From: Saksenaea vasiformis B4078
Lineage: Eukaryota > Mucoromycota > Mucoromycetes > Mucorales > Saksenaeaceae
Direction of reading: 5' to 3'
Length of the DNA stretch: 64,000 bases
Assembly: GCA_000697055.1 (NCBI GenBank)
Contig: JNDT01001546.1
Coordinates: 1-64,000 of the forward strand
The notes below the pieces were generated by a model, which saw only the letters and a program-made list of their open reading frames with translations, was not told the origin of the DNA and ran no database searches. Positions 1 through 64,000 of this stretch are shown here, piece after piece; within the stretch, counting starts at the first letter, position 1, and each line of letters opens with the position of its first letter. Made by a program: the position numbers and the translations under genes.

Positions 1-893
1 CAAGCAATCGTCAAATTTTTTCTGGCTCATAATCAACGCTCAAGCTCATACCTTCGCAACTTTAGTGCGGCAATCACGTCAGTGTTCCAAGTATTGTATC
101 CGGACAAACCCTCGATATCTACAGATCCAATGATAAAACGTTTTTTCAAGGCCAAGAACAAATCCGAAATTCGTGTACCAAAACCTCAGCAGCTGGAAAC
201 ATGGGATACGGATATCATGATACGACATATAAAAAGCAAATACCAAGGAAACGAATCTCTCACCCTGGATCGCTTACAAGAGAAATCGATTGTTCTGCTT
301 TGTATCGCCACGAGGTGGATACCTAGATCAGACATTGGTCAACTACAACGACGAGACATCCGTTTTGTGCACAATGAAGCCGGGGAAGTGGAAGGTGTCA
401 CCTTATTTATAAGAGCACCGAAAGAAGCTCAGTACAAATCATCATGCCTTGGTACCGTACAAGATAAATAACTATGCCCAGTCAGGACCTTATTTCAGTT
501 TCTCGACTGCACTAATCACTTACGCAAGGAGTTGCCTACAGACCACACCACTTGGCATATATATTACAACCAAATCTAACCCGCAGCATCCGTCCGGGTA
601 CGGTAGCAAACATAGTGAAGAACATGATGGCAGCAGCAGGAATAGACACATCTCTATTTACACCACATACAATGCGCTCGGCAGCGAGTACAAAAGCGAT
701 AGAGAAAGATTTTACGTTTCAACAGGTCAAACAACACGCAAACTGGAGCCAATCCGCGAACGCACTCGAAAAACACTACTACAAACCTCGTCATCAACAC
801 ACGGAAAGTGCCAAGATCGTCAATACAATTTTCAAGATACGGAGAATATTACCACATTGGAAGTCGGAACGGAGTCAACAAGTGTTGTCATAG
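1..893 (+). pseudogene. DIRS-like tyrosine recombinase, 3' part, broken
   Basis: The 5' end lies outside the window. The readable frame from about position 1 to 471 has the first catalytic arginine in the segment ATRWIPRSDIG. It then meets a TAA at 469-471, after which the same frame continues with a readable LCPVRTLFQFLD-like stretch. A frameshift near 545-555 moves the reading to the ORF ending at 893. That part carries the HxxR box (HTMRSAAS), the second His (HANWS) and the catalytic Tyr (HYYKPR), so all the tyrosine-recombinase signature residues can be seen. This recombinase type belongs to DIRS and Crypton elements, and DIRS elements are common in Mucoromycota. The inverted repeat just downstream favours DIRS. 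The nonsense codon and frameshift make this copy inactive. It could be a Crypton; no reverse transcriptase is in view. Confidence 0.72.
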
Positions 894-905
894 GAACGAC
901 TGACG

Positions 906-1143
906 ATGCGTCTGTTGACGAAGTGAAGACTGAACATGTGGTAATAACCCGCCCTTGGTTTTTTGGTTACCTATCAAAACTCTTACAACCCACCCAAGAC
1001 GCATTGAAAAATTGAACGTTGCTTGCTAGAAAGATCTGAATATCATAGAATGAAAATTTTTTCTTTTTTTAGAGACGGAGAATAAAGCGCGGCTCAGAGA
1101 GCCATTACCACATTTTCAGTCTTCACTTCGTCAACAGACGCAT
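906..1143. repeat. 40-bp inverted repeat behind the recombinase
   Basis: Arms lie at 906-945 and 1104-1143. The second arm is the reverse complement of the first at 39 of 40 positions, and about 158 bp separate them. The left arm begins 12 bp after the recombinase stop codon. DIRS elements end in inverted terminal repeats beside the recombinase gene, so this is probably element-end structure. A cruciform or hairpin is also possible. Confidence 0.8.
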
Positions 1144-1644
1144 TTTTGTAGTTCGCTAATGACATTTTTTTTTCTTTCCTTTGCAACAGTCATTTTGGGA
1201 AAAACAGTAGTATGTTAAATACGCACATTTGTTTTCTTTTCAGCGCAAAAAGTTTATTTAAGACGTATGTCTTCCTCTTATATTGCTGATACACAGTCTA
1301 TAACATATACTACTAATTGGGACAGAAAGACCATATATTGCTTTCCTGGACGTGGTCCTCCCATAGACGCAAAATTTGTTGGAGTGACATATAATATATT
1401 CCATGATCAGTAAATCATAGCATCGGATGAACGTTAAAAAATGCTTCAGAGCGCAGAGTTGTTCTGGAAGTGATACCAAATGCGAACATCTGGGAAGCGC
1501 GCCAGACCCTCAGCTTTCTTGCCATAGCCATGACGTACATATATATCGGAGTTGTAATATATTTTCCCTTTTTCTGCCACTGTGCGTACGAGTAACTGGG
1601 ATTTCAAGCATCCAATTTTTTTTTGGTAGTTGTGATCATCAATC

Positions 1645-2246
1645 ATGGAGGAAGAAGCCAGGAAGCGAAAGGAACGTCTCGCAGAATTCAGAAAGAGAAA
1701 ACTGGGATCTGATGATCGGCAAGTTATTTCATCATCGCATGACTTGTACTAACGTTCGAATTTAGATCGTTGTCTTTTCGAAATTATACACCCAATGATG
1801 AGAAATTGAAGGAGAATATGAATATATCGACTCCAGAAGACATTGGAAAAACTACTGAATCCGAGACAAAGCACATTCCAAAGGAAACTCTCCAGAAGGC
1901 TGCCGTAAAAGAGAGGGAGGAAGTGGTAAGGACTATTAGGGCACCTTTTTATCGTCCTCAACTTGCGCGTTCTTAGGATCTTTTCAACCTAGCACCTAAA
2001 AAAGCAAACTGGGATTTGAAACGCGATGTGGAAAAGAAACTGGAAAAACTTGACCGGAGGACAAAGCGAGCCATTTTAGAGATCATCCGTACGCGTCTGC
2101 TTTAACTGTCAAATGTACTGTGTGGTTACTGATGTCATTCTTTAGGAACCCGCTTGATGAAAGAAAATGGCGACAACACAGTTAACCTTGCAGAAGTTGT
2201 GGCGAATGCAGAGGCTCAGCAAAAACTAGATGCCGAAGAGGATTAG
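1645..2246 (+). CDS. cwf18: Spliceosome-associated protein Cwf18 (CCDC12 homologue)
   Basis: This is a small coiled-coil subunit of the Prp19/NineTeen-associated spliceosome complex and acts in the nucleus in pre-mRNA splicing. I read four exons: 1645-1718, 1766-1925, 1977-2088 and 2146-2246, joined in frame to a protein of about 148 residues. The N terminus is charged (MEEEARKRKERL). It is followed by the family's LRNY-like motif (SLSFRNYTP) and the diagnostic NLAPKKANWDLKRDVEKKL segment near the middle. Intron 1 begins GCAAGT rather than GT; only this donor keeps the frame, and intron 1 carries a TACTAAC branch site. The start is the first ATG of the exon. The family assignment rests on the WDLKRDV block and the overall length. 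Confidence 0.9.
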
Positions 2247-3316
2247 GGAATATGGCATGTGCAGATCGTTACTTTGTATATACATAAAGCCAAGTTGTTG
2301 TGTAAGCTAATGCTTGATGCATGCTCGTTAGCGCTTCTCATCTTACTGTTACAAGAAAAATGTGTGATTTCGCAAAATTTCTCTGTGCATGCCATTTAAC
2401 GAGAGATGCTTAGATAGGGTTTGGGTCAAGCAACAATTCACCTATAATCACTGGATTTCGAGGGAGAGAATACACAGGCTGTGAATTTTTAAAGAATTGT
2501 CAGGAAGGAATTGCTATTTTGGGTACTCTGTTTCTTTTTTCCAATCATTGCCGCAGACAATATGCACGTTGCTTTTGATGCTGTTCCATGCTTAACATAG
2601 GACAGAGGATATTGATTTGACATTGAACACGTGCTGAGAATATTCCAAATAACAAAGATCCAGGGAAAGATGGATGATCAACAAAATCTACAAACATCTG
2701 ACTTGCTGAATGTTTCTGTTACTGAGAATCTTCTCTTTGTTATTGGTGTGAGTAGAGAGGGGGGAAATGATAGTAGATGGTATCAAGTACGCATACCTTA
2801 CGAAAGGAAAGTCTGATCGCCGAGAAAAATCCATCCGTTGCGTCGTATAATCGGTATTGTGTTCATAGTAGTAAGGCTAGCGAGATTCGCTTGACCAGTA
2901 ATGACAAGCAATCACGTTACTGTTACCAGTGTGATTTCCCACAAAGGATTTGGATAGTTTCAGTGAAGTACACGATTGTGCTATGTGTTTGCTAATGACA
3001 CTTGGGTAAGATTTACTCGGAGCTTGGTTTAATCAAGCCGGTGTTTTTGAAACAAAGATAGGCTTACTAATGACAATTTCTGAACTTGCTACTGCAGAAC
3101 TCTATAGTTCTGTTGATGTTCTCGTTTATATGAGGCATTTAAGAGAAAGATGACAAAGACCTATGGCAATGGTCGAGAATGAAGGGATGTTCCAAGCGGT
3201 AATAGGCAAATAGAATTGGAAAAAAATAAGGCCGCATAATTTCCCGCCAGCCCCCAACCCCATCATCTTCCTTTTCTTTTTTTTTTCTCTCTCTCTTTTT
3301 TTCCTTCTCGTAAACT
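2247..3316. other. Intergenic spacer
   Basis: No supported gene is seen. There is a short ORF-like stretch at 2631-2995 with no recognisable motif. A pyrimidine-rich tract at 3265-3308 directly precedes the next start codon and is probably part of that gene's promoter or 5' UTR. Confidence 0.5.
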
Positions 3317-4488
3317 ATGCCGGCTCGCGAGTCAAACAAGATAGTATTTTTGGAACATCCATCTGGTGCTACTGCAGAGATAGCTCTGTATGGTAATGGC
3401 AGTGTTCATACAGAGAGTTGTCTTATCGTGTCATTTAGGTGCTACTGTGACCAGCTGGGTCGTGAACAAGGTAGAACGTCTTTTTGTGAGGTAATGATAT
3501 AAAATAAAGGAAGCGTGCTGCGTGGTCTCTGTTCTAAACTGTTTTATATAGCAAACAAGCAGTACGCGACGGAACAAAAGCTATTCGTGGTGGTATTCCT
3601 CTCGTGTTTCCTATCTTCGGTACAAAGGAAAAGATAGCGCTTCCACAACATGGTACGACACTGTTTTCCCGCGCACAGCACTGTTACTTAAAGAAAGCTT
3701 TTCTCATCAGGTTTTGCCCGAAACAATTACTGGGAGTATGTTGGTCTGATTACAGACAACGATGAAGTAGCTGTCCGGTTTGGTACGTCGCGTAGAGCCT
3801 GGTAAACAAAGCACTTATACCTATCGTCCAGCTTTGAAAGACACGCAATTAAGCCAGCAGCAGCGAAGTTGTTGGTCTCATTCCTTCCGTCTTACATACA
3901 CCGTGACATTGACAGCCAAGTCACTCAAGACAGTACTCGTACTGAAGAATGAGGATGAAGATACGTTTGAATTCAACACGTTACTTCATTCCTACTTTAA
4001 AGTGCCGGTAGGAAGTCATGATAGAGGAGTTAAAACTCGTGCTTAATTAGGCAAGGATAGGATATCTCAAACGTCTCCATTGAAGGTCTGACGTCGTGCA
4101 CTTATCACGACAAAGTGCAGGGAGGCAAGCATACAGAGACAAATGAAGAAGTGACCGTTTCATCCGAAGTTGATCGTGTTTACTGCAACGTGCCAGACCA
4201 AATTGTGGTCAACACAGGAAATGGCGTTATTCGTGTTCAAAAATCAAACCTGAAGGATACTGGTAAGAGGGAAAAGGATGATATAAGCATAAATGCACTT
4301 TTGATTTTGACTGTTGAAATTTAGTCGTATGGAATCCATGGACTGATAAGGCAAAAGCAATGGGAGACTTTGGTGATGAAGAATACCATCATATGGTATG
4401 TGTAGAGGCAGGATCAGTAGCCGACTGGGTCAAACTGGGTGGCGATCAGACATGGACAGGTGGACAGACATTGACTCTTGTAGAGTAA
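3317..4488 (+). CDS. Glucose-6-phosphate 1-epimerase
   Basis: This mutarotase-fold enzyme interconverts the alpha and beta anomers of hexose-6-phosphates in the cytosol; yeast YMR099C is the characterised relative. Seven exons join in frame: 3317-3392, 3439-3490, 3552-3652, 3711-3782, 3832-4007, 4061-4262 and 4325-4488, giving about 300 residues, the usual length. Family marks in order are HPSGATAEI near the N terminus, GATVTSW, the GGIPLVFPIFG block, QHGFARNNYWE with the conserved His, FRLTYTVTL, the HSYFKVPDI block, and the C-terminal VWNPWTDKAKAMGDFGDEEYHHM, where Asp and Glu lie near the active site. The gene is complete, with no internal stop. It shares orientation with cwf18 and erv29, but the spacing gives no sign of co-transcription. 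Confidence 0.92.
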
Positions 4489-4667
4489 AGGCGGAGTGCG
4501 TGTCGTAACACAGTTTCATCGCATGCAAATGGGTTGGGTGTGGGAAGTGTTGATTGGGTACAAATTGAAAGCACGCTCTTTGAGGTGCAGCAATGAGAAA
4601 GAGAAAAAAAAATCCATGTCCCACATCTTTTTTTTTTTTGTGTTAAAAAAGTTTGTTACTGGCGACC

Positions 4668-5556
4668 ATGGCCGACTTCAAGCAACAGTTGGTGACATAT
4701 AGCGAGAAAGCAGAAGATATTATTGACCGTATTGGTCAACCTTTGAAGCCTTACATACCCGTCATGGCGAGATTCCTCATTGTTGCCACCTTCTTGGAGG
4801 ACCCTCTTCGCATCATGACCCAATGGTCTGAACAAGTCCGTTTCATGGAGACAGTGCGTCATTTTCCTACAGGACTTTCTCACCTTTTCCTTGCTCTAAA
4901 CGTCATTGTAAGTATCTTCTGCGCTTTCTTTCATGGTGCGCTGTTTTGTAATCGCTTTGATCCTGTAGGTCATGCTTGGCGGTTCAGCAATGGTGATCGC
5001 AAAGCGATACCAAGACTATGCAGTATACGGCTTAATGGGTGTTGTGGTGGCGCAAGCACTTGGATACGGACTGATCTTCAACCTTTCCTTCTTCTTGCGT
5101 AACCTTTCCGTGTTGGGCGGATTGATTATGGTGCTGTCGGATTCAATGGCTAAGCGAAAGCAGATGTTTGCTGCTCTTCCACAGATTTCGGAAAGCAATC
5201 GCCGCACTTATTTGCAGTTGGCAGGTCGAGTCTTGTTGATTTTCTTGTTCATGGGTTCGGCGTTCCACGGCGACTGGTCCATTGTCCGCGTTATCGTCTC
5301 GTTGTTTGGCCTTTGCGCTTGCATTATGGTTGCGGTTGGATTCAAGGCAAAATGGTCTGCTATGTTTTTGGTCCTGTTCCTGTCCGTCCTTAACGTGGCT
5401 ATTAACAATTTCTGGTCCGTTCAACACAACGTGTACAAGCGCGATTTCCTGAAATATGACTTTTTCCAAACCTTATCGACGGTGGGTGGATTCCTGCTCT
5501 TGGCAAACTCTGGCCCCGGTGGCTATTCCATTGACGAAAAGAAGAAGGTGTTCTAA
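4668..5556 (+). CDS. erv29: ER cargo receptor Erv29 (SURF4 family)
   Basis: This is a polytopic membrane protein that loads soluble secretory cargo into COPII vesicles and cycles between ER and Golgi. Two exons, 4668-4907 and 4969-5556, are joined in phase 0 to give about 275 residues. Hydrophobic segments cover roughly residues 35-52, 68-90, 95-130, 180-230 and 245-262. The N-terminal YSEKAEDIIDRI and the ARFLIVATFLEDPLRI block are typical of SURF4. The protein ends in KKVF, a KKXX COPI retrieval signal, as expected for a cycling receptor. The start codon lies in a good context (gcgaccATGG). Nothing is missing. Confidence 0.95.
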
Positions 5557-6096
5557 CGTCACATATATTTTCTAAAAGAGAAGAGAAAAGGGATTACCGT
5601 GATTTCTTTCTGTTTTGTCTATGTATCTCTGTAGGTTATTCTACGAAGGAACCATGACTCTCATTCTTTATTACAACATGAATACCTCAAAAAATAAAGC
5701 TTTATTTCCAATAACTGTTGTCGAAGTAGTGGTGCTATAGGTTGCATGAAGCAATAGCTTTCAACCACGGCTAGAAAACGCCATCTTCCGCATCGGTTGA
5801 GCCTAATTGTACTACCTCCTCCACTAACCACACAATGAATGGACTAGCAGAGAGCCAAGGGCATCCTACGCTGTGTTCCTTTGCAACCGATTCCTGGTTC
5901 TCATTTGATTTGTAGAGGCAACCCAATATGTCTGTTTCACAAGTGCTACTTGTTTGTTTTGTTTTTTTCTTTTTTTGTGTTTATGCTTCAGTTGCATACA
6001 TTGGCCCTTTTAATTGCCTAAACCCCTGCTTTTTCGGTTTATTTGAGAAACACTGGTCTATCATGCAGCACAAGCCTGTTATTTCCGTTTTTTCCT
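5557..6096. other. Spacer between convergent erv29 and hsp78
   Basis: This holds the 3' ends of two convergent genes. AATAAAG at 5694-5700 could be an erv29 polyadenylation signal. A T-rich stretch at 5955-5980 lies near the end of hsp78. No gene or repeat is recognised. Confidence 0.5.
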
Positions 6097-9000
6097 TTAA
6101 TTATTATTTTCCCTGTTTACTTCTTCTTCATCGCCTACAGGCGCCATATGCTGCTCCAAGTTCTTTGTTTCATTCGTCTGAATATCACCGGCTACATGAT
6201 TACGTTGCACCACCAAATCGGTTTCTCCAGAGTCGAGTTTTTCTACGCTAATCTTGACCGCCTCACCCGTGCGGACGCCGCCATCAATCAGGAGGCGAGC
6301 TAAGGGGTTAAGCAACTTTTTCTGGATCAGCCGATTCAATGGTCGCGCACCGTAAGCCGGATCATAGCCGCGTTCACCCAGCCAGTCTCTCGCAGCCATG
6401 TCAACATCGAGATGGATACGTCGGTCCTTCACACGGTCCTCCACTTCCTTCAACCGCACATCGACAATGTCACGCAAGGCCGCTTTAGAAAGACGGTTGA
6501 ACACAACCTATATAAGGAAGTTAACAGCTTAGCTGCATTTAGACATAGTTACCATTTCATCGATACGGTTAATAAACTCAGGTGCAAACGCGTGTCGCAC
6601 GGCATTCATCACACTGTCTTTTGCTTGTAGACTGATTCCATTCTTGCTAGCGTCAGAGACAAGCGAATCTGCTCCCAGATTGGATGTCATGATAATCAAC
6701 GTATTCTTGAAATCAATTTTTCTTCCCTTGCCTATATCGCAAAAAGTGAGCCACAAGCATGTACATCCTATTTTACTTACTATCTGTAAGAACACCATCA
6801 TCCAGCACCTGAAGCAACAGGTTGGACACTTCAAAGAGCTGTTAGAAGATGATATATAAGAAAAACGAATAATAATGACAACAAACCATCGCGATGCGCC
6901 TTTTCCATTTCATCCAGCAGGATAACTGCATACGGTTTTCTCCTCACAGCTTCTGTTAACTCGCCTCCTTCTTCGTGACCAACATAACCAGGGGGAGAAC
7001 CGATCAAACGACTCACTGCAAATTTCTCCATGTATTCGGACATGTCAACTCGGATAATTGCATTTTCCGTGTCAAAGAGGAATTGTGCAATGGTCTTGCA
7101 GAGCTCTGTCTTGCCAACACCAGTTGGTCCTAAAAACAAAAACGAGGCAATTGGACGTGATGGGTTCTGGAGACCGGCGCGACTAAGTCGCACAGCTTCA
7201 GCGACCGCTGTGATAGCCTCGTCCTGACCAACGACGCGTTGCTTCAGTACGTCCTCCATGTGGAGCAATTTCTCGCGCTCGCCTTTCATCAAGTTTCGCA
7301 CGGGAATTCCAGTCATACGTGATACCACACGGGCAATATCGTCTGAGGTCACTCGTTCATGCACAAATGAATCCGGGTTTTCTTCGTCGGGGCTATCTTG
7401 CGGCAGTTTTTTCTCCAGATTGGGGATTGTTCCATAACGCAGCTCAGATGCGCGCTGGAAATTGCCTGCACGCTGCGCTGATTCTAGATCCACGCGCGCT
7501 TGTTCTAAGTCTTCCTTGACTTTCTTGATTTCCTCCAACTTTTCGCGCTCCTCGTTCCACACACTCGTGAGGCGTTGGCTTTCTTTTTGTTTCTCGCTGA
7601 GTTCGGCTTGGAGTTTGTCCCGTCGTTCGACCGAAAGGATGTCAGACTCCTTACGAAGTGACTCGAGTTCAATTTGCATCGTCATGATTTGACGATCCAG
7701 GTTCTCCAACGCTTCAGGCTTGCTTTCTTGTTGCAGACGTAGTTTGGAGCAGGCCTCATCCACCAAGTCGATGGCTTTGTCTGGCAAAAAGCGGTCGGTG
7801 ATGTATCGATGTGAATTCACAGCAGCAGAGACCAGAGCAGAATCAGCAATACGTACACCATGGTGCACTTCGTAACGTTCTTTCAAGCCTCGCAGAATGG
7901 AGATCGTGTCTTGCACTGTAGGCTCATCCACCATCACTTGTTGGAAACGTCTGGCCAAGGCCGGATCTTGCATGATGTATTTTCTGTACTCATCAATGGT
8001 TGTGGCACCCACACATCGAAGCTGTCCTCTAGCGAGTGCTGGCTTTAACAGATTTCCTGCATCCATCGCTCCTTCCGACTTCCCCAAACCAAGCAGATTG
8101 TGGATTTCATCGATGAACAAGATGATCTTTCCTTCTGCTTCTGTTACGTCCTTCAATACACCCTTGAGTCGATCCTCAAATTCACCGCTAAAGTGTCATA
8201 TTGGTTCACCTACATCCGAGTATATCTCATCTGACTTACCGATATTTGGCACCTGCCACAAGACTCTGATTGACGGATGAGCAATTTAAGCGCATGGTAA
8301 CTAAATCTCACTTACACCGAGATCCAAGGCAATCACGCGCCGTCCTTGAATGGATTCCGGTACTTCATTCGCGACAATACGTTGGGCAAGCCCCTACAAA
8401 CCGGTCGTTCTTGGTCGTGTTCAGGTGATTGCCACAAACTTACCTCTGCTATTGCGGTCTTGCCAACACTGAAGACGAACGATTCGTTTAATAGCTATTC
8501 CTGTATACCAAGCATAATACTCACCCAGCCTCACCGATCAACACTGGATTGTTCTTCGTGCGACGGGCCAACCTAGGTATCCACTGTTTAGTGTTGAAGG
8601 ATGGGTTATCCAATTACAGATTACACTACACGGATACGTCAGTATACAATGTGTACGTTAAGCTCTATTTTACCTTCCAAAGTGCGACGTATTTCCTCAT
8701 CACCTACAACGTGTGTGTCAGTCATGCCAATGATTTGACGTTTCTGGATTACATACGGCCGATCACCGGATCTACCGATTGAAATTTTAGTAAACTCCGT
8801 CATGGAATGGTCGAGAATGCTTTTCTTACCCAGCTTGCCCTTCTCTGCCATGGCAGTAAGATCAATACCCTTCCATAGAAATTAAGTTTTAAGGCCTCAT
8901 GATGGAAATACAAGACTATGCTTACAAATTGCTCGAGAGGTTTCTGTTGTTGTTCTTGGTCTGGCGCTAGACGGAATCCTCCTTGGGCACCTACAATGTA

Positions 9001-9217
9001 CTATTAAGATGATGGTTTCTATGCCACTTTTGATACCATTGTAGAAGCGTTTGTGGAGGCCCAACTGCAGCGGCTTTATCACGTTATGCGTATGCAAAGA
9101 CGACTGCACGCGAAGTAGGCTACATTGCGTCAGTGCTTTCGAGCTTTCCAACCGCAATGGCGTGAGCTTCTGCCTTTTGGCAGTAGCTACAACAGTTCGT
9201 TGAGCTAATCGTAACAT
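6097..9217 (-). CDS. hsp78: Mitochondrial disaggregase Hsp78 (ClpB family)
   Basis: This is a AAA+ double-ring ATPase that resolves protein aggregates in the mitochondrial matrix with the Hsp70 system. The N terminus, from the ATG at 9217, is a basic, Arg-rich, acid-free presequence ([17 protein letters not shown]), and there is no Clp-N domain, which distinguishes Hsp78 from Hsp104. About ten short introns cut the gene. NBD1 shows DPVIGRDEEIRR, Walker [14 protein letters not shown] and Walker [14 protein letters not shown] coiled-coil middle domain follows at about 7400-7700. NBD2 shows Walker [10 protein letters not shown], the pore loop [22 protein letters not shown] and [16 protein letters not shown]. 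The intron at about 6835-6885 must end at TGAAG, not at the earlier AACAG, to keep the frame [18 protein letters not shown]. The gene diverges from guf1. Confidence 0.95.
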
Positions 9218-9372
9218 GAGAGACAAAAAGAAACAAAAAGAACAAAGAGACAGCTTGCATGCTGCTCGGCAGATCATATAAGCAGTCACCAGCACTGCTT
9301 TAAGCATGTCCTTTTTTGGCATTCTTTTCTTTCCTTTTTTTTTTTCGTTTGACGCCTGGGAGGATAAAGGCC
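9218..9372. promoter_or_regulatory. Short divergent promoter between hsp78 and guf1
   Basis: Only about 155 bp separate the two start codons, so both promoters and both 5' UTRs must fit here. The stretch contains a T-rich run at 9306-9350. No TATA box is evident. A shared control region for two mitochondrial proteostasis and translation genes is inference. Confidence 0.55.
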
Positions 9373-12300
9373 ATGGGCAGTCGTTATGCAGCATGGCGTT
9401 ACACGTGTTGGCAAACGAACCACATGCGTCTGACGCAGCAATGTCTTTACCGCCCCTCATTTTCTATGCGATGGTATTCCAAAAGCACGACGGAGGTACG
9501 AGATACTACCATGGCATACCCCGGGAAATGAACTGACCTTGCGTGGCATTAGAAACTGAAAGCGGCCGATCCAGCTAAGACGGTTGACCTGAAAGAATTT
9601 CCAGCAGAAAACATTCGAAATTTTAGTATTATTGCACATATTGGTAAGATATGGAGTAACTCCTACTGCAGCCGAATGACTGACGAAGGCATGGATAGAT
9701 CATGGCAAAAGCACCTTGGCTGATAGGTGAATCATCGTGACAATTCTGACAGTAACTCACGGAATCAATTAGGCTTTTGGAATTGACTAATACTATCTCA
9801 GCAAGAGGATCAAATAAGCAAGTTCTTGATAAACTCAAGGTTGAACGGGAACGTGGTATTACTGTCAAAGCCCAGGTACCAAATCTCCTCGAAAGTGATG
9901 CATTGCTAAAAGTCTGTAGACAGTATCCATGTTTTACAAGTATAAAGGCAAAGAATACCTGCTTAACTTGATCGACACGCCGGTAACTAAGCAAATAGTC
10001 CCTGCATACGACCTTTAACATGTTGCGGATCTTCAGGGTCACGTTGATTTTAGTTATGAAGTGTCACGATCACTTGCTGCCTGTCAAGGCACATTATTAC
10101 TCGTGGATGCAGCACAAGGCATCCAAGCACAAACAGTGGCAAACTTCTACCTTGCATTTGGAGAAGACTTACATATCATCCCTGTTCTGAACAAGGTAAG
10201 AAAAGAATGATGATTGTCGCTTTTCTCATTGAACGCCTATCTTGGTGTCAAGATTGATCTTCCTGGAGCAGAACCGGAACGAGTTGCGAAGCAGATCGAG
10301 AGTACGTTTGAAATGGACACATCTTCTATCCTTAGCATCTCTGCAAAATCGGGTATCAATATCGAGTCCGTTCTACCAAGTGTCATCGAGAATATACCTT
10401 GGTACGCATTTATTTTTAAAGGTTCCCTGGATAATAACATTGTTACTGTGAGGTAGTCCTACTGGCTCGAGACAGAAACCTTTTCGAGCACTGCTATTCG
10501 ATTCGTGGTACGATAAGTATGTTGGCGTAGTGTGCATGCTTGGTGTTATAGATGGTGTACTGCGTAAAGGTGGGTTTCAAGAAAGAAAGAAAGAAAGAAC
10601 GATTACTTGGTTGCTTACTAGTACTAATTTAAGGTGACAAAATCATTTCGGCGCATTCGGAAACGAAGTATGAAGTGACCGAGGTAAGGATAACAAGCGC
10701 CGTGGTGGTTCACTGAGTCAATCTGGACAGGTTGGCATTATGCATCCGGAACAAGTCCCGACAGGCTACATGTTGGTACTTTATGGAGCGCTTACATCAT
10801 GCTAACAGTTTGCGAAAGGCATGCGGGTCAAGTAGGATACATTGTTTGTGGAATGAAAAGCGCGACTGAGGCTCATATTGGTGACACTTTCCACCATATC
10901 GGCCAGAAAGTGGAGATATTGCCAGGTTTCCAACCGGCACAATCAATGGTAGAATTGTAACGATTTCATTGACGGTGTTAAACATTTTTAAAAGGTTTTT
11001 GCAGGCATTTTTCCCGTCGACACGGCCGATTTCAAAAGACTGGACGAATCAATAAAGAAGCTGACAATTAACGATGCCAGTGTCAGTGTGCATAAGGAGA
11101 CAAGGTGAATTAGATCTCACGATGTTCTTTCGTATCTGATGCAATGGTTACTTTGCTAGTCATGCGTTGGGCCAAGGTTGGCGTCTAGGTTTTCTGGGGA
11201 CCCTGCACATGGATGTGTTTCGACAGCGATTGGAAAATGTACCATGTTTCACAGATATCGTTGATCTCATGCGGTTCTTAGGAATATGAAGCAAATATTA
11301 TTGTAACACAACCCACCGTGCCTTATCGAGGTAAATTACGAACTGAAAGCATGAAAATGCTTATTTAGTTATAGTTGTTTACAAGGATGGGAGCACAAAG
11401 GTCATACGAAACCCCTCCGAATTTCCTGACTCAGATGAACGTGCTTTGAAGGTCGCCAGACTTCAAGAGCCCATGGTCTTGGCTACAATGATTTTTCCGG
11501 AGGTTGGTTACTATGTGAATAGGAAGTTGGATGTAAACATACAAATGCATATTGTTATCTAGGACTACATGGGAAAGATGATTGAGCTTTGCGGGGTAAG
11601 CTATCTGTTCTGTCGTTTAGAACGAACGCATGCGTTCACGTTATTTATTTATATCCATAGAGCCGTCGTGGTGAACAACGGGAATATGTCTATGTGGATG
11701 AAAAACGAGTGATGATGAAATACACTTTGCCGCTGGCTGAAGTTGTCCAGGACTTTTATGACGAATTGAAAAGTCGGTCGTCAGGCTACGCCACATTCGA
11801 TTATGAGGATGCCGGCTACGAAGACAGTGATTTAGTCAAGGTACTACGAGTATAATCATATGATATATCTGAACGTTATGTTAGATGACTGTGTTACTGA
11901 ATTCGAAGCCAGTGGATGCTCTATCTGTAATCTTGCATCGATCCCAGTCAGAACAGGTGGGTCGTGACTGGGTCAAACGACTCAAGGGTGTCATTCAACG
12001 GCAATTATTTGATGTGGTGATTCAGACAGCTTTGGGCAGCAAGATTGTGGCTAGAGAGACGTAATGTTACATTGGGGATCACGCGGAAATTAACCTTGAC
12101 GGATGTTAGGATTTCTGCATTACGCAAGAACGTCACTGCTAAATGCGTAAGTCTGATGCCAGTTGTTGCTGATGGCTGTACTTACAGATACCGTTTCGTT
12201 AGTATGGTGGAGATGTATCTCGCAAGATGAAGTTGCTCCAGAAACAAAAGGAGGGTAAAAAAAGAATGAAAATGATTGGTGAGTGCGCGTAACATTGGTT

Positions 12301-12391
12301 GCACAATGGCTGATGCAGGGTCATCATCTATTTAGGTAACGTGGAGTTACCACAAACAGCATTTTACGATTTCATGGATAAAAAGTCATAG
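9373..12391 (+). CDS. guf1: Mitochondrial translation factor Guf1 (LepA/EF4)
   Basis: This is a mitochondrial-membrane GTPase that assists translation fidelity under stress by acting on the ribosome. Exon 1 (9373-9495) encodes a basic presequence from [13 protein letters not shown], then about a dozen short introns follow. The G domain shows the DHGKSTL Walker A region split by an intron, switch [11 protein letters not shown], and NLIDTPGHVDF with G3 DTPGH split between exons. G4 is VLNKIDLP (also split) and G5 is SAKSGIN. LepA-specific parts follow: [42 protein letters not shown] and the C-terminal domain [25 protein letters not shown], ending in FDFMDKK-like residues before TAG at 12389. 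Earlier in-frame ATGs exist (9316); 9373 gives the shorter presequence. The gene appears complete. Confidence 0.95.
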
Positions 12392-13664
12392 ACCACTGGG
12401 AACTAGAACACTGGATCATATCTTGATTAAAACACACGAGGGACATCTATTGCATCCACCTTGGAGCTTTTTTATAATAAAAGTTCTCAAGATTTTCTAA
12501 ATAGAATTGCTTTTTTTGTTTAAATATATCATGCTGAATGAACATAGAAGTTCAACTTAGGAAAGACGGGGATATTGCGACGAACTATTACCTATCGGAC
12601 ATCTAGATGGTTCAATTGAACTTTACCAAGGTTGGCACTGATAGATCGAATGGAGCTGGGTAAGTCTCCAACGCTTTTATCCAAAGTAACGCTAACCAAA
12701 CATAGCCAATTTCTATCGATAAACTGACATGAGCACAATTGACAATCTTGCGCAAGCTCGTGTTCATTTCTTCACAACGGAATAATAATACAAGGTGTCG
12801 CTAGTTGAAGAAGCACTGTCATACTACATCAACAGCAGTGCTTGGCGATAACATTCGACAAGGGGTAACTGTGGATAGGTATCGTTATAAGAAATACAAA
12901 CGCCACCAAAAGCCAGTATACAATCTCTACACACTGAAAACTCGTGTCAAGGACAAGCCCTCGACTTCGGCTGTTACTATGAACAAAAATTTGCCTATGG
13001 AGGGCTCTTCCAGCCATGATGGCTGGGACCGACAATGCTGGTCTTGGCTTTAGTTGAAGATCCGATGACGAGGATAAATGGTATGTCAATGCATACACGT
13101 GTCAATGAAAAGGGATGGCTATTGCAATGACATCTTTTGGGTGACCAGAAGATAGTGTGCTACATATCACTTTAATGTAGGTTAAGTGGACCGGGCCCAT
13201 GACTATAATGGGAATACTTAGGGAAAAGGATCTCTGGTGTTTGGGTTATTTTAGCCGATAGGTGGCTATTTATCTGATCCAAAGCCGTACCTGCCTAAAC
13301 ATTTAATGGCATTGTACGAGATTTTAGGTACGTTTTAATACGCGAGTTAATTTTTAAGGTTGCATGAAAGAACACTGGTCATTGCCTACAGCTATTGCAG
13401 TGCGACATTAGAGTCCCGATACAAACTGGTCGTACCAAGCAAGTCTAATTCTATTAAATGATGCTATTAAATATGCCATACTTATATATAAGTCAAAAGA
13501 TGTATGATGGGCTTTCCAGCAGAGAATGAGACATATAGTTAATTAAGGGAGTAAGGTTATAAAGGTAAGAGAAAAAAAGAAAAAGAGAAGATAGGGGAAA
13601 CGATTCGGGTTGCAAACCAGGAGAAGGAGAAACTCCGACACGGAGCGCAGAAAAAAGTTTTCCC
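12392..13664. other. Intergenic spacer
   Basis: No supported gene is seen. Two overlapping ORFs on opposite strands at 12805-13098 show no motif. A polyadenylation-like AATAAAAG lies at 12476-12483, behind guf1. Confidence 0.5.
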
Positions 13665-14306
13665 TCATGACACCACTTTTGGTGTCAGGCTCAATTTGAG
13701 GGTGCTACCTCTGCGGCCAGAAATCAGATCTTCAAGTTCTTGCCTTTTACGTTCTTTTTCCAAATCTTTGTGAGCCGTGCTAACAACACGATGATTATGG
13801 ACGTTGTATGTCTTGATTTTCATGGGTGTCGATTTGCTCGGCGACGGAGAGATAGCTGCTGCTGCTGCGGGGGATCCACGAGGTAACGGCAGAGGTGGTG
13901 GTGGTTCTACAGTTGCCGTCGTAGACGCAGTGCTTTTGCGCTGGTGATGCAATGTAGATGAACATGAATGTCGTCGAGGATTTGAGTTGGAGGCCGGCTC
14001 TTTGAATTGCTCGGTTGTCATGGTTTTGCATTGCCGTCGCGCGGATGGCAAGGGCGATACCGAATTATGGACTCGTGGTACAGGTGGAGGAGGAGCGGAT
14101 AATGGCTCGCGTTCTCCAAATGAAGCTCTCGTTGGCGAAACGACCGAGTAGATACTAGTAGAATGGTGAAGAATGGGAGGTGAAATGGGTAAATTGGCTG
14201 TGTTCGTTTTGCTTCGATGATGGCGAGAGGTTTGAATGGGCTGCGGTCGAAAGATCTTTTTGAAGCTTAAACTACGTTTGTTTTCTGCTGTCGTGTTGTC
14301 AAGCAT
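13665..14306 (-). CDS. Ser/Pro-rich low-complexity protein, function unknown
   Basis: The single ORF of 213 codons begins MLDNTTAENKRSLSFKKIF. The body is rich in Ser, Pro, Thr, Arg and His, with a run of Pro (APPPPVP) and another (PPPPLPLPRG), and an Ala run, so it is probably disordered. The last 40 residues are different: a charged helix (KDLEKERKRQELEDLISG) followed by RRGSTLKLSLTPKVVS, which reads like a conserved short motif with an RRGS phosphorylation-type site. I do not recognise the family. It may have an upstream exon, because an A-rich stretch precedes the ATG. An intact frame with this composition on an AT-rich background supports coding. Confidence 0.6.
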   Translation of the reverse strand: MLDNTTAENKRSLSFKKIFRPQPIQTSRHHRSKTNTANLPISPPILHHSTSIYSVVSPTRASFGEREPLSAPPPPVPRVHNSVSPLPSARRQCKTMTTEQFKEPASNSNPRRHSCSSTLHHQRKSTASTTATVEPPPPLPLPRGSPAAAAAISPSPSKSTPMKIKTYNVHNHRVVSTAHKDLEKERKRQELEDLISGRRGSTLKLSLTPKVVS

Positions 14307-14851
14307 ATCTGAAATGAAAAATAAAAAATAAAAATAAAGTAAAAAAAAATAAAAATAAAAATAAAAAAGGAAGGGAGAAGAAAGAAGAGAAAGAAACCGA
14401 TCGAGCGAGGCAGAATGGTCCTTTTCCTATTTTTAACGTCTCCCTTCGAACTCTAAAACAGGGAATTTATACATGCGGACTGGATATCCTGTTTGGCGGA
14501 CTTAACCTCTTCGAATAAGACAGATCATCACAAGGGGGAATACACATATACCAGCGCTTGTTTGCTCGATCATCTGCCGAATAGATTTTATGCTTCCTCT
14601 ATGAATCACGTAGTAAACAGCTGATACACCACAAAAAGCACATGCTCGATCAGTTTGGAAAGTAAAGAGCGTAATTGATCGCGTAGCGTATTTCACTTTT
14701 CATCGTCATTGCGCAGTAACCAACTTTAAATTTTTCTCACAAATTACCCATCGCATTTAACGCAATCATAGCAACAGCGTAACCCAAAAATTTCTCCCAC
14801 GTGGGCAGACACTTCTTTTATAAAGCAAAAAATGCAACCGCAATATAAAGT

Positions 14852-15516
14852 TTACAAACGGCGACCACGGCGACCACCCTTTCTGCGGGTGCTGTCGGTG
14901 GGGATGGGAGTAACATCCTCTATAGCAATGCATTAGCATCACGATGTCACATGTCATGACCAAACTTACCAATGCGGCCGATTCTCATGCCAGAACGGGC
15001 CAAAGCACGGAGGGCGCTCTGACCACCGGGACCAGGGGTCTTGGTGCCAGTACCACCAGTAGCACGGATCTTAACGTGAAGAGCGTTGATACCGACTTCC
15101 TTGCACTTGGCGGCAACATCCTGAGCAGCCAACATAGCAGCGTAGGGAGAAGACTCATCACGATCAGCCTTAACCTTCATACCACCTAATCCAAATGCTC
15201 TTAGCATCGATCCACATTTTTACGATTTCGATATTTTACCAGTGACACGGGAGATGGTTTCGCGACCGGAAAGATCGGTAACGTGCACGAAAGTGTCGTT
15301 GAAGGAAGCGAAAATGTGGGCAACGCCAAAGACGAGCTCACCTTCGCGGACCTGAGGACCAAGAGTAACGTTCTCGACAGGAGTCTTCTTAGCGGCAGCA
15401 CGCTTGGACTATTGTAAAATAAAATAAAAATTTAATCCATCTGTCCGTTTTTCGATCCATCCATTCTCTCCTCAAGTAATCTACAATTATCACATTCATG
15501 ATACGTTACTTACCAT
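14852..15516 (-). CDS. rps14: 40S ribosomal protein uS11 (RPS14)
   Basis: This small-subunit protein binds 18S rRNA at the platform. Four exons on the minus strand are 15516-15514 (the ATG alone), 15408-15240, 15185-14970 and 14919-14852, joined in frame to about 151 residues. Diagnostic stretches are [87 protein letters not shown] and the basic tail [15 protein letters not shown]. The first exon contains only the start codon. The following intron (15513-15409) lies in the position often occupied by regulatory introns in ribosomal protein genes. Codon use is GC-biased, as expected for a highly expressed gene. Confidence 0.96.
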
Positions 15517-15949
15517 GGTGGTTTAAGTGATGAAGAGAAGGAGTATCGTGTCGCCCCGCCAGCCTTTTCTTTTGTGCCCAGAGTGCCGCTTCTCTCGGTG
15601 GCAGCCGCTTGACGGATATCTGTGACTCGTTTTCTTCCGTCCGGAATTGGCTGGGCGGGGATTCAGCCATGCTACAAAATGCTTGTCAGGAAAGAACAGC
15701 AGCAGCATTCGGTGGGTGGTCAGTTGCTCGTAAAAGGGGTTATATCATGTTGGATAGTCTGTACTACCTATCTTCCTCAATCACAAAATGCACTTGTACA
15801 AGAACCTGTCTAGACACTGTACTGGTTTTAAGACACTTAGTATCGTTTCACAGACTATGATGGACACACTTTTGTACTTCGATAAGGAATTAAACATCGC
15901 AAAATTAATACTGCGCAGAAACCACAAAGATTTCTGGTAAGCTATGTAC

Positions 15950-16110
15950 TAAATTTTGCATCTCTGAAGAGTCAATTTTGCGCTAAAGAAGAATCGGATA
16001 TGCGGTCATTAGTGTATCAATTTTACGTCAGAAGATTAATCAACTTATATAAACTTGGTCTCCCCAGTGGACGCAAAATTTATTCGAGCAGTATAAAAAA
16101 TAGTTGCATG
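15950..16110 (+). repeat. Short inverted-repeat element, copy
   Basis: This copy carries AAATTTTGCATCTCTGAAGAG near its left end and GTGGACGCAAAATTTAT near its right end. Between them is the family core (ATGCGGTCATTAGTGTATCAA and CAACTTATATAAACTTGGTC). The same blocks recur near 19.1, 48.25 and 57.6 kb. It resembles a MITE and has no coding capacity. Confidence 0.55.
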
Positions 16111-16336
16111 AACGTAACAGTGGCTACTTCAAAACGCAGACTTCATCTGGAAGTAACGCCGAGTGATTTCAGACAGACACAAAATCATAGGAAAAATCCT
16201 GTAAATACTATTTGATTTTGTAATATGGAACACATCGTACAGGGTAAAACGGGCGATTTTGATTAGGAAGTACAGATTATCGTTTATGGTGCTTTTCTCA
16301 CTTTAAGAAAAAAAAAAAGAAAAAGGATTATACCAA

Positions 16337-18487
16337 TTACCGCTTTTCTCTACGACCCAGTCTCCATCGGGTTTTTTTCTCTTCAGGCACCGCTGCTAAC
16401 GTAGGTGCTGTTGGTGGGGGTGTCATTGGCATGAACGTGGATACATCAGGTGAAAACGTCTCTTCCCTTCGAGGCGATGCTAATCCATTGAATTTGGTAT
16501 TAATTCGAGAAGTATCCAAGGGTGAGGGTACTGAATTCTGCGTTGATGTCGTTGGCGGTCTACCGTTGCTGGATGCATTATCCTTTCCTTCTAATCCATT
16601 CCAGAGATTTAAAGAATCCATTGTAAGATTGACAGCTTGATAAAATAATACATAACCGGATCCACTGCCAGGAAGGTCGCTAAAATACTTTTGGATTTCT
16701 TCCTCTTGTATAGTCTAATGATGCTTGAGATTCCAAGGACAAGGTGAGACATTCAACTTACTGTTACGGAATCATCATCAAAAAGCATCCACTGGCCATT
16801 GCTCTTGATAACAGTGATGTAATGCCCATGATGAGGACCACTATTCATGAAGTATTTAGACACATCCATCTCCTTATCTGCATTTTACACACCTTCCAAT
16901 ATGGATTACAAATGCCCATAGTTCATACATCCTGTCTGCATCTTCTGTATCATCACACTAAAAGCTATTAGACTCAGACTCATAACACATTTCCAACTTA
17001 CGGTATTGAAAAGTCGCAGCTCAAAGGGGAAAACGACTCTGTATGTGAGCTTAATGTATTTTTGCAGCTGCTCTTGGTATTTAAAGCGCTTCAGATGAAG
17101 AGCTAGGATATTCGGTAACGTTTTGATCTTCATTCTATATGTCTAATTGAGTACGGTTGATACGACTTTCCCGAATCCATACCTCCGTTCTGCCTCCTGT
17201 AGTCCACAGCATACGTCGCAAAAATATTTGTTTTTATGGCACAAGGTTTCACTCGCTGAGAATTGCCGTAAACATGATGTAATAGAAGAATTCATTTCCA
17301 CATCAATTGATAGGTCCATAAACGACTCGTCGCGGCTAGTGACCTTATCACCCGTTATGATAATTATATACACATGTGTACACTTACTGTCTCACACGTC
17401 AGACATTTTGTTTCGTTCGAGAAGACACCCTCGAATAGTTGATGCACCCAGGTCGACTGAAGCTTTTTGTCTACTAATTCGGCCATATTCTATCAGATAC
17501 AGGTACTATGCTAGATGATACTTACTGCTACTGTCGTCGTGATTACTGCCCTGGCTATGTATGCTTTTTTTAGTTTCCTGAGAACTATTTTCTCCTGATT
17601 TGTCAGCTTCCGCAATTTTTTTCTGATAATGCTGCACATCCTCCGCAATCGTATTCAGAACATAGTTTAGAAATTCGTGTGCATCCTGATGCATACTTGA
17701 TCGAAAAAGTTCTAGATAAGGTTAGCCAGAACCTATACCAACTTCCCTAACTTACCATTTTCTTTCTTCACTTTGTTAATAAAATTTACGGGTGCAACAA
17801 TCCCAGACTTCTTTTTATGGGTCGAAATTTTCCAGAATAGGTCTTTAAGTGCAGCAAAGAGCGTATCTTCCATGCCAGGCGCTAAATTGACACCATTGTG
17901 ATCCTTTTCAACTGCAGTGGGAATGATACCACCACCCGTCACACCGGTGCGCGATGTCTGCTTCTGAAGTGTCGGTGAGCTACCATTGGTGCTATTTTTT
18001 CGGTTGATTGCTGTAGAAGGCGATGAGATGGTCGGATTCGGTATTGTAGGCGCCCCGGACAGAATAGGCGTGCTAGGATTGGTTTGCGGGGCCGAAGGGA
18101 TGGATGCGATAGGATGGGGGAAACTGGTGACACATTCCCGAAAAGGCTTGCAGTAATAAAGCGCTTGGAGAACAGAGTTGCAATAGCTGCAATAGCTCGT
18201 AAGTACTCTACTGTCCGTAGCGATGAAAAAACATACCAGGTATTACCAAACTAGAAAGAAGCATACTTAGACTTAGATAACGGTCTGATTATCAACGCTC
18301 TACCTACATTCTCTAGGCCAAAGTAGCGTTCGCCCTCGTCCATACCGTCATTGTCTATTGCAGACTTGCCTGACTGGCCCTGTTAAGAGGAAAACGGAAA
18401 TGCAAGTTAGATTTTCAGCAACAGGTCCGTTGTTGCATCATCAAAACATACCAATCCCATCCATTTGAGAATAGAAGTACTTGACAT
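16337..18487 (-). CDS. Ubiquitin C-terminal hydrolase, USP12/USP46 (Ubp9/CreB) type
   Basis: This cysteine protease removes ubiquitin from substrates; relatives are WD40-activated (USP12/46, Aspergillus CreB). The ATG at 18487 starts [12 protein letters not shown]. An exon then gives ERYFGLEN, and a tiny exon joins to form the Cys box [17 protein letters not shown], with the catalytic Cys in GNTCY. The [12 protein letters not shown] box lies in the exon near 17690. A zinc-binding pair of Cys motifs is seen ([12 protein letters not shown], with a second pair downstream). [14 protein letters not shown] precedes the His box [12 protein letters not shown] with the catalytic His near 16840. The C-terminal 90 residues are Ser/Pro-rich and basic, ending WRLGRREKR. 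An insertion of about 60 low-complexity residues separates the Cys box from the QDAHE box. Several introns of about 50 bp are inferred. Confidence 0.9.
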
Positions 18488-20330
18488 TGTTAACAGAAGG
18501 GAGTATACCAGAAAAAAAAACCGTAGGTAGCCGAATGTAGTTATACCTGCAGTCAATTGCAACAAGACAACAGTGGGCAAAGAGAAGTAGGTTTTGCCGT
18601 CCGACGCACACGTGTGAAAAAGACTCTCTGCTGAAAGCGGAAATGCGGTGTATGAAAAATCCCTGAGGAACAGGAGACCGCTTACCTGATGGATAAGGAT
18701 GTTTTGCCAAGATTGGACTATACTAAATTTTTCATATAATTCTGCATTCATTTAAACCTGTTTGGCGTCAACTCTAGATGGACTTGTGCTGAGAAGTTAC
18801 TTCTTTACGTTGTTGCCCCGTTACGATTTGCGTGTCCTCTTCTCCCACACTGAGTTGATGTTGGAGACGGTTTCCGCTATTCTCACGCAAGATACGTTAT
18901 AGATAATGGGATGTGATGGTTAATTAAAAAGATCCTGAACTACTGTTATCATTTTTTGCTTTTTGGCATAGTATATCCTTTTTTCAATGCATCCTCGGTA
19001 AAGGTTGTTCGTTCTGTCTGACTTTTCAGCCTGCATGACCTCTGTCTCAAGGAATTCAGGTATATACTGTTTATTGAATGGATTCTTATGCTACTCTACA
19101 AATTTTGCTTCCATCAAGAGCCAGGTATGCGCTAAGGAAGGGAAGAAAGGTGCGGTTATCAGTATATAAATTGGCGATAAAGTAATACTCTACTTACATC
19201 AACTTGGTCCCCAGATGAAGGATGTAATGATCCTGTATCCGTTTTGAAGAATTGACATCCTTACCGGGGCGTTTTTTGAAAAAAACAGGGCCAAAAAAAA
19301 AAAAAAAAGAAGGAAACTCATGCGTCGCTTTAAATACGGATCATTTTGGGTGGAGCCTGTCCTTATCGTGTGACATCTTTATTGCTTCCGATGGGATCCT
19401 TGGGAATCCAGCACTGAAGTGACTTAATGGAAGACTCCGGTTACGCAGGCGTGAACTACTCCTTAGATTTACGCAAAACGACTTACTTCCCAGCGCAAAG
19501 ACGCATCACTTTCCAGTGCAAAAGTTATTCGGCTTGAACTTAATGTGATATTTATTTGACGTAGATGCTCAGTCAAAATCCAGTAAATTGCTCTTTATAA
19601 AGTGCAAAGTAAGCTGATAAGTCCACTCTCTTCTGTGCATTATACATAAAGACAAGTTAGATGTTACATTGCTCCAAGACTCCTGCGGGGTGTTGCCTTC
19701 GGCAGTCTTCTTTCTCCCACGTGGCGCGCTCACTTATACCATGCCCATATGTAATAAGTATGGCATTGTTCTCCAGCATAAGACAGAGATATTCCCAGGT
19801 ATGTGACATGACATCGAAGTACTATTCCAGACTATTTCGAAGAAACGTTTGCTTATATTAATTATTGGTAAAGACAATGGATTCTAATGAGCTAATCAAG
19901 CATGAAATAGCGCAATAAGTGCCAATGCAGCAAGGCTACAGTCGATACATCCGGTCTCTGACGGCTTATCTTGATTTCAGTAAAAGTTCATTAGCGGTGC
20001 TGTGATATTCAGGTACCAGATGCTTTATCCCGACCTTACGTTCCATCGTTTCAGATATATCGTCCTTTCCCATTCTCCAGAAAGACATCAATGTTTTCCT
20101 GCAATTAGTAAAGTATTCCATTCACATAGGTTTCTATGGACAAAAGTTGGGAAACCTTTGGGCAACTTTTTATACGTCGTGTAATATCGAATTATGCAAA
20201 ATTTCCTATGAATCATATAACAAACTTCAGTTACAAGATATATATAATGTTCCAATACTTGTACCTCCGGTGTGATTGTATTTCAAAACTTATAGCTTCG
20301 GACAGAACCAAAAGAAAAGCAAATGATCCT
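18488..20330. other. Intergenic spacer with one repeat copy
   Basis: No gene is recognised. A copy of the short inverted-repeat family lies at 19085-19240 (AAATTTTGCTTCCATCAAGAG, then the CTACTTACATCAACTTGGTCC core). A poly-A run is at 19295-19308. The ORFs at 19661-20184 have no motif. Confidence 0.5.
19085..19240 (+). repeat. Short inverted-repeat element, copy
   Basis: The left end is AAATTTTGCTTCCATCAAGAG. The core contains GGTATGCGCTAAGG and ACATCAACTTGGTCCCCAGAT, as in the copies near 16.0, 48.25 and 57.6 kb. The right inverted end is more decayed here. Confidence 0.5.
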
Positions 20331-20339
20331 GAACCTATT

Positions 20340-20660
20340 GTCTCTTGTCGTATCATGTTTTTATGTTTTGTATCTGATTGGTTCGTTGTGACGTCGGCCT
20401 CTGTTGACCTTTATAAAAAGGCGCAGAGCGCCTTTGAATAAAGCTTTGTCCTTTGACTTGGTGAATCATTAGTCCCGTCTGTCTGAAAAGTATCGTTGAT
20501 CGTAGTGAAGAGTAAGACCTGATGAAGGGCGGCTTTGCCGATCCCTTCTGGCCGTCCTACGGTCACGACATCGTATCGATCCCGGATCTGAAATAACCGA
20601 ACAAGATCACCAGAGGATGATAGACTAAGCAATAGAATAACAGAAGAAGAATGATGATGC
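20340..20660 (+). repeat. Candidate solo LTR or pol II promoter remnant
   Basis: A TATA-like CTTTATAAAAAGG at 20410-20422 is followed by a small GC hairpin (AAGGCGC...GCGCCTT) and a TTGAATAAAG signal at 20436-20445. TATA and AATAAA within 40 bp is the layout of an LTR U3/R boundary. No second copy of this stretch was found in the window, so this rests on layout alone. Confidence 0.35.
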
Positions 20661-20937
20661 TTTATTATGCAACGATGTTCCCTTTTTATATTTTCTAATC
20701 AGGCCTATTCTTATGTAATCGTTTACGGTTGTTCTATCTCAAAAGGAATAGTTCTTCAACGGATTCATGCGTGATATGTTCTTGGGAAAGTTTATGCTTT
20801 TGGAAGACGGCCGAGAGACAAAAGGAAGTTGCCTTGTAGAGACTTCGATCCGTTGTGTTACTGACTACCAAAAGTGGAGATCGAGTGCAACGATGCGACA
20901 AGATCTTTCTGCCGAAACCCAAAAAAGGAAAAGAATT

Positions 20938-21010
20938 CGAGGCTACCAGGGGTCGAACCTGGAATCTCCTGATTCGTAGTCAGGCGCCTTATCCATTTGG
21001 CCATAGCCCC
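20938..21010 (-). tRNA. tRNA-Arg (ACG)
   Basis: The minus strand reads a 73-nt cloverleaf. The acceptor stem GGGGCTA pairs with TAGCCTC through one G-U pair. The D arm is GGCCAAATGGATAAGGC-like. The anticodon stem CCTGA/TCAGG holds the loop CTACGAA with anticodon ACG at 20975-20977. The T arm CCAGG-TTCGACC-CCTGG is perfect. There is no intron. The internal B box GGTTCGACCCC is intact, so the gene should be transcribed by Pol III. The discriminator base is G, usual for tRNA-Arg. Confidence 0.95.
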
Positions 21011-21250
21011 TTTGATGTTTTTAGAATAGCCATAATCTTATAAGAGAGAAGAAAGAAAAGAATTTGTAATTTTTTTTAAAGAAATTTTTTTAAAGTAAAT
21101 AAGTTTAATGTTAATAAGAAAGTAATTATAATAAATAAAAAAAGTTAAAAAAATAAAAAATAAAATAAAATAAAAGTTAAAAAAAAGTAATTATAATATT
21201 AGTTATCTACTAAATTGAAATAGTAAAGTTTATAAAACTTAGTGAAGAAT
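21011..21250. other. A/T-rich tract upstream of the tRNA
   Basis: This stretch is almost purely A and T, with long runs such as AAATAAAAAAAGTTAAAAAAA. It lies directly 5' of the tRNA gene. It may be a nucleosome-poor region or a decayed element end. No gene is seen. Confidence 0.6.
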
Positions 21251-21844
21251 CAAAGATGATTTTAAGAAAAGAATATGAGACAAAAGAAGTCAGCGAGACT
21301 GAGATGAAGATTTTTATTATTCAAAGAGTCTTCTTTTATATGTTTCTAAAATATGATCAGGACATTGATAGTGAGACATCTTGTAAACCAGTAATGACGA
21401 GAGTAAAAGTTTTCATTCAACTGAGTCCAAAGATACCAATGGTGCAATCACAAAAGTGATCTACAATTGGTAGTAAAAATAGACAATGATGGCCCTGGAC
21501 AGTCGGTAACAAAAATCAGGAACTAGATTTAGATTACCGCAGGTCTGCAATGAAGAAGAAAAACTCGTGTGACAATAAAAATTTTACAAGTTCATCTGGT
21601 GATAACTGAAACATTATGAAAAGGATGTCAAAATATGACACTTAGTATTGAGTTAATAATATATAAGTAAAGAATTAGTATCTGAAAGTATAAATTGTCT
21701 GTAAAAAGATATGTCTAAAATAAATTAGTTAATAAGTCAATTAAATAGTGAGCATCAGATACAAGTATTTTAAGTTATGTATCAAGAACTGAGAACAAGT
21801 AAAGAATTAAGAGTGTAATATATGGAGTATTTACTATCATGTCT

Positions 21845-22305
21845 TCTGCACAAAATTACTATGCACAACTATATGCAGCTATATAGGAATTATCATATTT
21901 TAATTTTACTTTGACATGGAGATCGCATGTATGAATATGCAGTCATGGTAATCAGAGCAGAAGAACAATCATGTCTATCATCACTCTAAACAAACATGAC
22001 ATTTAATCTATCTTAATGAAAGCTCTTATTCAACATGCACTGGCAGATGTCTAGAAGTTTTGTAGATATGAGATTGTTTTCCAAATTAAAAGATGATGAA
22101 TAAATATACAACGTTTGAGCGGCTGTTGATGTTCAAAGAAATATGATCGATTGAAATGATCGCCACTGTACAATAGCATAAATGCTTCTAAAGGGGACGC
22201 ACTCATTTTATTTAGAAGGGATCGTTTGAAAGAGATGACGTGTGATGTGCAAACATGCAGCATTTACTAAACTTTTGAACGTTCTGATGAGACACGACCA
22301 TCCTC
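21845..22305 (+). repeat. LTR-like repeat copy 1 (segments A and B)
   Basis: Segment A (21845-22020) reappears at 26890-27085, sharing stretches such as ATTATCATATTT and ACATGACA. Segment B (22047-22305) reappears at 23424-23680 at roughly 90 percent identity by eye, and in part at 60074-60292. No protein is encoded. Together with segment C, seen in the other copies, this is interpreted as one LTR of about 590 bp. Confidence 0.6.
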
Positions 22306-23099
22306 CTAGAGGACTGTCGTATTCTACATACAGAATGACTAAATCATATCACGACATCTACAGATAAACCTCACAGATGAGAAACCAGATAAATAATGAT
22401 TAAGCTGAAGTACAAATCATATCAGGGTCCAATATCCGATTGTACCTGAAACCTCTTTAACATTGATCATTGGTTTATCATTGTAAAACTTTTATTTCTC
22501 AAGAATACCACTACTGCTATAAAAGCTCCCTGTAAAACAATAATAAACAATCATCTAAGAGTCTCAACGTTGTCATATCTGACATTGATCTTTTACTCAT
22601 AACACTATTTACGCAGCTCAATGTCATCACGACATATAAGAAAATACGACCATGTCAGTCTTACAATGACTTTACAAGATTATCCTAAGACATGTCCATA
22701 CTCAGAGTACCAATCAGAACATATTCATTCATGATCCAGTTACCAGGAAATTCGGAAACAATAAGATCCGCTCTTTCAATTCCGCTGTCCCTGATTCAAC
22801 TGAGACAGTCCCAATGGATTACATTCTGAATTACCGCACAGCTCTTCTTTAACCCGATCTCTAAAAACACTCCTTTAGATTGGTTAACGGACAATAGCGA
22901 TATCTAAGACATAAGCTAACAATCTACTCTGAAGTCAACAAGACATATAAATATCGTCAACTCAGATAGAAAAGTTTTTCAGAAGATTGATTCTTTTTTT
23001 CTTTTCTCGAGAATAAACACTAGTCTCGCTGAATCTATTGATCCCTTTTTATTCCACATCAACGAGACATTACAAACGTATTTCCGTTGTTATCTGTTA

Positions 23100-23290
23100 T
23101 GTTGGTTATCTACTAAGTCGAAACAGTGAAGTTCGTGAGACTCGGTGTACTGTTTTATTCTTGTGAAAAAGAACGAGGAACTGTTTTACTAAAAAATCCC
23201 TCTAGATAACCGAATTTAGCGGAGTGATGTGTGATACACTTATTGGGAACTGTTGTGTAGCATTGAGTTGTTTGGACACAACATTATCCA
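23100..23290 (+). repeat. Direct repeat D, copy 1
   Basis: The block ending TGTGTAGCATTGAGTTGTTT recurs at 24716-24858 with the same flanking order (GGAACTGTT..., GATAAC.GAATT.AGC.GAGTGAT). The first part (GTTATCTACTAA.T.GAAA.AGT) also occurs at 21197-21225. No coding function is seen. Confidence 0.6.
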
Positions 23291-23423
23291 TCTCTCAATT
23301 AACCAAATTTCACAAGGACCTCTGCCAAGGCTGCCTGATGGAATGTTTCATCATGTAGGATAGAAGCCTTTAAAAAAAAGGTGATCGTTGGTTAGCAATG
23401 ATGATATTACCTTGATCATTGGT

Positions 23424-23840
23424 GGATGTCCAGAAGTTTTGTAGATATGAGATTGTTTTCTGAATCAAAAGATGACAAATAAATATACAACATTTGAGCG
23501 GCCGCGATGTTCGAAGAAATATGATCGATTGAAATGATCGCTGCTGTACAATAGCATAAATGCTTCTAAAGAGGACGCACTCATTTTATTTAGAAGGGGT
23601 CGTTTGAAAGAGATGACGTGTGATGTGCGAACACGCAGCATTTACTAAACTTTCGAACGTTCCGATGAGACACGACCATCCTCCACTGCTGATCACTGTT
23701 ATTTTTATTATTGTAGAAGAGCCAGTAAAAAGATATATAAGGTGGGTCGATTAATATACAATAAAGAATATAACACAAGTCTCAAAGGATTTATCCGTCT
23801 GATTCTTTTTATTGATTTTCTTCTACAAACCTTTCAATTT
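23424..23840 (+). repeat. LTR-like repeat copy 2 (segments B and C)
   Basis: Segment B (23424-23680) is followed by segment C (about 23690-23840). C has a TATA-like AAGATATATAAG at 23731-23742 and ACAATAAAG at 23758-23766, followed by CAAGTCTCAAAGGATTTATC. The TATA and polyadenylation signals support LTR identity. Segment C also occurs at 27088-27245. Confidence 0.65.
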
Positions 23841-24430
23841 CTATATTACAAAGAGGATGAATGAGAAAAAACACGAGACAAGAGAAGTCAGCGAGACTTG
23901 GATGGCTTTTTTATTGAATAAAAAGTGTTCCTCTTTTTATAACAAAATCATCCATGGATACAGATAGATTGAGCTATATTCCATGATTACACAGATGCTC
24001 ATATATCCATGATATAGCCGGTATCTATATTGGATCTTTCTTAATGCAGTATTTACAGAGGACAGATCGAGAGCGGATCGTAGAAAACTCGGTGAAAGGC
24101 ATTGTATAAAGGAATCCGGGTTAAGTGCTAATATGGAAGCAATTGAAAGTCCACAATCTGTGTTCAAGGTAATTTCGGAGTAGAAATAGGATCTCTTTAT
24201 GGTAATGTATCAATCATTGGCTAGCAATGTATCTGACTGTGAATGGAGGATGTTGGAATACAACAGCAAGCAAGAAATAAAAAGAAGATAGGTCACATAG
24301 ATATCTTTTGTCAAAAATAAGATTGTTAGACTTAAGTCTCTGATATTTATCTGATTCATTCAGTATATTTATATGTTTTTTTATTTATTCTAGCTAAGTC
24401 AAAAATGGAAAAGTTATTCTATTGAAGAGC

Positions 24431-24583
24431 AGTCAAAAAGCATCAAATTGTAAAGATCAGGATAAGAATGTTGTGATATTGAGTCAAAAAGTATCTGGTT
24501 GTAAAGATCAGGACAAGAGTGTCATGATGTTGAGTCAAAAAGCATCAAGTTATAAAGATCAGGACAAGAATGTTACAATATTG
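24431..24583 (+). repeat. 51-bp tandem repeat, three units
   Basis: Three head-to-tail units of 51 bp begin AGTCAAAAAGCATCAAATTG-like. Each translates in the + frame of the ORF at 24422-24664 as a 17-residue unit, SQKASNCKDQDKNVVIL and variants. The units differ from each other at several positions. Whether the ORF is expressed is unknown. Confidence 0.75.
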
Positions 24584-24715
24584 AGAGATGAGGACAAAAG
24601 TGGTAGAAAGACAAGAGAACAGGACAGAGTTATCATTTTCCTCTTGTTGATATTTGGTTCTTGAATTCTTAGAGTCACCTGATGGCCTGCCGCCTTTGAC
24701 AAACTAAGGAGCAAC

Positions 24716-24858
24716 ATCAGTATACTGTTTATTCTTCTGAAAAAGTATGAGAAACTGTTTTAACTAAAATTTTCTCTAGATAACTGAATTCAGCAGAGTG
24801 ATATATGGTACACTTATTAGGAACTGTTGTGTAGCATTGAGTTGTTTGGACACAATAG
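24716..24858 (+). repeat. Direct repeat D, copy 2
   Basis: This is the partner of the block at 23100-23290, ending TGTGTAGCATTGAGTTGTTT and differing mainly by transitions. Confidence 0.6.
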
Positions 24859-25667
24859 TAAGAAAATAAAAAAGCTTATAAAAAAAGATAAGAAAAACAA
24901 AAGATAAGAAAAAAGAAGTCTAAAAAAAGTAAAGAGACAATTTTTGCATTGTTTTATTTTTGTTGTTCTTGTAAGCAATTGCAAGTGAGTTTGAATCTCA
25001 CATTAGTTTTATATATATTAGTTGTTTCTGTCTTTTTGACATAGCATTTAGATAATCTGTATAGTTCATTACAGCTGTGTGGCATTTGTACTAGTGCCAC
25101 TCTACCTGATCGAATGCTGAAAGTCTCTTTGAGATTACAACAAATGAGCATATCAACTAGCAATGAATTTTGTATTATGAATCTGTTACGGTGATTTAGA
25201 GTAATTCAGTACATTCTCAATAGCATTGATTAATAGTAGTAGCGCTCTATTGTATTTTACGACAAAAGTTTGCATGTCTCTCATATACTCGATTAAAGGA
25301 TTTAATATAGCAGACAAAGTACAACGATTGTTGAAAGTTTTTTTTAAGCATACTAAATAGTCAGTAACTATAGCTTCCTTAAGAAGATAAGAAAAAGGAT
25401 CCAATGAGTTGATTCTCATATTGCCACTTGCTGTGTTATTGCGTTAGTTGCGCATAGTATATGTCTACAGTGTTACGCTGTATTTTTCAGCTGCTGTATA
25501 TGGATAGTGTCGTTCCAAGTATTGTCGTAGCGTAAGCTAGATGTCGGTGATTGTTGGTAAAGGTATCGGTTGAATAATGTTCGTTAATAGAAAGGTTCGG
25601 AATTGAGTGAGCACCAGGTCTAGATTTAAGTCAAACACCAAGACTTGGTTAAGCGGTAAAGCTTGAA

Positions 25668-25979
25668 GAAAGAAAAAGAAAAGGTTGAATAGAGTAACTG
25701 TTGTCGGTATTGACAATATCCAAAGAGATCTGGATAAAATAGAATATGATCGTTAGTAAGATCGTTGATATGGTTACCTTGAATCGGCAAAGAGTTTCGT
25801 CAAAGAGTTTCGTCAAAGATAAAAAGAAAAAGAAAAGGTTGAATAGAGTAACTGTTGTCGGTATTGACAATATCCAAAGAGATCTGGATAAAATAGAATA
25901 TGATCGTTAGTAAGATCGTTGATATGGTTACCTTGAATCGGCAAAGAGTTTCGTCAAAGAGTTTCGTCAAAGATAAAAA
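25668..25979 (+). repeat. Perfect tandem duplication, period 154 bp
   Basis: The block containing GGTTGAATAGAGTAACTGTT at 25683 is repeated from 25837 with no difference that I can see, through the AAAGAGTTTCGTCAAAGAT end of each unit. Each unit also contains a short internal repeat (AAAGAGTTTCGTC twice). Identity this high points to a recent event or to an assembly artefact. No coding function is supported. Confidence 0.85.
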
Positions 25980-26889
25980 GAGAAATAAAAAGAAGACAGC
26001 AGAATTGTCGTCGTCGTTTGTCAGACAGAGTAAAATAAAAAGAAAAGAAAAGAAATCAAATGGATTCGGGTTAACGGTGGTTTCTTGAGAATAACCAACG
26101 GAGGCGAGTAATAAAAGGCGGTTTGAGAAATAAAAGAAAAACCTTCGGAAAAGAATTTTTGAGATGGCTCGGAATAGCCAATAGAAGAATATGCTTTTGT
26201 AACCTGATGTTTTATTCATTGAATTGAAAGGGTATTCATGCAAAATAGATCGGTAAAACAATAATTTCGCTAAGTGGATGAACATCTAGTCTATCATGGC
26301 TCAGATGGATAATGACGGCAGGTAATTGGTTCAATCGTATGCGCTTTGGATCGTATGCGGTTTCGATTGTGCGTGGTCTTGATCGCATGTGCCTTTAGAT
26401 AAGGTTTGGGGGTCGATTGGGGATGATACCAGAGGTCATGTGCCGTTGTCAGAGTGGATGTCCGTTTGTATGGGATTTCAAAAGCCTAATGATAGCAGCT
26501 AGAGGATTCCACTAAAAAGAATAAGAAAGAAAAGAAAAATAAAATTATGTCGACGTCATTGAGAAAAATAGGAATAGCAGGCGAGATTGCCTGAGAGTGA
26601 AAAATAGCACTCTACAGCGGATTAAGGCTACTGATACATTTTGCACGTTGATCTTTTTCTTCAAAATGATCCAAACGCGATGCGCATGGTCTGTCATGGC
26701 AAAGTAGAGTGCTACTTCAAAGACTTCGTTCCATTTTTCAAGCAGAAGATCTAGCCATCAGAAGTCGCATGCTGTACCAAAGTTAGGTCTTAGTTTTATT
26801 CCATTTTTAACGTTGGCATGAGTTCTCTGACAATAATGTATCATCCGGTTTTGATCAGTGTTTCTTTCTGTGGTATATCGAGTATCTGT

Positions 26890-27245
26890 TGTAACATGTC
26901 TTCTGCATAGAATCACTGCACACTGCTGTATATTACTGTGCACGGATTATCATATTTCAATCTTACCTTGACATCAAGATCAGCATGCATGGATATGTAG
27001 TCATGGCGATCAGATCAGAATAACAACCAGTTCTGCCGTCATCCTAAGGAAACATGACAGTTAATTTATCTTAACAGAACTCCTTATCACTTTTAATTAT
27101 TGTAGAGAAGCCCGTAGAAAGATATATAAGCTGGGTCGATTAATATACAATAAAAAACATAACACAAGTCTCAAAGGATTTATCTGTCTGATTCTCTTTT
27201 CTGATTTTTCTTTACAAGCGTTTTCAATTCCTATATCACACTTTC
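26890..27245 (+). repeat. LTR-like repeat copy 3 (segments A and C, B missing)
   Basis: Segment A (26890-27085) runs directly into segment C (27088-27245). C has AAGATATATAAG and ACAATAAAAAAC, then CACAAGTCTCAAAGGATTTATC. Relative to copies 1 and 2 the middle segment B is absent, consistent with an internal deletion in an LTR. Confidence 0.6.
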
Positions 27246-27813
27246 ATCCAGACAGGAAATAAAATGTGGAAAAATGGACAGTGAACCTCTAATTTCTTCT
27301 TTGACGCTTTAAGATAGTTTTCAAGCTGATTGTTCATCTTATGTAAACGTGAATAGGAGATATGGAACGTTGCAATAGCACTTCGTGATATGCCACGTTT
27401 TGCGAAAATGCACCAGGCTCTTCCACAACGTGCTTACTTTGATGGTCGATTCGGATTTTGATAGCCGAGGAAACATAAGCTCGTAACCTTAGGTGATAGA
27501 TAAAGTGGATTCATCTTTAATTTTTAAAACGTCACGGGAACAATTATGCAGTGTCTAGTTTAACGGACCGAAACGCATCACTAGGATGGTTATGTTCGCA
27601 CTCCTCAGCGGCGCTCACACACAACGATCCAAACTTGTATACAATTGCATAACAAAGCGCTTCCCAAGCAACGCAGGTTTTATGTAAAAAAAAAAAAGAC
27701 CTACAGTTTGCTTTTCCACAATCTAGATTACGTTCTAAGCTATTTGATTGGAAAAAAGTAAATGCGACTCATAAAATTTGAGGAGCTTCAAGGAAACAAG
27801 TGTCAGTAATAGG

Positions 27814-28587
27814 TCACACAGAAGTGGTCTGTGTAGAACGTACCAGAATAGGGCATATTTCTCGTAACCGAAGTGTAGGACAAAACGTGGTCATATCATT
27901 TGACCTACGAAATATACAGCATTAAAAAGAATTCCGAACAATTTGCTTTCGTACCATTTCACCTCTCCATACAGAATGTTCTTTTCACTTGCATACACAT
28001 GAACAACAGCTACAGCATCCTTATCCCAAGTCAGGCCAGCTGGGGGAGATTCCGAAGTAGCGATGCGAAGCGTTTGGTTTCCCGCGCATCGCACTAATGC
28101 ACGGCCTTTGGAATTTTCTGGTGCCCCTTCATCCGGTTTTGCTTTTTTCTGCTTTTTACTCTCTACTGCCTCGTCTTTGGGTCTCTCCCGTTTCCTAAGT
28201 TTGGCTGCCTGCAGTTCTGCTTCCCGGGTGGTACCTTTCTGAATCCAGTAGTCCCTGATCAATTCATCTGAAAAACTTTTTGTTGCCATGAGGACATGTG
28301 CATGTCTAATCGACACCTACACATTTCCCTCGTTTTCCCATGTATTCCAACTAGAGTCATAGTTCTTCCATTTAATCAAATATTCAATGGTGTTCTGATA
28401 TCAACAAATACGCCGATTAGAAAACAGATATCCTAGGCGCCTCGCGTACTTCTCTCTGGGTCGAAACGCGGTGATCAAGCAAATTTTCTACTTCGTACTC
28501 CTCTTCGTCTTCCTCATCCTCCTGATATTCTTGGTCATCAACAATGTCAGTAACAGTGGACAGTGGCCCAGATGGATCGCTGCTCAT
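27814..28587 (-). CDS. HP1-like chromodomain protein
   Basis: This is probably a heterochromatin protein that reads H3K9 methylation. Four exons are 28587-28450, 28394-28321, 28275-27955 and 27904-27814, joined in frame to 207 residues. After an acidic stretch (DEEDEEE), the chromodomain starts EEYEVENLLDHR and continues IEYLIKWKNYDSSWNTWENEGNV-FSDELIRDYW, with the aromatic cage residues Y, W and W visible. A Lys/Glu-rich hinge (KKQKKAKPDE) follows. The C-terminal part LTWDKDAVAVVHVY...VKWSNDM...CPILV fits the start and end of a chromo shadow domain, but weakly. Intron 2 is only 45 bp and uses AAAAAG as acceptor, because the next AG breaks the frame. The C terminus is short for a shadow domain. 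Confidence 0.75.
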
Positions 28588-29734
28588 TGCTAGTGTTCGT
28601 TATTTCGGTCGCAGGAAAAAAAGGTATTTCAAATGTCTGCATGAAGAAAAAGCGCCAAAACACGAAACTAACACAGTCACAATCGATCCCTCCCACCACA
28701 GCATGTTTCCAAGCGGATTTCCTTCGGACAGCCCTTCGTAGTTCTCTTGGAAAGCCAATTTCACGCGATATTGTTTGACAATCTCTATCCTTAATCGGGC
28801 ATAGTTAAGGGGTGGGATGCATTATTGCTTTGTATTCCGAATAAGTTTCCTAGCATACACACAATGAATTAAATGTGTACGTCATCTCAGCGCCTTAACA
28901 CATGAAGGGCAATTGGAATACTTTGCATCAAAAATGTTCTTAAAGTCATTATTGCCTAGAGATCATGTCAAAGTCTTAAGAGTTACCTCAGAAGAAAGAG
29001 AATCGAATCAGTTCAAAGTCGGACTGTTTCGGCAGGTATCGGATAGCACTATGAGAAAGCGTTACCGACCATTTGCAGCTTTTTGTCACTTTCAGATAAA
29101 TGATTGCCAACCGATGTCACTTCTGATTAGTACTTGGCCGTAGTATCCATCCTATCAAATGTGTTCCATAACAGGGTTAACGTATTTCCATTTACGGTGT
29201 GAGATTCTCTATATTGGAACACCACTTATGCCTCATCTCTAAATCATAGAGACCTCGCCGAGGTCGTTAATAAGGTAGCACTGCTACCGCAGTAATTACC
29301 GTCATGAACACGTATCAACGAGAAGAACGTTCACTTAAAATCTGAATTCCGAAACGACCCGAAAAATATAAATAGGCAGACAAATTGAATGAAATAAAGA
29401 TATCTTCACAGTCTCAAAGGGTTTTATCCGTTTCCCTTTTGTTTAACTCACTCAAATGCCACAGTTACGTTATGACACGGAATTCCCGATCATTTAGCTG
29501 AAAGTGAGAAAGAGCCGTGAGTGGCCGGTAGCGCTGCGTCAGGTGTTCCAGTAAGGATAACAAGAAAGAGGAAAAGGAACCCATGTTAGTTTCCATCTTT
29601 ATCAGTTCTTCGTGACATAACAATTAGCGATACAGTGTATGTACGCGACCAAAGCCCACGCCTATATATCTGTGAGGGTGCGAGATTTTCCGGGCTACCA
29701 ACTTGTGACATTTCTGTGTCGTCTATTCTGATTG
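28588..29734. other. Intergenic spacer
   Basis: No gene is recognised. At 29366-29440 a TATA-like AAATATAAATAGG, then GAAATAAAG and CAGTCTCAAAGGGTTTTATCC, resemble segment C of the LTR-like family, but more distantly. This may be another old LTR end. Confidence 0.4.
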
Positions 29735-30650
29735 TTCTATCTCTTCCCATCAAAGCCTACTCCTGCGGAACCTTTATGTGAAGATTTCGCGCAAGACGTT
29801 GACCTGTCGGATTTTATACGTGCTTCTGCTCCAAAGAGTAACTTGGGGTTTGATGGCACGGACTATGGTGTGTACGTAATGTCGCAGACGGTGGTGTTGA
29901 ACATGGAGGACCTGCAGAAACACATCAGTAGGTACGAGTCCCCAGGAATTGAGAGAGATAAGATGTATCGGCTACTTGGAGCCATACACAATGATGGCGG
30001 AGAAACTCGACGAGGTGACATTTAGCCGAAGACACGCGAGGAATAGAGAGATTGCGAAAAAGGTGCAACCGGTTCTGTATCACTGCCTGTCTCATTTCGA
30101 AATTTCTATCGTTCGGAGCCGGCTAAAAAAGGAACAAAGAACCCAAGAATTCGGAGCTCACGGGTTCTAAAGATATTTGCTGTAGAAGAAAGAGCATACC
30201 TTCGGGGTGTTACAGGAAGGACCGCACAAGTAACCCCAATCATGTGTATTGGCATGAGTGGGACCGGGACAGGCTCCCGAGTCAGAGGGTACTCCAGCCG
30301 AGGTGGAGGCAAACTAAGGAATGAGCATCACCGAAGTACTACTGTGGCGATGACTAATGAATATCACTCCTCAAAAATCTGTGTGTGCTGCTACCAACCG
30401 GTGACCACAGCGAAAAAGAGAAAGATCCCTGAAAGAAAGGAGAAAATATAACGAACAACGGTCCATTGATATGTGTGAACCCAGAATGCCCGTCATTTCA
30501 GAAAGGGTTTACAACAAAAAACCGGGATACACAAGTAACGCTTGCAATCGGCATAGCTGGTGGAAGTCTTCTGGTGACAGAGAACACGTTGCCGCCGTTC
30601 GATCCCAGGGGTCAACTAAAATCAAAGACTTTGTCAATATATCTGAGTTC
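29735..30650 (+). pseudogene. TnpB/Fanzor-like zinc-ribbon protein, decayed
   Basis: Three frames must be combined. The first (about 29735-30020) contains SNLGFDGTDYGVYVM. The second (29949-30065) contains EKLDEVTFSRRHARNREIAKK. The third (about 30090-30451) runs from YRSEPAKKGTKNPRI through GTGTGSRVRGYSSRGGGKLRNEH and TNEYHSSKICVCC. A stop at 30449 and a shift are followed by ICVNPECPSFQKGFTTKNRDTQ. The paired Cys motifs (CVCC and CVNPEC) with a preceding TNEYHSSK and a following RDxxxxLAIGIAG match the zinc ribbon and last RuvC motif of IS605 TnpB and its eukaryotic Fanzor relatives. The name is inferred from these motifs; the copy is clearly inactive. Confidence 0.5.
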
Positions 30651-30889
30651 TATGTCTTTCGTTCTCTCTTCCTGTTAGTTTATCACTATTTATCACTATT
30701 TTATACTAGAACTCTGGTTGACTGGTGCGAGAGTGTGCTAACTAATAAGTTATGCATTCTTTACGGGTGGTTGACCTTCGCTCTATGTTTTGATCGTCTT
30801 ATAACCGTTTCATACTATGATATACTGCATACAAACTTGTGTTAGGCTTTTCTCTTTGTTCTTTTCCGCTCTCTTCTAGTAAGGAATCA

Positions 30890-31610
30890 GAGTACAGTAA
30901 GCCCTACGATTCGGTATACCTGTTCCTCTGACAGGTGCTTACATTTCGTCACTGTTCTGTCGCGCCAGTCCCAACGAATTTCCTTTTTCTGGAGACAACA
31001 AAATGACGGGAAGTTTATCTTTCCTTCTTTCTTCTCCCAAAATATTTCTCCAGAGCAAATGTTGTTTTTGTAAGAACCGCACAAGTAATGTATTGTTTAC
31101 CATCAATAGGCGCGCAAACACAACGAAGAGTGGATGCCTTACTGTTGCCGTGAACGTCCGGTTTCACAAAGATAAGCATTTGTCACATGCAGAATCCTTT
31201 GATAACATCCTTCATAGTCATATAACACCTGTGCGAATCAAGACATGGCTTTCACTTCTTTTTTCTTTGCAGCTACATATGTTGCGGAGAAATCAGAGAC
31301 AACGTTTTCTGATAAGCATTTTCCTATTTATGATCATACAACAAGCTATTTCATAGTAGTCTTTTTTTTTTTTTTTTTTAGATATGGGTCCGGACTGCAG
31401 GATGGCAACTAAAGGCTTCAGAGACCTACACTCAGTTGACAAAATCAGGTTCGTTATCAATCATGCACACTTCACCAGTCATTCATATATCGAAAAAGTC
31501 ATTGCAGTCAATTCTACAGTATACTGGATGCTGCTCATAATACCATGCGTCACCGGTTAAGGGTACCGCAGTCACCCTGTAAAAAGAAGGCTGATGATGG
31601 ACGGCTTTCC
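30890..31610 (+). repeat. Dispersed repeat X, copy 1
   Basis: This stretch reappears in inverted orientation at 62590-63525. Matching blocks include CCGGACTGCAGGATGGCAA (31391), CTCAGTTGACAAAATC (31432), CACCGGTTAAGGGTAC (31552) and GAAGGCTGATGATGGACGGC (31585). A minus-strand reading here, KASTLRCVCAP..GKQYI, parallels the plus-strand reading of the other copy (KTSTFCHACAS..DIQYF). I do not recognise the element's class. Confidence 0.7.
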
Positions 31611-31659
31611 AACGACTCATCCCATGAGCGTGTCTGTACCAAGGACTCACCCCATGAGC

Positions 31660-31989
31660 GTGCCTGTACCATGGTACGCAAAACGAAAAACGGTGCAAGA
31701 AGAAATTCGGAAATTAAAATCCCAAGAGGAACAGCTTTTGCGTAAACAAGCAGCTATTCTCACAATCGGTACCAAATTTGGTCCACTGAAGAACGATGAC
31801 TATCTGAATGAAACGCCAAAGCACGACATTTCAGAGATACCTCCTCCATCAATGACAGACAATCCGTCGTTTGCTTATGATCAGTATTCAGAACTTCCTG
31901 GCATGTATGATTCAGATCGACTACACCGTGAAGCTACCGCGAGTCCTTATGTAGAAATTGATATTGAATTTGAGGGGATCAGTGATTAA
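31660..31989 (+). CDS. Possible last exon of an unknown, truncated gene
   Basis: The frame from about 31660 to the TAA at 31987 reads WYAKRKTVQEEIRKLKSQEEQLLRKQAAIL, a likely coiled coil, then an acidic tail, SELPGMYDSDR...EIDIEFEGISD. Composition and the clean frame suggest real coding. Upstream the frame enters two near-identical units (CATGAGCGTG.CTGTACCA at 31622 and 31650) and then dispersed repeat X. The gene's 5' exons may have been cut off by the repeat, or this may be an element ORF. I do not recognise the protein. Confidence 0.4.
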   Translation: MPVPWYAKRKTVQEEIRKLKSQEEQLLRKQAAILTIGTKFGPLKNDDYLNETPKHDISEIPPPSMTDNPSFAYDQYSELPGMYDSDRLHREATASPYVEIDIEFEGISD

Positions 31990-32211
31990 AATAGTGCCAC
32001 GAAACAAGCAAGAAATGACAGCAAAAAAAAAGGAATTTCCAGAGGCTGAATGAAAAAAACAAGAAAGAAAAAGAAAGAGCCAGGTCCAACAAAACGCCAT
32101 CTTTATATAGAATGTATATAAAGCGAACCAAAATTTTATGCATTGCATCTAATGATGCTCTTCTCTGCCATTCTGGTTATATTCGCATCAGTAAATTAAA
32201 TCTTGATGTAT

Positions 32212-32578
32212 TTATATTTTGCATACCATGATAGGCGCCATGTTTCGTTCCCACTTTGAACCCTCGGGACCACGAGGAACTATCATACAACGTAAGCAAC
32301 AAAGCTAGAAGGATAAAAAGGAAAAACTTACGTAGATAAGGGTCGGGGTGCTCCCACTCTTTCAGAGACCTTTCAGTTTGGTCGATGAGCGCTTGAATCT
32401 GCTTGTGGTTTGCAATGTGCTTGTTCGCTTCGAATTGAGCGCGAATGGCTAGAGCTTTTTGACGCCATATGTCACGCTGAATGATCCAGTCAAATGAGAG
32501 TTTCAGAGAGCGTTTGTACAAAGACTGAATGCGCAACCTATGAGCGTCTTTGAGAGCTGTAGACATGGGCGGGGACAT
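32212..32578 (-). CDS. Complex I subunit NDUFB9 (B22, LYR family)
   Basis: This is an accessory subunit of mitochondrial NADH:ubiquinone oxidoreductase in the membrane arm. The ATG at 32578 starts MSPPMSTALKDAHRLRIQSLYKRSLK, where the LYK triplet stands for the LYR motif. WIIQRDIWRQKALAIRAQFEANK is the diagnostic block, followed by EWEHPDPY. A GT-AG intron at about 32329-32282 joins to LPRGPEGSKWERNMAP, where GGTKWERN-like residues are conserved in fungal B22. The stop is at 32212-32214, giving about 108 residues, which is the fungal length; animal homologues are longer. Confidence 0.85.
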
Positions 32579-35362
32579 TTGCGTTTAGGAATGGGAGCTT
32601 TCTGGGCTTCAGAGGATTGCAGAACGCACAGAAATCACTGCAGAACCGAACGGCATTTAAAAATATACGTTTCAGTGTGGGGTTAAATTTGAACTCCGGA
32701 TTTCGCATCCACAACGAGGGAAGCGTTGCTCAGCTAAAGGGAACCCCATCTCTTATGCAATCAAGGTTCCAGATATATTCTGGTACATTCGATCATTATT
32801 TAAAGATAATACTATAATCGAAAGTACAGAAATTCGCTTACTCTTTATAGAACTTCAACAAAGAATTCATGCAATTTTGCAGTAAGAACATGAAGCATAT
32901 ACACACTCCTATAGTCGAAGCAAAGACTCAATGAGTTAACCCTATTGAATGCTACGCATTATACAAAGAGTATGACACGCTTTGAGCATCATTTCCGTAG
33001 GACGCTCGATATCTGCAATTTCTACTGGTGTTGACAGACAGGAATTTCCACCCTACAGTCATTTAACATCTTCAAGAATCTGTCGTCGCCAAGGAGGCTG
33101 TTATCTGCGTGCTTGTATCCCACTACATGTCAGTATACGGTAGCTTCTTTAACGCTCACCAAAAGACCGCCCTGTTTGCCAATACATGATTTTTAGCTTC
33201 TTCTTCTTCCTCTTCATTTCTTTTTATCTCAGTAGAACACGCGCTACGTTTATTCATCATTAAAGCGGGGTAGAAAACCTTAAACATATACATGTACATG
33301 CTGAGAAGATAAAGTTACTCATATAAAAAGTATAGGTGTGTAAAGGGAAATATTGGTAGCTATTTTCCTTTCTGTGGTTTCGCCGAGGAGGCCGACGGTG
33401 TCCATAAAGGTCGAGCAGCCTGGAAATGATGACGGAATGAACTTCGCTGGAAAAGTTACTACCGGGTGGGTCCTTAGTGTTCCCAACCATGTTTCAGCCC
33501 TGTCCAATAGGGCGAGCGGTATCTTCCGTAATCGCCTTTCCCACTGCGACAAGATGGATCAACACAGGCATCCGACTGATGTACAGCAGGTACTTGATAT
33601 AAGAATACTCGTGGTAGACAAAAGTTCTCTTCATATATGCTTGCAGGTTTGACGTGATATGCATGTAGTGTCTACAAATACGCAAAAGTTCGTTTTCGCT
33701 TTAAACGCAGCAGTAAAAAAAAATTTCGTTATGGACAGGAGAAAAGTCTCAAAATGGGCCATCAAAAATGGCCATCAATCCAACAATGGATATGCAAATT
33801 GACAAGAAGCAACGCACGCTGGCAAACTGTAGCGTATTCTTCGCCATTAAACGAAATAGGCCCTATATCAGCTTGTGCATAAAAGATTTGAAAGATCCAT
33901 AATACAGTACCTTGAGTTACTTCGTAATCGTCTTGCAGAAAATTACAAGCTTCAATTTTCGAACAAAGGAGTAGTCGGGACCAGGTAAACCAGCAATGGG
34001 ACTATCTTGATACCCATACTGTCTTCGACGGGTTGGGGTTTCTTCAACTTTGTCGCGTTGCCTGTTCATGTTTTTGGGAACAAGAAGGAAGAGAGGTTTG
34101 TTCTCAAATGGGTAAATGGAATATATGTGAATTCGTAGGACCGTTGTTTCATTATCCATGATGAGACACCCGTAATACAGTAGACCAAGCCTTTTCGCTC
34201 CTCCATGTCTGCTGAGCCTTTTAAGCAAGATGTGACCAATTGCAAACATGCAATTACCTTTGTAAAATGAAGACATAGTGACAACACTATGGGAAACCGG
34301 TTTCTGATTGACTACCTTTCCCTTAAGTAGAAAGTGATGCATCAGAAACTAAGGCAGTACACATCCATGATGGAGAATTTTTTTTATTTAACCGATTTTC
34401 CATAGTGAAAATCGCTACAAATGTAATTGTCGTTCACTGCTAAGATAAGCTTAAGGGCAGTCTGTCCATAACTCTACGACGTAAGCGAGAAATATTTTTC
34501 TAAGCTTCCGTATTTGTATCAGTGGGTACGAACTCATTCTCTTTGTTATTGGCTCCTTTTGCCAGAGGACCAGTTATCCCGTCTAAAGGCATGGGTTAAT
34601 ACTGCAACATTGGATCAGGAGAGAACTAATTATCCGTTTTTCTTATTAAAAAAAAGAATTTGGCTTGTGCAGCCCATATATCAGCCCACTATCCATTTCT
34701 TTGTCCTGAAAGATATTCGATGGTAAAGAGCAAAGATTAATAAGTTCTCTGCATCCGAAAGTCTTGTATGCCACCAGTAGTTGTCGTTATAACGCTAGGA
34801 AGGTTCGGGTAATCGTCGGTCATTTGTGATGGATTAATCATTCACGCTCAGTATTTAGGAGGAATAAAGCGATGGCTGCCCTGTTTTCAACTCATTTTAC
34901 AGAATCACATGGAACCAAACTTTCTTGTCGTCTATTTTACTCAGTTTAGGATTGTTTAATTTTGCTGTGTGCCTTAACGATCGCCCACTTTTAAGGTGTT
35001 CCACCGGACTCTATGATTGGCTAGAATCCTAGTATTGTATTGAACCTTGCAACTGGGTGGGCTGCCTTTCAAGAATTTCTATTAAGCCGCTTCAAGTCAT
35101 TTTATTGAAGGATTTGGCTGGGCCAAATCTCCACAGACACGGAAAGCGAGAGCTTGAGGATCTGTGTGGCGGTTAATGAATTTGGTCCGGAGGGATTTGT
35201 TCCAAGACCCGGAATGAAGGAAGGCAGTCCTGCTGCTGACTTGCGTCGTGGAACTAATACTGTCAGGGTAGGAGTGGTGTGCAGCAGTGCAACTGGGCAG
35301 AAAAAAAAAAAGGAAAAGCGCAGGGCGATACTATAAACAAAGGGAATACAGAAAAAACCACC
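32579..35362. other. Long spacer without a supported gene
   Basis: There are several minus-strand ORFs: 33917-34342 (141 codons, with LPGPDYSFVRKLK near its end) and 33319-33552 (77 codons, starting MSQWERRLRKIPLALLDR). Neither has a motif or splice partner that I recognise, so neither is called as a gene. They may be fragments of transposon ORFs. Confidence 0.45.
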
Positions 35363-37720
35363 ATGGAGACTAGAGTCAATGGGAAGTCGCCGGGATGGAC
35401 GATCAAGAGTAAAAATACTGATGCCAGTCCACCTGCAGCCTCAAGACATTATTTCTACAGACGATCCATCAGCCACGACGAAGATACGAGCAACAACAAC
35501 GAGCAAATAGACAGGACGCCAGCTGATGTCTTCCTAGCTGCAGCAAAAAGTGATGCTGCGTTTGAAAAGCGGTTGGAACAATTCTCACAGCAGGACGTGT
35601 TTAAAGATTTGATGACCAAGCTGCGCATTGAAGCGGCAAAAGATCTCGACAGACGTAAAAGAGAAAGAAAGGCGAGACATGAGGGAAAAAGAAAAGACAA
35701 AGACAGCACGGAACGTGACCATAAGGACGCAAACGACGCTGTAAACCAAGAAGACACAGTTCGCCGTTTCGTTTTCCAGAAGCCTAGCTCGTTGACAACT
35801 ACCGAGCAGAAAGCGTGGCGCGCTCATGTTCATGATGATGCTATGCTAACAAATCCACATCAATGGCTAAAGCTTGCCAGTCTGTTCAACGTTCCTTCGA
35901 AAACGGCCCGACAGTTTAGCTTGCTCAACTTGGCAACAGCGTGTGCGGCGAAGGAGGACCGGGGCATCACACAGGAGGAGAATGAAAGGCAATTGGAAGG
36001 CTACCTTGAATTGCGAGATGTGCAGAATAGAAATTATGCAAGGGACGCGTACGTAATTGTTCATAATGCGGATAATGAGTCCACTGATGCGTTTCTGTAG
36101 AGTGGCTGAAGGTGCTAAGCTGATGGCACAGAGTCGAACGAAAGAAGCGATGGACTATTATAAGCGGGCATTAGATATGGATCCAAAGTACGCAGAGGGC
36201 TGGTTCCGCGTCAGTGAAGGGTAAAACAGAAAGCTTGTATGCATGACCAATGGTTAATGATTTGCTCTAGACTGGTTCAGCAACAAAGAGCAGGAGACGC
36301 TGTGGAACATCTGGAACGTGTGCTGAGGCTTGACCCGACACATGACGCAGCAAAGGCATTATTAACCAACATCAAGAATACGCTACGGGCGAAGACAAAA
36401 GATAAACCGGAGGAGTGGGATATTTTGGATGCATTATCCGAGAAAGACACGAAGGTCGAGAAGAACAAAGTCAGCGAGACCGAAAAAGAAGAAGTTCAGC
36501 CAGCAAAACAGAGACAACGTAAAAAGAAGAAAAAGCATGGCCGTCGACGACGTGATTCTGCAAATAAGGAAAGAAACTACCGTCGAGATCGTTCACGATC
36601 TCCATCTCGCTCTCGTTCCCCTGTTGGAGAAAGATCGCGCAGAAGCAGCTTTGCTGAGAGGCGTCGAAGAGACAGTTATACTCGGAAAGAAGAGGACGAG
36701 CGAGATCGATCCAGTACACGCGAAGATCGCCGTAAGAAGGTCAACAATGACCAGACAGAGAAGCGTGAATATCGTCGTGATCGAGATAGGTCCGAAGAGA
36801 GGTCGAGGACCCGGGGGCATGGTAGACAGAAAGAGCGTGATGAAGAGGCGTCGCGAGTGCGTGAGCGACGTGATAAGAAGGAGGAGGACCGGGATATATC
36901 AGCTACACGTGAGCATCGAGAACGGAAAGAGGATCGTGAGAAGTCAAGCACGGGGGAAAGAAAGGCATCGCCGCACAAACATACCAAAAACGAAGAGGGT
37001 GACCGACATGGATCGTCACGAACACGCGATCATCATGAGCATAGAAGGAGGGACCGTGATATAACAAAGACACGCGAGCAAGAGGAACGTCGCAGGTCAC
37101 CTAGAGCACACAGTCATCATGAGCAGAAGAAGGAAGAAGAAGAGAACAAGAAGGCGGAAAGCCGCGGACGTGACTCGCATAACAGAAAAGACGATCAAAA
37201 GGCAGATCGTTCTACGCGATCTCCAGAGACACAGAGTCGGCGCACCGCAAGGGACGAGCCCTCAAAGACACGCAAACAAGCGCCATCAAAAGCAGACGAT
37301 CAATCACATTCGAGGACTCACGATGCATCCGATCGAAAGCGAATACAGAAAGAAGAAACATCCGATTCACGACGGAAACAAGAAAATGATGATACGACAA
37401 AAGACAAGGCGAAGGACAGTCAGTCTCGAGATGGATCACGAACCCGTGAACGTCGTCAACGAAAAAGAGAAGATAGTAGTGCCTCATCCTCCCACACCCG
37501 CGACCGTAGCCGCACCAGTCGTCGTCGCAGACATTCACCTTCGCGACGACGGAATCATGATGACGACGATGGTCGAGATAGGAATCGCAGTGGTCGTCGT
37601 CGACGCCGTTCGCCATCCCCGTCCAGTGATCGTGGAGAGCGAAAGAGGAGAAGAAGTCGAAGCAGAACACCGAGTGAAAACAAAGGTTCACGTCGATCCA
37701 AGGAAAATGATGAGGAGTAG
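35363..37720 (+). CDS. TPR protein with Arg/Ser-rich tail (TTC14-like)
   Basis: Three exons, 35363-36048, 36101-36220 and 36271-37720, join in phase 2 to about 750 residues. An N-terminal helical region contains TPADVFLAAAKSDAAFEKRLEQFSQQDVFKDL. TPR units follow near residues 230-320: EGAKLMAQSRTKEAMDYYKRALDMDPKYAEGWFRV, then the next unit VQQQRAGDAVEHLERVLRLDPTH. The last 400 residues are RS/RD/RE repeats (SRSPSRSRSP and similar), as in splicing factors. The TPR pair plus an RS-like tail resembles TTC14, but I see no S1 domain, so a nuclear RNA-processing role is inference. No internal stop is found, although opposite-strand frames are also open because of the repetitive composition. Confidence 0.75.
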
Positions 37721-37991
37721 CGCTATTAGAAGGATGAACAGAACAGTTTCAAAAATAAAGTGTACGCTCTTTGATCGATTGTTGTATCAAACAAATTTCT
37801 TCTTTTTCTTTTACATGTTGAAATGTTGTTTATTAGTTTGTTCCTCAAACATTTCCCCCGAACATGTTGAGACGTTCTATTTTACAAATTGTGGGAAGGG
37901 TAAAGGGGAGAGGGAGAAAGAAAAGAGGGGGGAATGTATGGAAAGCTATATTACACAGAAACCCCTGCCACAGTGAATGGGAGGCGGTGAC
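37721..37991. other. Spacer between convergent genes
   Basis: This holds 3' ends only. AATAAAGTGTACG at 37754-37766 is a likely polyadenylation signal for the TPR/RS gene. Confidence 0.55.
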
Positions 37992-39563
<1,572 letters not shown>

Positions 39564-39719
39564 CTAAGGTGTTTGTAGCACGGGTTGACGGACTTTCTCA
39601 CATTTTTTGTTTTATTGATGGGAGATATAGCCAATCACGACCGTTCATCTCCATCTAAACCATGCACCCATTAAAGATTTTCCAAGAGATGAAATTTTTT
39701 TTGCATGGGCCCATATATT

Positions 39720-42304
39720 CTAAACAAATCCCCGATACATTTGGGCATTTCTATTCAAGATATCATCGCGTGCAGATACTGCTTTAGCAAAGATGTGTTT
39801 TTCATCTTCATCATTCTCCTGGTTCTCGCTTTCGAGCACGTGGTCTTGTTTGAATGGAGGAGGAGATGAATGGTTGGTAACCATAATCTGAGAAAATCGG
39901 TTCAGAAGCGAACTGGATCGTGTTGGGTCGGAGGTTGTAGATGATATCGAACCGTTGCGTATCCAGCTTAATCGATTCATGCCACGCTCTGGCTCGGACG
40001 CGGTCTGAGAACCGGTTCTTTGCGATAGCAGTGCACTGTTAACAGATCCAGATCTCCGTACTTTCGAAGCCAGATCATTAAAGCCAAGCTTCAAAGATAA
40101 GCTTCTGCCTACATCTCCGGTGCTTGCACGTTTCCATTGGTCTGTCATTGAATCGCGCCGGTGAATCCCCAGACCTTTCTTGAAAAGATCGTCTATCGAT
40201 TCCTTTGACTCGCGACGGAACGAATCAAAACTTGCTCTCGCCATATCCGTTGTGTCACGCAGCCGCTGCAGTCTATTCGAACCTGTAGATGAGATGGACG
40301 ATGTGTCACTCCAGTCGCTGCCGAAAAGGCCACTGTTCCGGTGATCACCCGGTATAGAACGGCCTGCCGCTATAGCCTGTAACCGCATATCTCGTATGGA
40401 GTAAGCTTTGTTCAGTACAATGTGGATATCGTTGATGGGGTAGTTCTATACAGTAATAGCCATGTCAATTAACCTCTTACCGTTATCCTCTCCTTTTTTT
40501 TTTTAGTACCTGAAGTAGTCGCACGTTTTCTGCGAAATCGCCTTTCAGAATATCTGGTCGCACGCAACTGTCGAATGTAAGGGACACTGAAATGAAGACA
40601 CCGTGTTTTTTTTGCACTCACATAATCATGGCCACGGCAAAGTCCAAAAGAAATTCGAAACGTGATTCTTCTGGGCCGTTTTGCATGCCTCTGTCAGCCA
40701 GAATAGAGTCCCATAATCGAATCACGTCAGGTAGGTCCCATTCTTGTGAACATAACACAGTGATCCAACGAAATGCATAATACTGCTCTTTCACATCTTT
40801 CCTGTTTAAATCACGCCAAAGCCCTCGATCAATCCATTTCAACCGTTGGGTCATCCGCTGCAATGTCGCATTGATGCCTGTGCTGACATCATGGTCTAGA
40901 GAGCGTACAAAATGATCTCGAACATCAGCCATTAATGTTGTAAATACAAAAAACGCATCTGCCTCGGCGTGAGCTTGTGACTCCAAATGGGTGTCCTTGG
41001 CAAACAGATAATAAATAGGTGCTAGCAATTCGTTCATCCCCTGTACGTAGCCGACACCAGGGTTGAGTTTTGCGTAAATGAAGAGAATCCGTTCGATGGC
41101 TTCCCAGTGATAGTCAGGGATGTGGCAATCGCCTGTACGTTTTGGATCGGCACGATCGGCATCTGCGCCTTCACGGAGACCAATGTCGTTGTTCAAGTGC
41201 GCAATGCGTTTGAAAAGGGAGCGGCGAGAGGTGATGTAGGGGCAGATCGGTTTTTGGTGCAGATGATCCACTGATTTTCTTGCCTTTGATAAAGACGGTG
41301 GACTGGATTTGAAGGCTGAGGAGAGTTTGCGTACAATGCTACGAGGCGATGATATTTTCTCGGGATTCTCGGTAAAATTACCCGAAGAAAGAGACCGTAC
41401 GGAACTCTTGGAATTAGAACGTGATCGGTTGGACGTTGCTGTTGTCGCTGCTGCTGCCCCTGTTGCTTTCAGTGATTTTCTGGATGCTGTGGACGACGAA
41501 CGTGGCCGACCCATGAGACCAAACGAAAAACGTCGATTTGTCACATCATGGTTCAGACCTAGCGGTTCATTATCCTCTGTATCCCGCTCTGGTAGCATGA
41601 CAGGCGGTGGCGATAACGGGTTTAATGGATTGTGCGGGACATGTAACTGGAAAAATGCAAAATCTGGTAAGGTACGTCGTACATCTTTGTCAATTTGATC
41701 TAATATAGCATTATCGTGGAAGTACGTAGCCCATTTAGAGCCTGGTGCGACATTTAGTGGCTGCGAAAGGGTCAGACCTTATATGATCTCCTGTTTTCTT
41801 TGTCCGACTTACATGATCACTTGATGGTGGGTCTCCGCCTGGCTCTTCCAGTAAATCATTCACCCAATTCTAGCGCAATGTGAACACAACCAGAAGCTCA
41901 AATACACTATCCAAGACTTACGTAGTAGGTTAGTCTCTGTTTCAGAAGAACAGACTGCCACATGCGTTTGTCGGGCGGTAGATAACCGAGTAGGACTTTC
42001 CACGCTTTTGCACGGAGACCTGGCTCATCGGGTATGCCTAAGTGCATGGTATAAGCCATGGCCCATGGATCGCTGCAGTTTACCATAAAGACATGCTTCA
42101 CGAAACGATTTCATGTCGATGACAGGAGTCCAATTGTCGTTGGGATCGTTGCTTTCATCTTCAACGCTTAATGTCAGCTCGAAATGCTTTAATCTATGAA
42201 CATCGTGTACGGCGATGAGCCATCGACGTCGATTGCCAAACTCGCTCCCGAGCAAAAGGAGCGGAACAAATCGGTAGCTACCTTTCTTTATAAGTAGACT
42301 CCAT
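39720..42304 (-). CDS. TBC-domain Rab GTPase-activating protein (TBC1D13-like)
   Basis: This protein accelerates GTP hydrolysis by Rab proteins in membrane traffic. I place the start at the ATG at 42304 (MESTYKE), joined over an intron of about 88 bp to RLKHFELTLSVEDE; this start is less certain than the rest. The TBC domain begins with SFREACLYG-IPDEPGLRAKAWKVLLGYLP. A Ser-rich insertion of about 170 residues splits the domain (SSSTASRKS and similar). It resumes with RRSLFKRIAHLNNDIG, the Arg-finger region DYHWEAIERILFIYAKLNPGVGYVQGMNEL with the Gln finger YVQGMNE, and WLWDSILAD-like residues. The C-terminal 200 residues are Ser-rich and likely disordered. The IxxD motif Arg finger itself sits in an exon I could only partly read. 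Confidence 0.88.
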
Positions 42305-44485
42305 ATAGTTATAAAATAAAAAGGTGTTTTAAACGATTAATTCGACGCTAGCGAAAAGGTTTAAAAAATTGCGAACCGAATTTCGAGCAGCGATCATGAT
42401 CGTGAAACACTATGGAGTGTGTGCTTCTCTGCCACACTGTGTTTCATCGACTAAGGTCGGAATACTTTCGTATCCATTGTCCTTAACATCTTGGCGTGAC
42501 CACATGTGGCAGAACTGCTGCAAGGAACGTAGATGTAGTAATGCCTTTATAAAGTACACCTTTCTGTTTGTTGATTTATCCATTGTTTACAGAGGAAATA
42601 TTTTCGTTAGATCAGAAGACGATCAAAAGGATAAACGGCTCGTGCCAGATGAAAACTGGGAAGACAACAGCACGGGGAACGAAATTAGTTGGCTCACTCA
42701 ACTTCCCAGACCAATTCCCCGAACACAAAAGGATACAAGGTGTCGCTATCTCAAAAAAAAAACGCTTGTTAACCTTACTGATGCATGATGTCTCTATAAT
42801 CGTATCAGGTGCTCATTGTTTGCTCGCTTTTTACTGAATTGAGGATAACGTGACGATGGCCAAGGAAGCTTGCTCGACTAACCGGTAAGCTGCGGGGACT
42901 TTACGAAGTTTTCTCACGCATTCACAACTACATACTACGGGCCTGAGACGCTGAACTGTTCGTTTGCTTACGAAGTTTATCAAGCACAATGGATGACAAC
43001 CTTACTGACTACATCAATTAGTCTACTCTGTTGGATAGGAAGAAGTGGGATATGGTGTCCATATCCTATCCATAGATAACTAGAAACTACCCCCAATCGC
43101 TGCCGTACTGATCAACCCATCTAGTGCTTATTTCACTACATGGCAGAACATCTCATCATCGTCGTCACCGTCCTAAACCTATTTTCCTCACTCTCCTAAA
43201 AGAAAGTATACTCACGTCCGATGGATCGAATGATCCCTCGCTGGGCACAATCTTGGTACCCGCATGAAGACTGCGCTTGGCGATCTAGTCTATAAGGATC
43301 AAGACACCACAGGTGCCTGTGAGCGGTTCAAAACCGTTGATTACACCAGTAAGTAATTAATTGAAGGTGCAATAATCTACCAGATATGCACATAGCCGAA
43401 GATGCAGATGACTCAGTCGCAGTGATGTCCATCAATTATGTTCAGAATTCGGATGATGGGCGTTTCGTGAGCGAGCTTATGGGAAAAAAAGTCGGCTAAA
43501 ATACCTTTTGCGGATAGAAATCCTTAAATTTATAGTTTGGTAAAGAAATAATGCAGCCGATCTATCAAATCTGTGCCTTAAGCGAATGAAGCGACGGTTG
43601 GTGGACTGTGTGACTCGATTGGTTTCGTTTCCACGGTTTGGTCGTCAAGCAAGCGATATTCCTCAACGACACCGATAAATGCAGATAATTTCTTTATGCA
43701 ATCAAGTCTTAAGCAATGAAGGCCCTAGTTCGTACGTCATACGTTCGTTATTTATAGCTTTCAACTACTGCATACCTAGGGTCATTCATGTGGCGTAAAC
43801 TGAGTTAGGCTTGTTCATTCTGCTACCAATCGCCATCACTTCACATTCTCAAAAGGCTTATGCACAACGACAGCATGCATTAAACTAGTTGTTTTCAGCG
43901 CCACTCGCCAACAGTTACAACAAGTTTTTTTTTCTATTTCCACTTGACACGTTCGCGGGGTAAATCTTGACCGGAGACACAAATCAAGTCTAAAGGTGAG
44001 GATTTTACCTGGAGACTGAAATAACCTGAGGGCCCAAATCAGAAGGATGCGTGATGAAACCCATGATTAAAAGGAATGGAAACATGGTCGCTATCTAAAA
44101 GTTTTTTGGAATGATGTCGCCTTGCGTGGTACTTTTTCTTTCTCCGTGGTTGGACAACAATTGACGGAGTTTTAAATATTCTAATTTTTTTGTTTCATTT
44201 CTTTTAGGTATTGTATGTTGAGTTTAGCGTTCTTCGTTGCTATCAAGTCCATCACGATGATGAATTTGGCATATAAACAAAGCGAACGATCCATTGGTCT
44301 TCGCGAGATTCAGGAAGTATCCTCTTACTATCAAAAGGTACTTCAGACATCTGGCGGTAATAAGATTGATTGATAATCCGCAAAGTTGGAAAGAGTCTGA
44401 CCCAAAAGTTTACATCGGGGTATGTTTAAGTTATGGTTTATCGAAAAAAAGATTGTCAATTTTTATATATATATATATATTTCTT
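42305..44485. other. Long spacer without a supported gene
   Basis: Small ORFs at 42369-42837 overlap in two frames and carry no motif. An AT dinucleotide run lies at 44465-44481. No repeat shared with other parts of the window was found here. Confidence 0.5.
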
Positions 44486-45405
44486 TTAAAACAATACATC
44501 ACTCATCACCAGCTGATCAAACGCATCTTGACCACGAACATTTGTTTTGATACAAGGCTCTTTATCCGCTTCTCCTCCCCAAAATACTTGAATAGGACTT
44601 GATTCTGAATTGGTGGCTAAACTCAATGTTTGAACTAATCCGGGAATCGGGTCAAACTCCAGTTCCACTTCTCTTCGTTTCTTCTTATCATCCGTAGATT
44701 CAAGTACAGTAACGCTACGTACAAGACCGGCAACAGTGTCTGGTTCAGGATAAAGATCGCCGCTAGAAAATCGTAAAAACCACGACATAGCGCTGTTATC
44801 GAATGCATAAGTTGAAAATCGAAAACCCATCCGTTTCCCTTCAAGTGATTTTCGCATCCATCGTTTAGCTGTATGAGCACTGATATAACCTTTGAAATAT
44901 AATGGTTCTTCCGCTGATCGATAAATAATATTTGATAGTACCATCATGGCATAACGCGGGAAATCTCCAGTTGAATCTGATCGTTGATGAATTGGTTGAT
45001 CGGGTCGAAACTCACGATGTGTACTCTCCATGTTCAGTAAATAACCTAAATAAACGAGGCATTAGATTTTCTCTTTTGGTGAATCAAAAAAGCTTTACCG
45101 AAAGGAATTGGGTTACTTAGATCTGAGTTATATCCTTGGTCCACATCTAGGTCTTCCTCAATTGGTGGCAAACATGAATCCATTGCGCGCTGAAGAGGAT
45201 ATCCTCGCGTTGACGACACATAGAATAAGTATACAGTGTATAATAAAATAGTTGCCTTATTTAATACACGCATTATAAAGAGACAAAAACAAGTTTGTAA
45301 AAAGCAAAAGAAAAGCGAACAACTTGGTCCCCAGACTAAAGGATCTTTTTTTTTCTCTTGCATTTCCAATTCATCCAGTTTTGCATGAACCAAAACTCTT
45401 CCCAA
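44486..45405 (-). CDS. Membrane-anchored protein of unknown function
   Basis: Exon 1, from the ATG at 45405, joins near 45100 across an intron (GTAAAGC to TTTAG) to the exon ending at 44486, giving about 285 residues. The N terminus has two hydrophobic stretches (CSLFFCFLQTCFCLFIM and ATILLYTVYLFYVSS), so it may be a signal anchor or two membrane segments. The rest is hydrophilic and well-formed: PRYAMMVLSNIIYRSAEE, YFKGYISAHTAKRWMRKS, AMSWFLRFSSGDLYPEPD and ELEFDPIPGLVQTLSL. I do not recognise the family. The frame is intact and splices cleanly, so I take it as a real gene. Confidence 0.7.
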
Positions 45406-48200
45406 AATGGAAACTATTAGAAGCTCGCAGCTTTTTTACTTTTTTGACAGCTACTTTTTTACCTTTTCATAAGAACATTCTCTACTGAAGACAACACCTG
45501 GAGATCATGTTGACAACAAAAAATGAACATTCTCAAGCCTATTTTGATTATCGAAATTCATTTAGAGTTGTTACACATTAAGTTAATCCTAAGGGTATGT
45601 GGGGTTTATAGGGTACATGCTAGATGTTCTGATGACGTTCTCACTTCAAACAACTAAACTCACAAGTGTAGTATATTAATGTTTCCCAAGTTCAGTGTTC
45701 CCAAATGTTTTTTTTTTCTTATGTTACAATGTTGACCAGATTTTGCTATACTTTGTTTGACCGGGGATTTTTATATCCATGCATAATCGGAATTTAGGTT
45801 ATACCTTGTTGCTTCGCTTCCGAACTCTCTCACCATAAGAGTGTAATATCTTGGTCTGGAGCATTAAAAACGAACTCTTCCATAACGTCATGTGCAGAAA
45901 CCCCTTAATCCTATGATACTTATTTGGCTCCGTGTCCCAGACATGTATCATCCTTCACTGTCCAAGGCATAACTGATTTTTTTTTTACCACCGTATTTGA
46001 TCGGTCAGGTTTAACATACTTTTGCAGTAGGGCGTCAATGGTGGGACCTCCTAGCTCGGCAGGGACATTGTAATACCAACTTCAGTAAGCTGCTTTTCAA
46101 GTGCCTTAATTCGAAGCATTGATAAAAGCCGTAACTGCCCTGATATACGTGTGAAAAATTTAGGGGTTTCACTCGTTTGCAAACTTTACAAATCGGCGGC
46201 ATTTCTATAAATGGTCTTGATTGGGACCTCATTGCATCTTGACTCTCTAGATTTTCTCTTTTTTTTTTTTTTGCAGAAAATGTTCATACAAAATCTGTAA
46301 AGGATGCCAAGTGCACACCACGCGTGCTAACCTTCCTCCTCCCCCACCCCTACATCTTCCGTTTCTAAAAGATGAATTGCTGAAGACAAATGTGTATCAC
46401 CTGTTTGTTTATGCGGAGCTTTCTAGAAGATGACAAATGGTTACTTTCATACAGACACGGAAGACCACGCCACCAGCAATGTATCAAAGATTTGTAGAAT
46501 ATTGCGAAATTACAAATATTTACTGTTGTTTGGGTTACAGCGCACAAATTTGTACAGGCTGATTGGAATAGCTCGATTTTTACAAATAGCCACCCACCTA
46601 CAAGCAAGTAGAGTCTCCTTAATAACAAGCAAACAATGTTGCTGAAAAGCCTCGAAGTTAAGCAATCTATTAAAAAATGTTAATTCATCTATCCCTAAAG
46701 TGCCATGCCAAGATGGCGTGAAAAACCGTCAAGAAAGTTCTTCATAGCTGATTCCTGTAACGGATCATACCGCCACAATTATCCTAAAACGCTATGAATG
46801 GCCCGATGTAGTGTGCTAATCATCGGCAAAGCATTATATTTTTTTTCTGTTTGTTTCTCCTGTCGTTTAGATGCGCATCAGCAACGCAGGGTAGCCCCTA
46901 CTGATAAACAAACAGCAGCAGCGCTCTAACCGCTTGGACATCATATAGATAAACGTTTCTTTAACTATCCACCACGTTTTTTAAAACTGTGCCTTTATTG
47001 CTGATCTTCAATCTTCACTGACGTTTTACTACGTTGGATGAAGCAAGGCTCTCGTTCCCTTTCATATGAACTGTTTGCCTATGCAAACTGACCTGATGCA
47101 TGGCTATTCTATTTGCTTCTTTTTATTTCCAACCAGTTGTATCTCAATCTCACACCTTAAACAGACGCGTGTGCATTTAATGACGGTTAAGTACCGTGCT
47201 TTTAAAGGTGGCCACTTTCTCCAATTACGGAAGCTCACAGGAAGGGATAGATATCAAATTCTGTGCAAGTGCATGATCTTACAGAAGATTTTGCGCTACT
47301 AAGATATCCACAGGAGCGATATGCCGTTTCTCTAACGTTACTCTTTTCGACTTCTAAATAAAAAGCATCTCATGGTACTTCCTGGTTTGTGTTCAACAGA
47401 TCCAACCATCCAGTATTAGCTAGAAGTCCTATTTAACGACATGGGATTGATCACCAGATGAAGCCGGCAGATGAGGAAGGATTATAATCCCGATCATATC
47501 GAGAAATACGAGATTTGCGTTGGCCATGTCCTTTTCCGTGTTGAAAGTCCCCAAGCACCGATGATATGAGGAATTGATTTCCTGACGAAAGTTCATGTAT
47601 TCGTCGACCTGAGAGATGTCCAAGCTCGTGTTCACCATGAATGCAGAAAGTGGATCGATAGGGACATTCCTCATACCTACAGTTACGAAGAAATAGACGC
47701 GCCAAACAGCTTGAGCGTCGGTAATACACAGCGATGAGTATGATGACGAGGCATAGCTAATCTGGGAAGAAACTAACAGGAGCTACGAAAGGCTAGACAG
47801 TATGTAAACAGGAAGACAATGCGGTGAAGATGCAGTTGTGCGACTTTGACACGTTGAACAAAAATCATCTTAAAGTTGCGCAGATATTTGGTCAACGCAG
47901 ATTGCGTCTCATTTTGTGAGATTAGAAGATGGATTACCGAAAAGGGAAAGACGAGGAGAGTGAAACGCTGGAAGATTGCTTGTATCTTGCTGCAATTACT
48001 GCTAATAGGGTTTAATGAACAATCGGGATCTACATACTACTTTATACTGAGAATAGAATAGGGTATTTCTGTTGCAGATAAGTTCCTATCTGTCAACTCA
48101 CCATATATGGCGATAGAAGCTATGGTATTAATTTTCAGCTCTCATTCTCTTACTGCTTATTCAATGAGTTTTTCGCGTTAATACATACAAATTCAGCGTA
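45406..48200. other. Long spacer without a supported gene
   Basis: Several ORFs of 60-92 codons overlap on both strands without motifs (for example 46365-46645 and 47429-47729). No repeated element was matched. One or two exons of an unrecognised gene near 47.45-47.73 kb on the minus strand cannot be excluded. Confidence 0.45.
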
Positions 48201-48204
48201 CCAT

Positions 48205-48440
48205 GGACAGCACAGTTTGCACCAAGGAAGAAAACTGAGCATGCGGTTATTAGTACATGAATTGGTAAGGAATTCATGCTCTACTTACATCAATTTTGTC
48301 ACTGGTAGACACATCTGTGCAAAATAGCATAAAATTCATTCACGGACAGGGCAAATGGAATAATACTTAAATGTCGTTTTTACTTATCCCGAAGGGGTAT
48401 TTCCACGTTTACGGAGGGCCACATGTACCGTACCTGGGCG
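48205..48440 (+). repeat. Short inverted-repeat element, copy
   Basis: This copy carries ATGCGGTTATTAGTACATGAATTGG, CTCTACTTACATCAATTTTGTC and CGGACAGGGCAAATGGAATAATACTTAAATGTCG followed by CTTATCCCGAAGG. The same order of blocks is found at 57535-57800, and the first part near 16.0 and 19.1 kb. Confidence 0.55.
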
Positions 48441-49085
48441 GGGGCGACGTAGAGGAGAAAAACCTAGTGGCGGAAACTTGTGGCGGAGAGGCGCGCATTA
48501 AAGAGGATTCAAAATAATGCAAAATCTGGATATCTACTGTGAAAAGACTAGAGGAGAACTTGATATAGATAAAAACCGATAGCTCAGGAACAAGCACGGG
48601 AGGTAAAACGCTGCCGGGATTGTCCCGGATTTCATGCAAAAATTGCTGCCCAAGTCAGTCAGCCTTTCCTCCAGTTTTCTCTCTTTCCAATCCAGTGAAA
48701 CTTTTTTTACTAGTATGATATATCCATTTAAATAATCGCAGATGAATAGCAAAAGAACGGTTCGATTGGCCTTCCAGATCTCTTTGCAGCCATGAAAAAG
48801 TCGGCTCGGAACTCCTGGAAGCCATCAGTTAGTTACACAAACCGCAACTACCTAAAAGCCACCTCAGCATCGCTTTTTACATGTCGTGCTTGTTATTAAT
48901 ATTCGGCCTGTAAGCATTTATCACGGTCTATCGGGAGCGCAGGCTACAGCCGCGGCCTTTGGTTTCACCCTTCGGAAGGCGTTGGACAAAACTCGATCTT
49001 CGGAAAAGGTAGTCACAAAATGTGACAATCTCTTTGTTTTTCAGCGAGAGAAAAGGGCCCTGTGAAAGGACAACAACCGAGAGCC

Positions 49086-49555
49086 ATGCCATTTTACGAA
49101 CTCGTGTGCATTGCACGGCATCAGCTTGCAGAGGTAATTGAGCGAAAATAAGAGTAATCGCCGAGTTAGAAGGCTTATTCAAGTCAGTTTTTACTTACCT
49201 GATTCTATAACAGGGCAATTTCAAAGATTTGCTCAAGACTTCGGCAAAGCATGTTTTGCAACGAGGTGGCGTTGTCCGCGGTTTCGACAGCTGGGGAGAA
49301 ATGAAGCTTCCTCATCGCATCAAACGTCATCAGCAGCATTTTACCCATGGACAGTACGTTACAAATGGAGAGCCGTTTCCCTTTTCTAACATGTAACATA
49401 GGTACTGGGTAATGCATTTTGATGCCAATCCGCTTACTATGCAAGACTTGGGAAAGAAACTGCTTGTGGACACTCGAGTGCTTCGACACACGTTCATTAA
49501 GTTGGGTGACAAATTAGAAAACACGATTGCTCGACCGGATAAAACCCACCAATAA
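49086..49555 (+). CDS. mrp17: Mitochondrial small-subunit ribosomal protein bS6m (Mrp17)
   Basis: This is the mitochondrial homologue of bacterial S6. Three exons, 49086-49133, 49214-49353 and 49402-49555, join in frame to about 113 residues, the usual length. The family's N-terminal strand is MPFYELVCIARHQL. Then come LLKTSAKHVLQRGGVVRGFDSWGEMKLPHRIKRHQQHFTHGQYW, which is the conserved core, and RVLRHTFIKLGDKLE. Individual exons are too short to be noticed alone; the splices are GTAATTG to AACAG and GTACGTT to CATAG. No obvious presequence precedes the core, which is also true of yeast Mrp17. Confidence 0.9.
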
Positions 49556-50337
49556 TCGAATACACTACCGTCACATTGTAAATAGAATAACGAACAATTC
49601 CTTTTGGAATAGTTTATTACAAAAAGTTTTTGCAGTTGTCGATTAAGCAAAAACGGTTTGCATGTTATGGCTGGAGGGCTATCTCTGCAGAAATTGTCTG
49701 AACGAAGCGTTGACTCACGATTCCGGAGCGTTTGCTTTTCCCGCTTTCTACAATTTGTCATCATCCACTACCTGAGCAGATCATAGATAGACGAATTATT
49801 ATGCCCATTTCTACGACGCCATGCCATTTTCCCCTTTTTTATCCTTCTGGGTGCTTCAAAGATCTGCGCATCCACAGGTGCAGTAATCCACTAAACTGCG
49901 CTATCGATCATTTATATGAATGAGGCTCTGATCTGTCTGTAACCATCTAAGAATAGCAGCTGGTGGTCAGGATCCGAGCTACAACCCCGTCAATTGGGCT
50001 GTGAGCTCATTTCGGTTTATTTGCTAGACGATCACTAGCTAGGTTAGACATCTAAAACATCTGTGATGTAAACCATCAAGGATCATCTTCCTATAAGTAT
50101 AGGAGATACTGCACGACGACATGCGGAAGTAGAAGTAACTTCAGTTACATTCTTGGTTTGCCTGTTTTTCGTATTTTAGCCATGCATCCCTATTCTCTTG
50201 TGCAGTTTTCGGTGATAATTTATTCCGTTTTAGAAGCATCCGCTCCGGCAAAACAGTAGGTTCGCTCGCATGTACGTGCGTGTATGTGTTTGTACATATG
50301 TAATCGTGTCAAAATGGGTGTGATTGGTTTGCTATGT
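49556..50337. other. Intergenic spacer
   Basis: No gene is recognised. A GTGTATGTGTTTGTACATATG-like stretch lies near 50280. Confidence 0.5.
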
Positions 50338-51495
50338 TCAGACATGTTCGTATTTCAGTGCTACATCCTGGGGCGTGCAGGATTGGCTTGGATGATGTTT
50401 CGCTTGACAATGCCGGCACACTTGTTCCTGTGATGATCGCTTAGGAGGCTTAACATAGGGAAGATTTCTTATGGCTTCTATCTGGCGACACTCCTCAGAA
50501 GAATGATTTGCTTTTGGCCCGTGCAGCTTGCAACCCACACGCGTCGACCGGCGTTCTGATGCAGCGCTTCTTTTTCGAATCTCTGCTGGTTTCACTTCCG
50601 ACGCCACCTTCATCTCATTTGCTGGCGTTGCTTTTGTCCCAGAAGTAAGATAGTGACGCTCATAGGCTTTTCTAGCATCTGCCCATTTCAGTTCACGCCC
50701 ACACAAATTGTCCTTGAGCCAGGTGACCTGTTCAGGAGAAAGGCTGTAAGGTAATAGCCGCTCCCAATATTCATCGATGTTGAGGCGGTAATTGTTCAGA
50801 GTAGCCTCGAATTTGTTCATGAAATCATGAACCGATTCAAACACAACTTTTTGGTTTCTTAGCGCTTGAAAAACTTGTAATCCGTCAGTCGACGATGAAG
50901 AGGCAGGGCGCGATGCATGGGCAGGAGTAGAAGATACAGGTGTGGCGCCTGAAGTAGAAGAGGTCGCAATCAACGGTGAAGAAGGTAAAGAAGGCGTAGC
51001 AGCCGTAGTAGTAGTAGTAGTAGTAGTAGCAGTAGTAGCAGTAGCGGTGGTAGGCAACACCGATGATCCAAGCTCACGGAATGATAATGGTCGGTGGCTT
51101 GAAAATACCTGACTATCCTCCGTTATCAAACTATATACTCCCTGAAGACTAGTAAAGGCCTCCTTTGCTTGATTCAAGTCTTTTAATATAACCGATTTTA
51201 CTTCAGAACATGCACCGGTTTTCATTGCTCGGCCTAACCTTGAAGCCTGGCGCACGACTTCACGCTTTGCCTCAGCGACGGCATCTGCAGTTTGCTGTTT
51301 CCATGTCTCCTCTTCCGATATCTTCAAGTCAGCTGGCGGTGGTGGTGACAGGTTAACCGCAGCAGATTTCACACCGGAAGTGACTAATGGTTCAGGATTG
51401 GCCGAATTTTTTGCGCTGCTACTATCTTCCGTGGTAACAGCATAAGGGGTGGCAATGCTAGGATTAATGCTGTGATCCACGCCTTGGTATGACAT
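50338..51495 (-). CDS. Gag-like protein with two zinc-knuckle-like motifs
   Basis: The single intact ORF of 385 codons starts MSYQGVDHSINP. The N-terminal part is Ser/Thr/Pro-rich with a Thr run (positions about 51003-51030, from a GTA repeat). A capsid-like helical region follows (VFESVHDFMNKFEATLNNYRL, EYWERLLPYSLSPEQVTWLKDNL). The C terminus has CKLHGPKANHSSEEC and CRHCQAKHHPSQSC, spaced like CCHC knuckles. These are marks of LTR-retrotransposon Gag. No protease, reverse transcriptase or integrase lies within several kilobases on either side. The ORF is undamaged, unlike the other element ORFs here, so it is either a recently inserted fragment or a retained gene. Confidence 0.7.
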   Translation of the reverse strand: MSYQGVDHSINPSIATPYAVTTEDSSSAKNSANPEPLVTSGVKSAAVNLSPPPPADLKISEEETWKQQTADAVAEAKREVVRQASRLGRAMKTGACSEVKSVILKDLNQAKEAFTSLQGVYSLITEDSQVFSSHRPLSFRELGSSVLPTTATATTATTTTTTTTAATPSLPSSPLIATSSTSGATPVSSTPAHASRPASSSSTDGLQVFQALRNQKVVFESVHDFMNKFEATLNNYRLNIDEYWERLLPYSLSPEQVTWLKDNLCGRELKWADARKAYERHYLTSGTKATPANEMKVASEVKPAEIRKRSAASERRSTRVGCKLHGPKANHSSEECRQIEAIRNLPYVKPPKRSSQEQVCRHCQAKHHPSQSCTPQDVALKYEHV

Positions 51496-52527
51496 AAAGA
51501 AGATTGTCTGATCTCCAAACTTTCCGATGCAAATTTTACTCTTGTGACTTTTTTCAAGTTTGAAACTGTGGTCCTTCCCAATTCAAGTCCGGCGGAGTGG
51601 TTGCAGAAACCAATCAATGTCAAAAAGACGCCTTCCCCTTATGCAAGGAATTGAACAATCGGCGAAACCTTCTTACTTACCATGTACAAGTACAAAGCGG
51701 CATTGGATGTTAAAGCTAGTCAATCCTTTTTTTTTTTTTTTTTAGAACTGAACCCTTTCTAACTTCTGCGTTGCGGTTTATCCTTGTATAATGCGCCGTT
51801 TAGGTTTCACGCTTGTATCATACATATAACAAATGGAAATAAAAAGCAAATACAATAAGCCAACATTAATTCAATGTTTTTACTATATCTCAAAAATTGA
51901 AGACATGTGCTGGGCAATAGTTGTCCCAGAATGTGTAAAGTATATCATGTTCTTCCCAGTAACAAACGAGTTTCTCTCCAGTTTTGTAACAGCATAGTTG
52001 TAATGATCGCGTATCATACTTAACTGTGGTATGTTCCAAGAGATTGCGTTGACTCGCTCTTTGCATTTCTTTTAGACACTGCTGCATAATCCGCTTGATA
52101 ATTTGGAATTCTCATTATCATTTTTGATCATACTATGATTCAGGTCTTCCTTTAGGCTTATCCATAAAAGCAATCTATATAGGAGGCATTACTTAAAAAT
52201 GTGTTTCACTTATGCTTTGTAGAATGAAGAGGAGAGATGCGACACAAACTAGGAATTGAAGGCGCTTTGAGTGACCTTCACAGAAAAGTAAACGGGATAG
52301 TGGCTGCTAAAAAGGCATGGAGTACCAGCAAAGCGTTTCGTCTTATTATAACACATCCAAGAAATAACTCTTTCTGTATCCAAATGCATAGCTCTGTTTC
52401 CAGAAAATGGGGGTTTTCAAGCGACGTAAATATAGTCATGGTATTGTAAATGCTCGTTCAGTAAAGTTTATATGTAATAGAAACAATGGAATAAGTACAA
52501 ATAGAATGAAATATACAAGTATGGCCG
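51496..52527. other. Spacer with a poly-T tract
   Basis: A pure T run at 51727-51742 ends in TTTTTAG. The ORFs at 52237-52673 have no motif. No gene is called. Confidence 0.5.
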
Positions 52528-54578
52528 CTAAAAATCAAGATCGGCAATGGAAATTTTGCCTTCTTTGTACTCTCTCTCGAGTTCCTGAAGTAGCAGCTCG
52601 TCTTCGCTGGGACAATCCAGGACTCGTCGTGCAGAGGAATGAAAGCTTTCCATCGGGTGTGTGGCTGGTCTAAGCAAGTCATCCAATGTGCCGTCGTCTA
52701 CGGCACGGACAATATCGTTGTAATACTGCGGAAAAGAAATGAGTAATCTGTTTAAGTATGGCATAGATACACTTACGCCTCGGAATTCGCCTCCAACATA
52801 CATTTGTGGCATCTCCTTTGCATGATCCTGTTTTAGTTTCCTACTCGATGCCACATCCACGAGATCGAACGGAACATGATTTGCACTCAGCAGATGCTTC
52901 AAATGTTCTTGTCTTTTCCTCATCTGTTACAAAACAAACAAAAAAGCGCATGGCAAAGTTATACCAAAACAGGTAAATGTTAGCTTGACATCTTACCACT
53001 GCGTTGCTGCAAATGTTTGAAACATAGAGATGGACTTTGTCGGGTGCAAAAGTCGAATCGCCACTGTCGTCACTGTCAGTGTCATCGTCGTCGCTAGGAT
53101 CCTTTGGCAGGCTATCCTTGGTTGAAAGCCAACCAGTTTTCTTGAGAATGGTCAGAGGCTGTGGTGCAGGCCATGATACTGCTTCGGTGGGTAAATAACG
53201 CGTTAGCCATCCCTGCTGCTGTTGTTGTCTTTGTGCCTGCGGTGTCATGCGGCTATAAACAGACGGCTTGGTGTTTGCTTCTGGTGTCAGGTTGACAGGA
53301 TGAGTATGGGAATCCTGCTCAAATTCGAACAGTATTTGTTCTAATTTCTCGTCTGTGCTTGTATCAGCCTCATTTTTCTTGGTTGCTTCTTCCAGCTGAC
53401 GGCGGAGTTCCTCCATATCTCGGTTGTATCTTTCCTTCCATGCATGCATACTATTTGCGTGAGCTGCTTTCAGTTCTCGAATTTCGTTTAGATAGGCAGT
53501 CTGCAATTTTTCTAGCGAAGCAGCTTGCGTTGATAAGGATTTTTCCATCTCTGCTAGAGTAGCTTGATGAGAACGTGTGCTTTCATCATTCATCTTTTTT
53601 TGATTCTATAAAGGAGATGAATAAACATGTGCATTCTTATCCTATAAACATACTTCTAGTTGTGTTCGTAAATTATCGATTGTTTGCTTTGCCTTGTTGC
53701 CAATTTTGTCGCCCGCTTTTTTTCGCAGAATATCTAGCTCCTTTTCTTTCTCGGTTAATTTCTTTGTAAGCTCTTTCTGCTATATTTTCCAATAAATTGA
53801 GTTAATGCATGAAACCCCTGACCAGGTGGCAAAAATTTTTTTTTTCTTTTTTACCTTGCGAGCATTTGACTCCAGATCCTGCAGTCTCGATTGTTGCTTC
53901 TTGTACGTCTGCATTTCTTTTTTTAGAGAGGCTTCTTTCTCAAGCAACGCACGTTCCTTTTCGGCCTTCTTTTTCAACTGTTGCTTCAATTTATCAATCT
54001 CCTTGTCTCGTAGTTGAAGCTGATCTTCGATCTGCCCTATCTTCTTGTTGTGTTGATTTTGTCGATCCGACGATGAAACCGCCGATCTAAGCTGCTTCAA
54101 CTCGAGGTTCTGTTGTGCAATACGTCGCACATTCTCTTCGTTCTGATATGTAATTTTAATAAAGCAATCAAAAAAGGGAATAGATACCAACCTTCAGCGT
54201 AAGTTGATCCAATTGCTTCCTCAGTTGGGCAGTTGTTGTGCTTGTAGGAGTACGGCCAGGGGGTGGTGGCCTTTTGGCTGTTCGTTGGATAGAGGGTGCT
54301 ACGCCACTTGTAGTGTTTGCCATGGACAAGTGAGTCCGGCTAGTTTTACCCCAAGGTCGATTCTTGCTAGTGGAGACCACCGGTCGCCTTGCAACGATTG
54401 TTTGCTTGGCGACAGGTGCGGCAACTCTTTTCTTCGCTGACGATGGCGATAGGATGGTTGCCTTGTCAGAGTTTCTCAGAACCTTTGGGCGTCGAGTGGA
54501 AGTTGTTGCCCGAACAGTACGTATAGGTATGGGTTTTGCATCTAATTTTTTTATAGGAGGTTGCTCGGTACTGATCAT
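52528..54578 (-). CDS. Coiled-coil protein with C-terminal thioredoxin-fold (SH3BGR/glutaredoxin-like) domain
   Basis: The ATG at 54578 starts MISTEQPPIKKLDAKP. A basic, Pro/Thr-rich N terminus of about 120 residues is followed by a long coiled coil spread over several exons (QLRKQLDQLTLK, ELKQLRSAVSS, KKKAEKERALLEKEASLKKEMQ, LEKLQTAYLNEIRELKAAHANS). The C-terminal part contains HLYVSNICSNAVV, then after an intron MRKRQEHLKHLLSANHVPFDLVDVASSRKLKQDHAKEMPQMYVGGEFRG, which has the layout of a glutaredoxin-like fold with the Cys pair lost. This domain is related to SH3BGRL, where no redox Cys are present. A scaffold role is inference. The stop is at 52528-52530. Confidence 0.75.
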
Positions 54579-54918
54579 AGCAAAAGTAATAGTAGTAGTA
54601 GTAGAAGGAAGAGAGATACGAAGAGTGCTTGCGCAAAATCAACTTGCATATTTATCGCATCCACAAAAGGAAAAGGTCAACATAGAAATACCATTTTTGT
54701 TTTTAAATAACCAATGTTTAGATATAGAGAGAGAGAAGACAAAAATTGCCGGAAAAAGGGAGCTGAAAACATTAGGGTGTCCTTGCTTTGAAGCATTGAG
54801 ATGCTCTCTTGCAGCTGCCAAGTGGCTTGTGAAGGAACCCAAAACTTTTTTTTTTATTTTATTTTACACTTACCCGCCCGCGTTAAAGTAGAAAAGCTCC
54901 TTGTTCCTTCTGCCAAAC
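54579..54918. promoter_or_regulatory. Divergent promoter region upstream of zuotin
   Basis: The spacer of 340 bp separates the coiled-coil gene (minus) from zuo1 (plus). It contains a TACTACTAC-type run at 54583-54602 and a T-rich run at 54846-54867. No core element is certain. Confidence 0.4.
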
Positions 54919-56303
54919 ATGTCGCTTGCCCTTGACTTCTTGCTCCCCCCTCCCCCTGCTTCTTACAAGGTTGACCAGGCCTTTGTTGCTCATTCCTCCG
55001 TTAGCGGTAAATTCGGTCGCTTAAAGTTTAAAGGAACTAAACCCCATTACCCTTTTAGCCGCTCAGGATCGCTTGTTGGAGCCCGTCGGTCCTCATTTCC
55101 TTGCCCATGCTCGCCGCAAGAGACACAACCGCACTTTCTCCGAGGATGAACTCCATCAGGCCAAGGAGAAGGCTAGCCAAGTGGTTGAAGAGGAAACCGT
55201 CGACTTTGAGTATGAAGATGTCGATATCACCACTGTCAACAATGATCCTACTCAATGGAAGGTACATACCATTATGAGAACGATCACATTACTCACGCCC
55301 TGGTTAATAGAGCCAAGATAACTACGCCGTTTTGGGTTTGACGAAGCTCCGTTACAAGGCCACCGAGGATCAGATCAAGAAGGCACATCGTCGCATGGTC
55401 TTGCTTCATCACCCCGACAAGAAGGCCGATAAGAACGACGATGCCTTCTTCAAGTGTATTGCCAAGGCCTATGACACTTTGATGAATCCTGTCAGCCGTC
55501 GTCAGTACGACTCCGTCGACTTCGGTATGTCCGCCATTGACGAGGAAGTTCCTACTGCCAAGACGCCCGGCAACTTCTACAAGTTGTGGGCTCCTGTTTT
55601 CGAACGTGAATCCCGTTTCTCCACCAAGCAACCTGTGCCGCTTCTCGGAACAGAAGAATCCACCAAGGAAGAGGTTGAAGGTTTCTACGATTTCTGGTAC
55701 AACTTCGATTCGTGGAGATCTTTCGAGTGGCTCGACAAGGAGGCTGCTGAAGGAGCGGACAACCGTGACGATAAGCGTTACGCCGAGAAGAAGAACCGTG
55801 CTCAGCGTGCTCAGCTCAAGAAGGAAGATAACGCCCGTCTCCGTAAACTTGTCGATACTTGTTTGAGCGTGGATCCTCGTATTGCTAAGTTCAAGGCTGA
55901 AGAGAAGAAGCGCAGAAACGCAAAGAAGGACGCCAAGGCTGCCGCCGATAAGGCTGCTGCCGAGGAGGCTGCTCGCAAGGCTGAAGAGGAACGATTGGCT
56001 CGCGAAAAGGCTGAAGCTGAGGCTAAGGAAGCCCAAGCTGCCGCTAAGAAGGATAAGGAAGCTGTTAAGCGTGCCATCAAGAAGGAGAAGAAGACAATCA
56101 AGAACTTGATTAAGGACAACAACTACGCCTTGCCTGCTGGTGCTGCCGCTGCTACTCCCGAAGAAATCGACAGCCAATTGCAGAAGCTTGACGATGTGTT
56201 GGCCAAGAACAAGGGATTGCCAGAGCTGGAAGCACTTCGCAAGGCCCTTGAGCAAGGTCTTAAGGATGGCAAGCTCTCTGATGCCTTTGCCGCTGCACTT
56301 TAG
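54919..56303 (+). CDS. zuo1: Ribosome-associated J-protein zuotin
   Basis: Zuotin is part of the ribosome-associated complex that stimulates Hsp70 Ssb on nascent chains. Three exons, 54919-55006, 55059-55261 and 55311-56303, join to about 427 residues. The N terminus MSLALDFLLPPPP carries the PPxxP-type motif, followed by VGPHFLAHARRKRHNRTFSED. The J domain reads DNYAVLGLTKLRYKATEDQIKKAHRRMVLLHHPDKK with the HPD intact. The zuotin homology domain has FYDFWYNFDSWRSFEWLDKE. A charged Ala/Lys/Glu helix of about 100 residues follows, then a C-terminal helical bundle (IDSQLQKLDDVLAKNKG). There is no SANT domain, which agrees with fungal forms and differs from animal DNAJC2. GC-biased codons point to high expression. 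Confidence 0.96.
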
Positions 56304-56346
56304 ATTTCTTAAATTAAATAAAGAAAAAGGTTCCTTTTGCTTTTTT

Positions 56347-57345
56347 TTATATGTGTCTCTGTTCTAGATCTGAATCATCCGACAGAAAGCTTTCATCTAG
56401 ACCTCTCTCACGGTCTAATGCAGTAAACTCTACTGAGGGATCCCTGCTGTACTCGGGTATATCGGCAAAATCAATTCGTGCCGAGCGCGCGTTGATCGAG
56501 TACTTGTTCCTGCAAGAGACACACGGATAATATAGTTACTCGGGATGATAACGGACTGTTGCATAACTTACTTTCGCACCATCATGAAAAGTCGGAAAAA
56601 CTGAAAACAGTTACGAATAACCAGCAACATAGTGTCAAAGATGGCTTCGCTGCGTTGGCTTACGGAACATCCAGATGAGATGACGATAAGCGTCACCGCA
56701 CATAAGGCCACGAGGACGGTATCAACTATATTCCACGTTGATTTCCAATAAGCCTGCGCAGACAAGAAAATGGGGTTGTTGGTAACACACACTGGAGTCT
56801 TCCTTTTTACCTACCCGCCGCAATGCCACCATCCTGATGCTAACTTCGATAATCATGGCGAAATTAACGACGGCTTCAAATACAATAAACATCGGTGACG
56901 GACTAGGGAGGAACGCGATAAGTAGAGCATGAAAGCACGCACACTTTTTGAGAACGTTACCAGGTTTCTTGAATAAACTACAAAGATAAATGCAGATAGT
57001 TATGCAGAGACACACACGAATTCACATATGCATATGTTAGGATAACGAAACGTCAAAAAAGTGAGTTCTACTTGCGACAACAATGGTCACCAAGCTAAGT
57101 AGTGCCAACAAGAGGTACAGCACGATATAGAACCTCGAGTACATGAATCGATTTGCCATGCCTTGTATCATTTCAGATCTTGTCAGACCATGTTGTGTTC
57201 GTAGGCTTCTACAGGTCATCGCCGTAAGGAAAGACAAGAAAATCGACAATGGCAGCTGGAAGGCAGAAGCTTACCTGCCTTGGCGCTGATCTTCCTCTGC
57301 TGCGAGCATGTGAACGCGATCATCGTCATCGTCGACCACTGGCAT
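56347..57345 (-). CDS. Four-helix voltage-sensor-domain membrane protein
   Basis: Exons of about 50-300 bp encode four membrane segments. S1 is FYIVLYLLLALLSLVTIVVA and S2 is VFEAVVNFAMIIEVSIRM. S3 is WNIVDTVLVALCAVTLIVI, with the Asp usual in S3. S4 is LVIRNCFQFFRLFMMVRK, with Arg residues at positions 4, 11 and 17. No pore segments follow; instead there is an acidic C-terminal tail ending EQRHI. This resembles voltage-sensor-only proteins, such as Hv1-type proton channels, but the Arg spacing of S4 is wider than the usual three residues. The start is uncertain: the ATG at 57345 follows a reading frame (LTDSIFLTYN) that seems coding, reached from a possible upstream exon over GTAAAT...CTGCAG at about 57426-57370. 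Confidence 0.65.
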
Positions 57346-57534
57346 GTTATAGGTTAGAAAGATGCTGTCTGCAGAAAAGAGCGGATGGAGACGCCCTGAC
57401 AACTTGAATTTGAGGGTAATAATTTACCCGTCAGCACGGTCCAACTTCCACGAGCTGACAAACATGCAAGCCCAAATCATCGGCAATCCCATTCACTCCT
57501 ACTGTTTATTGAACAAATTTTTAGGCTAATCTAC

Positions 57535-57800
57535 ATAAATTTTGCGTCCATGAGGAGCCACTTTTATGTTAAGAAAAGAATCAAGTATGCGTTCGTTAAT
57601 ACATAAGTTGGCAACAAATTCATACGCTACTTACATCAACGCGACCCCTCGATGGACGCGAAATTCATATAGACAGCATAACAATTTGTTCATGGTTAGT
57701 AAATGGAACAAATATTTGGATGTCAGTTTACTTACCCCGAAGGAATTCCTGCGCATTCGCAGGAGCCACACCCTGCACCATTTCGGTGGAGGTGGGAGAG
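57535..57800 (+). repeat. Short inverted-repeat element, best copy
   Basis: The left end CTACATAAATTTTGCGTCCATGAGG (57530 on) and the right half GATGGACGCGAAATTCATATAG (57651-57672) form an imperfect inverted repeat. Core blocks are TATGCGTTCGTTAATACATAA and CGCTACTTACATCAACGCG. An outer part (GGTTAGTAAATGGAAC, then CTTACCCCGAAGG) is shared with the copy at 48205-48440. It has no ORF and is MITE-like. Confidence 0.6.
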
Positions 57801-60073
57801 GAGGTGTATGGCTTCCATGGATCGGCCAGTGTCATGCTTTTACGACCAGAGGTCTAAACAATTGACCAAAAGACATCATTTTCCGTGTATATAGCCGATC
57901 TTTGTACGTACGGGGACGTTTCGTTGGGAAACGGAGCCAAAGAAGAAAAAAAAAAAAGAGAATCCATGCGTCCCTTTACATATGGTCACTTTAAGCGTTT
58001 CGATTGGGGAACCTATTACAATGGATCAGCGCAATACACCTTTGACTGAGAAGTAAAGATACCTGAGGCTCTGCCCAAAGACCTACTGCTCATAACCGCA
58101 AGATTTATTTGGTACCAACGCAAAGTAGTATTTAGATGACGCAAATGTGTATTCAAAATGCACTCCTAGTATTTCTTTCTAACTAATATATATATAACGC
58201 CGTGCGATCTATTGCGAGCTTCAAAATACGTTTCGACTGTCAACTTCATCATGTCGGCTGTACATTCATGATACAAAGATGATAGAATGCGGTAAATCCT
58301 CTTGGCTTTATTTACGGTGTCGTTTGTTCATGTTGCACACGTATTTAACAACCAATTGTTGTCCTTTACATAGAACCTGTCAGACATCGTATCACATTTG
58401 GGTTCCCTTATCGAGAATATAGACGCGAACGACTGCCCCGAATCTTTCGAGTAGTAATAATGGACATTATGGAAAACTGAACAGAAGTTTTCGCCCAATG
58501 ACGTCGGTGCAATATAGCGAAATTTGTGAAAACAGCATCCAGCGTTGCAGGACATGCGGGACTATTTCATAATTCTGTGGGGGAGGCTGGTGTTGACAAC
58601 GGAACTGGGAGTGGCGATCGCTTAGGAATTTATTCCTATGTCGCCGTTTTTGTCGCTCACAGGTAGGATACTCGTTTTCGATGACGAAAAGCCTGAGAGT
58701 TACTACTCAATTACCAGATGGATTCAAGAGAAAACTGACCCCTGTGTCCTATTTATGCGAGTCAATAAGGATAGCAACACGTTGACTGGTTCTCGCGTGG
58801 TCTACCCCAGGAGACGCTATTGTTCTTTTAGTAGCTAAACGTGCGCCAGTCGAGAACTCTGTATTCAGGTGAAACCAAAGCCTACTTCATAGCTACGTAT
58901 AACTAGCTCAGAGCGAAAATGCGTTAAGATGTATCCAATCTGCACAGTGCAACGAAAATAGAACCTTGTCGTCAGGGAGCTTGTGGTAAGTTAGTGGTGA
59001 GCGATGTATTACCCAGGATATGTTAGCATAACGGACAAAAGTTGATATCTAGTAACGAAGCTGATTGGTCAAAGTTACCAAGTTCGTATACGTTCAACAG
59101 CCGTATTAATTCAGTCCTGTTGACAAAATTTTGCCATGTACCTAAAGCTGAAACATTGTGATAGCTTGTCGGGACGTAATGTTTGCAACTAGATAAGGGA
59201 AAAGCAAACTATTATATTCACCCGACCAAATTTAGGCGTAACAAACGACGTAATAATTGCTTTACGAACTACAATACGAGCAGAACCTATAATAGCGTTG
59301 ATCAACGTTTTTCGTAGTGATACTAGCAAAAGTCGGCTTCTAGATTGCAGCAAACATCCTCCGAAGATGTAGACTCACCTATGGTAGTGTAAAACTGCTC
59401 TTCAGGTGCTGTCAGGCTGATAACTAAAGAACTTGTTGATCGTGTGAACAAATAAACGCAATCTCAGCTGATGCAGAATATTTGGAGCGCAAAGAAAAAG
59501 TCAGTCCTAAGTAAAAATGGGAATATCCTGTGGAGTTCCTTGTCCTCGCCGTAAACTCTGAGTTCTTCAGAAACACATAACAATTATAAGCGTTGCATTG
59601 TCAACACAAAAGTTGGCATCCGTCGTGATAGCAGCATAAGCAGTGCCTCCCTATGTGCATACTGTTTGTCCAAGCCCTGTAGCTACGTTGATATAGCCGA
59701 ACAAAGGGCTATGCAGATAAAGTTATTACATTCGCGTTTTGTATCAAATTTTCTGGATCGCGATGACGCTTTACAGGCTTACTTATCCCTCCTGGACGAT
59801 TGTATTCCTTTCCGCTTGCTGCGAGAATATGGGTCACCTTAGTCTCTGCCATCTATCTTATGATGTATATAATATGAACAGGACAGAATATATTACTGCA
59901 GAACTAAAATAATAATCTGGTCAAGCTGGAAAGCAAGTTCAGAGGTGTCCCTGTCCAGTCTGTTCAAAGGAGTGACAACAGGTATTCCGACGGGTGTGTT
60001 AATTCATAACACCAATCAGCGCAGAGAACCTTAGGGAAACATTGCTGAGACGCTTCGCCCCGGTCATGTGGAC
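57801..60073. other. Long spacer without a supported gene
   Basis: Small ORFs have no motif. The stretch reads as decayed, with no long frame on either strand from about 58.9 to 60.1 kb. No bacterial-type sequence is visible in this part. Confidence 0.5.
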
Positions 60074-60292
60074 TATGGCGGATGTCCAGAAATTCCGATT
60101 CGAACAACTCCAAATGCGCTAAAAAAAATACGGTTAATTGAAATGATTGCTGTCATACAATAATACAAATGTTTCTAAAGAAAATACGCTCATTTTATCT
60201 AGAAAAGTCTTTTGAAAGAGATGATATGTGACGCGCAAACATACCGCGTTAATCAACTTTTGGATGTTCAGAAAGACACAACCATCTTGGTT
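60074..60292 (+). repeat. Segment B of the LTR-like family, partial copy
   Basis: Starting at GGATGTCCAGAAATTC, this matches 22047-22305 and 23424-23680 (AATTGAAATGATTGCT, AAATGTTTCTAAAG, CTCATTTTATCTAGAA, TTTGAAAGAGATGA, ACAACCATCTTGG). It is more diverged than the other two copies. Its right end coincides with the left edge of the bacterial-type sequence. Confidence 0.65.
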
Positions 60293-60532
60293 CTTCCAGC
60301 CGTGCAGCACCTCGTTGATTGCTCGAGGGTCCATGGTCGCGCCAGAAAGAATGTGCGCACTGGTTTCCGAGCCTTTTTCGAGCACACATACGGATATTGG
60401 TGCCCCTTTCTCATACGCCAGTTGCTCCAGGCGTATTGCTGTGGACAATCAAGCGGGACAACCACCGACAATAACCACGTCGTAGTCTACAGATCCACGA
60501 CTATATTGATCGATCAGGCTTTGCGGAGTCAT
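60293..60532 (-). pseudogene. Bacterial ETF-ubiquinone oxidoreductase, N-terminal fragment
   Basis: From the ATG at 60532 the minus strand reads MTPQSLIDQY, then VDYDVVIVGGCPA, a stop (TGA) at 60449-60451, and in the same frame LSTAIRLEQLAYEKGAPISVCVLEKGSE followed by AHILSGATMDPRAINEVLHGWK. This is the N terminus of the bacterial flavoprotein that passes electrons from ETF to quinone. The FAD-binding glycine box GGGPAG has become GGCPA-stop. The homology ends at about 60293, where the host repeat starts, so only about 80 of the usual 550 residues remain. The identity is clear from the VIVGG box and the GAHILSGAxMDPRAL-like block. Confidence 0.85.
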
Positions 60533-60676
60533 GGATATTCTCTCCATTAGCATGCGTTTGGCCCGGAGGCGCCATTGTCCGGGAAGTGCCCAGAATGCCG
60601 CAACCAAATGGCTCGGAACGAATAAGAACAGTCTATCCAAATGTGCTTCGGTCCCGCTATTTCTCTCTTGATCCCA
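60533..60676. promoter_or_regulatory. Bacterial-type spacer between divergent genes
   Basis: About 144 bp separate the two bacterial starts. The sequence is GC-richer than the host spacers and was probably the shared promoter region in the donor. No sigma-factor boxes are certain. Confidence 0.35.
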
Positions 60677-61848
60677 ATGACATCCTTCGATAATGCAATG
60701 GTGTTCGTGCATGAGCGTGCTGAAAATGTAAAGCTAGGATCTGGCGAGACGCTGACAGAGCACGTATTGGGTACCGCACGTACTATTGAGTCCCTGAACG
60801 TTGGTACCCCATCGTTGCTGGCTGCCTCACTTTTCCTGGTGATCCCTTACCTGGAGGTTCCTGGGCGCATGCTGCACGAACGCTTTGGCAGTGACGTGTT
60901 GCAATCAATCACGGATGTACGCAGACTATTGTGCCTGGGTGGAGCGCCGATAACCTATACGAGCCGGGATACCCAAGCGGAACGGTGCACGCAGGCCGAA
61001 GCACTGAAAAAGATACTGCTGGCTTTTGCCGAGGATATTCACGTTGTCTTGATCCGGCTGGCGTCCCGACTACAGACGCTGCGTTATTATGCAACGCATC
61101 AGCTGATGCCGCCACCGGAGTTGCCGCGCGAGACACTGGAAATTTATGCACCGCTGGCTAACCGGCTGGGAATTTGGCAACTCAAATGGGAATTGGAAGA
61201 TCTCGCGTTTCGTTTTGCCGATCCGTGTACTTATAAGCAGATCGCAAGGTCACTAGGTGAACGACGAGTCGAGCGTGAATCCTTCGTTCGTGATGCGATC
61301 GCGAGATTGACGCACGAGCTGGCGACAGCCCAGATTCATGCGACAGTCAGTGGGCGTCCCAAACACCTCTATAGTATTTGGCGCAAAATGCAGCGCAAGA
61401 GGCTTGAGTCTTCGGAGCTCAACGACGTGCGTGCGTTTCGCGTGATCGTGCCCCATATCAAGGATTGCTACGCCGTGCTGGGGATTGTGCACAACATGTG
61501 GCAGCCAGTCCTGCGAGAATTCGATGACTACATTTCACATCCAAAGCCCAATGGTTACAGGTCGCTTCATACAGTCGTCATTGGCGATGATGGCCGCACA
61601 TTGGAAGTGCAAATTCGCACACAGAAGATGCATTACTTCGCCGAATATGGAACTGCGGCGCACTGGCGTTATAAGGAAGCAGGCGATCACGGGTATGCGG
61701 GACAGACACAAGCCAATGGCACATACGCTGCAAAAATCGCCTGGCTTCGGCAATCGCCTCGCGTGCAAGGATGGCGTTGCGGTTCATGACCAAGATATTC
61801 AGCCTCGGGAACAATTGTGTCGAGCGCCGTCAGTCGACCACATCTATA
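60677..61848 (+). pseudogene. relA: Bacterial relA ((p)ppGpp synthetase), 5' two-thirds, broken
   Basis: The ATG at 60677 (MTSFDNAMVF) opens an intron-free frame. The N-terminal HD domain lacks a clear HD pair, as in synthetase-only RelA. Then come RLASRLQTLRYYA, LEIYAPLANRLGIWQLKWELEDLAFRF, the synthetase domain with SGRPKHLYSIWRKMQRK, ELNDVRAFRVIVPHIKDCYAVLG, FDDYISHPKPNGYRSLHTVVIG, EVQIRTQKMHYFAEYGTAAHWRYKE and KIAWLRQ. A +1 shift at about 61754-61766 is followed in another frame by ACKDGVAVHDQDIQPREQL and DHIY, where homology stops at 61848. The TGS and ACT domains are absent. Wording and order match Burkholderiales RelA closely. It lies in fungal flanks and is clearly non-functional. Confidence 0.93.
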
Positions 61849-62589
61849 GGTCGTGCTAGGAAAACCTTCGATCGAAAAAACAGTATCATGTCAGTATCTA
61901 TTAAAATATCATATATAAAATGAGATAAATCATACCATCAATTGTAATCCCACGAACTGTCGGTTTTTCGATACCGTACTCCACCACCAGCTGATCCGAC
62001 ATCTTGTGTAACTCCCTCCGAAGTTTTGCTTATTGCCTTGTCCCTTTCGGCTTTGAGAGGGTTTGATTTCTGTAATAGCGCGGCCTATAGCCAACGTCGC
62101 TATTAACTTACGAAGACCGGATTCGTAGGTACAATGGTGTGGGCGAGGAAGCGAGCTTTCAGGAAGTTGGTTAAGAATTTTAGATACCGTTTTCTTAATG
62201 ATAAAAACGTAGGGATCCTGGATGGATTTAGGATCCCGTCCTTTTATATGAACGCATCTGTATGCGGAGAGCAAATATATACAAATGGTATCGAATACAA
62301 TATCGTCGCTAACTATGAGCCAATCCGCATACAAGGTCATGAAGACCTATCTGTAGCACCGCTACAATTTCTATGGTCAACAAGTCTAATAGAATTTTTC
62401 GGATTAATGTTTAGCGGGTGAAGCTGGTAGGAATCTTTGCGATGATTTTTGTTTTGTTATGGAAGGAGTATCTGTTTCCGACGCCAAGGATGCTGCTGCT
62501 GCTGCTCAATCAGAGCTTGGAATCCACGATAATGGTGCGGCGAATGCAGTCGATTACAAGACTAGACCAATGAAAGGATTTGCCTTCGG
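61849..62589. other. Host spacer right of the bacterial segment
   Basis: AT-rich host-like sequence resumes at about 61850. A minus-strand ORF at 61930-62340 (with YESGLRKLIATLAIGRAITEIKPSQ) could be a fragment of a multicopy fungal gene, but I cannot name it. The plus ORF at 62459-62662 (starting MEGVSVSDAKDAAAAA) runs into repeat X and is not called. Confidence 0.4.
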
Positions 62590-63525
62590 ACAGCCAAAAG
62601 CCGTCCATCATCAGCCTTCTTTTGACCGCGTGACTACGGTGGCCTATGGTGCACTGTTTTGAAGTCAGCTAATAGTACAAAAAGCTTGAAAAACGTACCC
62701 TTAACCGGTGACGCATGGTATTAAAAATGGTATCCAGTATTAAAAATGGTATCCAGTATAGAATTGACTGGGATGACCTTTCCGATATATGAATGACTTG
62801 CGAAGTATGAATGATTAATAACGAACCTAACAGAATGATTAGAAAATTAGTGAGAATATAGGAATTCGCTTACCTTAAGTATCAAACCGTATTATCTACG
62901 GCGATACGTACACTTTCGTGCACATGGACTACAGGAAGGCAGGCAACAAGCCAATATGTGGCCTTTTCAGAATCCAAGCCGATTTCAGCCAATCAAAATC
63001 AGAGACGATTTTGTCAACTGAGTTTAGCTTTCTGAAGCCTTTCATTGCCATCCTGCAGTCCGGATCCATATCTAAAAAAATACTATGAAATAGCTTGTTG
63101 TATAATGATAAATAAAAAAGTACTTATCAGAAAATGTTGTCCCTGATCTCTCCACAACATATGTAGCTGCAAAGAAAAGTGTGAAAAACATGTCTTGATT
63201 TGCCTTTGTATGATCTTTTCATAGCTCCGTTCGTGCACAAGTGTTATACGACTATGAAAGATGTTATCAGAAGATTATGTATGTGATAAATGCTTATCTT
63301 TGTGAAGTGGATGTTTACGGCAAGAGTAAGACATCCACTTTTTGCCATGCTTGTGCATCTGTGGATGATATACAATACTTTATTCGTACGGTTCTTACAA
63401 AGATGATACTTACCTCTGGAGAAATATTTGGGAGAGAAGAAAGAAGACAAGAAAGTTTTCCATCATTTTGTTGTCCCCAAAAAAAAAATAATTGTTGGGA
63501 CTGGTACCATAGAACAGTAACATAG
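62590..63525 (-). repeat. Dispersed repeat X, copy 2 (inverted to copy 1)
   Basis: Read on the minus strand this follows 30890-31610: CCATCCTGCAGTCCGGA (63049), GATTTTGTCAACTGAG (63010), ACCCTTAACCGGTGACGCATGGTA (62697) and GCCGTCCATCATCAGCCTTCTTTT (62600). Compared with copy 1 it has an extra stretch near 62640-62690 and a doubled TTAAAAATGGTATCCAGTA (62722 and 62741). The plus-strand ORF at 63241-63525 (CHACASVDDIQYF) has a parallel in copy 1, so the element may once have coded. Confidence 0.7.
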
Positions 63526-64000
63526 TACGCTGAGAGTATCTGCTAAAGAATTCCATTATCACTGATCGACCAAATAGTGTATACATTTAATTTGATGCGT
63601 GTACGGTATGCTAGGGAACTCATTTAAAAAGCGATGATGCATCCCGCAGCTTACCTATGTCCGCTAATTGGCTGTCCGAGAATAGCACGTGGATTGGTTG
63701 TCCAAGATGACTATGGATGGCTATCCAAATGGCTGTCCGAAGGAAAGCCCCCAATGAAAAGCATTCTTTATAAAAGGCGCGGCTACCTAGTGGACAGAGA
63801 TGTCCTCATCATAAGATCGTCTTTTGTGCTTGTCTTTGAGCTTGTTTTGAAAAGTGTGAACTCCCGTGTGAGATCTGTGAGAATGCTCGCAGCTTTAATA
63901 GTGATATTCTTGTCCGTAACTGCAAGCGATGCATCGAGGACCATCTGGCCCAGGACAGCCATCACATTGCCTTCATCATTTTCGTGTCTGCTGTGCTGTA
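63526..64000. other. Spacer with repeated TGGCTGTCC words and a TATA-like box
   Basis: Three related words, TTGGCTGTCCGA, TGGCTATCC and TGGCTGTCCGA, occur between 63668 and 63741. TTCTTTATAAAAGGCGCGG at 63765-63783 looks like a TATA box. This could be an LTR U3 end cut by the window edge. No gene is called. Confidence 0.4.

Follow-up and report, generated by a model that had tools for sequence, protein, structure and literature searches.

Genomic fossils of endosymbionts are a known kind of locus in animals, where Wolbachia has left them in the genomes of a lungworm (PMC4046930) and of filarial nematodes (PMC12693587). Among fungi, Mortierellomycota are reported to keep xenologs from Mycoavidus, e.g., NOD-like receptors (PMC11291939). 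Mycetohabitans symbionts have been reported in two isolates of Apophysomyces (PMC13367373; PMC11261895), and another endobacterium in Saksenaea, which belongs to the same family as Apophysomyces (PMC10666400). Our search of the literature, which included few subscription papers, retrieved no published case of an Apophysomyces chromosome that carries symbiont DNA. Here, we describe a locus that is very probably an old and decayed nuclear insert of DNA from a Mycetohabitans-lineage endosymbiont, to which we assign no role and which would record a past symbiosis.

The window, i.e., the whole stretch of 64,000 nucleotides that we analysed, corresponds to bases 1-64000 of a contig of 138,019 bp, in an assembly of 38.68 Mb and 666 contigs. 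The nearest gene leftward of the insert encodes zuotin, with an exon 91% identical to EC973_004151 of Apophysomyces ossiformis and 90% identical to the sequence of Apophysomyces sp. BC1034. MCTS1, beyond the right end of the window, is 93% identical to its counterpart in BC1034 (A. ossiformis was absent among the 120 matches listed of 233). Since zuotin and MCTS1 are Apophysomyces genes, the sequence supports the location of the insert in an Apophysomyces (Mucorales) chromosome, with host genes on either side. This agrees with the fungal location proposed by an earlier, sequence-only reading of the window. The two genes are probably neighbours in BC1034 too, since both are listed with a longest contig of 43,247 bp. 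The GC content of the host sequence is 0.422 over positions 1-57400 of the window, and values of 41.7-41.9% have been reported for three Apophysomyces genomes (PMC5604411). The bacterial segment is richer, as had been noticed before, with values of 0.48-0.58 in 200-bp steps from 60300 to 61800. Two other features of the contig stand apart from the insert: an AT-rich stretch at 21001-26000 (GC 0.27-0.36), unlike the remainder of the window, and three or four near-tandem repeats of ~120 bp seen by eye directly upstream of MCTS1 (L143, 6500-6900).

Three bacterial gene remnants lie between the host genes: aroC(+), etfQO(-), and relA(+) (Table 1). The last two, a relA-like frame and a divergent N-terminus of etfQO, had been recognised from the letters alone, and were recovered by domain search and tblastn. 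The relA-like frame (60626-61786, plus strand) matched the profiles RelA_SpoT (PF04607, E 2.7e-43) and HD_4 (PF13328, E 1.1e-34), both above the cut-offs. It is open to ~61756, over ~371 codons when counted from where the bacterial start lies, and there is a frameshift near 61755. Past the frameshift, similarity to relA was followed by eye in a second frame up to ~61848. No reliable similarity to relA was found beyond this point by tblastn or by alignment against shuffles, and the right edge previously placed there therefore holds. The RelA of Mycetohabitans rhizoxinica (737 aa) matched the assembly over residues 10-374 only. Hence, of the parts of a long RelA, the remnant has the HD and synthetase domains and lacks the C-terminal regulatory half (TGS and ACT).

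The left edge had to be moved. It had been set at 60293, with host sequence on both flanks, but the left flank holds an aroC fragment that had been missed: bacterial DNA begins by ~59939, and a host repeat, which ends at 60286, interrupts it. The fragment at 59951-60076 encodes 42 residues of chorismate synthase on the plus strand (tblastn, E 9e-12), and its similarity reaches left to about 59939 when translated. The corresponding DNA alignment scored 121, versus a best score of 84 in 50 shuffles. This piece was missed by the DNA search with 9 kb of M. rhizoxinica and was found by protein search only. As for further decayed bacterial DNA, the region left of aroC reached, in a loose alignment, a score of 207 versus a best of 197 in 30 shuffles, from which we claim nothing, and the score of a loose alignment right of 61850 fell within those of the shuffles.

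Table 1. Features of the insert and of its surroundings, in positions of the window.
Feature	Positions	Strand	Evidence
Zuotin (DnaJ) exon, host gene left of the insert	55311..56300	+	Protein identity to Apophysomyces
Host dispersed repeat, family A	57500..58163	+	40 scored of 898 first-look candidates, all match
aroC (chorismate synthase) fragment, one in-frame stop	~59939-60075	+	tblastn and translation
Host dispersed repeat, family B, between aroC and etfQO	60077..60286		At least 39 other copies
etfQO (ETF-ubiquinone oxidoreductase), ~83 codons from the 5' end, frameshifted once near 60448	60287..60532	-	tblastn, best E 9.9e-28
Bacterial intergenic DNA, then putative deletion junction with the relA start region	60533..60640		Conservation upstream of etfQO to ~60612
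relA 5' part (HD and synthetase domains)	60641..61848	+	Domain and similarity searches
Host dispersed repeat, family C, right of the insert	62572..63761		40 scored of 144 first-look candidates, all match

In M. rhizoxinica the genes are arranged as aroC(+), etfQO(-), several further genes, and relA(+). The order and strands of the remnants agree with this arrangement and with that of free-living Burkholderiaceae, and for this reason we think that one chromosomal piece probably entered. The vehicle would have been DNA and not mRNA, as previously suggested, because the intergenic DNA upstream of etfQO is conserved and the three genes keep the order and strand of the donor. The distances are another matter. 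The starts of etfQO and relA are only ~0.1 kb apart in the window, versus 4,968 bp in M. rhizoxinica (where the relA start was set by hand). We examined 23 loci for this spacing; etfQO was unrecognised in eight of them, and in the 15 loci where our script recognised both genes they were always divergent and ~5 kb or more apart, although for four loci, of Pandoraea and Ralstonia, the distance is only approximate, the script having placed the start of relA late. The earlier expectation that the two genes are divergent neighbours in relatives is thus correct for their orientation and incorrect for their adjacency, and the 144-bp spacing taken as a normal bacterial arrangement reads instead as a deletion scar. 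The presumed deletion junction falls between ~60612, to which the DNA upstream of etfQO is conserved, and 60641, where relA sets in close to its start. Relative to the donor arrangement, ~4.9 kb are missing between etfQO and relA, and ~2.3 kb between aroC and etfQO (about 1001 to 3261 of L142). The missing DNA was not found elsewhere in the assembly, where the 9 kb of M. rhizoxinica matched this locus only, in two pieces (one candidate scored).

The gap between aroC and etfQO is occupied by the family B repeat. Thirty-nine further copies align with its stretch at 60122-60286, and 27 of them stop at exactly the same base, 60286 (40 of 249 candidates scored, all match). Its left end, set by eye at ~60077 against copies such as L096 (18 other copies aligned), adjoins the last aroC codon. 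No target-site repeat was seen by eye at this copy. Two more copies of family B are found in the window, at 22135-22302 and 23514-23680. A second, partly matching copy of family A lies outside the window, at 64715-65389 of the contig. Family C is ~1.2 kb long, and its best other copy is 94% identical; an inverted relative at 31608-30948 is 75% identical. We rejected a transposon carrying the insert as cargo between the repeats at 57.5 and 64.7 kb, since both are copies of a widely dispersed family.

The remnants accumulated an in-frame stop in aroC, a frameshift in etfQO, and a frameshift in relA, in line with the disabled frames and old decay described in the sequence-only reading. Among the nucleotides that are invariant in the bacteria compared, those changed at codon positions 1, 2, and 3 were 26/253, 36/301, and 46/90 in relA, and 18/102, 12/113, and 22/33 in etfQO and aroC together. 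Such an excess of third-position changes suggests that, before the transfer, a living bacterial lineage had already accumulated much of the divergence. The decay since then is roughly gauged by the 11-14% of change at first and second positions. We saw no CpG-specific decay: conserved CpG were lost in 40 of 82 cases and GpC in 43 of 90. A codon model that gave the window branch a dN/dS of its own was set aside, as a shift in composition had saturated the branch lengths (~3 and 7 neutral changes per site); its ratio was low alike in relA (0.048) and in the dead etfQO and aroC (0.023). The locus thus resembles an endosymbiont nuclear insert in two respects. It consists of symbiont-lineage DNA that lies between host genes in a contig of the host. 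It is also decayed, with one stop, two frameshifts, and a host repeat inside, in an assembly with no bacterial 16S (five of 318 first-look candidates scored; the control was positive in 9 of 14 genomes) and a single relA, as no second or intact one was found. The best reading is that the insert is mostly neutral.

A. ossiformis encodes a RelA-like protein (EC973_006033, here P0026, 428 aa) with HD and synthetase domains, which is 55% identical to the relA of the window and ends a few residues before the position of the frameshift in the latter. One transfer might have predated the split from A. ossiformis, with both RelA-like sequences descending from it. This is possible, but we find it doubtful. 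Both sequences keep HD plus synthetase and stop at nearly the same position, and among the 13 columns in which both are novel they have five residues in common that none of 59 bacterial RelA rows shows. However, a novel overlap of 13 columns is near chance, and in our reading the shared changes may be recurrent, common mutations. Furthermore, the 32-row tree does not join the two sequences, but places P0026, on a long branch (1.82), beside Mycetohabitans without good support (54/88). P0026 shares five of the 18 residues that are private to the RelA of four Mycetohabitans. The genomic context also argues against a shared transfer: EC973_006033 is listed on a contig of 194,489 bp and the zuotin of A. 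ossiformis on another of 41,831 bp, so the gene is probably at a different place from the insert of the window, unless a contig break intervenes.

The relA part might also be alive. A truncated HD-synthetase protein would then be expressed and kept by selection, as a domesticated alarmone enzyme, next to decayed neighbours. The ~371 open codons from the bacterial start position are mildly unexpected under neutrality. In a simple simulation, for which we chose the mutation settings, the probability of no stop in 359 codons was 0.33, 0.18, and 0.081 at 0.03, 0.05, and 0.075 substitutions per site, and 0.038, 0.008, and 0.001 at 0.1, 0.15, and 0.2. The stop and both frameshifts fall outside the open relA frame. 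Residues invariant in bacteria changed less often in relA (20/192) than in etfQO (11/51, Fisher P 0.056) or in etfQO and aroC together (26/91, P 0.0002), although aroC (15/40) has a narrower comparison set. The annotated gene of A. ossiformis, with the same two domains and an end near the same point, fits this scenario, and the residues that we take to be catalytic in the synthetase domain look unchanged in the window. Yet, changes at bacteria-invariant first and second positions were much alike in relA (62/554) and its dead neighbours (30/215), and single bacteria changed 0-3.5% of the residues invariant in bacteria, which puts relA far outside the bacterial range. The open frame itself prompted attention to relA, and it ends before the regulatory half. 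These comparisons point both ways, and we consider it improbable that Apophysomyces uses a truncated, symbiont-derived RelA without regulatory half, kept in at least two species while the neighbouring genes rotted, and we give equally little weight to selection on the remnant itself. In other fungi, RSH proteins are reported to be divergent forms with the synthetase only, and Cryptococcus to have Mesh1 (PMC3153485). A RelA-like protein in a eukaryote protein set (eukprot), P0078, has an extra transketolase-type domain and is 53% identical to the relA of the window; it is perhaps a contamination.

The proteins had been described as of Burkholderiales type. The sequence comparisons support a Burkholderiaceae origin of the insert and, for relA, point more narrowly to Mycetohabitans. 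We searched an even sample of 398 Burkholderiaceae genomes from a larger group, and 388 of the 398 had a relA match. The nearest were M. rhizoxinica HKI 454 and three near relatives (by tree), with 70-72% identity, and the next listed had 64-68%. We relied on this search for the donor instead of a protein search that admitted only 0.55-1.75 times the query length and left most full-length RelA outside. In the 32-row tree the relA of the window joins four Mycetohabitans at 91/93, which is below the starred level of the tool, on a long branch (1.04). Identity in the codon set was higher with M. rhizoxinica than with a Burkholderia for relA (72.1 versus 67.4%), and aroC gave 65.1% versus 62.8%. 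The donor was most likely a Mycetohabitans-like endosymbiont. Against this assignment, over 80 codons of etfQO the Burkholderia is nearer (72.5%) than M. rhizoxinica (63.7%), and of the 18 residues found only in the RelA of the four Mycetohabitans the window shares just four. The third-position GC of relA is 0.57 in the window versus 0.77 in M. rhizoxinica. Two symbiont MAGs from Apophysomyces, of M. apophysomyceticola (datasets SRR7686240 and SRR7686242), have a reported genome GC of 63.2 and 62.7% (PMC13367373); with the low third-position GC of the insert, the donor is not evidently one of these two symbionts. Another bacterium of the Burkholderiaceae, not an endosymbiont, would account for the affinity of etfQO and for P0026 of A. 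ossiformis being equally near Paraburkholderia (62%) and Mycetohabitans (61%), but the longest piece, relA, is nearest Mycetohabitans by both identity and tree, and we regard such a donor as unlikely. Finally, an assembly chimera or contamination, with bacterial sequence misjoined into a fungal contig, had to be checked, since symbiont sequence is common enough in Mucoromycota assemblies (Mollicutes-related endobacteria were reported in 19 of 389, PMC11423566) and relatives of the host carry Mycetohabitans, but it is very unlikely given the disabled frames, the 28% of residues that differ from the nearest sampled RelA, the dispersed host repeat inside the insert, the lack of bacterial 16S among five scored of 318 first-look candidates, the single relA, and the lack of any further match to the 9 kb of M. 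rhizoxinica (one candidate scored).

We thus favour the following history for a decayed endosymbiont insert. A Mycetohabitans-lineage endosymbiont would have supplied a single chromosomal piece, which reached at least from aroC to relA. This piece would have entered an intergenic, repeat-rich part of a chromosome of Apophysomyces, and end-joining during repair of a double-strand break is the most likely mechanism. The host repeat between aroC and etfQO may have landed there with loss of the neighbouring DNA; alternatively, two copies of the repeat may have recombined and removed the DNA between them. The ~4.9 kb between etfQO and relA could have gone missing before the transfer, in a donor with a reduced genome, or afterwards in the fungus. 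The genes would have been disabled by base changes, one stop, and two frameshifts.

If this is correct, a Mycetohabitans-lineage partner once lived in this lineage of Apophysomyces, and may or may not live there now. With fossils of this sort one can place and date partnerships of fungi and bacteria that are no longer visible in living cultures, and they bear on the question of early versus late invasion of Mucoromycota by endobacteria. Symbiont DNA would also be able to reach the nuclei of Mucorales as multi-gene pieces, a raw route of gene gain. Some caution follows for screens of Mycetohabitans reads in clinical moulds, which may match nuclear fossils.

The remnant shares the order and strands of the aroC-etfQO-relA region of M. 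rhizoxinica, but that region is intact, with ~5 kb between etfQO and relA, whereas the remnant is broken. EC973_006033 resembles the relA of the window in being a RelA-like sequence with HD and synthetase domains from a congener; it differs in its level of identity, in being annotated as a gene, and probably in its place. As described in the reports cited above, the Wolbachia fossils are likewise decayed symbiont DNA in a host chromosome that marks a past association, but their hosts are animals and the insert of the lungworm is nearly 1 Mb, whereas here the host is a fungus, the donor one of the Burkholderiaceae, and the insert one small piece. The Mycoavidus xenologs, as far as they are described there, are likewise gene flow from a Burkholderia-related endobacterium to a Mucoromycota-type host. 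They are, however, called genes, whereas in the locus described here at least aroC and etfQO are broken, and intergenic DNA was carried along.
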